A stretch of 64,000 nucleotides of DNA from an uncultured candidatus Porisulfidus sp. (GTDB taxonomy: Bacteria; Pseudomonadota; Gammaproteobacteria; Poriferisulfidales; Poriferisulfidaceae): positions 1,261,888 through 1,325,887 of the forward strand of contig OY288106.1 in assembly GCA_958431155.1 (NCBI GenBank), given 5' to 3'. A program made the position numbers and the translations under genes. The notes beneath the pieces are model-generated. The model was not told where the DNA came from. It did no database searches and was given only the letters and a program-made list of their open reading frames with translations. Below are positions 1-64,000 of the stretch, in pieces (position 1 is the first letter of the stretch; each line of letters starts with the position of its first letter).

Positions 1-1074
1 TGCATCCAATGCGCGGCAGTCCTCGGTATTCCAGCTGACCGGCGTCTTCTGGCCCACCCTCAGGTGCTCATGTCCTGCCGCGTTGGGCATCTTGACGATG
101 AAATCATCATGTCCCAGCACATTCATGCGACAACGGATATGGTCGCCAAGATAAATCAATTCCTCCACCACTGCTTCGAACTGATTTTCTCCCGCATCGC
201 CAATGAACACCCGTTCCGGGCGGATCGACAGCGTGGTCGGGGTTCCCATGCCACTGCAGTTGATCGCCAAGGCCCTGCCATGGCCGGAGTCTTCGATCGA
301 AACTTCGGCCACGCCGTCGCTGATGCTTTCGACCTGGCCATACAGCCGGTTGTTTTCTCCGATGAAGCGCGCGACAAAAGCAGTTTGCGGACACTCGTAG
401 AGGGTTTCCGGATCGGAGTCCTGCTGGATGGTTCCGTCCTTGAACACCGCGATCCGGGTTGACATGGTCAATGCTTCGGACTGGTCGTGCGTCACGTAGA
501 CGACCGTCACGCCCAACTGGTCGTGCAGGTGCTTGATTTCGTACTGCATGTGCTCACGCAGTTGACGATCCAACGCCCCCAAAGGTTCGTCCATCAGCAC
601 CAGTTCCGGTCGGAATACCAAGGCGCGGGCCAATGCGGCGCGCTGCTGTTGTCCTCCCGACAGCTCGGACGGTCGGCGATTGCCGAACCGCTCCATTTCC
701 ACCATCTGCAACGCTTCACGCACTCGTTCCTCGATTTCGGATCGACCCGTCCGACGCACCTGCAGCGGGAACGCAAGATTCTCATTCACCGTCATATGCG
801 GGAACAAAGCGTAATTCTGGAACACCACGCCAATGCCCAGTTGATGTGGTGGAACGGAATTCACCGGGCGACCGTCAAGGCGGATCTCCCCATGCGTGAC
901 CGTCTCGAATCCGGCCAGCATCATTAGGCTGGACGTCTTGCCCGAACCGGACGGCCCAAGCAGGGTCATGAATTCGCCTCTGGGGATGTTCAGGTTGAGG
1001 TTTTCAACCGCCAGAGTTTCACCGTCATAACTCTTCTGAACCTGGTCGAACTCCACGAACGCGGTATCCGTCAT
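1..1074 (-). CDS. ABC transporter ATP-binding subunit, PotA-like (3' end outside window)
   Basis: Energising ATPase of an importer of the spermidine/putrescine (PotA/MalK-like) class, acting on the cytoplasmic face of the inner membrane. The 358 visible residues show Walker A GPSGSGKTS (40-48), Q-loop Gln86, signature LSGGQ (138-142), Walker B LVLMDEP (158-164), switch His196 and a C-terminal TOBE-type segment containing SIRPERV. The ATG at 1074 has a GGGAG Shine-Dalgarno just upstream. PotA-class proteins are about 360-380 residues, so only a short C-terminal tail should be missing. The permease and binding-protein genes are not in the window, so the substrate is inferred from the ATPase subfamily only; iron or other organic solutes remain possible. 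Confidence 0.88.
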   Translation of the reverse strand, partial: MTDTAFVEFDQVQKSYDGETLAVENLNLNIPRGEFMTLLGPSGSGKTSSLMMLAGFETVTHGEIRLDGRPVNSVPPHQLGIGVVFQNYALFPHMTVNENLAFPLQVRRTGRSEIEERVREALQMVEMERFGNRRPSELSGGQQQRAALARALVFRPELVLMDEPLGALDRQLREHMQYEIKHLHDQLGVTVVYVTHDQSEALTMSTRIAVFKDGTIQQDSDPETLYECPQTAFVARFIGENNRLYGQVESISDGVAEVSIEDSGHGRALAINCSGMGTPTTLSIRPERVFIGDAGENQFEAVVEELIYLGDHIRCRMNVLGHDDFIVKMPNAAGHEHLRVGQKTPVSWNTEDCRALDA

Positions 1075-1281
1075 TGTCGGCCACTCCCGATCCCGGGCAA
1101 CTCCTTCTCAGATTCGTCCCGCGGGTGCCGGAGAGAACACTCCCCTGCTTCAATCTCGCGGCAACCCGCAGTCCGAGAAAACCAGTGTATTTTATTCTAC
1201 TAGACGCGAATTCCCTGACTACCTAGCTCATGCGAATTTGGCGCCGCCCCATCCCCAGGCCAAGCGGCGAAGGACCCACCG

Positions 1282-1836
1282 TCACTTCCCAGGTGGGGGA
1301 ACACCCCGCCAGGACTGCTCCGATTCTCCCTTTTCTTCTGCCAGCGTTCGCGCCAGAACAAACAACAAGTCCGACAATCGATTCAAGTAGACTCGCGCTG
1401 TTTCCGGCAGATCATTCAATGCCACCGCCCGGCGCTCAGCACGGCGACAGACCGCCCGCGCCACATGGCATTGCGCTGCTTCTTCGCCCCCGCCCGGCAG
1501 AATAAATTCTTCAAGCGGCGGCAACACGGCATTCAGTTCTTCAGTCCAGTATTCCAATCGAGCCGATTTCTCTTCGCCTCTCCATTCCAACTTCCCCTGT
1601 GCAATGACCGCGCCCAAGTCGAACAAATCCTGCTGCACCTCCTCGACTCGTCGGCAGGCCTCCGCATCCGCCGTCAAGGAGAGCAGCAGCCCCAACTGGC
1701 AGTTGAGTTCGTCGACCGCGCCCAACGCCTCGATTCGCGGATCGTCTTTAGGCAAGCGGGTGCCCCCCGCAATGCCCGTCGTCCCATCGTCTCCGCTTCG
1801 GGTCGTCACGCGCGAGATGCGGTAGGCCATCGCCAA
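1282..1836 (-). CDS. PduO-type ATP:cob(I)alamin adenosyltransferase
   Basis: Transfers the adenosyl group of ATP to cob(I)alamin, forming the coenzyme adenosylcobalamin. The 184-residue protein has the family's N-terminal ATP-binding stretch, TRSGDDGTTG and GTRLPKDDPR, followed by GAVDELN, and the C-terminal helix ARAVCRRAERRAV that carries conserved Arg residues. An alternative start two codons in (Met3) is equally possible. It lies 3 bp downstream of the bcp gene on the same strand and is probably cotranscribed with it. No B12 riboswitch or cobalamin biosynthesis genes were seen nearby, which would fit a salvage role. Family assignment is firm; the in vivo pathway is inference. Confidence 0.92.
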   Translation of the reverse strand: MAMAYRISRVTTRSGDDGTTGIAGGTRLPKDDPRIEALGAVDELNCQLGLLLSLTADAEACRRVEEVQQDLFDLGAVIAQGKLEWRGEEKSARLEYWTEELNAVLPPLEEFILPGGGEEAAQCHVARAVCRRAERRAVALNDLPETARVYLNRLSDLLFVLARTLAEEKGESEQSWRGVPPPGK

Positions 1837-1839
1837 ATC

Positions 1840-2364
1840 CTATCGGAGACTTTCCAGGACGGCAATGACATCCTGTGCATGCCCGTGCAAGGGCACCGTC
1901 CTCCAAATATGGCGAATAACGCCCTCCGGATCAATCAAGAAAGTCTGACGCTTGGCGTACGCAATGCCGAACATCCCGCTGTGCGCACCATAGCGCTCAG
2001 CGACTCTCCCCTCCGGGTCCGACAGCAACGTGAACGGCAGGTTATGTTTGTCGATGAATTTCCGATGATTGTCCGCATCGTCGATGCTGATCCCGACCAC
2101 CCGGGCACCCCGTTCATGGAACAGCCCGATATCGTCCCGAAATGCGCAGGCTTCCCTGACGCAGCCTGGCGTATTATCCTTTGGATAGAAGTACAGTACC
2201 AACCATTGCCCGGAATAGTCCGAAAGGTGATGGGGCACCTTGTCCTCATCGGTCAACGTGAAGCCGGGGGCTGGCATGCCCACGTTCAAGGATTCGGGGG
2301 TCGGCGGTGTGCTCAACCCTAGCATCGTCAGGCTCCGGCGGAGCCCTGACAGGAAGTCGCTCAC
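1840..2364 (-). CDS. bcp: thioredoxin-dependent peroxiredoxin Bcp/PrxQ
   Basis: Reduces hydrogen peroxide and alkyl hydroperoxides with electrons from thioredoxin, in the cytoplasm. The 174-residue protein contains YFYPKDNTPGC with the peroxidatic Cys68 and a second Cys73 five residues on, the C+5 arrangement of atypical two-cysteine PrxQ enzymes. The fold segments GISIDDADNHRKF and LLSDPEGRVAERYGA are characteristic. The N-terminus is about 15-20 residues longer than E. coli Bcp (MSDFLSGLRRSLTMLGL...), which could mean a start further in, but no better start codon with a ribosome site was evident. It precedes the cobalamin adenosyltransferase by 3 bp. Confidence 0.93.
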   Translation of the reverse strand: MSDFLSGLRRSLTMLGLSTPPTPESLNVGMPAPGFTLTDEDKVPHHLSDYSGQWLVLYFYPKDNTPGCVREACAFRDDIGLFHERGARVVGISIDDADNHRKFIDKHNLPFTLLSDPEGRVAERYGAHSGMFGIAYAKRQTFLIDPEGVIRHIWRTVPLHGHAQDVIAVLESLR

Positions 2365-2449
2365 CGGGGCACCTCCGATACCCAGCCTGCCGACCGCGCT
2401 CCCTCAAGGCAATGCGGATGCCGTGAAGTTCCAAGTCGGGGGCAGGAAA

Positions 2450-3850
2450 TCATGGTGCAGAAACATCCCCACTAGTCTGATACCAGCGAAGCTGTTCGCG
2501 CAGGCGGACGACCTCGCCGACCACGATAAGAGTGGGCGGTGCCACATCTTGTGATTGCACCAGTTGCGGGAGATCCTCCACGGTGCCGGTCAGCACCCGC
2601 TGTTCCGGAGTGGTGCCGCGGGTAATCAGCGCAGCCGGGGTGCTGGCGTCCAGACCGTGACGCACCAACTGCCTGCAAATCTCAGGGCAGCCGGCCAGGC
2701 CCATGTAGAACACCAGCGTCTGGCGCGAATGCGCCAGCATGTCCCAGTTCAGGTTGACGCTTCCGTCCTTGAGGTGGCCGGTCACGAAAATGCAGGCCTG
2801 CGCGTAATCGCGGTGGGTCAGGGGAATGCCCGCGTAACTGGCGCAACCATTGGCGGCCGTGATCCCGGGAACAATCTGGAAAGCGATGCCTTCCTCCATC
2901 AGAGTGGAGATTTCCTCGCCTCCGCGGCCGAACACCAGTGGATCGCCCCCCTTCAGTCGCAGGACCCGCTTGCCTTCCCGGGCGAGACGAACCAGCAGGG
3001 CATTGATCGACTCCTGTTGAATCGTGTGCTGGGCGCGTTCCTTGCCTGCATAGATTTTCTCGATGTCTTTACGCAGTAGCGCCATGATCGGATCCGACAC
3101 CAGCCGGTCGTAGACCACCACGTCGGCCTGCTGGATCAGACGCAACGCGCGAAATGTCAAGAGGTCCGGGTCTCCAGGCCCCGCACCAACCAGATAGACC
3201 TCTCCGGTGCCAGGCACTTGTCCGAGCTCCAGTTCCTGCCGCAGGGTTTCGTCCGCTTCCGCCTCGCGACCGTCCAGCACCTGTTCGGCAATCGGACCGC
3301 TTAGGACCGCCTCCCAGAAACGGCGGCGCAATCGGCGTTCGGGAAATTTTTCCCGCGCCCCGCCCCGGAATCTCTCGACCAACGCCGCCAATCTCCCGAA
3401 CGCGCCGGGAATCCGGCTTTCCAAATGGTTTCGCAACAGCCGCCCGAGTACCGGCGAAGCGCCGTCGGTGCAGATCGCGACCTGAATCGGGTCCCGGTGA
3501 ATCACCGAAGGCAGCAACACATCCCCTGCATCGGCTTTGTGGGCAGCATTGACCAGGAGGCCCCGCTCCCGCGCTTCGCTGGCAATCCGGTCGTTCAGTG
3601 CCGCATCGTTGCTGGCAATCACCACAAGGAAGGCTCCCTCCAAATCCTCCTCGCGGAAGTCCCGGGCCTGATATTCGATGCGGCCCTCCTCGGCATGATC
3701 TAGCACCGAATCAACGGCTTCGGGGGCGACCACCCGCACCGGTGCATCGGCCCGCACCAGCGCATCGATCTTCCGTGCGGCGACCGGGCCCGCGCCAACC
3801 ACCAGGCAACGGCGATTCGCGACGTTGGCGAACAGGGCAAGCGAACTCAT
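2450..3850 (-). CDS. cysG: siroheme synthase CysG (trifunctional)
   Basis: Makes siroheme, the cofactor of assimilatory sulfite and nitrite reductases, from uroporphyrinogen III. The 466-residue protein is the full two-part enzyme. The N-terminal precorrin-2 dehydrogenase/ferrochelatase has the NAD-binding VVGAGPVAARK (about 17-27). The C-terminal SAM uroporphyrinogen methyltransferase starts near residue 216 with VYLVGAGPGDPDLLTFRALR and continues with VVYDRLVS and RLKGGDPLVFGRGGEE. Length matches E. coli CysG (457 residues). It is divergent from the 24-residue membrane peptide and the decarboxylase. No sulfite reductase genes are in view. Confidence 0.95.
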   Translation of the reverse strand: MSSLALFANVANRRCLVVGAGPVAARKIDALVRADAPVRVVAPEAVDSVLDHAEEGRIEYQARDFREEDLEGAFLVVIASNDAALNDRIASEARERGLLVNAAHKADAGDVLLPSVIHRDPIQVAICTDGASPVLGRLLRNHLESRIPGAFGRLAALVERFRGGAREKFPERRLRRRFWEAVLSGPIAEQVLDGREAEADETLRQELELGQVPGTGEVYLVGAGPGDPDLLTFRALRLIQQADVVVYDRLVSDPIMALLRKDIEKIYAGKERAQHTIQQESINALLVRLAREGKRVLRLKGGDPLVFGRGGEEISTLMEEGIAFQIVPGITAANGCASYAGIPLTHRDYAQACIFVTGHLKDGSVNLNWDMLAHSRQTLVFYMGLAGCPEICRQLVRHGLDASTPAALITRGTTPEQRVLTGTVEDLPQLVQSQDVAPPTLIVVGEVVRLREQLRWYQTSGDVSAP

Positions 3851-3917
3851 CTATCTTCGGAATGGAGTTGGAGTAAAATCAGTCTTATTATCAACCTAAA
3901 AGGAATCTTTTGAAGCC

Positions 3918-3992
3918 ATGTTTCGACTGATCGCGATCCTGATCGGCCTCGCCATCCTCGGTTCGGCCGTCTACTTTGCGCTGACCACCTAA
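3918..3992 (+). CDS. 24-residue single-span membrane peptide (hypothetical)
   Basis: A short reading frame encodes a peptide of 24 residues, almost entirely one hydrophobic helix (LIAILIGLAILGSAVYFAL) with a positively charged Arg near the N-terminus and a polar Thr-Thr tail, so it should insert N-in. An AAAAGGA purine run lies about 12 bases upstream of the ATG. It sits alone between divergent cysG and the decarboxylase gene, followed by about 170 bp without a recognisable gene. I do not recognise a family. Small single-span proteins of this size are common and usually missed, but with such a short frame chance cannot be excluded. Confidence 0.45.
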   Translation: MFRLIAILIGLAILGSAVYFALTT

Positions 3993-4163
3993 AGACTGCA
4001 GTAGCGGGATATGCGGGGCAGGCTGGCTATTGTCTGCTCAAGGTGGCTTTCGCTCCCTGAATTCATGGCTTGGAGCAAATGCGCCAAAATTAATAACTCG
4101 TTACAAGAAGCTACCTGTATAGTTCCCGTCATGTCCAATCACCTTTGAATGTGAGGAAAAGGC

Positions 4164-5648
4164 TTGACTGAGCAGAAAATGCGGAAAGCAGACGCACCGC
4201 ATGCATCCCCAGAAGAGGCCGGAACGCCCGACGGCCTTCAAATGACACCTGAACTGATGCTGGACCTTGCACGCAAGGCGGCAGAACTTGTCGTCGAGTG
4301 GAACGAGGGTCTACCTGAAGAAAATGCTTGGGACGGAGAATTCAAGAAAGAGCTCGAGGATCGGTTTATGAAGGATGCGCCCGAGGACGGGAGGCCCGCG
4401 ATGGAGGTCCTTGAGCAGGCTGCACACGAGATTCTCCCGCTCGCGGCGCGGCTAGCGCACCCTCGCGCTTTCGCATTTATCCCATCGTCTCCCACTTGGC
4501 CCGGTGTGTTGGCCGACTTTATGGCAGCCGGGTACAACATCAATTCAGCGACCTGGTTGACTGCAAGCGGACCAAGTCAGATCGAATTGGTCGTCATCGA
4601 ATGGTTTCGGCGCTGGCTTGGCTACCCGGACAGTGCGGGCGGGCTTCTCGCGAGCGGGGGTTCGGCAGCCAGCTTAGAGGCTCTCGTCGGGGCAAGGGAA
4701 GCTGCAGGCCACCCTGAGCGGGGAGCCGTATATATGAGTGATCAGAGTCATAGCGCGCTTATCCGCGCGGCAAAGATTGTTGGCATTCGACCGGAATATA
4801 TACGCATGATTCCAAGCGATGAAGGTTTCCGCATAGATGTGGAGGCCCTGGCTCGTTCCGTGACTGAAGATCGCGCGGCAGGAATCGATCCCGTTGCCGT
4901 ATGTGCCAATGCGGGAACGACCAGTACTGGAGCGATTGACCCGCTCGAGGCCTTGTCGGATTTCTGCGAGGAGCAGAGCATCTGGTTGCACGTTGATGCC
5001 GCTTACGGCGGTTCCGTGGTCGTGACTGAAGAAGGCAGGAAGTTGTTGCGTGGGATCGAGCGCGCTGACTCGGTCGGGATTGATGCCCACAAGTGGTTTT
5101 TCCAACCATACGAAGCAGGCGGTCTTCTGGTCAAGGATGCACGCACGCTTGAGCGTGTGTTCGCAATCCACCATGATGTCCTTCAGGACACGCTTTGGGG
5201 CGCGGGTCACCCCAACTTCTCCGATCACGGCTTACAACTGAGTCGCTCATTTCGAGCCTTGAAGGTCTGGATGTCCATCCAGACCTTCGGGATGGCAGCG
5301 TTCCGAAGAGCCGTATCAAAAGGCATGGAATTAGCGGGTCAGGCAGAGAAATATGTCCAAGAGAGCACGGTCTTGGAACTTTTGAGCCCCGTCACTTTGA
5401 GCGTCGTATGCTTTCGCATTAATCCCACCGAAGCCCGCCTCGACGAGGAGATTCTGGAGAAAATCAACAGGGCAGTGCTGGCTCGAACCTTTTGGGATAA
5501 CCGCGCACTCATGTCATCGACATTACTCAGAAACACGTTTTCACTTAGGCTTTGCATCATGAACCACACGACGGCTTGGAATGACGTACGTGAAACCTTG
5601 GGGGCTATTGAACTGTTTGGAAAAGAAGAGCTAGAAAAGCAAGAGTAG
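4164..5648 (+). CDS. pyridoxal-phosphate-dependent (group II) amino acid decarboxylase
   Basis: A fold-type I PLP enzyme of the group II decarboxylase family (aromatic amino acid, tyrosine, glutamate or cysteine-sulfinate decarboxylases). The 494 residues include the PLP-stacking His196 (DQSHSA), the pyridine-nitrogen partner Asp278 (HVDAAYGG) and the Schiff-base Lys310 (DAHKW). The substrate cannot be read from sequence; overall appearance is closest to aromatic-amino-acid decarboxylases. The TTG at 4164 was chosen because GAGGAAAAGG lies directly before it; an ATG at 4179 is the alternative. It converges on an aldehyde dehydrogenase gene 30 bp away, whose enzyme could oxidise an aldehyde derived from the amine product (inference). 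Confidence 0.9.
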   Translation: MTEQKMRKADAPHASPEEAGTPDGLQMTPELMLDLARKAAELVVEWNEGLPEENAWDGEFKKELEDRFMKDAPEDGRPAMEVLEQAAHEILPLAARLAHPRAFAFIPSSPTWPGVLADFMAAGYNINSATWLTASGPSQIELVVIEWFRRWLGYPDSAGGLLASGGSAASLEALVGAREAAGHPERGAVYMSDQSHSALIRAAKIVGIRPEYIRMIPSDEGFRIDVEALARSVTEDRAAGIDPVAVCANAGTTSTGAIDPLEALSDFCEEQSIWLHVDAAYGGSVVVTEEGRKLLRGIERADSVGIDAHKWFFQPYEAGGLLVKDARTLERVFAIHHDVLQDTLWGAGHPNFSDHGLQLSRSFRALKVWMSIQTFGMAAFRRAVSKGMELAGQAEKYVQESTVLELLSPVTLSVVCFRINPTEARLDEEILEKINRAVLARTFWDNRALMSSTLLRNTFSLRLCIMNHTTAWNDVRETLGAIELFGKEELEKQE

Positions 5649-5678
5649 CCGCGGGAATTCGGAATTGGTTTGCCCGTT

Positions 5679-7112
5679 TCACGAGCCACTGTAGCCCGTG
5701 ACCGCCTTTGCCTCGAGAAACTCCTCAAGACCGTATCGCCCCCACTCGCGGCCATTGCCCGATCGCTTATATCCGCCGAACGGTGTTTTGCTGTCCGGTG
5801 GCGCTCCATTGAGATAAACGTTTCCTGCTCGGACCCGGCGCGCTACGGCCCGCGCATGTTCGAGATCACCCGAGGAGATATAACTGGACAGCCCGTACAT
5901 CGTGTCGTTTGCAATCCGCACGGCATCCTCTTCGTCCGCATAACCGATCAAGGAAAGCACCGGCCCGAAGATTTCCTGTTGGGCAATCTGCATATTGTTG
6001 TCTACATGGGAGAACACCGTCGGTTTCACGTAGTAGCCGACATCCAAGCCATCGGGGCGCCCTGTGCCCCCCGTCACCAATTTAGCCCCCCCATCTATGC
6101 CTGCCTGGATGAGGTCTTGAACCCGATTGAACTGCAATTCGGAAACCACCGGGCCCATCGCCGTGTCCGGGGCATTGGGGTCGCCCACCTTCACCCTCTC
6201 CGCAGCCTCCTTGGCGATAGCCGCGGCTTCACCCATGCGCGACTCAGGAACGAGCATCCGGGACGGAGCGATGCAGGATTGCCCCGAGTTCGTGCACAAC
6301 CAGGAGACATCGCGCGCAATGGCTTCCCGGAAATCCGCATCGTCGAGCAGGATGTTCGCAGACTGGCCGCCCAACTCTTGTGCGACCCGCTTGACCGTCG
6401 GGGCCGCATTGCGAGCGACTTCGATGCCGGCCCGCGTCGAACCGGTGAATGAAACCATGTCGATATCGGGATGTGAAGAAAGCGCCGTACCGACCGTAGG
6501 ACCGTCACCGTTGACGAGATTGAACACCCCCGCCGGCACACCGGCAGCATCCAGAATTTCAGCAAACAGGATGGCATTGAACGGAGCAATCTCGGAGGGC
6601 TTCAAAATCATGGTGCAGCCTGCCGCCAGTGCCGATGCGACCTTGCACGTAATCTGGTTGATTGGCCAATTCCACGGCGTGATAAACCCACAGACCCCTA
6701 CAGGCTCGCGGATGACGCGCGAGGAACCAAAGTCTTCTTCGAATTTGAACTCACGCAAAACGTCGAGCGTTGTGACCAAGTGATCCAGTCCCATGGGGGC
6801 CTGCGCCGAATGCGCGAGACTGATCGGCGCACCCATTTCTTCACTGATCGTTGCCGCAATGTCATCCATCCGGGCCTTGTAGCAATCAATGATTTTTTCC
6901 AGCAGCTCAACCCGCTCTTCTTGCGAAGTTTGCGAATAGGAATCAAAGGCTGCTTTTGCCGCGGCGACGGCTTTGTCTACGTCTTGCTCTCTCCCTAGGG
7001 CCACGGAACCGATGACTTTTTCCGTAGCAGGATTAATGACCCCCAGGGTATTGCCTGTCGAGGATTCGACCCATTCACCATCTACATAGAATCGAGTCCG
7101 GTTCTGCATCAA
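5679..7112 (-). CDS. NAD(P)-dependent aldehyde dehydrogenase family protein
   Basis: Oxidises an aldehyde to the carboxylic acid with NAD(P)+. The 477-residue protein has the full active site of the superfamily: oxyanion-hole Asn148 (TPWNWP), cofactor-binding Lys171 (LKPSE), the FTGST glycine loop (222-226), general base Glu246 (QELGGQ) and nucleophile Cys280 (NSGQSC). It resembles the betaine/phenylacetaldehyde/coniferyl aldehyde subgroup but the substrate is not assignable. The stop lies 30 bp from the end of the oppositely transcribed decarboxylase gene, with no obvious hairpin between them. Its upstream side is 150 bp of non-coding DNA before lspA, so it probably has its own promoter. Confidence 0.92.
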   Translation of the reverse strand: MMQNRTRFYVDGEWVESSTGNTLGVINPATEKVIGSVALGREQDVDKAVAAAKAAFDSYSQTSQEERVELLEKIIDCYKARMDDIAATISEEMGAPISLAHSAQAPMGLDHLVTTLDVLREFKFEEDFGSSRVIREPVGVCGFITPWNWPINQITCKVASALAAGCTMILKPSEIAPFNAILFAEILDAAGVPAGVFNLVNGDGPTVGTALSSHPDIDMVSFTGSTRAGIEVARNAAPTVKRVAQELGGQSANILLDDADFREAIARDVSWLCTNSGQSCIAPSRMLVPESRMGEAAAIAKEAAERVKVGDPNAPDTAMGPVVSELQFNRVQDLIQAGIDGGAKLVTGGTGRPDGLDVGYYVKPTVFSHVDNNMQIAQQEIFGPVLSLIGYADEEDAVRIANDTMYGLSSYISSGDLEHARAVARRVRAGNVYLNGAPPDSKTPFGGYKRSGNGREWGRYGLEEFLEAKAVTGYSGS

Positions 7113-7264
7113 TACTTCTCTTGTTCAGTTAGGAACTTTGGAAACTGTATGAAATAAACGCCCAGAGAAAATTCTACAGGATAGACGGGCTTCCAATTCA
7201 CGAGAACCACTCCCTCGCGATTGGGAGCAAAGGCAATATCCTTTCAAGGCTGATGCCGTGCTTT

Positions 7265-7738
7265 CTAAGACCGAGTACGGCGAAGGCTCAGATAGATCAG
7301 GGCAACGACCCCTAGGGAAATCGCGGCATCCGCCAGGTTGAAAGTCGGCCAGTGCCAGCCCCGGTAATGCAACACGATAAAATCCGTCACGGCACCCACT
7401 GACAGGCGGTCAATCAGGTTGCCGGCCGCGCCCCCCAAAATCAACGCAAGTGGCCAGACCAGCCGCCGCTCCGCCGGAGCCAGACGGTGGATCCAGATGC
7501 CCAACCAAAGCATGACCGCGATACTCACCACCGACAGGAACCCACGCTGCCAGCCTCCAGCATCGTGCAGAAAACTGAATGCGGCTCCCTTGTTGTAGGT
7601 GAGTTGCAGGGACAGAAAGGGAAGCAGCATCACCTCCTGATGCAGTAAAAGAGCGCGTTCGATCAAGAACTTGCTCAACTGATCCAGCACCAGCACCGTG
7701 CCTGCAATCGGAAGCGCCAGGCGCCATGAATCAGACAT
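7265..7738 (-). CDS. lspA: lipoprotein signal peptidase (signal peptidase II)
   Basis: Inner-membrane aspartyl protease that cleaves the signal peptide of diacylglyceryl-modified prolipoproteins. The 157-residue protein has four predicted membrane spans and both catalytic-aspartate motifs: GNLIDR (Asp110) and FNLADAAI (Asp137), plus the conserved NKGAAFSFL loop. It overlaps the end of ileS by 8 bp, so translation is likely coupled; ileS-lspA is a standard gammaproteobacterial pair. The usual downstream genes fkpB and ispH are absent; the run ends here, followed by 150 bp of spacer. A substrate lipoprotein with a clear lipobox is encoded at 24976-25659. Confidence 0.96.
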
Positions 7739-10532
7739 GCTGTCGTTCCTCGCCTTCTCCTTCTACATTGGTGTGGCATCGCGCGCACAATTCCGGGTGG
7801 GCGTCGATGCTGCCGACGGTTGGATTGTGATGCCAGCACCGGACGCATTTGGCGTGTGCACTGGAAGCGGCCTCGACATGTAGTTGGCCGGCCCGGGGCA
7901 GCGAATAGACCTGCGCATCGGAAGCGGGCGTATCACTGAGGCGTGCGTCTGACGTGATGAACAGGAAATGCAACTCCGCCCCAAACCGTTTCAGCAATTC
8001 GGCAGTAGCAGGTTCCGCGGTCAGCGTCACCTCGGCATCCAGCGCGGCCCCGATCACTTCCGCCTGGCGCAGGGGCTCCAAGGTCTGGCTGACCGCCTGG
8101 CGAACTTCCAGAAGAACCTCCCAATCGTCATCGGAGAACACGGACGGCGCATCTCGATAAGCTTCCAGATCGAACCATTCGGTCAAGTGCACGGAACCTT
8201 CACGCGAACCTGGAATGTTCTCGTAGATTTCGTCGGCGGTGAACGGGCAAATCGGCGCAAGCCAGCGGCACATCGCCTCGGCCAGAAGGTACATCGCGCT
8301 CTGTGCGCTGCGCCGGGCCGGATGCGCGGCCGGCAGGGTATACGTGCGGTCCTTGGTCACATCGAGGTACAGGCTGCCAAGTTCATTGACGCAGAACGTG
8401 TGCAGACGCTGGCAGATGGTGTGGAACCGGTAGCTCCGAAAATCCTCGCGGACCGCCGCATCTTGGACGGCGGCCTGTTTCAGAATCCACTGATCCAGAG
8501 CCAGTATGTCGGAGGGTGCGCACAGGTCGGTCGACGGGTCGAAGTCGTGCAGACTCGCCAACAAGTAGCGCGCGGTGTTTCGGATCCGGCGGTAGGTCTC
8601 GGCGGTATGGCCCAGGATCTCCTCCGACACCGCCAGTTCACCGCTGGTGTCGGTAGATGCCACCCACAGGCGCAGAATATCCGCACCCAGACGGTCCACG
8701 ACCTTTTGCGGCTCAACGATGTTTCCCCGCGACTTGGACATCTTGTGGCCGTGCGCGTCGACTACGAAACCATGCGTCAAAACCTGCCGGTACGGCGGCG
8801 CATCGTTCAGCGCCACGCCGGTCAGCAGCGAGGACTGGAACCAGCCGCGGTGCTGGTCCGAACCTTCCAGGTAAAGATCGGCCTGCATGCCTTCACCGTA
8901 TTCTTTCGCCAGCACGGTGCGATGGGTGACCCCGGAGTCAAACCACACATCCAGCGTGTCTTGAGATTTCACGTACTCCGCTGCCTGGGCGCCCAGCAAC
9001 TCTTCGGGGTTCAGGTCGAACCACGCGTCAATCCCACCTTTCTCGATGCGCTTGGCAACTTCCTCAAGCAGCATTGGTGTGTCCGGATGCAGTTCTCCAT
9101 TGTCGCGGCGCCAGAACAGCGGGATGGGCGAGCCCCAGTTGCGCTGACGGCTGATGCACCAGTCCGGGCGCCCGGTCAGCATCCCGCGGATACGCTCCCG
9201 GCCCCAAGCCGGGTACCAGTCCACCTGGTCCGTGGCGGCAAGCGCCTGGTCACGCAAATCATGCGTGGACATGTCGATAAACCATTGCGCAGCAGCACGG
9301 AACAGCAAAGGAGTATGGTGCCGCCAGCAGTGCGGATAACTATGCGGATGTGAAGCTTCCGCCAACAGGGTCCCGGCCTGTCTCAACGCCTCAAGGATAC
9401 GCGGATTGGCCTCTGCCACGCTGAGGCCTCCGACTTCCGGCGTGCTGGCGCGGAAGCGTCCATCCTCTTCCACCGGGCAATCGACCGGCAAGTCGAACCT
9501 GAGTCCGACGGCATGGTCTTCCGGTCCATGTGCTGGTGCCGTATGCACGCAGCCAGTACCCTCCTCGGCGGTCACGTGCTCGCCGGTGATGAGCGGCACG
9601 GTCTTGTCCAGAAACGGGTGGCGCAGCAGACAACCCTCCAATCGATCGCCCCGCACCGTGGGAGACTGCGCAATCTGCGCCCCGACGCGCTCGCAGAAAA
9701 CCTCGCGCAGGGCTTCCGCCACAAGCAACAGATTCCCTTCCCGCTCCACCAGAAAATACTCAAGTTCGGGATGCAGGCACACTGCCTCGTTGGCCAGGAG
9801 AGTCCAAGGAGTGGTCGTCCAGATCACCACGGAAACCCTGGAATCTTCCGAAATATCAAAAGCCTGAGCTAGTGCCGAATCTGCGGCATCAAAGCGGACA
9901 TCAATCGACGGGGAAACATGATCTTCGTACTCGACTTCGGCTTCGGCCAATGCCGAGCGGCAGTCGGCGCACCAGTACACCGGCTTGTAGCCGCGCGACA
10001 GGTAGCCGGAGTCCAGCAGCGCACCCAGCGCCCGCACAATGCCGGCCTCGGTTTCGGGCGCCATAGTCAGATAGGGTTCGTCCCATTGGCCAAGCACCCC
10101 CAGACGCACGAAATCCCTACGCTGTTCGTCCACCTGCCGGGCCGCATAGTCGCGGCAGGCGGCACGGAACGCCCGGCCATCCGCGCAGACTTCCTCCGAC
10201 AAGGTCTTCTCGATCTGCAGCTCGATCGGCAGGCCGTGGCAGTCCCAACCCGGGCGGTACGGGGCATCGAGGCCGTCCAGGCTCCGCGAACGCACCACGA
10301 TGTCTTTCAGCGTCTTGTTGACCGCGTGGCCCATGTGGAGTTTGCCGTTGGCGTACGGCGGCCCGTCGTGCAGGACGAAGCGATCCCGACCCCGGCGGGC
10401 ATCGCGCAGGCGGCCGTAGAGGTCCAATTCCTGCCATCGGCGCAACCGCTCGGGTTCACGCTTGGCCAGATTCCCACGCATCGGGAAGTCGGTACGCGGC
10501 AGATTCAGCGTTTCTCGGTACGGGTTAGACAT
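7731..10532 (-). CDS. ileS: isoleucyl-tRNA synthetase
   Basis: Charges tRNA-Ile with isoleucine in the cytoplasm and edits mischarged valine. The 933-residue class I synthetase has the HIGH-type motif [11 protein letters not shown] (59-69), a CP1 editing domain with [11 protein letters not shown], the KMSKS loop near residue 600 ([10 protein letters not shown]) and a C-terminal zinc-binding segment with two CxxC pairs (CVRCW and CARCH). The zinc motif marks the common bacterial IleS form rather than the mupirocin-resistant eukaryote-like type. Its ATG overlaps the ribF stop by one base (TGATG), and its 3' end overlaps lspA by 8 bp, so the three are one translational unit. Confidence 0.97.
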
Positions 10533-11485
10533 CAGAAAAATTCCCGGGCGGCGTCAATGTCGCGGCCGATTTGTTCGCGCAGGCCTTCGACCGAGTCGAA
10601 ACGCTGCTCGGCACGCAGGCGCTGGTGAAAACGTACGGCCATCCTCTGCCCGTACAAATCGGCGGCAAAGTCTAACAGGTGGACTTCTATGACCAAGCGC
10701 GTTCCGTCCACGGTCGGCCGGGTACCCACATTGGCGACCCCCCGGAAAAGCGTGCCGTCCAGGCGCGAAGTGACCGCGAACACCCCGCGCATGGGCGGAT
10801 TATGCGGGAAATTGAGATTGGCGGTCGGGAAACCGAATTCGCGTCCGCGCCGGTCTCCCTCGATCACTTCGGCACAAATCTCGAACGGATGCCCGAGCAG
10901 ATATTCCGCTTCCGGGACATCGCCGCTGGCGAGCGCCGCACGAATGCGGGTGCTGCTCACCCGGCTTCCATCCAACTCGAAAGTGGGCGCGGCTTCAAGC
11001 TCGAAGCCACAGGTCGAAGATTCGGCCTCAAGCAGCGTAAAGTCTCCGGCGCGGTCGTGGCCGAAACGAAAATCCTCGCCGACCGTGAGGTAGCGTATGC
11101 CGAGGCGGTCGACCAGCAGGTCCCGCACGAACTCCCGCGCATCGATGGCGGCGGTCTGCGCATTGAACGGGAGCGCCACAAAGTGGTCGAGTGCAGGAAA
11201 CATCTGTTCGGCGAACCGCCTTTTGTCAACAAGCGATCCGATCCGTGGTGCTTTGTCCGTGCCTTGAAAGAATTCCCGGGGCGAGGGCTCCAGGGTCAGC
11301 AGCACGGATTCCAGTCCGCGGTCGGCAGCCGCACCCAAGAGCCGCTTCAGCACCGACTGATGGCCGAGATGCAGCCCGTCGTAGTTGCCGACGGTGACCG
11401 CGCAGGGCTGGCACGCTGGCAATACTTCATCAAACATCGGCCCCTGTTTCCGGGCATCGGAAGAAGATTCGAGGGAAGCGTTCAC
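10532..11485 (-). CDS. ribF: bifunctional riboflavin kinase / FAD synthetase
   Basis: Phosphorylates riboflavin to FMN and adenylylates FMN to FAD. The 317-residue protein has the N-terminal nucleotidyltransferase motif [11 protein letters not shown] and the C-terminal flavokinase motif [11 protein letters not shown], in the usual order and at the usual length. The start at 11485 overlaps the murJ stop as ATGA, which favours it over an internal Met17. It is part of the leftward murJ-ribF-ileS-lspA run that is conserved in gammaproteobacteria. Confidence 0.96.
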
Positions 11486-13062
11486 GCGGCGGTCTTCTCA
11501 GGCAGAGACTGAATATGGAAGTCGCGGATGCGTGCGCCTGAAATCCACAACACGGCAGCGTAGACGACTGCGCCCAGGACAATCAACTCGACCAGTTGAA
11601 GCAGGCGTCCAGCGAACTCAAGGCGGGTCCATTCGAGGGTCTCCGGGATGAGTGGCCACAGCACCGCCGCCATGGCCGCACAGGACAGACCAACCCGGAC
11701 CAGCAAGACCATCGTCGACCGGGTGCCGGAGTAAAAGCTTTGGGCACGCAGTTTCCGATACAGGAGCCCTGCGTTCAAGTAGGCCGCGATGGCGGTCGCA
11801 AGCGCCAAAGCAACGTGCGGTCCCTCCAACTCCACGGTAAACCAGACAAGTAAGCCAATGCCGGTCAATGCCATGTTGGCCAGCATTGCGATCACGCCGA
11901 CTCGTACAGGAGTGCGGGTATCCTGATGGGCGAAAAATCCAGGCGCGAATACCTTGACCAAAATGAACGCGGGCAGGCCGAGCGCAAACGCAGCCAGTGC
12001 CATCCCAGCCATCCGGGTGTCGAACAGCGAGAATTCCCGGTACTGCAGCAGCGTCGCCAGAATCGGTTCAGCCAGAAGTGCTAGTCCAACGGCAGACGGC
12101 AACGCGACCGCCAGGCCGACCCGAACTCCCCATTCGAGCCCCGCCCGAAACCCCTCGCCGTCTTTTCGGGCACTGCATTCGGACAACCGCGGCAGCAAAA
12201 CCGTGGCAGTGGAAATCCCGAACAGCGCCAACGGCAACTCCACGAACCGATCCGACAGGTACAGCCAGCTGATGCTGCCGACCGCCAAGAAGGAGGCCAC
12301 CAAGGTATCGAACAGCAAATTGATCTGGACGACCGATGAGCCGAACAGGGCCGGCAGCATGAGCTTGGCGATGCGCCGAAATCCGGAGTGATGCCAATCC
12401 AATCGTGGCCGCGGCAGCAACCCCTGACGGTGCAGCCACGGCAACTGGATCACCAATTGCAGGATCCCCGCCACAAAGACTCCCCAGGCAAGCGCGTACA
12501 CCGGCTGCTCCATCCTCGGCGCCAGCCACAGCACGGCCGCGATCAGAGACAGGTTGAGCAGTGCCGGGGTGATCGCGGGTAGGGCGAAGCGCCCGAGCGC
12601 GTTGAACATGCTCCCGGCCATGGCGGTCAACGAGATGAACAGGACGTAAGGGAATGTGATCTGAAGCAAATCGCCGGCGATATCGGCGCGTGGATCGCCG
12701 TCCATCGTGAACCCCGGCGCAAAAATCATGATCAGCAGAGGCGCCGCGAGAATGCCCAACGTGGTAATGAATACAAGAACCACCGCCAACGCGCCGGCCG
12801 TAGCATCGATGAGCGACTTGAGTTCCTGCGGCTTCTGCTCGCGGTATTCCACGAATACCGGCACGAACGCTTGCGAGAACGCACCCTCGGCGGACAGGCG
12901 GCGGAGGAAATTCGGGATGCGAAAAGCGACGAAGAACGCATCCAGCGCGCCATGCGCATTGCTGATGAAGATGAACACCACCGCATCGCGGGCGTAGCCC
13001 AACAAACGGGAGAGCGAAGTCATAAACGCCGTGGTGGCCAAAGAACGGAATAGCCGGATCAT
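11482..13062 (-). CDS. murJ: lipid II flippase MurJ (MviN family)
   Basis: Flips the peptidoglycan precursor lipid II across the inner membrane. The 526-residue, highly hydrophobic protein begins with the family signature LFRSLATTAFMTSLSRLLGYARDAV and has about 14 predicted spans; other conserved landmarks are RIPNFLRRLSAEGAF and PALFGSSVVQINLL. Length matches the family (about 510-530). The ATG forms an ATGA overlap with the stop of the preceding small ORF, so translation is coupled to it. In E. coli and relatives rpsT is usually nearby; it is not seen here. Confidence 0.95.
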   Translation of the reverse strand: MIRLFRSLATTAFMTSLSRLLGYARDAVVFIFISNAHGALDAFFVAFRIPNFLRRLSAEGAFSQAFVPVFVEYREQKPQELKSLIDATAGALAVVLVFITTLGILAAPLLIMIFAPGFTMDGDPRADIAGDLLQITFPYVLFISLTAMAGSMFNALGRFALPAITPALLNLSLIAAVLWLAPRMEQPVYALAWGVFVAGILQLVIQLPWLHRQGLLPRPRLDWHHSGFRRIAKLMLPALFGSSVVQINLLFDTLVASFLAVGSISWLYLSDRFVELPLALFGISTATVLLPRLSECSARKDGEGFRAGLEWGVRVGLAVALPSAVGLALLAEPILATLLQYREFSLFDTRMAGMALAAFALGLPAFILVKVFAPGFFAHQDTRTPVRVGVIAMLANMALTGIGLLVWFTVELEGPHVALALATAIAAYLNAGLLYRKLRAQSFYSGTRSTMVLLVRVGLSCAAMAAVLWPLIPETLEWTRLEFAGRLLQLVELIVLGAVVYAAVLWISGARIRDFHIQSLPEKTAA

Positions 13063-13409
13063 GAGAAAAGCGACCGAACGGCGCGGGTGGAGAATCTGCC
13101 TATTATAGGGAGCATGGATCGCACAACCGGGTTGGAATCAGGCCGCAAAAGGCCATGGCCGGCTCGCGGAGGGAAGTTTGGGGTGGGGCTATCGGCAACG
13201 GTACCGAAAAAACGCTTGATGATGCGATCCTCTCCGGAATCCCACGCGAGGGACCATCCGTGGGAGCCGGCCAGTTCCCGCACGTTTGCGGAAGGGTGTC
13301 CTTTGGGGACGACGAATATTTTCGCACCTTCATCGGCTACCGCCGGCAAGGCAAGCAGGCTCCCTGCGAACACGAGGCACGGCATGAATCTGGTTGTCTG
13401 TTGCAGCAT
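13059..13409 (-). CDS. small exported protein of unknown function, coupled to murJ
   Basis: The 116-residue product starts with a clear Sec signal peptide (Arg near the N-terminus, then CLVFAGSLLALPAVA and probable cleavage after AVADE or nearby). The mature part contains VRELAGSHGWSLAWDSGED, which loosely recalls the short TcpQ/PilL-type periplasmic domain found in pilus and secretion proteins; this is a tentative resemblance. The C-terminal third (after about residue 65) is rich in Pro and Arg and looks less like a folded domain. Its TGA overlaps the murJ ATG by 4 bp (ATGA), which argues that it is translated. It is the first gene of the leftward run and is divergent from the atp operon, 196 bp away. 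Confidence 0.55.
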   Translation of the reverse strand: MLQQTTRFMPCLVFAGSLLALPAVADEGAKIFVVPKGHPSANVRELAGSHGWSLAWDSGEDRIIKRFFGTVADSPTPNFPPRAGHGLLRPDSNPVVRSMLPIIGRFSTRAVRSLFS

Positions 13410-13575
13410 TTTGCAGGGTGTTGAGAGCCGCTAGCCCGCGAAGATTGCACAGACTGATAAATGAAGGGAAAATCGTCTCGGCCAGAGCATAGAACCCGAC
13501 CAGATCCGAGCCCGGGCCGTCAAGGCTGGCGCGGATTGCCGACGAAGTTCGACTGCATGTTGCGGTACATGCCTA

Positions 13576-13584
13576 TGCTAGAAT
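13576..13584 (+). promoter_or_regulatory. extended -10 promoter for the atp operon
   Basis: TGCTAGAAT matches the extended -10 consensus TGnTAnAAT, 21 bp before the atpI start. No good -35 lies at 16-18 bp, as expected for extended -10 promoters. The identical nonamer precedes the arsR-type gene at 28147. Position and consensus support it; transcription was not tested. Confidence 0.5.
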
Positions 13585-13605
13585 TTAAAGGCTTGACATT
13601 AGGCG

Positions 13606-13989
13606 TTGCAGACAAGGTTGCTGATCGTGATGGCGGCATTGCCGGTCGGTCGGATTCTTACTGCACAACTGCTGATTACCCTGCTCTGTTTGGCAGGGGT
13701 TTTTTATGACCGGGAGATCGGTCTTTCAGCAGCAACAGGGGGGGCGTTGTGCCTGTTTCCCAATGCATTGGCCGTCATGTGCCTGTTCCGGCGAAAACGG
13801 GCAAGTGGAGTTCGAGAAGAACAACGGCGAATGCGTTACGCCTGGATGATCCGCTGGCTCGGTACGCTGATCGGCCTCGGCCTGATCTTCGGGTTTTACC
13901 GCGAAGTTCAGCCTCTGGCCCTTTTCGCGACTTATGTGGCGGCCCAGGCGACGCACTTGATCGGGCATTTGTCAATTAACGGCAACTAA
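13606..13989 (+). CDS. atpI: ATP synthase subunit I
   Basis: Non-structural membrane protein encoded first in many F1Fo operons, thought to help assembly of the c-ring. The protein (up to 127 residues) has four hydrophobic spans in two hairpins separated by a basic loop (FRRKRASGVREEQRRMRYAW), the layout of AtpI. The frame opens with TTG at 13606; an in-frame ATG lies at 13630 and would give a 119-residue protein. Neither has a strong ribosome site, so the start is uncertain. The gene is 30 bp before atpB and transcribed with it. Confidence 0.85.
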   Translation: MQTRLLIVMAALPVGRILTAQLLITLLCLAGVFYDREIGLSAATGGALCLFPNALAVMCLFRRKRASGVREEQRRMRYAWMIRWLGTLIGLGLIFGFYREVQPLALFATYVAAQATHLIGHLSINGN

Positions 13990-15147
<1,158 letters not shown>

Positions 15148-15166
15148 TCCGCGAGGAGACCTCCCG

Positions 15167-15637
15167 ATGAACATCAATCTCACGCTGATCGGACAGGCGA
15201 TTTCGTTCACGATCTTCGTCTGGTTCTGCATGCGCTTCATCTGGCCGCCCGTGATCAACGCGCTGGAGGCCCGCAAAAAGCGCATTGCCGATGGATTGGC
15301 AGATGCGGATGCAGCCAAAACCGAGCGCGAGCGGGCCGAGCAGGAAGCGCAGCAGACCGCGGGGCAGGCTCGAGAGGAAGCATCCCGGATCCTGGCTCAG
15401 GCAGAACGCCGCGCCAGCGAGATCGTGGCGGAAGCGCGAACCACGGCCAAGACCGAAGGCGAGCGCATCCTGACTCAGGCCCAGGAAGAGATCGAGAAGA
15501 ACACCCAGCAGGTGCGTGAACAGTTGCGCGGCGAAGTCGCAACCTTGGCGGTTGCGGGTGCTGAAGCGGTGCTGCAGCGCGAAGTCGACGCCATCGACCA
15601 CGCCGACGCCCTGGAACAACTGGCGGAGCGTTTGTGA
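15167..15637 (+). CDS. atpF: F0 ATP synthase subunit b
   Basis: Peripheral stalk subunit: one N-terminal membrane helix ([19 protein letters not shown]) followed by a long, charged, Ala-rich coiled coil. The open frame extends upstream to 15104, but the ATG at 15167 with GAGGAGA 8 bp before it gives the canonical 156-residue protein starting [10 protein letters not shown] and is preferred. The TGA overlaps the GTG start of atpH (GTGA). As in other gammaproteobacteria there is a single b gene and no b'. Confidence 0.96.
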
Positions 15638-16164
15638 GCGCCATCACTGCTGCCCGCCCCTACGCCCGCGCCGTCTTCGGCTATGCGCGTGAAAATGACG
15701 TGCTGGATGCGTTTTCGGGCATGCTGGGAATTGCGGCGGCACTGGCAGAGAATCCGCGTCTGCGCACCTTGTTGACGGACCCCCGCCTGACCCGTGCTCG
15801 CCGTACCGAAATGCTGGCGGCTCTCGGCGGCGACCGCTTCGATGAGCCGATGCGACAGTTGCTCCATGTGCTCGGGGAGCGCGACCGGCTGCCGATCTTG
15901 CCCGAGGTTCGGGAGCAGTTCGAACAGTTGCGCGCCGACCACGAACAGCGTCTGACCGCCGAGGTGGTCAGTGCACGGAAACTCGACTCGGCTCAGCAGG
16001 AACGCATCCGTGCGGCTTTGGCGGAGCGTACCGGGCAAACCGTGGAACTGGTTTCGAAAACCGATGAACAATTGCTGGGCGGCGCGGTTGTCCGCGCTGG
16101 CGACCGGGTGCTGGATGCCTCGCTCCAGAGGCGTCTGCAGCAACTTGCGCAAAGCCTGGCCTGA
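15634..16164 (+). CDS. atpH: F1 ATP synthase subunit delta
   Basis: Connects the b-dimer to the top of the alpha3beta3 head. The 176-residue protein starts with the family signature [17 protein letters not shown] and ends with the conserved [20 protein letters not shown] motif. The start is GTG, overlapping the atpF stop by 4 bp, indicating coupled translation. Confidence 0.96.
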
Positions 16165-16188
16165 TACCAATACCTGGAGTAGAACCGA

Positions 16189-17733
16189 ATGTCTGCCTTG
16201 AATCCGACTGAAATTTCAGACCTGATCAAACAACGGATCGCCGAATTCGACGTGGCGCCGCAAGCGGCCAGCGAAGGCACGGTGGTCATGGTGACCGATG
16301 GCATCGTGCGCATCCACGGCCTCAGCGACGTGATGTCCGGCGAAATGATCGCACTGCCAGGCGACAGTTACGCCATCGCGCTCAACCTGGAGCGCGACTC
16401 GGTCGGCGCGGTGGTCCTCGGCGACTACCGCCACATCGGGGAGGGCGACACGGCCCGCTGTACCGGCCGCATCCTGGAGGTCCCGGTCGGCGAGGCGCTG
16501 CTCGGACGGGTTGTCAACTCGCTTGGCGAACCCATCGACGGCAAAGGGGACCTAGGCCTGGAAACCCGCTCCCCCATCGAAAAAATTGCGCCCGGCGTGA
16601 TCGAGCGGCAGTCGGTCAGCCAGCCTGTGCAGACCGGTTTGAAATCCATCGACGCGATGGTGCCGATCGGCCGCGGGCAGCGCGAACTGATCATCGGCGA
16701 CCGCCAGACCGGGAAGACCGCGCTGGCCATCGACACGATCATCAACCAGAAGGGCGCCGACCTGATCTGCATCTATGTCGCGATCGGCCAGAAGGCCTCC
16801 TCCATCGCGGGCGTCGTGCGCAAGCTGGAGGAACACGGTGCCATGGAACACACCATCGTGGTGGCGGCCTCGGCCTCGGAATCGGCCGCGATGCAGTACA
16901 TCGCGCCTTACGCCGGCTGCGCGATGGGCGAGTTCTTCCGCGACCGCGGCGAGGACGCGCTGATCATCTACGACGACCTGACCAAGCAGGCCTGGGCCTA
17001 CCGCCAGGTCTCGCTGCTGCTTCGCCGCCCGCCGGGCCGCGAGGCGTATCCCGGCGATGTGTTCTACCTGCATTCGCGGCTGCTGGAGCGGGCCTCCCGC
17101 GTCAATGTCGACTACGTGGAGAAGATGACCAACGGCGAAGTGAAAGGGCGCACCGGCAGCCTGACCGCCCTGCCGGTGATCGAAACCCAGGCGGGAGACG
17201 TCTCGGCCTTCGTGCCGACCAACGTGATTTCCATCACCGATGGCCAGATCTTCCTGGAGACGGACCTGTTCAACGCCGGTTTCCGCCCGGCGATCAACGC
17301 CGGTCTGTCGGTGTCCCGGGTCGGCGGCGCCGCCCAGACCCCGCTGATCAAGAAGCTCGGCGGCGGCGTGCGTTTGGCGCTCGCCCAGTATCGCGAGCTG
17401 GCCGCGTTCTCGCAGTTCGCCTCGGACCTCGACGAGCAGACCCGCAAGCAGCTGGAGCGCGGCGAACGCGTGATGGAACTCATGAAGCAGTCCCAGTACA
17501 AACCGCTGACCATCGCCGATATGGCATTGTCGTTGTATGCGGTCAACGAAGGCTGGCTTGACGAGGTGGAGGTCGAACAGGTTCGGGCTTTCGAGGCGGC
17601 CCTGCACGCTTATGCCCGGTCCGAGCATGCCGACTTCCTGGAGCAGTTGAACCAGGACGGGTCTTACGACGAGGAGATCCAGGGTCGGTTCAAGGATATT
17701 CTCGAGACTTTCATCAAAACCCAGAGCTGGTAA
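16189..17733 (+). CDS. atpA: F1 ATP synthase subunit alpha
   Basis: Non-catalytic nucleotide-binding subunit of the hexameric head. The 514-residue protein has Walker [10 protein letters not shown], the [16 protein letters not shown] approach to it, and the alpha-specific signature [17 protein letters not shown] including the Arg finger in VSRVG. Length and ends match E. coli AtpA (513). It is followed after 7 bp by atpG. Confidence 0.98.
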
Positions 17734-20019
<2,286 letters not shown>

Positions 20020-20026
20020 GTCGGAC

Positions 20027-20452
20027 ATGAGCACCTTACAGGTCGAAATCGTCAGCGCCGAGCACGAAATCTATTCGGGCGAGGCGAATTGGGTGATCGC
20101 GCCCGCGGTCATGGGCGAAGTCGGCATCTATCCCCGGCACACCCCGCTCATCACCCACCTCAAGCCCGGCGAAGTGCGGGTCAGTGCGGTGGAAGAAGGC
20201 GAAGAACTCCTGTTTTTCGTCTCCGGTGGCATGCTGGAGGTGCAGCCGCACCAGGTCACCGTGCTGTCCGACACGGCCATGCGGGGCGCGGACCTGGACG
20301 AGGCGAAGGCCGAGGAAGCCAAGCGGCGAGCCGAGCAGGCACTGTCCGACCGCAAGGCCGATTTCGACGAGGCCCGCGCCCTGGCGGAACTGGCCGAGGC
20401 GGCGGCACAGCTGCGGATGATTCAGAAACTGCGCAAAACCGGTCGCGGCTGA
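20027..20452 (+). CDS. atpC: F1 ATP synthase subunit epsilon
   Basis: Regulatory rotor subunit that couples the c-ring to gamma and can inhibit ATP hydrolysis. The 141-residue protein has the N-terminal beta-sandwich ([32 protein letters not shown]) and the C-terminal two-helix arm ([15 protein letters not shown]). The start at 20027, 7 bp after the atpD stop, was chosen over the upstream-open frame because it gives the canonical [10 protein letters not shown] start. It is the last structural gene of the operon. Confidence 0.97.
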
Positions 20453-20456
20453 TTTC

Positions 20457-20477
20457 CGGGGGCGTAAAATGCCCCCG
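20457..20477 (+). terminator. hairpin between atpC and glmU
   Basis: A perfect 7-bp GC stem (CGGGGGC / GCCCCCG) with loop GTAAAAT lies directly after the atpC stop. It is followed by TTACTCTAAAT rather than a T run, so it is at best a weak intrinsic terminator. The loop also contains TAAAAT, a good -10 hexamer, so the element might instead, or also, be a glmU promoter. Confidence 0.4.
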
Positions 20478-20499
20478 TTACTCTAAATCTCGGTGCTTC

Positions 20500-21879
20500 A
20501 TGGGAACCGAAGTTGTCATTCTTGCCGGGGGAATTGGCAAACGCCTGGCGCAGGCCACGCCAAAACCGCTACTTGATCTGTGCGGCAAGCCCCTGCTCGG
20601 GCATGTCGTGGAGACGGCCGCGGCAGTGGCGGACACGGTCCATGTGGTGCATGGTCCCGCGCTGGAGGATCCGCTCGCCGAGTTTGGAAAACGGTTCGGA
20701 ATCCCTTTCACCCCGCACCTGCAGCTCGAGCCCCGCGGCACGGCGGATGCACTCGGTTGCGCTCTTCCGGCGATAGAGGATTCCGCCACCGTGCTGGTGC
20801 TGTGTGCGGATGTCCCCCTGCTACAGCCTGATACCCTCGCGCAGTTGATCTCGGCCCGCCCGGAAACCGGGCTTGCGCTCCTGACCATGCGCCAAAGCGG
20901 CAACCAGCTCGGCCGGATCATGCGCGATGATCGCGGCCAGGTCGTCGCAATCAGGGAACACACCGATGCCACGGAAGAGGAACGCCGCACCAACGAGTGC
21001 AACACCGGCGTGATGGCGGCAAGCGCGGGACAGTTCCGCGAATGGTGCGTGCGAATCACCGACTCCAACGCCCAAGGGGAGTTCTACCTAACCGACTGCA
21101 TCGCCGAGGCGGTGCGCGATGGAGCCGCCATTGAGACCCGGGAATGCAGCCCGGCCGAAGGCCTCGGCATCAACACGATGCAGGAATTCGCCGTGGCGGC
21201 GGAACACTGGCAGCAGCGGGCGCGCGAGCGGCTGATGGCGCAAGGCGCCCTGATGGAAGCCCCTGATACAGTGTGGCTGTCAGCAGGGACCCAGTTGGAA
21301 GAGGGTGCGGCGGTTCGCATCGGGCCACATGTCGTATTCCGGGGGTCGGTTCAACTGGCTGATGGCGTCGGGATCGGCCCATACACGCTGCTGCGCAACT
21401 GCAAAATCGGGACGGGTACCGAGATCGAGCCCTTCACCGTCGTGGAGGCGGCCCAAATCGGGGCGCGCTGCCGGATCGGACCCTATGCGCGAATCCGCCC
21501 GGAAACCGAACTGGGTGAAGGCGTCCACATCGGAAACTTCGTCGAAGTCAAGAAGTCCCGGATCGGAGAGCACACCAAAGTCAACCATTTGTCGTATGTC
21601 GGCGACAGCGAAGTCGGACGCAGTGTCAATCTGGGCGCAGGCACCATCACCTGCAACTACGACGGAGCGCAAAAACACAGAACCATGATCGGAGACGACG
21701 TCTTCGTGGGATCCGGCACCCAGCTGATTGCGCCGGTTACCATCGGCGCGGGCGCGACCATCGGCGCCGGCTCGACCATTACCCGGGATACCCCACCCGG
21801 GGAGCTGACCCTGTCGCGCAGCGAGCAGAAGACGCTTCAGGGTTGGAAACGACCACGAAAAGACGAAGACGATAAGTAG
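20500..21879 (+). CDS. glmU: bifunctional UDP-GlcNAc pyrophosphorylase / GlcN-1-P acetyltransferase
   Basis: Makes UDP-N-acetylglucosamine, the precursor of peptidoglycan and lipopolysaccharide, in two steps. The 459-residue protein has the N-terminal nucleotidyltransferase (VILAGGIGKRL, then PKPLLDLCGKPLL and the uridine-site region LCADVPLL) and a C-terminal left-handed beta-helix of hexapeptide repeats with the acetyltransferase signature NLGAGTITCNYDG. The pyrophosphorylase loop reads AGGIGKR where most GlmU have AAGxGTRM; this is a mild departure. The ATG at 20500 was chosen by homology of the N-terminus. glmS follows, separated by a toxin-antitoxin remnant. Confidence 0.95.
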   Translation: MGTEVVILAGGIGKRLAQATPKPLLDLCGKPLLGHVVETAAAVADTVHVVHGPALEDPLAEFGKRFGIPFTPHLQLEPRGTADALGCALPAIEDSATVLVLCADVPLLQPDTLAQLISARPETGLALLTMRQSGNQLGRIMRDDRGQVVAIREHTDATEEERRTNECNTGVMAASAGQFREWCVRITDSNAQGEFYLTDCIAEAVRDGAAIETRECSPAEGLGINTMQEFAVAAEHWQQRARERLMAQGALMEAPDTVWLSAGTQLEEGAAVRIGPHVVFRGSVQLADGVGIGPYTLLRNCKIGTGTEIEPFTVVEAAQIGARCRIGPYARIRPETELGEGVHIGNFVEVKKSRIGEHTKVNHLSYVGDSEVGRSVNLGAGTITCNYDGAQKHRTMIGDDVFVGSGTQLIAPVTIGAGATIGAGSTITRDTPPGELTLSRSEQKTLQGWKRPRKDEDDK

Positions 21880-22048
21880 ATTCCGAACAGATGCATATCG
21901 TGTTGTCTATGTCACTAATATTGTTGAAAGGCTGTGGGTGATCCACGCATTTCAAAAGAAATCTAAAATAGGGTCGCGAACCCTGAAGGTGGAAATCGAC
22001 CTCATCCGAGAACGACTGAAGCAATTGAAAAGGGAATTTCCGCAATAA
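21878..22048 (+). pseudogene. 5'-truncated RelE/HigB-type (Gp49-like) toxin remnant
   Basis: The frame beginning across the glmU stop reads RFRTDAYRVVYVTNI, ERLWVIHAFQKKSK, then a Lys/Arg-rich helix ending LKREFPQ and a TAA. This is the C-terminal half of the phage-type Gp49/HigB toxin family, in which a YRVxYVxxxxxxxYVLHxFQKK core is followed by a helix. About 50 N-terminal residues that family members normally have are missing, there is no suitable start codon or ribosome site, and the sequence upstream is glmU. I read it as a toxin gene decapitated when it was joined to glmU. The matching antitoxin follows 15 bp later. Confidence 0.7.
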
Positions 22049-22063
22049 TGAGGGAATGAGATT

Positions 22064-22408
22064 ATGGAGGCGAGTATGGGCGAAGGCAAACTAGAGGTAA
22101 CCCATGGGAGCGGAAATATTTTCCGCGACTTTGGTGACCCTTACGCGGATCTGAAACAGGCCAAGGCTATTCTTGCAGCCCAAATCATTTCAGTGTTGGA
22201 CGAACGTAGCCTTTCAGTTCGCAAGGCCGCAAACATGACTAGTTTTGCTGCTGCAGACTTTTCCCGTGTCCGCAATGCAGATCTAGGGCGTTTCACTTTG
22301 GACAGGTTGATGAAGATGCTCGCAGCCTTGGATCGCCAAGTCAGAGTCACCGTTCACATTGGCACAGGGTCAGCCGAGGAAACGGCCATGCCCAACCCTG
22401 CCCAGTGA
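22064..22408 (+). CDS. XRE/HigA-type antitoxin, helix-turn-helix
   Basis: A 114-residue (or 110 from the second start) DNA-binding protein of the antitoxin type that pairs with Gp49-like toxins. It has GNIFRDFGDPYADLKQAKAI, a helix-turn-helix built around RSLSVRKAANMTSFAAADFSRVR, and the segment LGRFTLDRLMKMLAALDRQV. Two in-frame ATGs compete: 22064, and 22076 which has GGAGG spaced 4-5 bp before it. In intact systems the toxin is upstream and the antitoxin represses the operon; here the toxin is truncated, so the antitoxin is an orphan that might still neutralise related toxins (inference). Confidence 0.8.
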   Translation: MEASMGEGKLEVTHGSGNIFRDFGDPYADLKQAKAILAAQIISVLDERSLSVRKAANMTSFAAADFSRVRNADLGRFTLDRLMKMLAALDRQVRVTVHIGTGSAEETAMPNPAQ

Positions 22409-22447
22409 CTGGACCTTTAAAGTAGGGTTGTTGGACCCCCAAGACTG

Positions 22448-24283
22448 ATGTGCGGAATCGTTGGCGCGGCAGCCCGCCAGGACGTGACCCCCGCGTTGCT
22501 GGAAGGCCTGAAAAGGCTGGAGTACCGGGGCTATGACTCCGCCGGAATTGCGGTCATCAACTCCGATGGACTGCAACGTCTGCGCTGTAACGGGAAAGTC
22601 GCCGAACTGGTACAGGAAACCGAATCAACCAGCCTGAGCGGACGGATCGGAATCGCGCATACCCGCTGGGCCACCCATGGCGCCCCTTCCGACCGCAATG
22701 CGCATCCTCATGTGGCAGGCACGGACGGACGCATTGCCGTGGTACACAACGGGATCATCGAAAATCATGCGGCACTGAGAAAGCAGCAGCAGGAGCGGGG
22801 AGTCACACACGACTCGGACACCGATTCCGAAATCCTGGCCTGCCAGATCGCAGGGCATCTGGATGCGCAACGCAATCTGCTCGATGCGGTTCGGACGGCC
22901 GTGGATGAAGTCGAAGGAAGCTTCGCATTCGGCGCAATCGATCGCGAAGACCCGGAACGGATCATCGGGGCACGGCGAGGCAGTCCCCTGGTGGTGGGGC
23001 ACGGCGACAACGGGCACTACCTGGCCTCCGATCCGCTGGCGTTGGCGGAGGTTTCATCCCGGTACTGCCTACTGCAGAACGGCGACATCGTGGTGATCAG
23101 CGAAGAGGAGGCAGTGGTCTGGAACGGAGGCGAGACGGTAATCCGGGAATGGAGGGAATTCCAGGATGCGGAGGTGCAGAGCGGGCTCGGCGATTACGAG
23201 CATCACATGCAGAAGGAAATCTTCGAGCAGCCGGACGCCGTGGCGCAAACGCTGGAGGGAAGGATCGAGACCGGGCGGGTCGACGACGGGATTCTCGGCC
23301 CAGGCGCCGACGCCATTCTCGATGCGACGCGCGCCGTGCAAATCGCCGCCTGCGGAACCAGCTACCACGCCGGGCTGGTGGCGCGCCACTGGCTTGAACG
23401 GCATGCGGGAATTCATTGTCGGGTCGAGGTTGCCAGCGAGTTTCGCTACCGCCAACATGCCCAAGACCGCGGCACCCTGTTCATTGCCATCTCCCAGTCC
23501 GGGGAGACGGCGGACACCCTGGCGGCCCTGGAAATGGCGAACCAGGATCCAAACTACCATGCGACTTTGGCGATCTGCAATGTCGCACACAGCTCCATGG
23601 TCCAGGAATCCGATCTGACCCTGCTGACCCATGCCGGACCTGAGATCGGGGTTGCCTCCACCAAGGCGTTCGTCACGCAACTGACGGCATTGATGCTAGT
23701 CGTCATCCTGTTGGGTCGGCGGCGTGCGCTGGGGCCTGAAATGGAATCGGACCTGGTCGCGCAACTGGCCAACCTGCCGACCCGGATCGGCCGGGTGCTG
23801 GAACTGGACGCGGAGATTGCGACATTGTCAAAACAGTTCGCGAATCGCCACCATGCACTGTTCCTGGGGCGGGGCTCGCATTACCCGATTGCGATGGAAG
23901 GCGCGCTGAAACTGAAGGAGATTTCGTATATCCATGCCGAAGCCTATGCCGCCGGTGAACTCAAGCACGGCCCGCTGGCGCTGGTAGACGCGGATATGCC
24001 CGTCGTAGCGGTCGCACCGAACAACCGCCTGCTTGAGAAGCTCAAGAGCAACCTGGAGGAAGTGCGCGCGCGGGGCGGGCGCTTGTACGTCTTCGCGGAC
24101 CGGCACTCAGCGTTCCAAAGCGACGATCTGATGACCGTGTTCGAACTGGACGCCCCGGAAAATGCGGTGGCGCCGGTACTGTTCACGATCCCACTGCAAC
24201 TGCTGGCGTACCACTGTGCCAAAATCAAAGGGACGGATATCGATCAACCCCGCAATCTCGCGAAATCGGTCACAGTTGAATAA
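22448..24283 (+). CDS. glmS: glutamine-fructose-6-phosphate aminotransferase (isomerizing)
   Basis: First step of amino-sugar synthesis: makes glucosamine-6-phosphate from fructose-6-phosphate and glutamine. The 611-residue protein begins MCGIVGAA, with the N-terminal nucleophile Cys2 exposed after Met removal, and has a glutaminase domain (residues 1-about 240) followed by two SIS sugar-isomerase domains (CGTSYHAG, SQSGETADTL, GRGSHYPIAMEGALKLKE) and the terminal signature KSVTVE. Length matches E. coli GlmS (609). No glmS ribozyme was seen; only 39 bp separate it from the antitoxin gene. Confidence 0.97.
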   Translation: MCGIVGAAARQDVTPALLEGLKRLEYRGYDSAGIAVINSDGLQRLRCNGKVAELVQETESTSLSGRIGIAHTRWATHGAPSDRNAHPHVAGTDGRIAVVHNGIIENHAALRKQQQERGVTHDSDTDSEILACQIAGHLDAQRNLLDAVRTAVDEVEGSFAFGAIDREDPERIIGARRGSPLVVGHGDNGHYLASDPLALAEVSSRYCLLQNGDIVVISEEEAVVWNGGETVIREWREFQDAEVQSGLGDYEHHMQKEIFEQPDAVAQTLEGRIETGRVDDGILGPGADAILDATRAVQIAACGTSYHAGLVARHWLERHAGIHCRVEVASEFRYRQHAQDRGTLFIAISQSGETADTLAALEMANQDPNYHATLAICNVAHSSMVQESDLTLLTHAGPEIGVASTKAFVTQLTALMLVVILLGRRRALGPEMESDLVAQLANLPTRIGRVLELDAEIATLSKQFANRHHALFLGRGSHYPIAMEGALKLKEISYIHAEAYAAGELKHGPLALVDADMPVVAVAPNNRLLEKLKSNLEEVRARGGRLYVFADRHSAFQSDDLMTVFELDAPENAVAPVLFTIPLQLLAYHCAKIKGTDIDQPRNLAKSVTVE

Positions 24284-24294
24284 TCGGTAAGGCA

Positions 24295-24744
24295 ATGCTG
24301 GACACCAAAATCCCTCCACCGATCGTCGCCGTATTTATTGGTGCCTGTATCTATTTTTCACGAGACTGGCTGCCGTCATTTACCTCCGACTATCTCTTCT
24401 ATGCGGGACTAGGCTGTGAACTTTTGGCTGTCGTGATCAACCTCACGGCTATTTTTTCCTTCATCAAGAACAAAACCACGATCAATCCGGTAAAACCTCA
24501 CACCGCGACCTCGCTGGTGACGACCGGGGTGTTTGCATTTTCCCGGAATCCCATGTATTTAGGGCTGCTGTTATTTCTTTTCGGTTTTGCGCTGCAAGTC
24601 AATGTCGTCGGAGGAATACCGCTGCTACTTCTTTTCGTCCTCTACATAAACGTGTTTCAAATCCTCCCTGAGGAGCGTGCCATGTTGGAGGTTTTTGGGG
24701 ATGGATACCGGGAATACATGAAAAAAGTCAGACGGTGGATATAG
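24295..24744 (+). CDS. isoprenylcysteine-carboxylmethyltransferase-like membrane protein
   Basis: A 149-residue membrane protein with four hydrophobic spans and the C-terminal motif of the ICMT/phospholipid methyltransferase superfamily: LVTTGVFAFSRNPMYLG, followed by EERAMLEVFGDGYREYMKKV. These residues form the SAM-binding site in characterised relatives. The substrate in bacteria of this subgroup is unknown. It starts 11 bp after glmS and is probably transcribed with it, though no functional link is known. Confidence 0.8.
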   Translation: MLDTKIPPPIVAVFIGACIYFSRDWLPSFTSDYLFYAGLGCELLAVVINLTAIFSFIKNKTTINPVKPHTATSLVTTGVFAFSRNPMYLGLLLFLFGFALQVNVVGGIPLLLLFVLYINVFQILPEERAMLEVFGDGYREYMKKVRRWI

Positions 24745-24798
24745 CGTAACGCGATTACCCCTTTTGCATACGGTTATACCAGACTCAGTGATAGTATT

Positions 24799-24945
24799 TC
24801 AATGTAAAGCTTCTAGGTGTCGCAACTCGCATGATTCTGCTGAACCGAAGGGCAAGGAACAGAACCATAGGCAAACATTGCTAGGCATAGTTTCTACCTT
24901 TTTGGCACCACACGCCGGACAAGTCAGTTCTGATTGAAGAATCAT
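24799..24945 (-). pseudogene. small zinc-ribbon protein remnant (GDCCVFCSYGS-type)
   Basis: A 48-residue frame starts MILQSELTCPACGAKKVETM and continues PSNVCLWFCSLPFGSAESC. The first half closely resembles a small proteobacterial zinc-ribbon family that begins LQSxLTCPxCGxxxxETMPxxxC and ends with a GDCCVFCSYGSVPCPP motif. Here the middle, with the second CxxC and GDCC, appears to be deleted so that the first Cys cluster joins a degenerate FCS...GS...C tail. It lies in the 230-bp spacer after the methyltransferase gene, otherwise empty. It could be an intact diverged gene; the internal loss makes decay more likely. Confidence 0.5.
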
Positions 24946-24975
24946 CGTATAGGATTGAAATACATCATTGGCCCT

Positions 24976-25659
24976 TTAGGGCGGCGGCACGTATTCCCAG
25001 CTTTCGGACTGTTCTGCCGCGGCAGATCTTTCCTCATCGGTCATGTCTTCTTCTATGCCCCGGATCAAATCGCCGATCTCCTTCCGTGTGATCACACACT
25101 GCGCATGACTGGTTTCGCGGTAAAGCGTTCGGGAGTCCGTGTCGCACGCTTCGATGGTCCTGAATTCCGAAAGCTTCCGCACGTTGTCGGCAAGCAGCCA
25201 GGCATGGGCAATGTGATGCCGGACACCGGTACCTTGCCAGTAGTGGCGAGCAAGAAAAAAGCGGGCCGCCAAAGCATCATCCCACTGCCGGAAAAATCCG
25301 CGCCGATCGGACAATCCGACCAGGATTTCAAGGCCCATGCCATCCCGTTCGGCAAACTGGGCCGCCGCCTTCCGGTACCAGTCGACCGCCGCCGCATCAT
25401 CCTGCACCACGCCTTCGCCTAGTTCGTGGAACATTCCCATCCGCAACTGCGCCCACGGGAATCCCTTTTCCGCGGCCTCCCGGGCAATCGCCAGTGCCAA
25501 CTCCATCTCGCCCTCGCGCCACAGGATGTCGACCTCCGCTTCGCCGGGATTGGCCTCCAGCGCCCGTGCGGGTGTTTCCATGACTCCGGCGGTGCAGCCC
25601 GCTGCCAATGACGCCCAAAGCGCCAAGAGGATTGTGCGAGATCCTAGAGAAACGGGCAT
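24976..25659 (-). CDS. Sel1-repeat lipoprotein
   Basis: A 227-residue lipoprotein with a type II signal peptide and lipobox LAAGC (Cys22), so it should be processed by LspA. The mature part holds Sel1/TPR-like helical repeats, e.g. GEMELALAIAREAAEKGFPWAQLRMG, GEGVVQDDAAAVDWYRKAA and FFLARHYWQGTG. Such repeats mediate protein-protein contacts; the partner is unknown. The C-terminus is acidic. It lies 39 bp downstream of dksA on the same strand and may be cotranscribed. Confidence 0.8.
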   Translation of the reverse strand: MPVSLGSRTILLALWASLAAGCTAGVMETPARALEANPGEAEVDILWREGEMELALAIAREAAEKGFPWAQLRMGMFHELGEGVVQDDAAAVDWYRKAAAQFAERDGMGLEILVGLSDRRGFFRQWDDALAARFFLARHYWQGTGVRHHIAHAWLLADNVRKLSEFRTIEACDTDSRTLYRETSHAQCVITRKEIGDLIRGIEEDMTDEERSAAAEQSESWEYVPPP

Positions 25660-25698
25660 GAATTTGCGGGCAGGAAATGCCCGGGGTCAAACGGAGGA

Positions 25699-26103
25699 TT
25701 AGCTTCGGTAAGCCTGTTCGATGGCTTCTTGCCGATTCTTTTCTTCCGCACTGAACGCGGCGGTGGGTCGGAGCAACAGGCGTTCGATCCCGATTGGCGC
25801 GCCAGTCGCCTCGCAATAGCCATAGGAACCGTCTTCGATCCGGCGAAGTGCCTCTTCGATCTTCGGCAATAGTTTCGAATCCCGGTTGAGCGCACGCACC
25901 TTCAGGTTGATGTCTTCCTCGACCGAGGCGCGGTCCAGTTCATCGCACTCCCGGTGTTCCTCGGACAGTTCCGCCTTGGCGCGCCCCAGCCGGACGCCCA
26001 GTTCCTTGTGCAGGTCCAACAGGCGCTGCCGGAAGAATTCCAGCTGCTCGCTGTTCATGTAGTCCTTGCGCGGTGCGCGGAGCAGTTGCTTTTCGGTCAG
26101 CAT
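25699..26103 (-). CDS. dksA: DksA/TraR-family RNA polymerase-binding factor lacking most zinc ligands
   Basis: Binds in the secondary channel of RNA polymerase and, with ppGpp, adjusts transcription of rRNA and amino acid genes. The 134-residue protein starting at ATG 26103 has the coiled coil with the tip motif DELDRA (DxxDxA) intact. The usual four-cysteine zinc finger is reduced to one Cys: YGYCEATGAPIGIERLL then PTAAFSAEEK, where E. coli has CxxC and CxxC. Single-Cys or zinc-free DksA proteins are known from alphaproteobacteria and as DksA2 in Pseudomonas. The open frame extends to a TTG at 26136, judged less likely than the ATG with GGAAG upstream. Confidence 0.88.
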   Translation of the reverse strand: MLTEKQLLRAPRKDYMNSEQLEFFRQRLLDLHKELGVRLGRAKAELSEEHRECDELDRASVEEDINLKVRALNRDSKLLPKIEEALRRIEDGSYGYCEATGAPIGIERLLLRPTAAFSAEEKNRQEAIEQAYRS

Positions 26104-26209
26104 TTTCACGGCTCTTCCTGTGCTTTTGGAACTCAATAGTTTTACAGCGGGCGCCTATTCTACTTTCTTGCCGCGATCCGCGCAAAATGCCTTCTGGCGG
26201 AGAGGCCTC

Positions 26210-26782
26210 TCAGGCCACCGCCTCCGTTCCCTGGGGCCGCAGCAACGCGGCTTCCACTTCCGTGCGTACTTCGGACCCCTTGAGTGTCTCGATCAGGGTC
26301 AATGCGAAATCCAGTGCCGTACCCGGCCCGCGCGAAGTGATAACCGGGCCATCAACCTCCACCGGTGCACCGGTGAACGCCACCTCCCCGTAATCTGCCG
26401 CATCAATACAGCCCGGGTAGCAAGTTGCCCGGCGTCCATCCAGCAGGCGGCTGTTCGCCAAGACTTTCGGGGCCGCACAGATTGCCGCCACGGCGCGGTC
26501 CTGATTCACTTGGCTTCGAAGCAGTTCGTGGATGCGGGGATCCGCATCCAGGTAATCGGCCCCAGGCAGGCCGCCGGGGAGCACCACCATGTCGAAAGAT
26601 CCGCCCATAGCCTCGTCCAACGTAGTATCCGGGACGAGTTTCGTCCCGCGCGAAGCGGTCACTGGGCCGTCACTCAAGCCAGCGGTGACAACTTCGATGT
26701 CCGCACGGCGGAGAAGGTCAATCAGGGTGACGGCTTCGAGTTCCTCGCAACCGTCCGCGAGAGGAATCAGAACCCGGCTCAT
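26210..26782 (-). CDS. DJ-1/PfpI family protein, YajL-like
   Basis: A 190-residue single-domain protein of the DJ-1/ThiJ/PfpI family. It has the nucleophile-elbow cysteine Cys102 in AAICAAPKVL, the conserved acidic residue near position 14-15 (GCEELEAVT) and ITSRGPGTALDFAL, all typical of the YajL/DJ-1 subgroup (chaperone and proposed deglycase activities; the physiological reaction is debated). Its ATG overlaps the end of the ctpA gene by 4 bp. Confidence 0.9.
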   Translation of the reverse strand: MSRVLIPLADGCEELEAVTLIDLLRRADIEVVTAGLSDGPVTASRGTKLVPDTTLDEAMGGSFDMVVLPGGLPGADYLDADPRIHELLRSQVNQDRAVAAICAAPKVLANSRLLDGRRATCYPGCIDAADYGEVAFTGAPVEVDGPVITSRGPGTALDFALTLIETLKGSEVRTEVEAALLRPQGTEAVA

Positions 26783-28029
26783 TCGGACCGGGCCTCCTGG
26801 TTGTTTTGGCTCAACTTGCCATACTTGAGCAGTTCGAGCGCAGCCTGCACCTGATTGTCCTCAAAAATCGCATCCTGGACCGATTTGTCGGCAGCCTCCG
26901 AATCCTCTTTCTCCGGCGCAACGAATTCCACCTCGTAATCCGGCTCAATCCCTTTCTCGTGAATCGAATGTCCGGAGGGCGTGTAATAGCGTGCGGTAGT
27001 CAGCTTGAGCGCGGCATTCTGGTTGTTCAGCGGCACTAAAGTCTGCACCGAACCTTTGCCGAAAGAGCGTGTGCCCAGCAATTTTGCCCGCCCGTTATCC
27101 CGCAGGGCACCCGCCACAATCTCGGAGGCGGAGGCGGAACCCCCGTTGATCAGTACGACCACCGGCACGCCGCCAGTCTGGTCGCCGCCGCTGGCATGTT
27201 CTTCGACATTCGATTTCTGGGTACGCCCCCGAGTGGAGACGATCATTCGATTGTAAGGCAAAAAGGTGTCTGAAATCTCGACCGAAGCAGTGAACAACCC
27301 CCCCGGATTGTTGCGGAGATCCAGAACGATTCCCTGAAGTTCTTCGTCCGACTCATCCTGCAACTTCTCAAGGTGGTCCATAAAATCGGTGCTGGTGCGC
27401 GTCTGGAAGTTGCTGATGCGCAGGTAGGCGTAGCCGGGCTCCAGGAGCTGTCCCCGCACGCTTTGCACCTTGATGATGGCCCGCGTGATGGAGATCTCGA
27501 AAGGCTCCGCGACATCCTTGCGGGAAACGGTCAGGGCAATGGAGGTTCCGGGCTTGCCGCGCATGATCTGCACGGCATCATGCAGCGAGAGGTCGTGCAC
27601 CGGCTCTCCATCCAACTCCAGAATCAGGTCTCCGCTGAGGACCCCCGCCCGCTTGGCCGGAGTGTCGTCGATCGGCGAAACAACCTTGATCGCGCTGTCG
27701 TCCCCATCCTTGCTAACCACGATGCCAAGCCCGCCGAACTCTCCCGACGTCGTGACTTCCCAGTCGTCCAGTTCTTCCCGATCCAGGTAAGTCGTGTAGG
27801 GGTCCAGCTTGGAAGCCATTCCGCGCATGGCGTTGCGCATCAGGGTGCTGTCGTCAACTTCGTCGACGTACTGGCGTTTGATCAGGGCGAAAGCCTCGGA
27901 AAAGTTGCGCAGTTCCTGCAGCGAGACGGATGCCTGGCCGTCCGTCTTCGCGATAACCGCATGGCCCAGTGCGCCCGCAGCCAGCAACAGGACCGGAATC
28001 AGCAGTTGAAGAACGGGAGTTTTGCGCAC
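26779..28029 (-). CDS. S41 family C-terminal processing peptidase
   Basis: Periplasmic serine protease of the Prc/CtpA family that cleaves proteins at exposed C-termini, often in control of peptidoglycan hydrolases. The 416-residue protein has an N-terminal signal or anchor helix (LLIPVLLLAAGALGHAVIA), a PDZ domain (about 95-180), and the catalytic pair Ser300 (NGGSASASE) and Lys325 (FGKGSVQT), spaced 25 residues apart as in Prc. The C-terminus is acidic. It heads the leftward group ctpA-yajL; E. coli-like Prc is larger, so this is the shorter CtpA form. Confidence 0.93.
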   Translation of the reverse strand: MRKTPVLQLLIPVLLLAAGALGHAVIAKTDGQASVSLQELRNFSEAFALIKRQYVDEVDDSTLMRNAMRGMASKLDPYTTYLDREELDDWEVTTSGEFGGLGIVVSKDGDDSAIKVVSPIDDTPAKRAGVLSGDLILELDGEPVHDLSLHDAVQIMRGKPGTSIALTVSRKDVAEPFEISITRAIIKVQSVRGQLLEPGYAYLRISNFQTRTSTDFMDHLEKLQDESDEELQGIVLDLRNNPGGLFTASVEISDTFLPYNRMIVSTRGRTQKSNVEEHASGGDQTGGVPVVVLINGGSASASEIVAGALRDNGRAKLLGTRSFGKGSVQTLVPLNNQNAALKLTTARYYTPSGHSIHEKGIEPDYEVEFVAPEKEDSEAADKSVQDAIFEDNQVQAALELLKYGKLSQNNQEARSE

Positions 28030-28146
28030 AATACCTGAAAAAGCGGCAGAAAAACTATTTTAGAGTAATACTGGCAAGCGTCAAACAATCGCCCTGTCCC
28101 ACACCTCCGGAAGCAGGGCGAATTGCAGTATTTGCGCAGTTTCTAA

Positions 28147-28155
28147 TGCTAGAAT
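28147..28155 (+). promoter_or_regulatory. extended -10 promoter of the arsR-type gene
   Basis: TGCTAGAAT, the same extended -10 nonamer seen before atpI. It ends only 9 bp before the ATG at 28165, so transcription from it would start within about 3-6 bases of the start codon. With no Shine-Dalgarno visible, the mRNA may be leaderless. Confidence 0.5.
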
Positions 28156-28164
28156 GAGTCGGCC

Positions 28165-28491
28165 ATGGCCGCTCAGATGCCTGCCCCCGAACCCCCGCAT
28201 GCGCTTGACGACGATATCGAGCGCGCCTGCCATGCGGTCAAGGGGCTTTCGCACCCGATTCGCCTCAAGGTCCTATGCGTGCTGGGTGGTCGCGAAATGC
28301 CGGTCAACGACCTAGCGGCCGCCTGCGAGACCTCGCAAAGCAATATTTCGCAACATCTGAGCATCCTCCGGCAATGCGGCATCCTGGCCACCCGCAAGGA
28401 AGCCAACTTCGTGCACTACCGAATCAACGACCCGCGCATGATTCAGTTGATGAACCTGATGCGTGACATGTTCTGCTCACAACCACACTGA
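28165..28491 (+). CDS. ArsR-family winged-helix transcriptional regulator
   Basis: A 108-residue repressor-type DNA-binding protein. It has the family core HAVKGLSHPIRLKVLCVLGG, the recognition helix region AACETSQSNISQHLSILRQC, and the wing ILATRKEANFVHYRIN. The metal-sensing ELCVCDL motif of ArsR/SmtB is replaced by EMPVNDLAAAC, so it is probably not an arsenic sensor; a redox or sulfur-compound role is possible because a rhodanese and glutaredoxin follow directly (inference). Confidence 0.9.
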   Translation: MAAQMPAPEPPHALDDDIERACHAVKGLSHPIRLKVLCVLGGREMPVNDLAAACETSQSNISQHLSILRQCGILATRKEANFVHYRINDPRMIQLMNLMRDMFCSQPH

Positions 28492-28502
28492 ACACCCCCC
28501 CG

Positions 28503-28928
28503 ATGCAAGAATATCTGGACTTCGCGATGCGTCATCCGTTCCTGATGGGGGCGGTATCGGCACTGGTGGCCATGATCCTGTTCACCGAAGTGCGCCGACT
28601 GACACGTCAATACAAGGAAGTCTCGGCCGCACAGGCGGTGCAGTTGATGAACCGGGAATCGGCCTGGGTGCTGGATGTGCGGGAGGATAAGGAAGTTCAA
28701 GACGGCATGATTCCGAATGCCCGGCGGATTGCGCTCAGCGAATTGCCTGGGCGCATGGAAGAACTGCAGGGACAGAAGGGACCGGTGATCACCTATTGCC
28801 GGACTGGAATTCAGGCACACCGCGCCTGCCGGATCCTGGCGCGCGAGGGGGTGGCCCCTGTATACAACCTCAAAGGCGGGATCAGCGCCTGGCAGGAAGC
28901 CGGAATGCCCCTAGAGACCAACCAATGA
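28503..28928 (+). CDS. membrane-anchored rhodanese-like protein
   Basis: A 141-residue protein with an N-terminal membrane helix (FLMGAVSALVAMILF) and one rhodanese domain whose active-site Cys is in ITYCRTGIQAHRA. Rhodaneses carry persulfide sulfur. The placement before grxC, secB and gpsA is the usual one for the YibN-type protein in gammaproteobacteria. The stop overlaps the grxC start as ATGA. Confidence 0.9.
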   Translation: MQEYLDFAMRHPFLMGAVSALVAMILFTEVRRLTRQYKEVSAAQAVQLMNRESAWVLDVREDKEVQDGMIPNARRIALSELPGRMEELQGQKGPVITYCRTGIQAHRACRILAREGVAPVYNLKGGISAWQEAGMPLETNQ

Positions 28929-29197
28929 ATAAACCCGAAGTGGTGGTCTATACCGGCGCCGCCTGCCCGTACTGCGAACGCGCAAAAATGTTACTGGAGC
29001 GCAAGCGGGTGTCCTATAAGGAAATCCGCGTGGATCGGGATCCCGAGGAGTTCGCCACCATGCTGGAGCGCGGCGGTGGGCGCAAGTCGGTGCCGCAAAT
29101 CTTCATCGGGGACCACCATGTCGGCGGCTTCGACGACATGTCCGCACTTGACCTGGAGGGTAAACTGGATCCCCTGCTGGCGGGAAAGCCCTTGTGA
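28925..29197 (+). CDS. grxC: glutaredoxin 3
   Basis: Glutathione-dependent thiol reductase. The 90-residue protein starting at ATG 28925 has the dithiol active site CPYC (14-17), the cis-Pro segment SVPQIFIGDHHVGGFDD and the standard length. The open frame extends upstream inside the rhodanese gene, but the ATGA overlap and homology fix the start. It overlaps secB by 4 bp (GTGA). Confidence 0.95.
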   Translation: MNKPEVVVYTGAACPYCERAKMLLERKRVSYKEIRVDRDPEEFATMLERGGGRKSVPQIFIGDHHVGGFDDMSALDLEGKLDPLLAGKPL

Positions 29198-29721
29198 CGA
29201 AAAAAACCGCCGACCCTTCCGCCAAAAGCACGGCCCGGGCACGCCGCATGCAGTTCGTAGAACACAACGGGAATGCGACTTTCGCGGTCGAGCATATCTC
29301 TCTGCGTCATGCGGAATTCAAGACGGAACAGGAACCGGACAACCCTGTCGAAGGGCAGTTCGAAACCAAGGCCCGGATCAGTAACGAGACGGTATCGCTG
29401 GAAAATGACCGTCATTCAGTTTCGCTGATCGTCAGCGTCACCCGACTGGAGGACGAAGCGGAGGTATTCAGTTGCGAGGTCTGCTATACCGGCGTGTTTC
29501 TTATCCAAGGCCTGTCCGAAGAGAAGAGCCACGAATTGTTGATGACGCGGTGCCTGGACATGCTTTATCCTTATATCAGTTCGACCGTCGCGCAACTGGC
29601 AAGCCAAGCAGGCTTCCAAGGCCTGCAACTCGTGCCCATAAGTTTCGGGGCACTGTATCGAAGCGAACAGCGCGAAAAGCAGCAGTGGGAAAACATACAA
29701 GATAAGGTGGTTCGCCACTGA
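29194..29721 (+). CDS. secB: protein-export chaperone SecB
   Basis: Tetrameric cytoplasmic chaperone that keeps preproteins unfolded and hands them to SecA. The 175-residue protein contains FAVEHISLRHAEFK, LEDEAEVFSCEVCYTGVFLI and the C-terminal signature CLDMLYPYISSTV with LQLVPISFGALY. The start is GTG overlapping the grxC stop. The N-terminal basic tail (TKKTADPSAKSTARARR) is longer than in E. coli. A SecB dependence fits the large outer-membrane proteins encoded at 49-64 kb. Confidence 0.92.
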   Translation: MTKKTADPSAKSTARARRMQFVEHNGNATFAVEHISLRHAEFKTEQEPDNPVEGQFETKARISNETVSLENDRHSVSLIVSVTRLEDEAEVFSCEVCYTGVFLIQGLSEEKSHELLMTRCLDMLYPYISSTVAQLASQAGFQGLQLVPISFGALYRSEQREKQQWENIQDKVVRH

Positions 29722-29731
29722 CATCGACAGT

Positions 29732-30724
29732 ATGGAAATCTCGATTCTGGGACAGGGCGCATGGGGTACAGCGCTTGCCCTTCATGTTTCCCGGGCGCAT
29801 GCGGTACGCTGGTGGGGCCGCAACCCGGACCGGTGCCAGACGCTGGCGCACTCTCGCCGAAACGACGCCGGCTTGCCGGGTTTCTCCATCCCGGATTCGA
29901 TCCGGATTACGGAGGACATTCAGGCCTGTGTTGACGGTTGCGACTGGGTGGTCATGGCCGTGCCGGTCGCGGCGATGGGCGAAGTCGCTGCGCTGCTGAA
30001 AGCGACACCCCACTGCGGGTTAATCTGGACGTGCAAGGGAATGGACCCGGACAGCGGCCGCCTACCCAGTGAAATTCTGGACGATGTGTTGGGTCCGAGC
30101 GCACAGCGCGCCGTACTTTCGGGACCCTCTTTCGCGGACGACCTTGCGGAGGGCTTGCCTGCGGCCGTGGTGGTGGCAGCCGATGACGCCGGGGTCGCCG
30201 AGGCGGCGGCAACGGTCTTTCATCATGGCGCATTTCGCATCTATGTAGGGACAGATCCGGTCGGCGTTCAACTCGGCGGCGCGGTGAAAAACGTTCTGGC
30301 AATCGCCGTCGGCATTGCACATGGGCTTCGGCTCGGCGACAGTGCCCGCGCCGCATTGATCACGCGCGGCGTCAACGAACTAATGAGGCTGGGGAAAGCG
30401 CTGGGAGCAAACCCGGCAACCCTGTTCGGCCTATCCGGTTTGGGAGATCTTGTGCTGACCTGTTCCAGCGCCCATTCGCGCAATTTCCGCCTGGGGCAAT
30501 TGATCGGCGAGGGCCAATCCGCCAAGCAGGCCGGTACTGCGATCGGACAGGTCACCGAAGGACGCCACACTGCACTTGCATTGTCCCGTCTAAGCCAAGA
30601 CCATGGACTGGAACTGCCCATCTGCGAGCAAGTGCAACAAGTGCTGACGGGGGCTATCCGCCCGATCCAGGCAGTCGAAGCGTTGCTGACGCGTCCGTCC
30701 ACGTCCGAGGTGTTGCATGCCTGA
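29732..30724 (+). CDS. gpsA: glycerol-3-phosphate dehydrogenase [NAD(P)+]
   Basis: Reduces dihydroxyacetone phosphate to sn-glycerol-3-phosphate for phospholipid synthesis. The 330-residue protein has the N-terminal dinucleotide fold GQGAWGTALAL, the catalytic lysine in LGGAVKNVLAIAVG, and LFGLSGLGDLVLTC. Position after secB is conserved among gammaproteobacteria. The stop overlaps the start of pyrD by 8 bp. Confidence 0.95.
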   Translation: MEISILGQGAWGTALALHVSRAHAVRWWGRNPDRCQTLAHSRRNDAGLPGFSIPDSIRITEDIQACVDGCDWVVMAVPVAAMGEVAALLKATPHCGLIWTCKGMDPDSGRLPSEILDDVLGPSAQRAVLSGPSFADDLAEGLPAAVVVAADDAGVAEAAATVFHHGAFRIYVGTDPVGVQLGGAVKNVLAIAVGIAHGLRLGDSARAALITRGVNELMRLGKALGANPATLFGLSGLGDLVLTCSSAHSRNFRLGQLIGEGQSAKQAGTAIGQVTEGRHTALALSRLSQDHGLELPICEQVQQVLTGAIRPIQAVEALLTRPSTSEVLHA

Positions 30725-31670
30725 GACAAATCCCCTCTCGATCGATTTTTGCGGCCTGTCCCTGCAAACCCCGTTGATCCTGCTTTCAGGCTGCGTCGGT
30801 TTCGGAGACGAATACACTCGAGTCGAGGGATTCTCGCACGACGAAGTGGGCGCGGTTTGCCTCAAGGGGACCACTCTCGAACCCCGCCTCGGCAATCCAC
30901 CGCACCGGCTGGCCGAGACTCCGGACGGCCTGCTGAATTCAATCGGCCTGCAAAACCCCGGAGTGGATGCGGTTATCCGTGACGTACTGCCAAGCCTGGA
31001 TTTTTCAGCCACCCGTTTCTTCGCCAATGTGTCCGGGGCAACCGTCGAGGAATACACCGAGGTGACACGACGCTTCGACGATTCGCCGATCGACGGCATC
31101 GAAGTCAATATTTCCTGTCCCAACGTCAAAGCGGGTGGAATGGAGTTCGGCAACGATCCAAAAATGTCGGCGGCTGTGGTCTCCGCCTGCCGAAAAGTCA
31201 CGTCCAAGCCGCTCATCATCAAGATGTCGCCCAACCAGACCGACATCCGAACCAACGCGCGCGCCTGTCTGGAAGCAGGCGCGGATGCGTTCGCAGTCAT
31301 CAATACGGTCTCCGGCATGGCCATCGACGCCGACTCCCGCTCTACGGTACTAGGCGCAAAACAAGGCGGCCTGTCCGGCCCCGCCATTAAGCCCATTGCC
31401 CTCCTGAAAGTCCATGAGGTCTACCAGGAAACCGCTGCGCATGGCACTCCGATTATTGGCCAGGGCGGGGTGCTTTCGGCGACGGACGCGTTGGAGTTTT
31501 TGATCGCGGGCGCTTCCACGGTCGGGGTCGGCACCGGGCTGTTCCACGACCCGCTGGCGTGCCGCGCAATCAACCAGGGTATCCGCGACTACCTGCTCCG
31601 CCACGACCTCGATTCGGTCGCAGAACTGACCGGCACCCTGGATTCTCGCGGCGCTCAGTCTTCCGAGTAG
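30717..31670 (+). CDS. pyrD: dihydroorotate dehydrogenase, class 1 (PyrDB-type)
   Basis: Oxidises dihydroorotate to orotate in pyrimidine synthesis. The 317-residue protein is a cytosolic class 1 enzyme rather than the membrane class 2 form: no N-terminal membrane extension, and the catalytic base is a cysteine, Cys134, in NISCPNVKAGG. Other landmarks are NSIGLQNPG and INTVSGMAIDAD. Class 1B enzymes normally need the iron-sulfur subunit PyrK, which is not in the window. It overlaps gpsA by 8 bp at the start and the converging parB by 16 bp at the end. Confidence 0.9.
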   Translation: MPETNPLSIDFCGLSLQTPLILLSGCVGFGDEYTRVEGFSHDEVGAVCLKGTTLEPRLGNPPHRLAETPDGLLNSIGLQNPGVDAVIRDVLPSLDFSATRFFANVSGATVEEYTEVTRRFDDSPIDGIEVNISCPNVKAGGMEFGNDPKMSAAVVSACRKVTSKPLIIKMSPNQTDIRTNARACLEAGADAFAVINTVSGMAIDADSRSTVLGAKQGGLSGPAIKPIALLKVHEVYQETAAHGTPIIGQGGVLSATDALEFLIAGASTVGVGTGLFHDPLACRAINQGIRDYLLRHDLDSVAELTGTLDSRGAQSSE

Positions 31671-32506
31671 CCGAGCCGCTCTAACAAACCTTGCAAAGAG
31701 TCTTCGCTGCTGTAATGCAGCACCAGGCTCCCTCCCTTTCTACCAGAGCGAAGGCTAACCGGACAGCCCAGATGATCGGACAGCCGCTGCTGTAGGCGCG
31801 TCAGGTCCGGGTCCGGCTCCGGAGTGCTGGAAGGCTTGGCCTTCGTCGCCCGGCGTTCCGTTGCCCGGACTGACAGATCCTCGTCCAGAATGGCCTGTGC
31901 CAATTTCTTCTGGCGGTTGACCGGCAAGGGCACCAGGACCCGCGCGTGCCCCATGCTGATCTTGTCATCTCGAACCAATTGTTGAACTTCCGGGCAAAGT
32001 TCCAGCAAGCGAATCAGATTGGTGACCGTGGCACGCGCCCGACCAACCCGTTCGGCGATCTGCGCGTGGGTCTGATGCAGGCGGTCGGCCAACCCGCGCA
32101 ATGCCCGGGCTTCGTCGATAGGATTGAGGTCTTCCCGCTGGATGTTCTCGATCAGGGTTACCGTCGCGGCTTCATCATCGGACAAGTCGCGGACAATCGC
32201 AGGCAGGGATTCGAATCCGGCGGCGCGAGCCGCGCGTACTCGCCGCTCCCCCGCCACCAGTTCATACTGCCCCCCGATTCGACGCACCAAGATCGGCTGG
32301 ATTGCACCCCGCTCCTTCAACGAGGCGGCCAGGGTTTCGATCGCCTGATCGTCAAACTGAGTTCGCGGTTGATACGGGCTCGAGCGCAGTTTATCCAGCG
32401 GAATATCCTGAAGTCCGGAATCGTCGGACTCGGCAACCGGCTTGGGCCGGGCGCTCAAAAGGGCGTCGACTCCTGCACCCAGCCGGCGTTTTTGGGTGGG
32501 ACTCAT
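31655..32506 (-). CDS. parB: chromosome partition protein ParB
   Basis: Binds parS sites near the origin and spreads as a CTP-dependent clamp. The 283-residue protein has the N-terminal motif KRRLGAGVDALL, the CTPase region with YQPRTQFDD and GERRVRAARAAG, the ENIQREDLNPIDEA segment, and a helix-turn-helix around TLAERVGRA-like HAQIAERVGRARATVTNL. The start overlaps parA by 4 bp. No consensus parS site was found by eye. Confidence 0.95.
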   Translation of the reverse strand: MSPTQKRRLGAGVDALLSARPKPVAESDDSGLQDIPLDKLRSSPYQPRTQFDDQAIETLAASLKERGAIQPILVRRIGGQYELVAGERRVRAARAAGFESLPAIVRDLSDDEAATVTLIENIQREDLNPIDEARALRGLADRLHQTHAQIAERVGRARATVTNLIRLLELCPEVQQLVRDDKISMGHARVLVPLPVNRQKKLAQAILDEDLSVRATERRATKAKPSSTPEPDPDLTRLQQRLSDHLGCPVSLRSGRKGGSLVLHYSSEDSLQGLLERLGYSED

Positions 32507-33282
32507 GTGGCAGCACCAAGTTCGGAACTCTCGCGACGCAGGATTTCGCCCGCCAGCATCAGGTACGCGACAGCCCCCCGGCTTGATGGGTCGTAGGACG
32601 AGACCGGGCGACCGTGGCTGGGTGCTTCTGCTAGCGTGACGTTGCGCGGGATCATGGTGCGATAGACCTGTTCGCCAAAATGCTCCAAAAGCGCCTCAGA
32701 AACTTCGTGCGATAGTTTGTTGCGCGAGTCGTACATGGTACGCAGGATTCCCGCAATGGCAAGTTTTCGATTGGCCTGCTGGGAAATCCGGGCAAGAGTG
32801 TCGAGCAGGGCACTCAATCCTTCCAGTGCGTAGAACTCGCACTGCGTCGGCACGATTACCCGGTCGGCGGCCACCAACGCATTGATCGTGAGGATGTTAA
32901 GCGACGGAGGACAGTCGATGAGGATGTAATCATCCGTGCTGCCCGCCAGCGCCTCCCTCAATCGGTATTCACGATTGTCTTCCATGACGAGGCGCACTTC
33001 GGCTTCGGTCAGGTCGGGGTCTGCCGGCAACACGTCAAATCCACTATCGGGGGCAGGCACACGCACCTCGGAGACGGGAGTGCCGCCCAGCAGCACATCC
33101 GTGCAACTTTGCGCCAAATCGTTCTTGTTCAGGCCGCAACCGGTGGTGGCATTGCCCTGCGGATCCACGTCGACCAGCAAAACTTTCTTTCCGGCAGCAG
33201 TCAGTGAAGCGGCCAGATTAATGGCGGTCGTGGTTTTGCCGACTCCACCTTTCTGGTTGCAGATGGCGAGTACTTGGGTCAT
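32503..33282 (-). CDS. parA: chromosome partition ATPase ParA (Soj)
   Basis: Dimerises on DNA with ATP and pulls ParB-parS complexes apart. The 259-residue protein has the deviant Walker A CNQKGGVGKTTTAINL, the Walker A' VDVDPQGNATTG and Walker B IDCPPSLNILT. It overlaps rsmG (upstream) and parB (downstream) by 4 bp each. Confidence 0.96.
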   Translation of the reverse strand: MTQVLAICNQKGGVGKTTTAINLAASLTAAGKKVLLVDVDPQGNATTGCGLNKNDLAQSCTDVLLGGTPVSEVRVPAPDSGFDVLPADPDLTEAEVRLVMEDNREYRLREALAGSTDDYILIDCPPSLNILTINALVAADRVIVPTQCEFYALEGLSALLDTLARISQQANRKLAIAGILRTMYDSRNKLSHEVSEALLEHFGEQVYRTMIPRNVTLAEAPSHGRPVSSYDPSSRGAVAYLMLAGEILRRESSELGAAT

Positions 33283-34028
33283 GGCACTCCCCTGTCCGCG
33301 TCAGGGGCACGAAGCACTATTACCGTCCGGACCGGAGAACGGTTGGCCGGCCTTTTCAGGCTCTTGACCGCGGCATCCCACCCACGCGGAAGTTCGCGCA
33401 ATTCCTGCTCGACCTCCGAACCTTTTGGCAGCAAATAAACTCCCCCTGCAGCAACCAGATGCGCGCTGGATCGGACAAGTTCCGCCAGCGAACTCACGGC
33501 TCGGGCCATGATGCATTCGAACGGACCTCCCCGGTAGTGTTTCGCTTCGTCCGTGACAACTTCGATATTGGATAGGTTCAGTTCCATTTTCGCCTGCCGG
33601 ACAAAGCGAGTCTTCTTGCGGTTGCGATCAAGCAGCGTGAATCGGCGGTCCGGGTGAGCCACGGCCAACGGCAGACCCGGCAACCCGGCACCGGTACCGA
33701 GGTCCAGAATCCGGCGCGCCCCGGGGGGGAGAAAGCTCGACAGTAAGAGAGAATCCAGGATATGCCGCGGTACGATTTCCGGCAGGGTTCGGGGCCCCAC
33801 CAGATTGTAGGCCTGGTTCCACTGCGCGACAAGTCTGCAGTAGGCCGACAAGACCTTGATCTGGGCAGCAGAAATGTCCGGGTCGGGGATCTCCCGAATC
33901 CCCGTTTTCAGCTGGCGCTCCAGTACGCTTTCCACCGGCAAGCCGGGCGCAGCGGAAGCTCTGCGGGGACGGCGCACTGGGAGATGGGATTCCCGGGCGT
34001 GGAAGGGAAGAGCCCGGCGTCCCCTCAT
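33279..34028 (-). CDS. rsmG: 16S rRNA (guanine527-N7)-methyltransferase RsmG
   Basis: Methylates G527 of 16S rRNA. The protein has the SAM-binding motif LDLGTGAGLPGLPLA, the upstream NLVGPRTLPEIVPRHILDSL segment and ARAVSSLAEL. From the ATG at 34028, directly after the mnmG stop (TGACATG), it is 249 residues, about 30 longer than usual with an Arg/Pro-rich extension; a GTG at 33935 (VESVLERQLKTG) would give the normal length. Coupling to mnmG favours the upstream start, homology the internal one. Confidence 0.92.
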   Translation of the reverse strand: MRGRRALPFHARESHLPVRRPRRASAAPGLPVESVLERQLKTGIREIPDPDISAAQIKVLSAYCRLVAQWNQAYNLVGPRTLPEIVPRHILDSLLLSSFLPPGARRILDLGTGAGLPGLPLAVAHPDRRFTLLDRNRKKTRFVRQAKMELNLSNIEVVTDEAKHYRGGPFECIMARAVSSLAELVRSSAHLVAAGGVYLLPKGSEVEQELRELPRGWDAAVKSLKRPANRSPVRTVIVLRAPDADRGVP

Positions 34029-34029
34029 G

Positions 34030-35862
34030 TCAGACGCCCTGTTGCCGGATGCCGTCAGCCTTCAAATGAACCTTCAGGATCGCGACGGCGGCAGGCGTCA
34101 CTCCGGGAATGCGGGCGGCCTGCCCCAGTGTTGCAGGCCGACAATGGCTCAGTTTTTCTCGCGCTTCATGAGACAGGGCGGTGATCGACCGGTAATTGAT
34201 TCCCTCCGGCAAGCGGCGGGTTTCATCTTGTTTCAGACGTTCGATTTCGTGCTGGTGGCGACGGATGTAGCCTTCGTAGCGAAGTTCGATTTCCGCTTGA
34301 CGGCCAATATCGGGACTGGCCGATTCGTACGCCGGAGACATCGAGACGGCCTTCGCGTAATCTGTTTCGGGACGGCGCAGAATATCGGCCAGACTGTCTT
34401 CGCCCAGCCGAGTGGTTTGCAATCGTTCCAGTTCCTGCTCCAACGCGTCGCGTCGTTCGCAAAAGAGTTCCCAACGTGCGTCACAGACCAAGCCCAGTTC
34501 ACGCCCGGCTTCAGTCAAACGCAAGTCGGCGTTGTCTTCCCGCAAGGTCAGCCGGTATTCGGCGCGACTGGTGAACATGCGGTAGGGTTCATCCACACCC
34601 CGGGTGATCAGGTCGTCGACCAGAACGCCGATATAGGCTTGATCGCGGCGCGGCCACCAGGCTTCTCGATCTTGGCTTTGAGCCGCGGCGTTGTAACCTG
34701 CGAGCAGTCCTTGTGCTGCTGCCTCCTCGTAACCGGTCGTGCCATTGATCTGTCCCGCCAAATACAGGCCAGGCAAGGCCTGGCATTGCAGTGTCGGGCG
34801 CAATTGCCGCGGATCGAAGAAATCATATTCGATGGCGTAGCCGTAGCGCGTCAACTGCGCTTCCTCAAAACCTGGAATAGTCCGGACAAACTGTTCCTGC
34901 ACCTCAGCCGGCAGGCTGGTGGAAATTCCGTTGGGATAGATCACGTGGGTGTCCAGTCCTTCAGGTTCGATGAACACCTGATGCGACGGGCGTTCGGCGA
35001 AACGGACCACTTTGTCTTCGACCGAGGGGCAATAACGCGGTCCGCGACTGTCGATGGCCCCGGTGTGCATCGGCGACTGGTGCAAATGCGCGCGAATCAA
35101 ATCATGAGTGGCTTCCGTCGTACGCGTCAGGTGGCAATTCACCTGCCGCGGATGCACGTCTGGCGGACTGAGCCGGGACAGCGGCGGCGGCGGCATATCT
35201 CCAGGCTGGACGGAGGTCTTCGACCAATCGATGCTCCGCCCATCCAAGCGGGGAGGAGTTCCGGTCTTGAGGCGCCCGACGTCCGGCAGCAGTTCACGCA
35301 ACCGATGCGCAAGGAGCAGGGACGGGGGATCTCCCGCTCGACCGCCTTGAGTCTGTTCTGCCCCGATGTGAATGGCGCCGTCCAGAAATGTGCCGGTGGC
35401 CAACACAACCGCAGGCGCTTCGATGCGGTCGCCTTCCTCGGTAAGGATGCCGCGCACCTTGCCGTCCTGCACGATCAAGTCGCCGACGGCAACGGACTGG
35501 ACCTCCAGGTTTCGGGCCTCGGTGACGGAATTCTGGATGGCTTCGCGGTAGAGTTTGCGGTCGGTCTGGGCACGGGTGGCGTGCACCGCCGGTCCCTTTC
35601 TCCTGTTGAGCACCCGGACATGGATCCCGGCACGGTCCGCAGCCTGCGCCATGACCCCGCCGAGCGCGTCGATTTCGCGCACTAGATGGCTTTTGCCGAT
35701 GCCGCCGATCGCCGGGTTGCAGCTCATCTGGCCGATCGCATCGAAACGGTGGGTCAGGAGCAGGGTGCGCGCGCTGGTGCGCGCGGCCGAAAGCGCTGCC
35801 TCCACGCCGGCGTGGCCGCCGCCGATGACCAGAACATCCCAAGCACGAATTACGCCCGTCAT
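34030..35862 (-). CDS. mnmG: tRNA uridine-34 carboxymethylaminomethyl synthase MnmG
   Basis: With MnmE, modifies the wobble uridine of several tRNAs. The 610-residue FAD protein begins [16 protein letters not shown], followed by [24 protein letters not shown] and [13 protein letters not shown], all diagnostic. It heads the leftward mnmG-rsmG-parA-parB set. Unlike the usual arrangement it is not downstream of mnmE but divergent from the rpmH-mnmE block, with the Fic island between. Confidence 0.97.
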
Positions 35863-35970
35863 TGCGCCGCTTAATATACTGCCAATCCCAAAGGTAAAAA
35901 GTACGGTTTTTTGTTTCTGCGAAAAGTAAATAACAGAAAGATTAAAATTCCGGGATATTTTCCGGGAAAA

Positions 35971-36047
35971 TTGACAGGCAAGTGTCAGTGACTGTCAATA
36001 ACAAACTTCCTGACAGATATTGACAGATAAGTGTCAGCAACTGTCAA
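35971..36047. promoter_or_regulatory. pair of 28-bp palindromic operator-like repeats upstream of fic
   Basis: Two copies, 35971-35998 and 36020-36047, have the form TTGACAG-nn-AAGTGTCAG-nn-ACTGTCAA; they differ only in the two 2-bp gaps (GC/AT and TG/CA). Each copy is a palindrome of TGACAG/CTGTCA arms and begins with a perfect -35 hexamer TTGACA. A further CTGACAG lies between them. The spacer between mnmG and fic (35863-36068) is AT-rich and otherwise empty. This looks like a binding site for a regulator acting on fic, mnmG or both (inference). Confidence 0.65.
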
Positions 36048-36068
36048 ATTTTTAAATATTGATAGATA

Positions 36069-37463
36069 ATGTATGATGGCCAATCAACAGAAATTACATC
36101 TCTCAACCCTATGAAAAGGCCTGAAAAAGCCCCCTCGATGGAAGACATTGCGAATAGCATCCAGTCTGAAGATTCGAATAGGCTGCTTTCGCTATGGAAC
36201 ATCGCGGTCCTTCCTACAGTCGACGGAAAGTACTTGCACTGGTCCGAACTGAAATATAGAACACCGCCCGAAGGGCTGGACCACAAACTTTGGTGGCTGA
36301 AGATAAAACTGGCACGTGCTCACTCAAAGAGGGAAGTACCTTTAAAAGATGCGGGCGGAGCACATTTCAGCTTTTGCATACCCGATTCGATATTGGAAAC
36401 ACTGCATAAAATTGACAGCCAGGCAACGGGCCGACTCACCATACCGGATCAGGTGACCAACCCGGAAAAGAGGGATCGTTATATCGTGAACTCCCTTATT
36501 GAAGAAGCCATTAATTCAAGCCAGTTGGAAGGGGCCTCAACCTCAAGGAAAATTGCGTCAAATATGCTGAGATCTGGGCGCAGGCCCAAAAACCAAGATG
36601 AACGAATGATTCTCAACAACTATATCGCCATGAATTTTGTCAGGGAGGCGAAAGACAAGAAGTTGACACCAGAACTGGTCCTAGAGTTGCATGGGGTTGT
36701 CACTGAGCAGACGCTGGAAAACACCGACGCAGAAGGAAAACTGCAAACGAGCGATGATGAAAGAGTGGGCGTCTACGATGTCAAAAGCGGGAAACGATTA
36801 CATACGCCCCCTCCTGCGAGCCAATTACAGAATAGGCTGGAGGAACTATGTGAATTCGCGAACGAAGAGCATGTAGATTCAAATTTTCTACATCCTATCT
36901 TCAAAGCCATCATCCTGCATTTCTGGATTGGTTTTGAGCACCCGTTCGAGGACGGAAATGGCAGATTAGCCCGCGCATTGTTTTATTGGTGGGTACTTAA
37001 ACAAAACTATTGGCTATTCGAGTTTATATCTATTTCGAGGAATATTAAGAAAGCTCCTGCACAGTACGGATATGCCTATCTGTACTCAGAAACCGATGAG
37101 AATGACTTAACGTACTTTATCGTCCATCAACTGAAAGTTATCAGTTCATCTATAACGGATTTAGGAGAATATTTGAACAAAAAAGTTGAGCAGGTGCGTG
37201 CTTTGGAGAGACAACTAAAAAGCGCCGGTCAATTCAATCATAGACAGCTGGCGCTACTCAGCCACGCGATTCGAGGAAATAACGATGGATATACCTTCAG
37301 GTCCCACCAAACAAGCCACAACATAGCCCGTGGAACAGCGCGTGCAGATTTGCTCTCTCTAGAAGAGCGCGGGCTGCTCTTCAAGGGAGGCAGAGAGGGC
37401 AGAGCAATTGTATTTTATCCGGCAGAAGACATAGACAAAAGAATCGACGATTTGTCGGGCTGA
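36069..37463 (+). CDS. Fic family AMP-transferase-type protein
   Basis: Fic enzymes transfer AMP (or another phosphate-containing group) from a nucleotide to target proteins. The 464-residue protein has the complete motif HPFEDGNGRLAR (291-302) with catalytic His291, and upstream the inhibitory helix SSQLEG (150-155, SxxxEG), so it is a class II, self-inhibited Fic. The C-terminal part (from about 390) looks like a winged helix (HAIRGNNDGYTFRSHQTS), which could bind DNA. GC content is clearly lower than in flanking genes, suggesting transfer. The target is unknown. An in-frame ATG at 36111 is an alternative start. Confidence 0.92.
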   Translation: MYDGQSTEITSLNPMKRPEKAPSMEDIANSIQSEDSNRLLSLWNIAVLPTVDGKYLHWSELKYRTPPEGLDHKLWWLKIKLARAHSKREVPLKDAGGAHFSFCIPDSILETLHKIDSQATGRLTIPDQVTNPEKRDRYIVNSLIEEAINSSQLEGASTSRKIASNMLRSGRRPKNQDERMILNNYIAMNFVREAKDKKLTPELVLELHGVVTEQTLENTDAEGKLQTSDDERVGVYDVKSGKRLHTPPPASQLQNRLEELCEFANEEHVDSNFLHPIFKAIILHFWIGFEHPFEDGNGRLARALFYWWVLKQNYWLFEFISISRNIKKAPAQYGYAYLYSETDENDLTYFIVHQLKVISSSITDLGEYLNKKVEQVRALERQLKSAGQFNHRQLALLSHAIRGNNDGYTFRSHQTSHNIARGTARADLLSLEERGLLFKGGREGRAIVFYPAEDIDKRIDDLSG

Positions 37464-37557
37464 AATCCCCGCGAAGAACCTCTGCGCGGCCGGAATTTGT
37501 AGAGATCCTTAGCATCTAGGAAAATCCTATAGCATCCAGCAAACCGCCCTAGAGAAA

Positions 37558-37609
37558 TGTCCGATATAATATAGTCTACAATATCAGTTTATCGGACATA
37601 TATCGGACA
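37558..37609 (+). promoter_or_regulatory. promoter with three TATCGGACA half-sites before the HTH gene
   Basis: TGTCCGATA at 37558-37566 is inverted relative to TATCGGACA at 37590-37598, which is repeated at 37601-37609. A perfect -10 hexamer TATAAT (37565-37570) overlaps the first half-site. The last site ends 6 bp before the ATG at 37616. The arrangement suggests repression by a dimeric regulator, plausibly the HTH protein encoded next (inference). Confidence 0.6.
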
Positions 37610-37615
37610 CTACAT

Positions 37616-38092
37616 ATGCGGCAGGAGCACCGTAAGTTATTATCTTATCTAAGAAAATTAGAACATCCTGCTCTGATATCTGAACTTCGTGAAGGATTCC
37701 AGGTCAATGACCGGACCTTACGCCGCTGGTTGCTCACATTGTGCGACGAAGGACAGGTCGAAGCCACCGGCACCAATAAGGGAAGGCGATACCGAATCGC
37801 AACACCTCAGGAGGCAGATCCGAGAATCGAGGACGAGACGCTCGATGCTCTGCAACAGGCTCTGCTGCGCGAAGCAATTCGCGATGCCGCGTACGGGCCG
37901 ACACTAACCCTCCTTCTCACGGAACGCATCCGGGCTCTTTTGCCAGCCGCAGCCCGCAGGGGCTTCGTCACTGGCACCCTGCAGCGCCTGCAAACCCTGA
38001 CTACCGAAGACGCGGAATCGCTCGGAATTTCCCCAATGGTGTTTAAATACTGGTTTCATCTGCAATTCTCCGCCGAAAATTTCGGCAATTGA
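37616..38092 (+). CDS. winged-helix DNA-binding protein (hypothetical)
   Basis: A 158-residue protein with an N-terminal helix-turn-helix resembling DeoR/HxlR-type winged helices (KLLSYLRKLEHPALISEL, then VNDRTLRRWLLTLCDEGQVEATG and a short wing GRRYRIA). The C-terminal half (RIEDETLDALQQALLREAIRD) is helical with no recognised domain. There is no Shine-Dalgarno and the promoter is close to the ATG. It follows fic by 152 bp and precedes the amidotransferase by 13 bp, so it could regulate either. The three-site promoter suggests autoregulation. Confidence 0.7.
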   Translation: MRQEHRKLLSYLRKLEHPALISELREGFQVNDRTLRRWLLTLCDEGQVEATGTNKGRRYRIATPQEADPRIEDETLDALQQALLREAIRDAAYGPTLTLLLTERIRALLPAAARRGFVTGTLQRLQTLTTEDAESLGISPMVFKYWFHLQFSAENFGN

Positions 38093-38105
38093 CCCGTTTA
38101 CCATC

Positions 38106-38825
38106 ATGACTCTGCGCTTTCTTTCCATTGAACACGTGCCGCAAGAGGGGGTTGGCACGATTTCTGCGTACATCCGGAGTCTCGGCGGCCAGCTGATCCG
38201 GCATCGGCAGTACCAACCACAACCCTTGTCCATTTCCCACGACGACTACGACGTGCTGGTGGCAATGGGAGGACCGATGGGCGTACATGACGGAGACCGG
38301 TATTCCTGGCTTAATCACGAATTACGCTTTATCCGGGATGCGATTGATCAAGGAAAATACGTTTTCGGCATCTGTTTAGGCGCCCAGATGATCGCCAAGG
38401 CCTTGAACGCAGAAGTCCGGAAGAATCCGTACACGGAAATCGGCTGGTTTCCGATTCTCTTTGAGGACGCATTCCTGGAAACCCGGCCCGGGCGGGGGCT
38501 TGACCAGCAGATGGAGGTCTTGCACTGGCACGGCGACACGTTTGCAATGCCTCCGGGGGCGATGCGCATCGCGGGCAGCGAGGCCTGTGCCAACCAAGGA
38601 TTTCTGTATAAGGGAAGAGTACTGGGACTTCAGTTCCACTTGGAGATGGGAAAAGAAGAGGTGGATGTGATGATCGAGCACTTCAAGGATGGGTTGGTGC
38701 CCGAAACATTCGTGCAGGATGGCGAAGAGATCAGGGCGCGAACCGCGGAATGTGCCACGCCGGCACGCCAGGTCATGTTCTCCATCCTGGATGGCTTGTT
38801 GAATCCCGGTCTAGGCCGAATCTGA
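38106..38825 (+). CDS. class I glutamine amidotransferase-like protein
   Basis: A 239-residue stand-alone glutaminase domain similar to GMP synthase-like (GuaA N-terminal type) proteins. It has the nucleophile Cys90 in GICLGAQ and the partner His178 and Glu180 in LQFHLEM, so the triad is complete. The acceptor enzyme is not known and no synthetase partner is adjacent; members of this group include gamma-glutamyl-amine hydrolases such as PuuD-like proteins, but assignment is not possible from sequence. It ends 60 bp before a strong hairpin terminator. Confidence 0.85.
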   Translation: MTLRFLSIEHVPQEGVGTISAYIRSLGGQLIRHRQYQPQPLSISHDDYDVLVAMGGPMGVHDGDRYSWLNHELRFIRDAIDQGKYVFGICLGAQMIAKALNAEVRKNPYTEIGWFPILFEDAFLETRPGRGLDQQMEVLHWHGDTFAMPPGAMRIAGSEACANQGFLYKGRVLGLQFHLEMGKEEVDVMIEHFKDGLVPETFVQDGEEIRARTAECATPARQVMFSILDGLLNPGLGRI

Positions 38826-38885
38826 TCTAAGTATAAGAAAAACAGAGCTTTATTCTCTAGATCCAAGCCCTTTTCGACCACAAAA

Positions 38886-38910
38886 AAACGCCCAGCGGAG
38901 CTGGGCGTTT
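38886..38910. terminator. bidirectional intrinsic terminator
   Basis: An 11-bp perfect stem (AAACGCCCAGC / GCTGGGCGTTT) with a 3-base loop GGA, flanked by an A run on the left and a T run inside the right arm. It serves the amidotransferase gene on the + strand and, on the other strand, the DUF1097 gene that ends at 38941. Confidence 0.9.
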
Positions 38911-38940
38911 AGTGAGGCTAAATTTTATAGTTTGTCTATA

Positions 38941-39462
38941 TTACTCCGATGAAAGCATTCCGCCGACTTTGCCGGAAATCATGCCAAAGACCGCGCCAAC
39001 GACGATAGAAATCGCGACGACAATCAAGGCATTTGAAGTCCCAGCAGAGCCTAATGCTTCCATGGAGAACGCGCCCTCGGTCTGCAACGCAAAGGCTGCA
39101 ACGCTTGCGTAGCCTAAAACGCTTGCCGGGATCGAGGAAAAATATTCGACATGCGCCAACAGGCACATGACCAGAACGGTTACAGCTACCACGACTCCCG
39201 CCCAGATTGGCACGGAAAGCGCTTCGCCCAGAGGGATCGATAGAAACACGAGCAGTCCCACCCAAGCGATCACTGCACCAAGAATGCCGCAAACAATTGT
39301 GTTTTGCAGCGCCTTTTGATCTCCTCCGATTGCAAAGTAACAGGCCCAGGCAATGAAAGCTACCCAAATGTAGACGATTCCTGATAACGGGCCTAAACTC
39401 AGTGCCGTTGCGACACCGCCTAAAACACCAATGCTAATCGATAATGCTACAAGACTTGACAT
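38941..39462 (-). CDS. DUF1097-family inner-membrane protein (YcdZ-like)
   Basis: A 173-residue membrane protein with about five hydrophobic spans, starting MSSLVALSISIGVLGGVATA and resembling E. coli YcdZ. Its function is unknown. The ATG at 39462 has a near-perfect AGGAGGT ribosome site 6 bp upstream and was preferred over the longer open frame to 39549. The terminator at 38886-38910 closes it. Confidence 0.85.
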   Translation of the reverse strand: MSSLVALSISIGVLGGVATALSLGPLSGIVYIWVAFIAWACYFAIGGDQKALQNTIVCGILGAVIAWVGLLVFLSIPLGEALSVPIWAGVVVAVTVLVMCLLAHVEYFSSIPASVLGYASVAAFALQTEGAFSMEALGSAGTSNALIVVAISIVVGAVFGMISGKVGGMLSSE

Positions 39463-39861
39463 GGTATACCTCCTGTCAAATGTATTACGGGCCGGTCGCC
39501 GATCAGGCATTCTTGTCTGAGCGACGATCGACCTACCCATATTGTACATGTTGTCAATATTCCCAAATACCCCCTTAGAGAGAACATCTGAATTCTGGCT
39601 GCATGCGTGTCGGCCTTCTTAAAACCTTTTGAAATCCGTGAGACAGGAATCGCTCCAGGCGCTACCTTCAGCGGCATCTTCTCTACCGGGGTCCCATCTT
39701 TTCCATTTGCCTCGGACCAATTATTTTGTTCGGGGGTAATCTTCATTCTCTTTGCCGCACGATTCAACCTACAGGCCAGAACTTGAGTCTAGTGGGCCTG
39801 CACGGGCATTTGACATTGGCGGCAGTTCTCTTATGATGCGCACCCGGTCTCTGTTCCGACC
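39463..39861. other. 399-bp spacer between the DUF1097 gene and rpmH
   Basis: Holds the promoter regions of two divergent genes. A leftward open frame (39447-39767) starting MNRAAKRMKITPEQNNWSEA covers most of it, but it has no recognisable family, no ribosome site and overlaps the DUF1097 start, so I do not call it a gene. No dnaA, DnaA boxes or other features seen. Confidence 0.6.
39810..39837 (+). promoter_or_regulatory. sigma70 promoter of rpmH
   Basis: TTGACA (39810-39815), 16-bp spacer, TATGAT (39832-39837), 25 bp before the rpmH ATG. A full -35 consensus with a near-consensus -10, as expected for a ribosomal protein gene. Confidence 0.75.
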
Positions 39862-39996
39862 ATGAAACGAACTTTCCAGCCCAATAATCTGCGCCGCAAA
39901 CGCACGCACGGATTCCGTGCCCGCATGCGGACTCGTGCCGGGCGCGCCATTCTCAATGCCCGGCGTCGCCGCGGTCGTGCGCGACTCATCCCCTGA
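39862..39996 (+). CDS. rpmH: 50S ribosomal protein L34
   Basis: The 44-residue, very basic ribosomal protein starts [18 protein letters not shown] and ends [10 protein letters not shown], the universal L34 pattern. It is too short for most automatic ORF cut-offs. It leads the conserved block rpmH-rnpA-yidD-yidC-mnmE. The rnpA reading frame runs into its 3' end. Confidence 0.97.
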
Positions 39997-40357
39997 GCCG
40001 GAAGAAGCCCCCGGGCGATTCACTTTTCCGCGCAGCCGCAGGCTGGTTCATTCGCACCAGTTCCAGAATGTCTACCGGCACCGGAAGGCAGAGCGCGCGC
40101 GCGGCCGCATCGTGGCATGCGTGTGGGCGCCGAACGGGCAGTCGGTGGCGCGCCTGGGTCTCGCCGTCTCGAAACGTGCGCTACGCCGCAGTTCCGCGCG
40201 GAATACGTTCAAGCGCCTGGTCCGGGAACACTTCCGTCTGCATCCTCCGTCCGGCATGGACTTGATCGTGAGCTGCCGCCGCGACGTCCATTCTCCGCTT
40301 GACCGGCAAGCGGTCCGCCTTGAACTCGCTGACCTTTGGGGCAGGATCGCGCCATGA
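39977..40357 (+). CDS. rnpA: ribonuclease P protein component
   Basis: Protein cofactor of RNase P for 5' processing of tRNA. The family pattern [45 protein letters not shown] is plain. No start codon lies between the rpmH stop and FTFPRS; the nearest in-frame starts are a GTG at 39977 (126 residues) and an ATG at 39956, both inside rpmH. I took the GTG, giving a 20-bp overlap with rpmH. The C-terminus is normal and the TGA overlaps the yidD ATG. Confidence 0.9.
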
Positions 40358-40584
40358 ACCGCCTCTTCATCGGCCTGCTTCGCGCCTACCAATATCTCCT
40401 TAGTCCATTTCTCGGACAACACTGCCGGTTTACTCCGACCTGCTCACAATACGCCATCGATGCCTTGCGCGAACACGGAACCTGGCGTGGCAGCCTGCTC
40501 GCGGTGAGGCGCGTGTTGCGCTGTCACCCCTGGCATCCAGGCGGACCGGACCCCGTCCCCGAACGGAGACGCACGCATGGGTGA
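40354..40584 (+). CDS. yidD: membrane protein insertion efficiency factor YidD
   Basis: A 76-residue protein starting [20 protein letters not shown], with [17 protein letters not shown] and [14 protein letters not shown], all diagnostic of YidD (amphipathic membrane-associated helper of YidC). It overlaps rnpA by 4 bp and yidC by 8 bp. Confidence 0.95.
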
Positions 40585-42268
40585 TCCCCGACTGTTTCTA
40601 TACGGTGCACTGGCCATCATGCTGTTCCTGGTCTGGCAGACTTGGGAACTGGAGAAGGCGCCGCCCTCTGTGCCAGGGCAAACCCTCAATCAACCGTCGG
40701 CTCCGTCGGAAAGAACGCAGGACACGCCGGCACCGCAAGCGGACGATATGCCCGAGGCCCGCTCCGTCGAGCCCGCCGCCGATCTTCCGAACGAGACATT
40801 GCCCGAACGCAGCAACTGGATCCGGGTACGCACGGACGTGCTGGATCTGCAGATCGACACCGTGGGCGGGAACGTGGTGCAGGCAGACCTTCCCCTTTAC
40901 CCGGTCTCTCTGGAAGCCCGGGACATCCCTACGCGACTTCTGTATATCTCGAACGAGAAATACGTGGTGCAGAGCGGACTGACGCACGACACCAGCGGCG
41001 GCCTGGATCTCAGCCACCGGGCACCCAGTCATCACGCCCCCTACCAGGCCGGACGGCTGCAGTACGATTTCTCAGAGTCGACCGAACCCAAAACCGTGAT
41101 CCTGCGCTGGAACGGACCGGACGGCATCCAGGTACTCAAGCGTTTTCACTTCACGCCCGGCCGTTATCTGGTCGACGTCACGCACGAAGTGCGCAACCAA
41201 GGGGAGGAAGAATGGGTCGGGAGGCAATACCGCCAGTTGCGCCGCAGCGCCGGTCGCGCCCCTGACCGAACCTCGCTCCTGTTCGGCAACACGGAGGCCA
41301 TCTCCTTCATCGGGGCGGCCTATCACGACTCCCAGACCTATCACAAGTTGTCATTCGAGGACATGGACGAACAGCCGTTCAGTGAGAACCTGACGGATGG
41401 TTGGGTGGCCATGCTGCAGCACTATTTCGTGTCGGCCTGGGTGCCCCCGCGCGGGGATGTCGAGCGATACTACACCCGGGTCGTGCGCGGGGGACGTTAC
41501 CCGGAATACATCATCGGCATGCACTCGCCTGCCCGGCGCATCGCGCCCGGATCAAGCGCACAGTTCGCCTCGCAGCTTTACGTCGGACCGAAAGATCAGA
41601 ACAAACTGGAAGAGATCGCTGACGGTCTGGACCTGACCGTGGACTACGGCATCCTGACGATCCTGTCGAAGCCCCTGTTCTGGATCCTGGATCATATTTA
41701 TTGGCTGACCGGCAACTGGGGCTGGTCGATCGTGCTCCTGACGGTCTTGATCAAGTTGTTGTTCTACAAACTGTCCGAGACCAGCTACCGGTCGATGGCG
41801 AAAATGCGCAAGTTCGCTCCGCGGGTACAGCAGCTGCGTGAGCGTTACGGCAGCGACCGGGTAAAGATGAACGAGGCGATGATGAAGATGTATCGGGAGG
41901 AGAAGGTCAACCCCCTGGGTGGCTGCTGGCCGATTCTCGTGCAAGTTCCGGTCTTTATCGCCTTGTACTGGGTACTGCTGGAAAGCGTGGAGTTGCGGCA
42001 GGCTCCATTCGTGGCCTGGATCCAGGACCTGTCGGTGCGCGACCCGTATTATGTTCTTCCGCTGCTCATGGGCGCCAGCATGGTCGTGCAGACCAAGCTC
42101 AATCCGACCCCGCCGGACCCGTTCCAGGCCAAGCTGATGATGGCGCTGCCGATCGTATTTACGGTATTCTTCCTGTTCTTCCCGGCCGGACTGGTCCTGT
42201 ACTGGCTGGTCAACAACCTGCTCTCGATCGCCCAGCAGTGGTTCATCATCCGGCGCATGAACGCATAG
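40577..42268 (+). CDS. yidC: membrane protein insertase YidC
   Basis: Inserts and folds inner-membrane proteins such as AtpE. The 563-residue protein has an N-terminal span ([18 protein letters not shown]), a large periplasmic beta domain (about 60-350) typical of Gram-negative YidC, and the C-terminal five-span core with [10 protein letters not shown]-type [22 protein letters not shown] and [21 protein letters not shown]. The conserved Arg in the first core helix falls within LSETSYRS. Length is normal. Confidence 0.96.
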
Positions 42269-42281
42269 TGCCGCCAGCGGC

Positions 42282-43616
42282 ATGAGTTCAGGCGACACCA
42301 TCGTCGCTTTGTCCACCCCGCCCGGGCGCGGCGCGCTTGCCCTGGTCCGCGCGAGCGGCCCCCTGGTTCCGGATTTGGCCCGCCAGATCAGCGGCGAGGC
42401 ACTCCTCCCGTCCCGCACCGCCTGCCTCCGAATCCTGCACGATGCAGACGGCCGTGCGCTGGACCAGGGTGTGCTGACGTTCTATCCCGCTCCCGCCTCG
42501 GCTACCGGCGAAGACGTATTAGAGATTTCCTGCCACGGCGCACCCGCGGTGATCGAGGCCCTGCTTTTCCGGCTGCGCTCGCTCGGCGCCCGTCCGGCCG
42601 AACCCGGAGAATTCAGCCGCCGGGCATTCGAGGCCGGCAAAATGGACTTGGCCCAGGCCCAAGCGGTCGCCGACCTGATCGCGGCCACCACGGGACGGGC
42701 GGCCCGATGTGCCGCCAGGGTGCTAAAAGGTGATATTTCACGCGAAATATCGTCTATCTTGCAGGAAATAGTCGACATTAGGGTCTATATTGAAGGAGCC
42801 CTGGATTTCCCGGATGAAGATGTGGACTGGCTGGCGGAATCTGATTTCGGAAGCCGGTTATCGGGACTTGCGGGGCAGGTGGAGGAATTGATCCGCCGGG
42901 CTCGACAGGGAAGAACCGTGGGCGTGGGTATCCGCCTGGCGCTGCTCGGTCCGCCCAATGTGGGCAAGTCCAGCCTGCTTAATCACTTCACGGGAGCCGA
43001 CACGGCGATCGTAACCGCGCAGCCAGGCACCACCCGAGACGTATTGACCGCATCGTTTCAGATCGACGGCATTCCGCTGATTCTGGCCGACACGGCCGGC
43101 ATCCGCCCGGCGGAAGCCGAAGCGGAGGTCGAGGGCATCCGGCGCAGTTGGCGTGCCGCCGAAGAAGCCGATTTGATCCTGCAGGTGTTCGATGCGCATG
43201 CCGGCTGGAGCGAAGCGGACGAGGAAATCAAAAATCGCCTACCGGAGTGTCCGGTCTTGGTGCTGGCCAACAAGTGCGACCTGCTGACCGACGGCGTCCT
43301 GCCATCCGGGCCCGAAGATGCCATTCGCCTGTCGGCGAAGCTTGGTCACGGGGTCGAAGCACTCAAGGAACGGATCATCCGACTGCTGGAGCTTGAGAGC
43401 GCACTGGAAGAAAGCGAATTCATGGCGCACCAGCGACAGATCGACGCCCTGCTCGAAACCGGCGAGGCGTTGAAGCGTGCGGCCCAAGCCCAAGGCGGCG
43501 AATTGATCGCGGAGGAACTTCGGCTTGCCCAGGAAGCCTTAGGGGCGCTGACCGGAGAATTCACCGCCGACGACCTGCTCGGGGAAATCTTCGGCCGGTT
43601 CTGCATCGGGAAGTGA
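42282..43616 (+). CDS. mnmE: tRNA modification GTPase MnmE
   Basis: Partner of MnmG in wobble-uridine modification. The 444-residue protein has the N-terminal folate-binding domain (DTIVALSTPPGRGALALVRASG), the G domain with G1 GPPNVGKSSL, G2/G3 DTAGIRPAE and G4 NKCD, and the hallmark C-terminal CIGK. It follows yidC by 13 bp. mnmG is not adjacent but 6.4 kb away and divergent. Confidence 0.97.
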   Translation: MSSGDTIVALSTPPGRGALALVRASGPLVPDLARQISGEALLPSRTACLRILHDADGRALDQGVLTFYPAPASATGEDVLEISCHGAPAVIEALLFRLRSLGARPAEPGEFSRRAFEAGKMDLAQAQAVADLIAATTGRAARCAARVLKGDISREISSILQEIVDIRVYIEGALDFPDEDVDWLAESDFGSRLSGLAGQVEELIRRARQGRTVGVGIRLALLGPPNVGKSSLLNHFTGADTAIVTAQPGTTRDVLTASFQIDGIPLILADTAGIRPAEAEAEVEGIRRSWRAAEEADLILQVFDAHAGWSEADEEIKNRLPECPVLVLANKCDLLTDGVLPSGPEDAIRLSAKLGHGVEALKERIIRLLELESALEESEFMAHQRQIDALLETGEALKRAAQAQGGELIAEELRLAQEALGALTGEFTADDLLGEIFGRFCIGK

Positions 43617-43705
43617 CGGGCAATTCGATCCTGTCATAAGCCGGTAACAGCCAGTCCGCAAACTAGAACGTTGATGCCGCGGTTGCGGTCGAACGAACTC
43701 CTTTC

Positions 43706-44377
43706 ATGCAAGCGACTCTCCCCCGGCGCCTGACCGCTGAATTTCTCGGCACACTTTTCTTGCTGTCCACCGTGGTCGGATCCGGCATCATGGGCGAGGC
43801 CTTGGCCGGCGGCAACGACGCCATCGCGCTTCTCGGCAACACGCTTGCGACTGGCGCCATCCTCGCCGTGCTGATTCTGATTTACGGCCCGGTCTCGGGA
43901 GGCCATTTCAATCCCGCGGTCACTCTCGGGTTCCTGATCCGCCGGGAAATCACCCCGAGTGCGTCTTTCGCTTACGTGTCCGTGCAGATTGCCGGAGGGT
44001 TGTGTGGAGTCTGGCTCGCGCACGTCATGTTCGGTGAGCCGGCGTTCACGGCGTCGCTCAATGCACGCACGGGCATCGGCGTCTGGGTTGGCGAATTCAT
44101 GGCGACCTTCGGTCTTTTGGCCACCATACTCGGATGCTTACGCTACTGCGCAGCCGCAGTGCCATACGCAGTCGGATTATTCATCTCGGCCGGCTACTGG
44201 TTCACCTCTTCGACCTCATTCGCAAACCCGGCCGTGACGATCGCTCGCTCTTTCACCGACACGTTTTCCGGCATACGGCCCGAGGACGCACCACTGTTCA
44301 TTCTCATGCAGTTGATTGGAGCTGTCGTAGCCACCGTGGTGATGGGCTGGTTGCTCCAAAAATCTAGCAACAAGTAG
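43706..44377 (+). CDS. MIP-family aquaporin / channel
   Basis: A 223-residue channel with six spans and both half-helix motifs: HFNPAVTLG (NPA at 69-71) and SFANPAVTIAR (174-176) with the selectivity-filter Arg following. It belongs to the bacterial aquaporin-like branch often linked to arsenic operons or water/small-solute flux; no ars genes are next to it. It starts 90 bp after mnmE with no clear ribosome site. Confidence 0.9.
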   Translation: MQATLPRRLTAEFLGTLFLLSTVVGSGIMGEALAGGNDAIALLGNTLATGAILAVLILIYGPVSGGHFNPAVTLGFLIRREITPSASFAYVSVQIAGGLCGVWLAHVMFGEPAFTASLNARTGIGVWVGEFMATFGLLATILGCLRYCAAAVPYAVGLFISAGYWFTSSTSFANPAVTIARSFTDTFSGIRPEDAPLFILMQLIGAVVATVVMGWLLQKSSNK

Positions 44378-44432
44378 AATGCTACTGGCATTCTGATACT
44401 CCCGCCAAGTTGCGGAATGTGTCACTTCTTCC

Positions 44433-45881
44433 ATGATCGTCGCGTCCTTCATCTTCTTCATGGCCCTGTTCCTGGGCATCGGACTGTACGCGTACCTGCA
44501 CTCCCATCACAGTCACCGCGACTACCTGCTAGCCAGCCAGAAAACCTCGCCTTGGCTCGCGGGGCTTTCAGCCGGAGCGACCAGCAACAGTGGCTACATG
44601 TTCACCGGCCTGATCGGTTTCTCCTACCTGGTCGGGCTGCCCTCCATCTGGTTGGTGTTGGGGATGATCGTCGGCGATTTTGTCGCCTCATCCTTCATCC
44701 ATCGCCGGTTGCGCGCCGTCACGGCCGTGGGGCAGGCCGAGACCTATGCCGGCATCCTGAGCCACTGGAATGGCACGGACTTCCGAATGTATCGCCATCT
44801 GGCCGGATTCGTGTCTTTGATTTTTCTTTCCACGTATGCGGCGGCCCAACTCGTTGCTGGCGGCAAGGCCCTGCACGTCTTGTTCGGTTGGGAAGAGTTT
44901 GTCGGGATCCTGATCGGCGCGGGAATCGTGGCAAGTTACTGCTGGGCCGGGGGGATCCGGGCCTCCATCTGGACGGATGCCCTGCAGTCTATCGTCATGA
45001 TGGTGGCGATGCTCATGCTGCTCGTGGTGGCGCTAGATTCCGTCGGCGGGATTTCTGCCGCCTGGGCTGCGCTGGATGCAGTCTCGCCCACGCATATGAA
45101 CCTGATTCCCTCGGATCTGGAAGCCGGCTCGCTGGGGCCATTACTGTTCGGCCTAGGCTGGGTTGTCGCGGGATTCTGCGTAGTCGGGCAACCGCACATC
45201 ATGGTGCGATTCATGACGCTGGACCGCCCGGAAAACACCAATAAGGCACGCGCTTACTATTACGCCTGGAGCCTCCTGTTCGGCCTGGTGGCCAATGCGG
45301 TCGGCCTGCTGACCCGAATTCTCCTGCCCCCCGACGTTGTATTCGATGCCGAGTTGGCATTGCCGACCGTGGCGCTCGATCTGCTTCCGGGAGTTTTAGT
45401 GGGAGTCGTGATCGCTGGAATGTTTGCCGCCACCCTCTCCACGGCCGACTCGCTGATCCTGAGTTGTGCAGCAAATCTGACCGATGATTTCGCCCCGGAA
45501 GACCGCCTGCCCTTGTTCATCGTCAAGGGCGGAACGCTTCTGATGACGTTGGTGGCGCTGGCCATCGCGCTATCCGGGGATCAGAGCGTCTTTACGCTGG
45601 TGATTCTTGCCTGGTCCATGATGGGCGCGGCGTTTGCACCCTTGATCACCGTGTATGCATTAGGCGGACGACCCAACCAATCGCTTGCGATCGCCATGCT
45701 GGTGTCCGCGGTCGCCTGCGTCGTGCTCTGGCAGATGACCCCAGAACTTGCGCTTTATTTCAAGGGCTTGCTTGGCTTTATCGTTGGCCTTGCTGTGTAC
45801 TTGATTGGAAGCCGGCTTGGCCTGACTCTCCGAAAATCAGACGCGGTCGAAGCCACCAACCCGACAGTTTACCGGGACTGA
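44433..45881 (+). CDS. sodium:solute symporter (PutP-like)
   Basis: A 482-residue transporter of the SSS family, about 13 spans. Landmarks are LLASQKTSPWLAGLSAGATS and SNSGYMFTGLIG in the early helices, GQPHIMVRFMTL, and the sodium-site helix GMFAATLSTADSLILS. The pattern is closest to Na+/proline symporters of the PutP branch; substrate is inferred. A terminator hairpin follows at 45892. Confidence 0.88.
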   Translation: MIVASFIFFMALFLGIGLYAYLHSHHSHRDYLLASQKTSPWLAGLSAGATSNSGYMFTGLIGFSYLVGLPSIWLVLGMIVGDFVASSFIHRRLRAVTAVGQAETYAGILSHWNGTDFRMYRHLAGFVSLIFLSTYAAAQLVAGGKALHVLFGWEEFVGILIGAGIVASYCWAGGIRASIWTDALQSIVMMVAMLMLLVVALDSVGGISAAWAALDAVSPTHMNLIPSDLEAGSLGPLLFGLGWVVAGFCVVGQPHIMVRFMTLDRPENTNKARAYYYAWSLLFGLVANAVGLLTRILLPPDVVFDAELALPTVALDLLPGVLVGVVIAGMFAATLSTADSLILSCAANLTDDFAPEDRLPLFIVKGGTLLMTLVALAIALSGDQSVFTLVILAWSMMGAAFAPLITVYALGGRPNQSLAIAMLVSAVACVVLWQMTPELALYFKGLLGFIVGLAVYLIGSRLGLTLRKSDAVEATNPTVYRD

Positions 45882-45891
45882 CACAACATCC

Positions 45892-45915
45892 AGACGGGAA
45901 TACGGCCCCGTCTTT
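45892..45915 (+). terminator. intrinsic terminator after the symporter gene
   Basis: A 7-bp stem AGACGGG / CCCGTCT with an 8-base loop, ending in TTT. It lies 11 bp after the symporter stop and 15 bp before the end of the converging engB gene, so it probably works for both. Confidence 0.65.
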
Positions 45916-45929
45916 ACGTGGCCGATGCC

Positions 45930-46544
45930 TCACCCCTGCTCAAGGTACGCGCGCAAAGCATCGCGAACCGCTTCAAGCCCCAAGCCGGTCCGGGCCGACA
46001 CCAGACTGATCGGTGTCTCGCTCTCCCCCTGAAGCGTCTGCCGCAAATCAGCCAAGGTGCGTTGCGCCTTGGAGCGTGACAGCTTGTCTGCTTTGTTCAG
46101 CAAGATATGCACCGGCAGTTCCGTGGAATGGCACCACTCCAGTAACTGCCCATCGCTGTCGCGCAGCGGGTGGCGGACATCCATGAGCAACATCAAGCGA
46201 ACGAGACTGTTCCGGTTCCGGAGATATCCTTCCACCATGCGCTGCCAGCTTGCACGTTCGGCTTTGGAAGCGCGCGCAAAACCGTAGCCCGGCAGATCCA
46301 CCAGGCGGCAGGCGTCGTCCACGGCGAAAAAGTGAAGCAGGCGGGTTCGGCCCGGGGCCGCACTGGTACGCGCCAGCGAGCGTCGCTCGCACAGGGCGTT
46401 GATCAGGCTTGATTTGCCGACATTGGAGCGGCCGGCGAAAGCGACCTCGACCCCCCGATCCGGTGGACAACTTTCCACTCGCGGATGTCCGGAAAGATAG
46501 GCGGTTCGGCGCAGATCTAGAATTTTATGGGGACTCTTGGCCAA
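45930..46544 (-). CDS. engB: ribosome biogenesis GTPase EngB (YihA/YsxC)
   Basis: Essential GTPase in assembly of the large ribosomal subunit. The protein has G1 AGRSNVGKSSLINAL, G2 TSAAPGRTR, G3 VDLPGYGFA and G4 LNKADKLS. I start it at TTG 46544 (LAKSPHKILDL), preceded by GGGGGAG at the right distance, giving 204 residues, the family length; a further TTG at 46655 would add 37 residues of no family resemblance. It is divergent from the cytochrome c4 gene, as in many gammaproteobacteria. Confidence 0.93.
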   Translation of the reverse strand: MAKSPHKILDLRRTAYLSGHPRVESCPPDRGVEVAFAGRSNVGKSSLINALCERRSLARTSAAPGRTRLLHFFAVDDACRLVDLPGYGFARASKAERASWQRMVEGYLRNRNSLVRLMLLMDVRHPLRDSDGQLLEWCHSTELPVHILLNKADKLSRSKAQRTLADLRQTLQGESETPISLVSARTGLGLEAVRDALRAYLEQG

Positions 46545-46757
46545 GGTGTGGTCTCCCCCGCGACTGGTCCGGCTTTTCGACTCCAACTCCCGCAGGAATT
46601 GTACAACCTCGTCCACCGCCTCTTCGGCCAACAACTCCACCGTGTCGAGACACAATTGAAGAACCTCGATAAACTATCCGTCTTCGGGCAAGAGTCTTTT
46701 GTGCCCGCGGCCTGGGGCCCCATATTTCGAATCCGCAGCACGATTCGCAAGGTAGTT

Positions 46758-46766
46758 TGATACAAT
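46758..46766 (+). promoter_or_regulatory. extended -10 promoter of cytochrome c4 gene
   Basis: TGATACAAT fits the extended -10 pattern TGnTAnAAT, 36 bp before the cytochrome c4 ATG. No convincing -35 at the standard distance. Confidence 0.45.
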
Positions 46767-46802
46767 GGCGCGCCTGTACGGAATACCTTTCCCGCATACT
46801 CA

Positions 46803-47432
46803 ATGACTCGGCACTGGATCTGGGTGACACTTGCGCCTGGCATCGTTTTCCTGACATCTCCGGCATTCGCCGAGGGCGACCCGGCCGCAGGTCAGGCGCG
46901 CGCCGTGGTCTGTGCGGCCTGCCACGGCATCGACGGGAACAGCATCAACCCCGAATGGCCCAGCCTGGCAGGGCAGGGAGCCTCCTACATGGTGACCCAG
47001 TTGAAGCGGTTCCAATCCGGCGAGCGTGAAAATGTCCTGATGTCTCCACAGGCCTCGACCCTGTCCGAGCAGGAGATTCTGGACGTATCCGCCTATTACG
47101 CGGCACAGACCCCCAAAATCGGCATCGCCCAAGCCGACCAGAAAACCCTGAACCTGGGCGAATTGATCTATCGCGGCGGCATCCTTGAGCGTGGCATACC
47201 CTCCTGCATTGCCTGCCACGGCCCTGGCGGCACCGGCAACGAACCCGCTCAGTTCCCGCGACTGGCCGGCCAGCACGCTGCGTATGTCATCTTGCAGCTT
47301 AAATCTTTCCGCGAGGGTTTCGAGGCACACAAGATCCACACCCGGCAGAATCCCATGATGAATGAGGTCGCGGCCAAGTTGACCGATCGGGAAATCGAAG
47401 CCGTCGCGCATTACATTTCCGGCCTGTATTGA
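46803..47432 (+). CDS. diheme cytochrome c4
   Basis: Periplasmic two-domain cytochrome that passes electrons to terminal oxidases. The 209-residue precursor has a signal peptide ending PAFA-EG and two heme-attachment sites, CAACH (37-41) and CIACH (135-139), each in a class I cytochrome fold with FPRLAGQHAAYV as the conserved second-domain segment. Its TGA overlaps the dsbA ATG by one base (TGATG). Confidence 0.94.
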   Translation: MTRHWIWVTLAPGIVFLTSPAFAEGDPAAGQARAVVCAACHGIDGNSINPEWPSLAGQGASYMVTQLKRFQSGERENVLMSPQASTLSEQEILDVSAYYAAQTPKIGIAQADQKTLNLGELIYRGGILERGIPSCIACHGPGGTGNEPAQFPRLAGQHAAYVILQLKSFREGFEAHKIHTRQNPMMNEVAAKLTDREIEAVAHYISGLY

Positions 47433-48064
47433 TGATCCATTTGCGGCTCGCTGCATTCAGCCTGGCGGGACTGCTGGCGATTACCGTCTCCGCAGACGAT
47501 TCCGCAACCCCCCAATACCTGGAAGACCAGCACTACACCGTGCTGGAAAACGTCCCGCCCGCCCAAGCGCCGGAAGGGAAGACCGAACTAATCGAGTTCT
47601 TCTGGTACGGCTGCCCGCACTGCCACAAAATGGAGCCACTGCTCAAACAATGGCTCGAGGAACGCACCGACACCGTTCACCTGCGGCTGCTCCCGACCGT
47701 GTTCAGCGCGCGATGGGCAATAGGCGCCCGAGTGTACTACGCGCTGGAGTCGATGGGCCGATTGGACCTGCACCCCGTTGTTTTTTATCTCGTGCACGAG
47801 CAAGGCCGCCCGCTCAAGACCGGGGAAGGTATCGGACGCATGCTGGAACCTTTCGAAATTGATCCAGCGGCTTTCTCGGAAGTGTTCCGCTCGCAGGCTG
47901 TCACCGACCGCCTGGAAGAGGCCCGCGAATTGCCTGAAGCATATGGCATCGACGGCGTGCCGGCCCTGGTGGTGGATGGGCGTTATCGGATCACGACCAA
48001 GAATGCGACCAGCTACCAGATGATTCTGGATATCGCGGATTTTCTGATTCGCGAAAAACCCTGA
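47432..48064 (+). CDS. dsbA: periplasmic thiol:disulfide oxidoreductase DsbA
   Basis: Introduces disulfide bonds into exported proteins. The 210-residue precursor has a signal peptide (AAFSLAGLLAITVSA), the active site CPHC (61-64) in FFWYGCPHCHKMEP and the cis-Pro loop GVPALVVDGRY. A TTG codon directly before the ATG is in frame, but the ATG is preferred. The pairing cytochrome c4-dsbA is common in gammaproteobacteria. Confidence 0.94.
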   Translation: MIHLRLAAFSLAGLLAITVSADDSATPQYLEDQHYTVLENVPPAQAPEGKTELIEFFWYGCPHCHKMEPLLKQWLEERTDTVHLRLLPTVFSARWAIGARVYYALESMGRLDLHPVVFYLVHEQGRPLKTGEGIGRMLEPFEIDPAAFSEVFRSQAVTDRLEEARELPEAYGIDGVPALVVDGRYRITTKNATSYQMILDIADFLIREKP

Positions 48065-48395
48065 ACCCCGGCTCAGCCACTCTTGAGAAAATAAAAATAA
48101 GGCGGAAACATTTTCCGCCCGCTACCAGTCAATTTTAATCCGGGAAGGTGGCTCCGGCGCAAACAGAGGGCTTTGTGCCGGAGCCGAACCGTACCCGACA
48201 GGGGATTCCGGATACGGCGAAAACCGTTAAGACCCCCTAGAAGCTAGAAAGGTTTCCTCTTAATTCGTAGTGTACCGCATACCTGCCTTTAGGCCAAATG
48301 CCAGTCTCTTCCAACGAGGCATGAGCCTGAAGCGAAAAGGGTTTCTCACGAGAAGTGAGTATCCATGTTGTCAAGAAAGAGTCTTGCTGGAAGAT
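48065..48395. other. non-coding stretch after dsbA with a hairpin and an IS110-end repeat
   Basis: Contains a hairpin at 48101-48119 (8-bp stem GGCGGAAA / TTTCCGCC, loop CAT). On the minus strand it is followed by TTATTTTTATTTT, so it looks like an intrinsic terminator for leftward transcription; on the + strand only A-rich sequence precedes it. The motif TCCATGTTGTCAAGAAA followed by GAGTCTTG at 48362-48386 recurs at 53713. Nothing else recognised. Confidence 0.6.
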
Positions 48396-48524
48396 TCAGT
48401 GTTTTGCAACCGGGGCGGTCTGCAGCCAAAGCCGGTCCTGTTTGACCAAGGTATTGGCCAGGATAACCAGTTTCCTCATAATGGCCGTCAGCTCCACTTT
48501 TCCTGACTTTCCAGCTTCCCGGAG
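48396..48524 (-). pseudogene. IS110-family transposase, C-terminal fragment
   Basis: Only about 42 codons remain, reading REAGKSGKVELTAIMRKL and VILANTLVKQDRLW before a TGA at 48396. This matches the C-terminus of IS110-type transposases, where LxAxMRKLxxLxNxLxxxD is conserved. The frame is closed by a stop just upstream, where IS30-derived sequence begins. It is a dead remnant interrupted or bordered by the IS30 element. Confidence 0.6.
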
Positions 48525-48600
48525 TCACTTCGGGCCCGTCCGGCCAAGGAGAGGCGGTTCTGGCGTTGCCAGGCGGGCTTTCGTGAGAGCGAAGGGGTGC

Positions 48601-49603
48601 CTACAGAAACCGTTCCAACTGTTGCTGCCAGATGTCCACCACGGGGGCATCCGGTCCGAAGAACACCTCGTTCGGAGTGCTCCAGCCGAGGCAGCGCCGA
48701 GGCCGATTGTTGAGTAGCTCCTCGACCCGCCGCAACTCGGTCTCGGTGATCGTGTCGAAGCGGCGAGACTTCGGGAAGTACTGCCGGATCAGGCCATTGG
48801 CGTTCTCGTGGCTGCCGCGCTGCCAGGCGGCATAGGGCCGGGCAAAGTAAAAGGCCGCCTGCAGGCGCCGGGCGATCCGACGGTGGCCGGCGAACTCGGT
48901 GCCGTTGTCCGACGTCACGGTGAGGACCCAGGCCGCCAGCGGCTGGAGCCGGTCGATCACCTGTGCCGCCACATCGTCGGCCTTGCGCCGGGCGAGATGG
49001 GCCAGGCGGACCAGCCGGGAGCGGCGTTCGGTCAGGGACACCAGAACCCCGCTGCTCCGGCATCCGATCACGGTGTCGGCTTCCCAGTCCCCCAGACGGG
49101 ATCGTGTCTCGACCACCGCCGGGCGTTGTTCTATCGGCAGGCAATCCGGAATCGTCGAGCCCCGCGGCACGCTGCCATACCGCTTGCGCCGCTTCCGGCA
49201 ATGACGCAGGCAACGGTACAGGTCGCCGCCGCGACGCTTGTCTTTCAGGATCCATTGGTATATCCACTCGTGACTGACGCTCGGCGCGCCTCTCCTTGCG
49301 CAGCCACTGGCTGATCTGTTGCGGGCTCCAGTATTGCCGAAGCTGCGCTTCCACCTGGTGTACCAGGGCTGGCGAGATGGGCCGTCGGGCTTTCTGCCGA
49401 CGCCGCTGCTCGGCCTTCTGTTGCGCCCGTTCGGCCTGATAGCCTCCCGACCGGCCACTGCCGTTGCGCCTCAGTTCGCGACTGACCGTGCTTCGATGGA
49501 TGCCCAGCCGCCGGGCGATCTCCGCCTGGCTCAGTTGGTATCCGTTCCGATACAACTCAATCTGGTCTCGTTGCCTCGCGGTGAGTTGCGTGTAACCGCC
49601 CAT
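48601..49603 (-). pseudogene. IS30-family transposase, frameshifted
   Basis: The N-terminal half (from ATG 49603) has the IS30 helix-turn-helix region: LTARQRDQIELYRNGYQ, EIARRLGIHRSTVSREL and WSPQQISQWLRKE. The catalytic half is in another frame: SVSHEWIYQWIL, GDWEADTVIG (first Asp), VTSDNGTEFAGH (second Asp), RGSHENANGLIRQYFPK (Glu), and NEVFFGPDAP near the end. A net +1 base shift somewhere at about 49278-49300 separates them. IS30 transposases are normally one continuous frame of about 330-380 codons, so I read this as an inactivated copy. All DDE residues are still present, so decay is recent or the shift might be bypassed. Confidence 0.88.
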
Positions 49604-49735
49604 AATTGCCTCTCATCCAGGCGGTTTTTGACAATGAGAGGGGACCGCAACTCACTCGCCATTCCCGCCGGTTGCCGGTCGCGTTGCAGTTACGAGTTGA
49701 ATCTAGGACTTGTTGAATTCAGGCCCTGCACAAGG

Positions 49736-49765
49736 TTGCCAAAACTTACTCAAGCAGGTTATACT
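49736..49765 (+). promoter_or_regulatory. sigma70 promoter of autotransporter 1
   Basis: TTGCCA (49736-49741), 18-bp spacer, TATACT (49760-49765). The equivalent site before the second gene is TTGCTA-18-TATACT, so the promoter is conserved between the paralogues. A transcript would start near 49772 and have a leader of about 97 bases. Confidence 0.7.
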
Positions 49766-49814
49766 TGCTGCAACACCCAAACGGCACCCGACATCCCGTG
49801 CGTGGAATCTCGAC

Positions 49815-49825
49815 GGGGGGGGGGG
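49815..49825 (+). repeat. homopolymeric tract of 11 G in the leader of autotransporter 1
   Basis: Eleven consecutive G lie between promoter and start codon, about 43-53 bases after the predicted transcription start and 43 bp before the ATG. The matching place in the second gene reads GAGGGGGAGGGGC, interrupted twice by A. Uninterrupted G runs of this length are typical slippage sites. Confidence 0.9.
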
Positions 49826-49868
49826 CGTTTAGGGCAAGGATGTTAAACGCCAGACATGGAGTGTCATC

Positions 49869-52800
49869 ATGCGAAAGACAAAGTGTGAGAGAAGTGCTGA
49901 ATTGTCTCTCGGAGACGGCAGCACGCACGGTGCGCCAAAAACAACCTCACGTCGCCATGCATGGTGTGCCGCGGTGGCGGTTTTGCTGCTTGGAGCCTCC
50001 ACTCTCGCCAACGCGCAAGGGGTGACGGTGACGTCGTCGTCGCCTTACGCTCTGGACGAGAACGGCACCGACACCTACTCGGTGGTGCTGGACACGCTGC
50101 CGGCGCAGGCGGTGACGGTGACGGTGGCGGCGAGCGGCACCGCCGACCTGACGGCGAGTCCGACCGAACTGACCTTCAGTACCACGAACTGGGATACAGC
50201 GCAAGTGGTGGTGGTGTTGGCGGCGGCGGACGACGACGCGCTGGACGGCGCGGCGACCTTCTCGCACACGTCGACCAGTTCCGACTCCACCTACCACAAC
50301 CTCACCATCGCTTCGGTGACCGCGACCTCGAACGACCCCGACGTCGAAGGGGTGACGGTGACGTCGTCGTCGCCTTACACTCTGGACGAGAACAGCGCCA
50401 CCAACGGCACCGACACCTATACGGTGAGGCTGGACACGCTGCCGGCGCAGGCGGTGACGGTGACGGTGGCGGCGAGCGGCACCGCCGACCTGACGGCGAG
50501 TCCGACCGAACTGACCTTCAGTACCACGAACTGGAATACAGCGCAAGCGGTGACGCTGACGGCGGCGGAGGACGACGACACGCTGGACGGCGCGGCGACC
50601 TTCTCGCACACGTCGACCAGTTCCGACTCCACCTACCACAACCTCACCATCGCTTCGGTGACCGCGACCTCGAACGACCCCGACGTCGAAGGGGTGACGG
50701 TGACGTCGTCGTCGCCTTACACTCTGGACGAGAACAGCGCCACCAACGGCACCGACACCTATACGGTGAGGCTGGACACGCTGCCGGCGCAGGCGGTGAC
50801 GGTGACGGTGGCGGCGAGCGGCACCGCCGACCTGACGGCGAGTCCGACCGAACTGACCTTCAGTACCACGAACTGGGATGCGGTGCAGACGGTGACGCTG
50901 ACGGCGGCGGCGGACGACGACGCGCTGAACGGCGCGGCGACCTTCTCGCACACGTCGACCAGTTCCGACTCCACCTACCACAACCTCACCATCGCTTCGG
51001 TGACCGCGACCTCGAACGACCCCGACGTCGAAGGGGTGACGGTGACGTCGACGGCGGACTTCACCAGTATGGACGTGGGCGACAGCGCCCCCTACGAGGT
51101 GGTGCTGGACACGCTGCCGGCGCAGGCGGTGACGGTGACGGTGGCGGCGAGCGGCACCGCCGACCTGACGGCGAGTCCGACCGAACTGACCTTCAGCACC
51201 GGGAACTGGAATATGGCGCAGACGGTGACGGTGTCGGCGGCGGCGGACGACGATACGCTGGACGGCGCGGCGACCTTCTCGCACACGTCGACGAGTTCCG
51301 ACTCCACCTACCACAACCTTACCATCGACTCGGTGACCGCGGCCTCAAACGACACCGACGTCTTGACCATGAGCGTGGCGGCAGATTCCACATCGGTGAA
51401 TGAAGGCGCCACCGCGCATTTCACGGTGACGGCGAGCGGCGCCGTGACCACCGAGGAACTGACGATCGAATTCACGATTTCCGGCACCGCGACCGCCGAC
51501 CGCGACTATACGGTGCCAAGCCCGACCGCTTTGACCCTCGCGGCGGGCTCCCCGAGCGGTAGCATTTCGATCTCAACGATCGAGGATTCGATCCTCGATG
51601 ATGGCGAGACATTGATCGTTACCCTGTCGAGCGTGTCCAATACTGTCGACCAAGTGACCATCGGGACGCCCAACAGCGCGGAGGCGACGATCGACGACGA
51701 TAGCACGGTGACGCTGAGCCTCTCCAACGCGACGGTGGACGAGGGCGAGCCGGCGGAGTTCACGGTCACGATGTCGGGCCATGTCGCACGCGAGGTGACG
51801 GTCGACTGGACCACGGCGGACGACACCGCGACGGCGCCCGAGGACTACGCGGCGGCCTCCGGCCGCCTGACCTTCAGGCCGGACGAACCGCTGACCCGGA
51901 CCCTGATGGTGCAGACCTCGGGCGACACCCGGGCGGAAGGCGACGAGACCTTCGTGGTCCGACTGTCGAACCCGACCGGCCCGTCGGGCGTGAGTCTCGA
52001 TGACGACTTTGAGGGGACCGGAACGATTTTGGACGACGTCGAGGCCGCGGCGCGGGCACGGCATGACCGGGTCAACCGGAAGCTGCTGCCGCGGGCGACC
52101 CAGGCGATGATCGCCAGCACGCTGTCGGCGATCACCGACCGCATCGACGCGGCGATCTCGGGCGCCTCGTCGGCGACGAACCTGCTGGACCTGTCCGACC
52201 TCGACCGCCTGCTGCGAACCAGCGGCCAGGCGTTGGGGGACGACGCGATGAACCTGGAGCAGTTCCTGGACGGCTCGTCCTTCGTGCTGCCGCTCGGGGG
52301 TGGAGGAAACGGCCCGCCGGACCTCACCGTGTGGGGCAGCGGCGACTACCGCGAACTGTCGGACGGCCAGGACAGCGGCGTGGACTGGAGCGGCGACGTG
52401 CTGAGCTTCCATCTCGGCGCCGACACGCGGCTACGGCCGGACCTGCTGGTCGGCTTCTCCGTGTCCCGCTCGAAGGGCTCTTTCGACTATACCGACCGGA
52501 CCGACCCGCTGACGTTCAGCGGCGACTACGAGAGCCGGATGACCAGCGTGCATCCCTACGTGAACTGGTCGGTGCGGGAAGGGCTCGAGGTGTGGACGAC
52601 GGTGGGCTACGGCCGGGGCGAGGTCGAGATCGAGGAAGCGAACCTGGCGACGCGTTCGAGCGACACCGAGCTGAAGACGGTGGCGGCGGGCCTGAACCGC
52701 GAGCTGTGGTCGCAGGACGACCTGCTGGAGGGCGGCCAGACGACCTTGAGGTTCAAGGGCGAAGGCTCGTATGCCCGGGTCAAGCTGGAAGGCAGCGACC

Positions 52801-53435
52801 GCATGAACCCGCTGACCTCCGAGGTGCAGCGGGTGCGCCTGTCGCTGGAAGCGAGCCACGACCGCCGGCTGGCCTCGGGATCGAGTGTTGTTCCGTCGCT
52901 GGAGGTCGGGCTGCGCTATGACGACGGCGACGGGGTGACTGGCGCCGGGGCGGAGCTCGGCGGCAAGCTGCGCTATCACGATCCGGCGTACGGCCTGACC
53001 GTGGAGGGCCGCGCCCGCGTGCTGGTGACCCACCGGGACGACTACGAGGAGTGGGGCGTCGGCGGCCTGGTGCGGGTTGATCCGGGCGGCGACGGCCGGG
53101 GCCTGTCGCTGGACGTGGCACCGACCTGGGGCGAGCTTGAGAGCGGGCATCAACGGCTCTATGACCAGGGCGCGGTCGACCTTGAGGCCCGCGATGGCGA
53201 GCCGGCGGTCAGTCTCGACGCCGAGATCGGCTATGGCTGGGGCACGTCCGGCGGTCGCGGGCTGTTCACGCCCTATGGCGGCCTGACGCTGTCCGGTGCG
53301 GACGAACAGCGCTACCGCCTTGGCGGCCGCTTCGAGCTTGGGCGGTCGTTCGACCTGAGCCTGGAGGGGGAACGCCGCGAGACCGGCGCCACGGCGGATC
53401 ACAGCCTGATGCTGCGTGCACGGATGCAGTTCTGA
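49869..53435 (+). CDS. autotransporter-type outer-membrane protein 1 with Calx-beta and tandem repeats
   Basis: A 1188-residue surface protein. Residues 1-50 form an extended signal peptide (AVAVLLLGASTLANA then QG). Residues 51-498 are four immunoglobulin-like repeats of 110-114 residues, each starting GVTVTS and containing LDTLPAQAVTVTVAASGTAD. Residues about 499-730 are two Calx-beta-like modules (TSVNEGATAHFTV; ATVDEGEPAEFTV). A linker leads to a C-terminal beta-barrel (about 815-1188, e.g. SFHLGADTRLRPDLLVGFSVS) ending with Phe (RARMQF), the outer-membrane signature. Architecture suggests a type V adhesin-like passenger that may stay attached; cleavage and ligand are unknown. It shares leader, promoter and barrel with the gene at 57015. 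Confidence 0.9.
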   Translation: MRKTKCERSAELSLGDGSTHGAPKTTSRRHAWCAAVAVLLLGASTLANAQGVTVTSSSPYALDENGTDTYSVVLDTLPAQAVTVTVAASGTADLTASPTELTFSTTNWDTAQVVVVLAAADDDALDGAATFSHTSTSSDSTYHNLTIASVTATSNDPDVEGVTVTSSSPYTLDENSATNGTDTYTVRLDTLPAQAVTVTVAASGTADLTASPTELTFSTTNWNTAQAVTLTAAEDDDTLDGAATFSHTSTSSDSTYHNLTIASVTATSNDPDVEGVTVTSSSPYTLDENSATNGTDTYTVRLDTLPAQAVTVTVAASGTADLTASPTELTFSTTNWDAVQTVTLTAAADDDALNGAATFSHTSTSSDSTYHNLTIASVTATSNDPDVEGVTVTSTADFTSMDVGDSAPYEVVLDTLPAQAVTVTVAASGTADLTASPTELTFSTGNWNMAQTVTVSAAADDDTLDGAATFSHTSTSSDSTYHNLTIDSVTAASNDTDVLTMSVAADSTSVNEGATAHFTVTASGAVTTEELTIEFTISGTATADRDYTVPSPTALTLAAGSPSGSISISTIEDSILDDGETLIVTLSSVSNTVDQVTIGTPNSAEATIDDDSTVTLSLSNATVDEGEPAEFTVTMSGHVAREVTVDWTTADDTATAPEDYAAASGRLTFRPDEPLTRTLMVQTSGDTRAEGDETFVVRLSNPTGPSGVSLDDDFEGTGTILDDVEAAARARHDRVNRKLLPRATQAMIASTLSAITDRIDAAISGASSATNLLDLSDLDRLLRTSGQALGDDAMNLEQFLDGSSFVLPLGGGGNGPPDLTVWGSGDYRELSDGQDSGVDWSGDVLSFHLGADTRLRPDLLVGFSVSRSKGSFDYTDRTDPLTFSGDYESRMTSVHPYVNWSVREGLEVWTTVGYGRGEVEIEEANLATRSSDTELKTVAAGLNRELWSQDDLLEGGQTTLRFKGEGSYARVKLEGSDRMNPLTSEVQRVRLSLEASHDRRLASGSSVVPSLEVGLRYDDGDGVTGAGAELGGKLRYHDPAYGLTVEGRARVLVTHRDDYEEWGVGGLVRVDPGGDGRGLSLDVAPTWGELESGHQRLYDQGAVDLEARDGEPAVSLDAEIGYGWGTSGGRGLFTPYGGLTLSGADEQRYRLGGRFELGRSFDLSLEGERRETGATADHSLMLRARMQF
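50019..51362 (+). repeat. four in-frame tandem repeats of 330/342/342/330 bp
   Basis: Units start at 50019, 50349, 50691 and 51033. Units 2 and 3 are 342 bp and nearly identical; unit 1 lacks a 4-codon insertion (SATN), and unit 4 has a different first 30 residues (STADFTSMDVGDSAP). The unit lengths are multiples of three, so gain or loss would preserve the frame. Confidence 0.95.
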
Positions 53436-53440
53436 GCGGT

Positions 53441-53542
53441 GCTCCGCCGCTGTCTCGGATGACGCCCCCCAACGAGGTGTTCTTCGGGTTGGACTCCACG
53501 GCAGTGAAAACCTGGCGGGTACAACTGGAGCAGATCCTGTAG
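53441..53542 (+). pseudogene. IS30 transposase C-terminal relic after the autotransporter stop
   Basis: Directly after the stop at 53433-53435 the sequence reads RRCLG in one frame and then TPPNEVFFGLDSTAV, followed by QLEQIL and TAG at 53542. It matches the end of the IS30 transposase at 48601 (RRCLGW, STPNEVFFGPDAP, QQLERFL) but on the opposite strand and with a frame change. So IS30-derived sequence borders the gene on both sides. The following 227 bp up to polA hold repeat fragments and no gene. Confidence 0.75.
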
Positions 53543-53712
53543 GCTTCCTGCCCGGGGCCCAAGGTTGAGTTCGTACAGCCCACCCACGCGGATTAGTGCC
53601 TGAAATCCGCCTCCAGTTTCTTCGTGCCAGTCTGAGGCTCTATCTCCCCCGAAAACTGGATATCAATTCTGTTCTACAACCTGTCGCAGTTACTAGTTGA
53701 AATCAGAAAGTC

Positions 53713-53738
53713 TCCATGTTGTCAAGAAAAGAGTCTTG
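53713..53738. repeat. copy of the IS110-associated 25-bp motif
   Basis: TCCATGTTGTCAAGAAAA followed by GAGTCTTG repeats, with one extra A, the motif at 48362-48386 that borders the IS110 fragment. It is preceded by a variant of the GCAGTTAC-AGTTGAATC motif (53686-53704). The pair probably marks the end of a lost insertion sequence. Confidence 0.65.
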
Positions 53739-53769
53739 GCCCCGACTTCGCTTAGTCCTTCCGCAGCGG

Positions 53770-56487
53770 TCAATGTGCCTGCTCCCAGTTGTCGCCATGG
53801 CAGGCATCCACCACCATCGGCACATCCAGCCCGGCCACTTCCACCATGCGCGCCCGGACACCCTCGGTGATCTCCTCGACCTTCTCGCGCACCACCTCCA
53901 ACACCAGTTCATCGTGCACCTGCATGATGAGGAAGCAGTCCGGATGCCGCTCTTTCAACCAGCGGTGGACATCGATCATGGCGAGTTTGATGATGTCGGC
54001 CGCCGTACCCTGCATGGGCGCGTTGATCGCGGTGCGCTCAGCGTACTGGCGCTGGTTGTAGTTCTTCGAGTTGATCCCCTCGACATATAACCGCCGGCCG
54101 AATACGGTCTCCACAAAGCCACGCCTGCGGGCCTGCTCGCGCATCTGCTCCATGTAACTGAGGACTTCCGGATAGCGGGCAAAATATGTCGTCACATAGG
54201 TCTCCGCCTTGTCTCTCGCGATCCGTAACTGCCGTGCGAGACCAAACCCGCTCATGCCGTACATCAAGCCGAAGTTGATGGCCTTCGCGGTACGGCGCTG
54301 GTCCTCCGTGACCTCATCGCGCGCGACATCGAAGACCTCCGCGGCGGTGGCCCGGTGCACGTCGCCGCCCTCCTCGAAAGCGCGACACAGCGCCGGATCT
54401 CCCGAAATGTGCGCCATGATCCGAAGTTCGATCTGCGAATAGTCGGCCGCAATCAGGACGCCTCCCGGGCGGGCCACGAATGCCTTGCGGACACGCCGGC
54501 CCTGCTTGGTGCGAATCGGGATGTTCTGCAGGTTGGGATCGGACGAGGACAGGCGGCCCGTGGCCGTGACCGCCTGGTGGAACGAAGCGTGCAGGCGCCC
54601 GGTCTCGGGGTTGATCATCTTCGGCAGTTTGCCGACGTAGGTGGACAGCAGTTTGGTGGATTGCCGGTAGTTCAGAATCATGCGCGGCAGGACATCCTGC
54701 TCGGCCAGTTCTTCCAGGACATCCTCGGCCGTGGAAGGGGCGCCCTTGGGGGTCTTGCGCAATGGCTTGAGCCCGCGTTCTTCGAACAGCACCCTTTGCA
54801 GGTCGGGAACGGAGTTCAGGTTGATCTCCTGCCCGCATTCCCTGGCAATGTCCTTCTTCAGCACCTCGAGTTCCTCCCGAAGTTCCTCCGATTGCGCCCG
54901 CAAAACCGCAGCGTCGATCGCCACACCGGCCCGTTCCATGTCAGCCAACACTTCCGACAGCGGCATTTCCATCTCCTCGTAGATCTTCTGAAGAGATGGG
55001 ATCTCTTGCAGTCTGGGCCATAGATGATGATGCAGGCGAAGAGTCATGTCCGCATCCTCGGCGGCATAGGGGCTGGCCCGGCTGATCGGCACCATATCGA
55101 AACTGACCTGCTTCTTGCCTGTCCCTGCAACCTCCTTATAGCGGATGGTCTCCTCGTTCAGATACACCCGGGACAGATCATCCAGATTATGCCGGCTGGC
55201 CGTGGAATGGTGGACATACGATTCGAGCATGCTGTCGTGAAACGGACCGCTGATCTCAACGCCGTGGCGACGCAGAATCGTCAGGTCATATTGAAGGTTG
55301 TGGCCGACCTTGACCAGTTTCGGATTGGCCAGCAGGGGCTGCAATCGTTGACGCACTTGTTCCCAGGCGAGCTGCGGAGGGGAATCGGGAGCAACATGGC
55401 CGACCGGGATGTACGCCGCCCGACCCGGTGCCGTCGCAAGAGAAACCCCGACCAGCCCGGCATGGTTGGGGTCCAGCCCGGTGGTCTCAGTATCCACTGC
55501 AAAGGTTCCGGCCTCGTGCACACGTGCCAGCCACTGGTCCAATTCCTCCAGGTCCAGCACCGTGGCGTAGTTTTCCCTCTCCTTCCCCCGCGGCAGAAGA
55601 TTCGGATTGTCGGCGTCGATTTCGCCGGATGCCCGCAACTCGCGCAGGAATGAGCGAAGTGCATATTCCTCGTACAGTGCCTCAAGTCGAGGGCGGTCCT
55701 GAGGGCCGCGCACCAGATCGCGCAGAGACCGATCCAGTTCGACGTCAAGCCGGATGGTGACCAGTTCCCGATATAGCGGGAGCCGGTTCAGGCTGTCGCG
55801 TAAGTTCTCACCCGATTTGCCTTTGATCTCCTCGATATTCTCGATGATGTTCGCGAGCGAATCATACTGACGCAACCACGCTGCGGCGGTTTTGTACCCG
55901 ACCTTCGGCACGCCCGGAATATTATCCACCGCATCGCCGGCCAAGGTCAGAAAGTCAATAAACTGGTCCGGTCGTACCTCGAACTTCTCCATCACCCACG
56001 CGGCATCCATGAGAGGGCGGTCGATGTCCAGCAGGGTCACATGGTCGGTGACCAGTTGCGCCATATCCTTGTCACTGGACAAGACAATCACTTCCATGCC
56101 GTCGGCCTCCCCCTGATGGGCCAATGTGCCGATGACGTCGTCGGCCTCGACATCGGGCACAACCAGCAACGGCAAGCCCTGCGCTTCTATGATTTGGTGC
56201 AACGGTTCGATCTGCGACCTGAGATCCTCCTCCATTGGCTTGCGGTTCGCCTTGTATTCCGGATACAGGTCGTGGCGGAAGTTTTTCCCGGGAGCATCCA
56301 TGACCACTGCCACGTAGTCCGGGGTGGTCAAACGCAGTTGCTTCTGCAGGGTGTTGATCACACCGAAAATGGCGCCGGTCGGGCGCCCCTTGTGATCCGT
56401 CAGGCCAGTATGTACGTGGTAGGAGCGGTGCAGGTAGGCGGAACCGTCGACCAGCAACAGGTTGGGCCGCGGTTGAGGATCAGCCAT
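53770..56487 (-). CDS. polA: DNA polymerase I
   Basis: Repair polymerase and Okazaki-primer remover. The 905-residue protein has all three domains: the 5'-nuclease (LLVDGSAYLHRSYH start; VEADDVIGTLA), the 3'-5' exonuclease (FAVDTETTGLDP with the DxE motif intact, then GHNLQYDL), and the polymerase with motif A DYSQIELRIMAH, the O-helix RRTAKAINFGLMYGMSGFGLA and motif C MQVHDELVLEV. Length is normal. It is flanked on both sides by the two autotransporter units and their insertion-sequence debris, so the region between dsbA and polA has been expanded. Confidence 0.97.
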   Translation of the reverse strand: MADPQPRPNLLLVDGSAYLHRSYHVHTGLTDHKGRPTGAIFGVINTLQKQLRLTTPDYVAVVMDAPGKNFRHDLYPEYKANRKPMEEDLRSQIEPLHQIIEAQGLPLLVVPDVEADDVIGTLAHQGEADGMEVIVLSSDKDMAQLVTDHVTLLDIDRPLMDAAWVMEKFEVRPDQFIDFLTLAGDAVDNIPGVPKVGYKTAAAWLRQYDSLANIIENIEEIKGKSGENLRDSLNRLPLYRELVTIRLDVELDRSLRDLVRGPQDRPRLEALYEEYALRSFLRELRASGEIDADNPNLLPRGKERENYATVLDLEELDQWLARVHEAGTFAVDTETTGLDPNHAGLVGVSLATAPGRAAYIPVGHVAPDSPPQLAWEQVRQRLQPLLANPKLVKVGHNLQYDLTILRRHGVEISGPFHDSMLESYVHHSTASRHNLDDLSRVYLNEETIRYKEVAGTGKKQVSFDMVPISRASPYAAEDADMTLRLHHHLWPRLQEIPSLQKIYEEMEMPLSEVLADMERAGVAIDAAVLRAQSEELREELEVLKKDIARECGQEINLNSVPDLQRVLFEERGLKPLRKTPKGAPSTAEDVLEELAEQDVLPRMILNYRQSTKLLSTYVGKLPKMINPETGRLHASFHQAVTATGRLSSSDPNLQNIPIRTKQGRRVRKAFVARPGGVLIAADYSQIELRIMAHISGDPALCRAFEEGGDVHRATAAEVFDVARDEVTEDQRRTAKAINFGLMYGMSGFGLARQLRIARDKAETYVTTYFARYPEVLSYMEQMREQARRRGFVETVFGRRLYVEGINSKNYNQRQYAERTAINAPMQGTAADIIKLAMIDVHRWLKERHPDCFLIMQVHDELVLEVVREKVEEITEGVRARMVEVAGLDVPMVVDACHGDNWEQAH

Positions 56488-56527
56488 GTCAAAAATGCAG
56501 GTAGGACGATATTATATAAATGACCTT

Positions 56528-56743
56528 TCACGCGTCGGAAAATTCAGGGCTTCCGGAAAGAGTGTGGACCCCGGGCCTCGGGTAGAGGTCAAGTTTTCCA
56601 AGGTGGAAGTAGATGGCGAAGCGGAAGCGGTTGCGGTAGCCGCAGGCCTGCCGCTTGACCCACTGGATCTTCGAGTTGATGGACTCCGACAGGGCGTTAG
56701 CCAGGCTACGCACGAAGCGTTTGATGATCTGCTCTACGTGCTT
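56528..56743 (-). pseudogene. ISL3-type transposase, C-terminal remnant
   Basis: The frame reads VEQIIKRFVRSLANALSESI, then SKIQWVKRQACGYRNRFRFA and FHLGKLDLYP. This is the C-terminus of ISL3-family transposases, where ...ESxNSKIQxxKxxAxGYRNxxxFxxAIxFHxGxLDLxP is conserved. About two codons are lost after GYRNR, and the rest of the gene is missing. At 56744-56745 it gives way directly to the IS30-linked segment upstream of autotransporter 2, marking the breakpoint of that insertion. Confidence 0.7.
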
Positions 56744-56744
56744 C

Positions 56745-57014
56745 TAATTGCCTCTCGTCTAGGCGGTTGTTGACAGTGAGAGGTTACCGTAACTCATTCC
56801 CCACTCTCGCCGTTTGCCGGTAACGTTGCAGTTACGAGTTGAATCCAGGCTCACTTCTCATGAGAAGAGACTCAAGGTTGCTAAAACACCCTTAAGCAGG
56901 TTATACTCAAACGGCAACACCCAAACGGCAACCCGGCATCCCGTACGTGAAATTTCGACGAGGGGGAGGGGCGTTTAGGGTAAGGATGTTGAACAGCAGA
57001 CATGGAGCGTCATC
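56745..57014. repeat. second copy of the IS30-linked upstream segment
   Basis: Homologous to 49603-49868 (see there). It lacks the adjoining transposase, having only its outer end. Differences include a palindromic CTTCTCATGAGAAG insertion near 56856 and the interrupted G run. Confidence 0.8.
56878..56907 (+). promoter_or_regulatory. sigma70 promoter of autotransporter 2
   Basis: TTGCTA (56878-56883), 18-bp spacer, TATACT (56902-56907); conserved with the promoter of the first paralogue. Confidence 0.7.
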
Positions 57015-60000
57015 ATGCGAAGGACGAGATGTGCGAGAAGCGCTGAATGCTCTCGCGGAGCCGGTAGCGCGCATGGCACCCCAAAAACGGTTTCACGCTG
57101 CCACGCATGGTGCGGCGCGGTAGCGGTTTTGCTGCTTGGAGCCTCCACTCTCGCCAACGCGCAACAAGAAGGGCTGACGCTGTCGCCTTCCAGCGGGATG
57201 CTGACCGAGGGCGGCGCGGCCGTGACCTACACGGTGGTACTGAACACGCAGCCGACGGCGGACGTGACGGTGACGGTGACGAGCGCGGACACGGGGGCGG
57301 TGACGGTGGACACCGACCCGGGTACGACCGGGGATCAGTCCACGCTGACCTTCACCTCCTCGAACTGGAACACGACGCAGACGGTGACGTTGAGCGCGGT
57401 GACCGACGCCGATGCCGAGGACGAGACGGTGGCGATCACGAACGCGCCGTCGGGCGGCGGCTACGGCACCTCGGAAGATGCGGACTACACGGCGCGCGTG
57501 ACGGACAATGATACCCGCGGGCTGACGCTGTCGCCGGACAACGATACGCTGACCGAGGGCGGCGCGGCCGTGACCTACACGGTGGTACTGAACACGCAGC
57601 CGACGGCGGACGTGACGGTGAGGGTGACGAGCGCGGACACGGGGGCGGTGACGGTGGACACCGACCCGGGTACGACCGGGGATCAGTCCACGCTGACCTT
57701 CACCTCCTCGAACTGGAACACGACGCAGACGGTGACGTTGAGCGCGGTGACCGACGCCGATGCCGAGGACGAGACGGTGGCGATCACGAACGCGCCGTCG
57801 GGCGGCGGCTACAGCACCCCGGAAGATACGGACTACACGGCGCGCGTGACGGACAATGATACCCGCGGGCTGACGCTGTCGCCGGACAACGATACGCTGA
57901 CCGAGGGCGGCGCGGCCGTGACCTACACGGTGGTACTGAACACGCAGCCGACGGCGGACGTGACGGTGACGGTGACGAGCGCGGACACGGGGGCGGTGAG
58001 GGTGGACACCGACCCGGGTACGACCGGGGATCAGTCCACGCTGACCTTCACCTCCTCGAACTGGAACACGACGCAGACGGTGACGTTGAGCGCGGTGACC
58101 GACGCCGATGCCGAGGACGAGACGGTGGCGATCACGAACGCGCCGTCGGGCGGCGGCTACGGCACCTCGGAAGATGCGGACTACACGGCGAGCGTGACGG
58201 ACAATGATACCCGCGGGCTGACGCTGTCGCCGGACAACGATACGCTGACCGAGGGCGGCGCGGCCGTGACCTACACGGTGGTACTGAACACGCAGCCGAC
58301 GGCGGACGTGACGGTGACGGTGACGAGCGCGGACACGGGGGCGGTGACGGTGGACACCGACCCGGGTACGACCGGGGATCAGTCCACGCTGACCTTCACC
58401 TCCTCGAACTGGAACACGACGCAGACGGTGACGTTGAGCGCGGTGACCGACGCCGATGCCGAGGACGAGACGGTGGCGATCACGAACGCGCCGTCGGGCG
58501 GCGGCTACAGCACCTCGGAAGATGCGGACTACACGGCGAGCGTGACGGACAATGATACCCGCGGGCTGACGCTGTCGCCGGACAACGATACGCTGACCGA
58601 GGGCGGCGCGGCCGTGACCTACACGGTGGTACTGAACACGCAGCCGACGGCGGACGTGACGGTGACGGTGACGAGCGCGGACACGGGGGCGGTGACGGTG
58701 GACACCGACCCGGGTACGACCGGGGATCAGTCCACGCTGACCTTCACCTCCTCGAACTGGAACACGACGCAGACGGTGACGTTGAGCGCGGTGACCGACG
58801 CCGATGCCGAGGACGAGACGGTGGCGATCACGAACGCGCCGTCGGGCGGCGGCTACGGCACCTCGGAAGATGCGGACTACACGGCGAGCGTGACGGACAA
58901 TGATACCCGCGGGCTGACGCTGTCGCCGACCAGCGGGACGCTGGCCGAGGGCGGCGCGGCCGTGACCTACACGGTGGTACTGGACACGCAGCCGACGACG
59001 GACGTGACGGTGACGGTGACGAGCGCGGACACGGGGGCGGTGACGGTGGACACCGACCCGGGTACGACCGGGGATCAGTCCACGCTGACCTTCACCTCCT
59101 CGAACTGGGACGCGACGCAGACGGTGACGTTGAGCGCGGTGACCGACGCCGATGCCGAGGACGAGTCGGTGGTGATCGCGAACGCGCCGTCGGGCGGCGG
59201 CTACGGCACCCCGGAAGATGCGGACTACACGGCGAGCGTGACGGACAATGATACCCGCGGGCTGACGCTGTCGCCGACCAGCGGGACGCTGGCCGAGGGC
59301 GGCGCGGCCGTGACCTACACGGTGGTACTGGACACGCAGCCGACGACGGACGTGACGGTGACGGTGACGAGCGCGGACACGGGGGCGGTGACGGTGGACA
59401 CCGACCCGGGTACGACCGGGGATCAGTCCACGCTGACCTTCACCTCCTCGAACTGGGACGCGACGCAGACGGTGACGTTGAGCGCGGTGACCGACGCCGA
59501 TGCCGAGGACGAGTCGGTGGTGATCGCGAACGCGCCGTCGGGCGGCGGCTACGGCACCCCGGAAGATGCGGACTACACGGCGAGCGTGACGGACAATGAT
59601 ACCCGCGGGCTGACGCTGTCGCCGACCAGCGGGACGCTGGCCGAGGGCGGCGCGGCCGTGACCTACACGGTGGTACTGGACACGCAGCCGACGACGGACG
59701 TGACGGTGACGGTGACGAGCGCGGACACGGGGGCGGTGACGGTGGACACCGACCCGGGTACGACCGGGGATCAGTCCACGCTGACCTTCACCTCCTCGAA
59801 CTGGGACGCGACGCAGACGGTGACGTTGAGCGCGGTGACCGACGCCGATGCCGAGGACGAGTCGGTGGTGATCGCGAACGCGCCGTCGGGCGGCGGCTAC
59901 GGCACCCCGGAAGATGCGGACTACACGGCGAGCGTGACGGACAATGATACCCGCGGGCTGACGCTGTCGCCGACCAGCGGGACGCTGGCCGAGGGCGGCG

Positions 60001-63000
60001 CGGCCGTGACCTACACGGTGCTACTGGACACGCAGCCGACGACGGACGTGACGGTGACGGTGACGAGCGCGGACACGGGGGCGGTGACGGTGGACACCGA
60101 CCCGGGTACGACCGGGGATCAGTCCACGCTGACCTTCACCTCCTCGAACTGGGACGCGACGCAGACGGTGACGTTGAGCGCGGTGACCGACGCCGATGCC
60201 GAGGACGAGTCGGTGGTGATCGCGAACGCGCCGTCGGGCGGCGGCTACGGCACCCCGGAAGATGCGGACTACACGGCGAGCGTGACGGACAATGATACCC
60301 GCGGGCTGACGCTGTCGCCGACCAGCGGGACGCTGGCCGAGGGCGGCGCGGCCGTGACCTACACGGTGCTACTGGACACGCAGCCGACGACGGACGTGAC
60401 GGTGACGGTGACGAGCGCGGACACGGGGGCGGTGACGGTGGACACCGACCCGGGTACGACCGGGGATCAGTCCACGCTGACCTTCACCTCCTCGAACTGG
60501 GACGCGACGCAGACGGTGACGTTGAGCGCGGTGACCGACGCCGATGCCGAGGACGAGTCGGTGGTGATCGCGAACGCGCCGTCGGGCGGCGGCTACGGCA
60601 CCCCGGAAGATGCGGACTACACGGCGAGCGTGACGGACAATGATACCCGCGGGCTGACGCTGTCGCCGACCAGCGGGACGCTGGCCGAGGGCGGCGCGGC
60701 CGTGACCTACACGGTGGTACTGGACACGCAGCCGACGACGGACGTGACGGTGACGGTGACGAGCGCGGACACGGGGGCGGTGAGGGTGGACACCGACCCG
60801 GGTACGACCGGGGATCAGTCCACGCTGACCTTCACCTCCTCGAACTGGGACGCGACGCAGACGGTGACGTTGAGCGCGGTGACCGACGCCGATGCCGAGG
60901 ACGAGTCGGTGGTGATCGCGAACGCGCCGTCGGGCGGCGGCTACGGCACCCCGGAAGATGCGGACTACACGGCGAGCGTGACGGACAATGATACCCGCGG
61001 GCTGACGCTGTCGCCGACCAGCGGGACGCTGGCCGAGGGCGGCGCGGCCGTGACCTACACGGTGGTACTGGACACGCAGCCGACGACGGACGTGACGGTG
61101 ACGGTGACGAGCGCGGACACGGGGGCGGTGACGGTGGACACCGACCCGGGTACGACCGGGGATCAGTCCACGCTGACCTTCACCTCCTCGAACTGGGACG
61201 CGACGCAGACGGTGACGTTGAGCGCGGTGACCGACGCCGATGCCGAGGACGAGTCGGTGGTGATCGCGAACGCGCCGTCGGGCGGCGGCTACGGCACCCC
61301 GGAAGATGCGGACTACACGGCGAGCGTGACGGACAATGATACCCGCGGGCTGACGCTGTCGCCGACCAGCGGGACGCTGGCCGAGGGCGGCGCGGCCGTG
61401 ACCTACACGGTGGTACTGGACACGCAGCCGACGACGGACGTGACGGTGACGGTGACGAGCGCGGACACGGGGGCGGTGACGGTGGACACCGACCCGGGTA
61501 CGACCGGGGATCAGTCCACGCTGACCTTCACCTCCTCGAACTGGGACGCGACGCAGACGGTGACGTTGAGCGCGGTGACCGACGCCGATGCCGAGGACGA
61601 GACGGTGGCGATCACGAACGCGCCGTCGGGCGGCGGCTACGGCACCTCGGAAGATGCGGACTACACGGCGAGCGTGACGGACGATGATGCCCGCGGGCTG
61701 ACGCTGTCGCGAACGGAGGTCGATGTGCCGGAGGACGACAGCGCCACCTACACGGTGCTACTGGACACGCAGCCGCAGCATGCGGTGACGTTTACGGTGG
61801 CGCGGACCGCGGGCAGCGATACCGACCTGGACTGGAGCCCGGCCACGCTGACCTTCAGCACTACGAACTACGGCATGCCACAGACGGTGACGGTGTCGGC
61901 GGGCGACGACGCCGACGGGGTGGCGGGCACGGCGACCTTCACGCACACGACGATGAGTGCTGACATCGGCTACAACAACATCAGCATCGACTCGGTGGTC
62001 GCGACCGAAGTCGACGACGATGACTTGGCTGTAAGCGTAGCGGCGGATTCCGCATCGGTGAATGAGGGCACCGCCGCGCGTTTTACGGTGACAGTGAGCG
62101 GTGCCGTGACCACCGAGGAACTGACGGTCGAATTCACGATTTCCGGCACCGCAATCGTCGGCCGTGACTATACGGCGCCGAGTTCGACCATTTTGACCAT
62201 CGCAACGGGTTCACCGAGCGGCAGTATTTCGATCGCAACGATCGAGGATTCGATCCTCGATGATGGCGAGACATTGATCGTTACCCTGTCGAGCGTGTCC
62301 AATACTGTCGACCAAGTGACCATCGGGACGCCCAACAGCGCGGAGGCGACGATCGGCGACGATAGCACGGTGACGCTGAGCCTCTCCAACGCGACGGTGG
62401 ACGAGGGCGAGCCGGCGGAGTTCACGGTCACGATGTCGGGCCGCGTGGCGCGCGAGGTGACGGTCGACTGGGCGACGGCGGACGACACCGCGACGGCGCC
62501 CGAGGACTACGCGGCGGCGGCCGGCAGCCTGACCTTCAGACCGGACGAGCCGCTGACCCGGACCCTGACGGTGCAGACCTCGGGCGACGCCCGGGCGGAA
62601 GGCGAGGAGACCTTCGTGGTTCGGCTGTCGAACCCGACCGGCCCATCGGGCGTGAGTCTCGATAACGACTTTGAGGGGGCCGGAACGATCCTAGACGACA
62701 TCGAGGCCGCGGCGATGGCGCGGCATGAGCGCGTCAACCAGGAAGCACTGCCGCGGGTGACCCAGGCGATGGTCGCCAGCACGCTGTCGGCGATTACCGG
62801 GCGCATCGACGCGGCGATCTCGGGTGCCCCGCCAACGACAACGACAAATCTGATGGACTTATCCGACCTCGACCGCCTGCTCCGATCCAGTGGACAGGCG
62901 TTGGGAAATGGCACGATGACCCTAGAGCGATTCCTGCACGGCTCATCTTTCGTGCTCCCGCTCGGGGGCACGGAAAATAGACCGGGCCTCGCCGTGTGGG

Positions 63001-64000
63001 GCAGTGTTGACTACCGCGAACTTTCGGGCGACGAGGACAGCGGCGTGGACTGGAAGGGCGACGTGCTGAACTTCCATCTTGGCGCCGACACACGGCTGCG
63101 GCCTGATCTGCTGGTCGGTTTCTCCGTGTCTCGCTCGTTCGGCTCTTTCGACTATACCGACCGTACCAATCCGTTGACGATCAGCGGCGACTATGAGACC
63201 CAGATGACCAGCGTGCATCCCTATGTGAACTGGTCGGTGCGGGAGGGGCTCGAGGTGTGGACGATGGTGGGGTACGGCCGAGGCGAAGTCGAGATCAAGG
63301 AAGAGGGCATGGAGACACGTTTAAGCGACACCGAGATGAAGGCGGCGGCGGTGGGCTTGAACCGCGAACTGTTGTCGAAGGACGACCTGGTAGAGGGCGG
63401 CACGACGACGCTGAGGTTGAAGAGCGAAGGCTCGTTCGCCCGGATTAAGCTGGAAGGCAATGATCGCATGAACCCGCTGACCTCCGATATTCAACGGGTG
63501 CGCATGTCGCTCGAAGCGAGCCACGATCGCCGGCTGGCCTCGGGATCGAGTGTGATCCCGTCGCTGGAGGTCGGGCTGCGCTACGACGGCGGTGACGGGG
63601 TGACCGGCGCCGGCGCGGAGCTCGGCGGCACGCTGCGCTACCACGACCCGGCGTTCGGCCTGACCGTGGAAGGCCGCGCCCGCGTGCTGGTAACCCACCG
63701 GGACGACTACGAGGAGTGGGGCGTCGGCGGCCTGGTGCGGGTCGACCCGGGCGGCGACGGTCGGGGTCTGTCGCTGAATGTGACGCCGACCTGGGGCAAG
63801 CTTGAGAGTAAGCATAGCCGACTCTATGATCAGGGCACGGCCGACCTTGAGGCCGACGACAACAAGGCCGCGGTCAGCCTCGACGCCGAAATCGGCTATG
63901 GCTGGGGCACATCTGGCGGCCGCGGTCTGTTCACACCTTATGGCGGCCTGACGCTGTCCGGTGCGGACGAGCAACGCTACCGCCTCGGCGGTCGCTTCGA
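57015..64000 (+). CDS. giant autotransporter-type outer-membrane protein 2 (3' end outside window)
   Basis: An open frame of 2328 codons with no stop in the window. Residues 1-52 are a signal peptide nearly identical in its second half to that of the first paralogue (VAVLLLGASTLANAQ). Residues 53-1560 are thirteen 116-residue repeats (GLTLSP..., TEGGAAVTYTVVLNTQPTAD, SNWNTTQTVTLSAVTDADAE). Residue 1561 starts a divergent fourteenth unit; about 1671 begins the Calx-beta region (SVNEGTAARFTV, ATVDEGEPAEFTV), and the barrel starts near 1990. By comparison with the first protein only about 33 residues are missing, so the full length should be near 2360. Probably a long fibre-like adhesin; ligand unknown. 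The ATG context CATGGAGnGTCATC is the same as for the first gene. Confidence 0.9.
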   Translation, partial: MRRTRCARSAECSRGAGSAHGTPKTVSRCHAWCGAVAVLLLGASTLANAQQEGLTLSPSSGMLTEGGAAVTYTVVLNTQPTADVTVTVTSADTGAVTVDTDPGTTGDQSTLTFTSSNWNTTQTVTLSAVTDADAEDETVAITNAPSGGGYGTSEDADYTARVTDNDTRGLTLSPDNDTLTEGGAAVTYTVVLNTQPTADVTVRVTSADTGAVTVDTDPGTTGDQSTLTFTSSNWNTTQTVTLSAVTDADAEDETVAITNAPSGGGYSTPEDTDYTARVTDNDTRGLTLSPDNDTLTEGGAAVTYTVVLNTQPTADVTVTVTSADTGAVRVDTDPGTTGDQSTLTFTSSNWNTTQTVTLSAVTDADAEDETVAITNAPSGGGYGTSEDADYTASVTDNDTRGLTLSPDNDTLTEGGAAVTYTVVLNTQPTADVTVTVTSADTGAVTVDTDPGTTGDQSTLTFTSSNWNTTQTVTLSAVTDADAEDETVAITNAPSGGGYSTSEDADYTASVTDNDTRGLTLSPDNDTLTEGGAAVTYTVVLNTQPTADVTVTVTSADTGAVTVDTDPGTTGDQSTLTFTSSNWNTTQTVTLSAVTDADAEDETVAITNAPSGGGYGTSEDADYTASVTDNDTRGLTLSPTSGTLAEGGAAVTYTVVLDTQPTTDVTVTVTSADTGAVTVDTDPGTTGDQSTLTFTSSNWDATQTVTLSAVTDADAEDESVVIANAPSGGGYGTPEDADYTASVTDNDTRGLTLSPTSGTLAEGGAAVTYTVVLDTQPTTDVTVTVTSADTGAVTVDTDPGTTGDQSTLTFTSSNWDATQTVTLSAVTDADAEDESVVIANAPSGGGYGTPEDADYTASVTDNDTRGLTLSPTSGTLAEGGAAVTYTVVLDTQPTTDVTVTVTSADTGAVTVDTDPGTTGDQSTLTFTSSNWDATQTVTLSAVTDADAEDESVVIANAPSGGGYGTPEDADYTASVTDNDTRGLTLSPTSGTLAEGGAAVTYTVLLDTQPTTDVTVTVTSADTGAVTVDTDPGTTGDQSTLTFTSSNWDATQTVTLSAVTDADAEDESVVIANAPSGGGYGTPEDADYTASVTDNDTRGLTLSPTSGTLAEGGAAVTYTVLLDTQPTTDVTVTVTSADTGAVTVDTDPGTTGDQSTLTFTSSNWDATQTVTLSAVTDADAEDESVVIANAPSGGGYGTPEDADYTASVTDNDTRGLTLSPTSGTLAEGGAAVTYTVVLDTQPTTDVTVTVTSADTGAVRVDTDPGTTGDQSTLTFTSSNWDATQTVTLSAVTDADAEDESVVIANAPSGGGYGTPEDADYTASVTDNDTRGLTLSPTSGTLAEGGAAVTYTVVLDTQPTTDVTVTVTSADTGAVTVDTDPGTTGDQSTLTFTSSNWDATQTVTLSAVTDADAEDESVVIANAPSGGGYGTPEDADYTASVTDNDTRGLTLSPTSGTLAEGGAAVTYTVVLDTQPTTDVTVTVTSADTGAVTVDTDPGTTGDQSTLTFTSSNWDATQTVTLSAVTDADAEDETVAITNAPSGGGYGTSEDADYTASVTDDDARGLTLSRTEVDVPEDDSATYTVLLDTQPQHAVTFTVARTAGSDTDLDWSPATLTFSTTNYGMPQTVTVSAGDDADGVAGTATFTHTTMSADIGYNNISIDSVVATEVDDDDLAVSVAADSASVNEGTAARFTVTVSGAVTTEELTVEFTISGTAIVGRDYTAPSSTILTIATGSPSGSISIATIEDSILDDGETLIVTLSSVSNTVDQVTIGTPNSAEATIGDDSTVTLSLSNATVDEGEPAEFTVTMSGRVAREVTVDWATADDTATAPEDYAAAAGSLTFRPDEPLTRTLTVQTSGDARAEGEETFVVRLSNPTGPSGVSLDNDFEGAGTILDDIEAAAMARHERVNQEALPRVTQAMVASTLSAITGRIDAAISGAPPTTTTNLMDLSDLDRLLRSSGQALGNGTMTLERFLHGSSFVLPLGGTENRPGLAVWGSVDYRELSGDEDSGVDWKGDVLNFHLGADTRLRPDLLVGFSVSRSFGSFDYTDRTNPLTISGDYETQMTSVHPYVNWSVREGLEVWTMVGYGRGEVEIKEEGMETRLSDTEMKAAAVGLNRELLSKDDLVEGGTTTLRLKSEGSFARIKLEGNDRMNPLTSDIQRVRMSLEASHDRRLASGSSVIPSLEVGLRYDGGDGVTGAGAELGGTLRYHDPAFGLTVEGRARVLVTHRDDYEEWGVGGLVRVDPGGDGRGLSLNVTPTWGKLESKHSRLYDQGTADLEADDNKAAVSLDAEIGYGWGTSGGRGLFTPYGGLTLSGADEQRYRLGGRF
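57171..61694 (+). repeat. thirteen tandem 348-bp repeats (116 codons each)
   Basis: Units begin at 57171, 57519, 57867, 58215, 58563, 58911, 59259, 59607, 59955, 60303, 60651, 60999 and 61347, exactly 348 bp apart. Units 1-5 are type A (PDNDTLTEGG except unit 1, LNTQPTAD, NWNTTQ, DETVAITNAPSG) and units 6-12 type B (PTSGTLAEGG, LDTQPTTD, NWDATQ, DESVVIANAPSG); unit 13 starts as B and ends as A. Within a type the units differ by only a few bases. Confidence 0.97.

Follow-up and report, generated by a model that had tools for sequence, protein, structure and literature searches.

Phase variation through homopolymeric tracts has been described mostly in human and animal pathogens, and an incomplete literature search turned up no account of it for sponge symbionts. 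In uspA1 of Moraxella catarrhalis, a poly-G tract of 8-12 residues lies upstream of the ORF of an autotransporter-class surface adhesin, and in strain 195ME tracts of 8-10 G are accompanied by low mRNA levels and those of 11-12 G by high levels (PMC7302503). In Neisseria meningitidis, poly-G upstream of the outer-membrane protein gene porA is located inside the promoter itself (PMC3639595), while tprL of Treponema pallidum and its paralogues, which encode surface proteins, carry variable poly-G near the transcript start, with transcription beginning 4 nt downstream of a tract that is thus untranscribed (PMC7864442). The locus described here shares with these systems a long G tract upstream of a surface protein gene, yet its tract is positioned downstream of a promoter of constant spacing, in contrast to porA, and is predicted to be transcribed, in contrast to tprL. 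It most resembles uspA1 in tract length, in the class of the downstream protein and in the graded rather than frame-dependent on/off control that is proposed, and we consider that it is probably a simple-sequence contingency locus of the uspA1 type, situated in the transcribed 5' leader of an autotransporter-like surface protein, a reading based on sequence and analogy. The two systems differ in that variable tract length and the resulting change in mRNA are measured facts for uspA1 and a proposal here, in that the present tract is part of a module found in front of several proteins, and in that the two proteins are, as far as tested, unrelated.

The window analysed is a stretch of 64,000 bases (positions 1261888-1325887) of a genome of 1,593,361 bases that is assembled as one contig. 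A preliminary description of this window had reported a run of 11 G between a promoter and the start codon of an outer-membrane protein gene, and had proposed it as a phase-variation switch acting outside the coding part. The run is indeed present as exactly 11 uninterrupted G residues, a length that could be off by one or two, and it is the only homopolymer of more than seven residues in the window (Table 1). When 64-kb sequences were simulated with Markov models fitted to the remainder of the window, 1% of those from the order-2 model and 3% of those from the order-4 model contained a G or C run of at least 11. The tract does lie between a predicted sigma-70-like promoter and the ATG at 49869, approximately 50 bases downstream of the -10 box and at about +43 to +54 of a 97-nt leader whose transcript start is itself predicted, and an in-frame TAG between tract and ATG places it outside the coding sequence, as had been stated. 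The leader had no match in Rfam and no intrinsic terminator was found in it. A leader peptide running from an upstream GTG across the tract was considered and discarded, as the GTG has no Shine-Dalgarno site and the copies of the leader described below end in different frames.

Table 1. Positions of the features discussed, numbered within the 64,000-base window unless marked as genome positions.
Feature	Position	Strand	Remark
IS30-like transposase	48488..49603	-	family read from sequence
Minimal shared 5' module	49727..49975	+	four genome copies
Predicted sigma-70-type promoter, TTGCCA-18-TATACT	49736..49765	+	10/12 matches
Predicted leader hairpin, G tract part of 3' arm	49774..49834	+	RNAalifold consensus
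G11 tract	49815..49825	+	read directly; homologous tracts of 13 and 12 G elsewhere in genome
TAG in frame of ATG 49869, between tract and start	49830..49832	+	read directly
Shine-Dalgarno-like GGAG, 7 nt 5' of start codon	49858..49861	+	read directly
1188-aa surface protein: signal region, Calx-beta-type repeats, C-terminal outer-membrane barrel	49869..53435	+	
C-terminal barrel domain, 455 aa, autotransporter-like fold	52068..53432	+	AlphaFold2, PDB matches
Paralogous module promoter, TTGCTA-18-TATACT	56878..56907	+	
Interrupted tract GAGGGGGAGGGG, homologous position	56960..56971	+	presumed locked form
Paralogous surface protein gene, 2361 aa	57015..64000	+	runs ~100 bases past window end
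Homologous G13 tract	genome 471083-471095		uninterrupted copy outside the window
Homologous G12 tract	genome 602631-602642		third uninterrupted copy

The product of the 49869 gene looks like an outer-membrane protein, in line with the preliminary description, judging from its Calx-beta repeats and a modelled C-terminal beta barrel. The AlphaFold2 model of the 455-residue C-terminus, of moderate confidence (pLDDT 71), consists of a helix and approximately 18 strands, which exceeds the 12 strands usual in autotransporter barrels, and its best matches among solved structures (Foldseek) are the autotransporter beta-domains of EspP, NalP and BrkA (E ~1e-8). In Pfam the protein matched Calx-beta only and not the Autotransporter family (PF03797), and we therefore term it autotransporter-like; PF03797 does match the protein at 602 kb that follows the same leader, as well as one further paralogue. 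Homologues of the barrel, at 30-50% identity, occur in sponge symbionts of many phyla, among them Nitrospirota, Binatia, Gemmatimonadota and Alphaproteobacteria (L155-L233), and the barrel may possibly constitute a sponge-wide surface protein family. The 3' halves of the two window paralogues (at ~51.6 kb, and 4 kb into the 57-kb gene) are 86% identical and contain identical stretches of 120 and 86 bases, a pattern which suggests past gene conversion.

The G11 tract forms part of a module of approximately 250 bp, comprising promoter, leader, G tract, Shine-Dalgarno site and the first ~36 codons, which is present in four copies genome-wide and precedes three proteins of the Calx-beta/autotransporter-like type and an autotransporter whose passenger differs. 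At the homologous leader position the copies carry G11 and the interrupted tract (57 kb) in the window, G13 at 470.9 kb and G12 at 602.5 kb, while the -10 box and the length of the 18-bp spacer are identical in all four. A sequence model retrieved the same four copies and one weak partial match (E 0.14) in this genome and none in five congeners, and the exact core pattern of the module was absent from the other genomes and viral contigs searched. In the 602.5-kb copy, the similarity to the others (81-90% identity) begins a little upstream of the -35 box and stops near codon 36, after which a different passenger and then a PF03797 barrel follow; the minimal unit is therefore limited to the promoter, the leader and its tract, the ribosome site and the N-terminal signal extension. 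The remaining three copies also share an IS30-like end upstream, which in the window extends to ~49710 and recurs before the 57-kb and 471-kb modules. As the copies, which are 79-90% alike, are related by descent, the four tracts are not independent. That pure G has been kept while the copies diverged by 10-19% is only slightly unexpected. The earlier suggestion that one gene is switchable and the other fixed fits the sequence of the two window paralogues, the second tract being broken by two A residues before an intact 2361-aa gene, but the uninterrupted form stands at no fewer than three genes of the genome rather than at one.

Long tracts are also found in congeneric genomes, of which one matches the sponge symbiont 'Candidatus Porisulfidus' (sp. 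TsSOB) and others are sponge MAGs; runs of G50-53 at contig ends and runs at N gaps were set aside in this survey as evident artefacts. Long C or G tracts were observed at the 5' ends of genes for surface or secreted proteins (L071, L073, L076, L086, L088). In genome G001, poly-C of 11-12 residues stands at the 5' ends of a GT2 glycosyltransferase gene (L070), of two N6/N4 DNA methyltransferase genes (L069, L074) and of an N6 methyltransferase gene (L083), which are candidates for phase-variable glycosylation and methylation. The surface-protein, GT2 and methyltransferase tracts of the congeners are C11-C15 or G, their exact lengths and frames being uncertain in these many-contig assemblies. 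In addition, a Dam-type adenine methyltransferase gene carries poly-G (G13-G16) within motif I (F-GGGG-A-L-L-F) in G004, G002 and G001 (L097, L085 and L068, respectively), the frame being intact in G004 and rearranged or chimeric around the tract in the other two, which may represent either assembly error or real switching.

One surface-gene locus is syntenic between this genome, where G13 lies in the leader, and G004, where C13 lies in the coding N-terminus; its upstream neighbours are 81-89% identical and, from their sequence and their place beside mutL, we take them to be miaA and an hflX-like gene. In the c608 paralogue of this genome (L030, 9431-9100, minus strand) the N-terminal codons hold an interrupted coding C tract, CCCCCCCTCCCC, which from its sequence appears to be an interrupted version of the coding poly-C tract of the relatives. 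Taken together, these observations indicate that tracts come back at the same loci and in the same gene classes, with interrupted versions in both designs. Near barrel homologues of sponge symbionts from other phyla, poly-G/C of at least nine residues was found at none of 54 untruncated genes (the 1.2 Mb of that survey contained three such runs); the tracts therefore cannot be put down to the barrel family or to the sponge habitat alone. Promoter/leader ends of the form TGCTAGAAT ... GGCGCC adjoin poly-C before different genes in G001, G002 and G004 (L075, L078, L086, L092, L098), and these ends may represent another dispersed family of 5' modules in the relatives; the poly-C leader of L078, searched for within the genus, was present in G001 and G004 only, which gives no indication that the poly-C leader family and the G-tract module family are homologous.

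Pattern searches of the whole genome identified 17 G runs of at least eight residues, nine of at least nine, six of at least ten and three of at least 11, the last three being the longest G runs of the genome and all belonging to module leaders. Extrapolation from the other 14 runs gives an expectation of ~1.4 runs of at least 11 genome-wide, so that their number alone is unremarkable; it is their position that is striking, though their ancestry is shared. Of the remaining 14, not one was seen at a surface-gene 5' end. The densest homopolymer cluster of the genome is at 1387385-1389799 (L032, L087), with four G/C runs of 8-10 residues in 2.4 kb and no obvious surface gene. MutS and MutL domains are encoded in all six genomes (this one and the five congeners), and a mutator effect through loss of mismatch repair was therefore rejected.

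The possibility that the poly-G is a sequencing or assembly artefact can be given hardly any credence: certain runs in the congeneric short-read drafts do look artefactual, namely those set aside above, but the present genome is a single contig with few long runs, its three longest share one homologous site while differing in length and possessing unique flanks, and intact ORFs of 1188, 2361 and ~4400 aa argue for good indel accuracy. Changes of promoter spacing (as in porA) or of reading frame (the classic coding switch) are the commonest homopolymer mechanisms elsewhere, and congeneric tracts often fall within the first codons, which would favour a frame switch; for the G11 tract both are nonetheless very improbable. 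Promoter spacing should be immune to slippage because the 18-bp spacer is constant in all copies, without indel, the tract lying far outside it with no convincing promoter found to span it; the ORF frame is likewise immune because the TAG closes it downstream of the tract, which precedes the ORF start. With frameshift and spacing changes excluded, the tract therefore acts in the leader, if at all. A further possibility is that the G-rich site works on the DNA itself and triggers gene conversion among the surface genes, through recombination or a quadruplex, as does the pilE G4 of Neisseria gonorrhoeae. The 120-base identical stretch shared by the window paralogues is suggestive of past conversion, and in silico a tract of 11 G or more is sufficient for a two-layer quadruplex, but the identical stretches belong to the 3' halves and so lie a long way from the tract, the module copies are no more than 90% alike and one of the two partners has an interrupted tract, all of which renders such a trigger highly unlikely.

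The RNA structure of the leader bears on two further alternatives. In the RNAalifold consensus hairpin, the pairing partners of the G tract and of the CGTTTAGGG that follows it are CCCAAACG and two CCC triplets, these pairs being mostly invariant in the four copies and without any compensatory change. Compared with shuffles, z ranged from -2.2 (the G11 copy) to -3.4 in the three uninterrupted copies and was -0.6 in the interrupted one, values obtained on a segment chosen after the fold had been seen, which favours the hairpin. The invariance of the pairs, the z values and the persistence of the interrupted copy before an intact gene would all agree with a tract that is inert or purely a structural part of the hairpin, its G arm pairing with the conserved CCC triplets and stabilising the 5' end of the mRNA while its length drifts without use as a switch. 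We regard this as unlikely, given that a hairpin has no need of an uninterrupted homopolymer, for which pure G is an unstable choice, that long tracts accompany the same gene classes in the congeners, where this leader is missing, and that compensatory changes are absent. When quadruplexes are allowed, 11 G are enough for a two-layer quadruplex in silico, and the leaders with the natural 11, 12 and 13 G form it, unlike the interrupted one. For the ribosome site, the models predict a clear consequence in the 471-kb copy, a weak one in the 602-kb copy and one that depends on the chosen 3' end in the window copy; sequestration of the ribosome site as a simple function of G number was discarded, being unpredicted without quadruplexes and inconsistent with them. 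The module could also be a dispersed 'switch cassette' placed before unrelated surface proteins and governed by an RNA-fold threshold at 11 G, with the hairpin below it and the two-layer quadruplex at or above it, a proposal we consider distinctly unlikely; the natural uninterrupted tracts all lie at or above this threshold.

The comparative evidence, that is, the homologous tracts and the gene classes concerned in the congeners, favours a contingency locus, and to this extent the switch postulated in the preliminary description is partly supported. In such a uspA1-like locus, slipped-strand mispairing at replication would lengthen or shorten the G run, and the altered G number would tune the amount of mRNA for the downstream protein or its translation. 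A tract that moves with its duplicated module would allow at least three surface proteins (1188, ~4400 and 1134 aa) to vary independently, with the 57-kb paralogue presumably locked by its two A residues. As a structure through which tract length might be read, the leading candidate is the modelled leader hairpin, whose 3' arm includes the G tract and which may compete with a G-quadruplex requiring 11 G or more. The congeneric tracts compared (L069-L074, L076, L083, L086, L088, L097) are similar in being G/C runs of 11-16 residues at the 5' ends of genes for surface proteins, glycosylation and DNA methylation, yet they differ in that most are located in or beside the first codons and could cause frameshifts, which the G11 tract cannot.

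Contingency loci of this kind are already known, and what is notable in this probable member is the module common to several surface genes and the setting in a sponge symbiont. This genus of sponge symbionts with reduced genomes seems to carry a full contingency repertoire of giant surface proteins, a glycosyltransferase and DNA methyltransferases. If the poly-G tract is a switch, it would probably raise and lower the expression of a surface protein at random, as happens in some human mucosal bacteria. A repertoire of this kind would suggest that random surface variation also serves long-term symbiosis, phage avoidance or host recognition.
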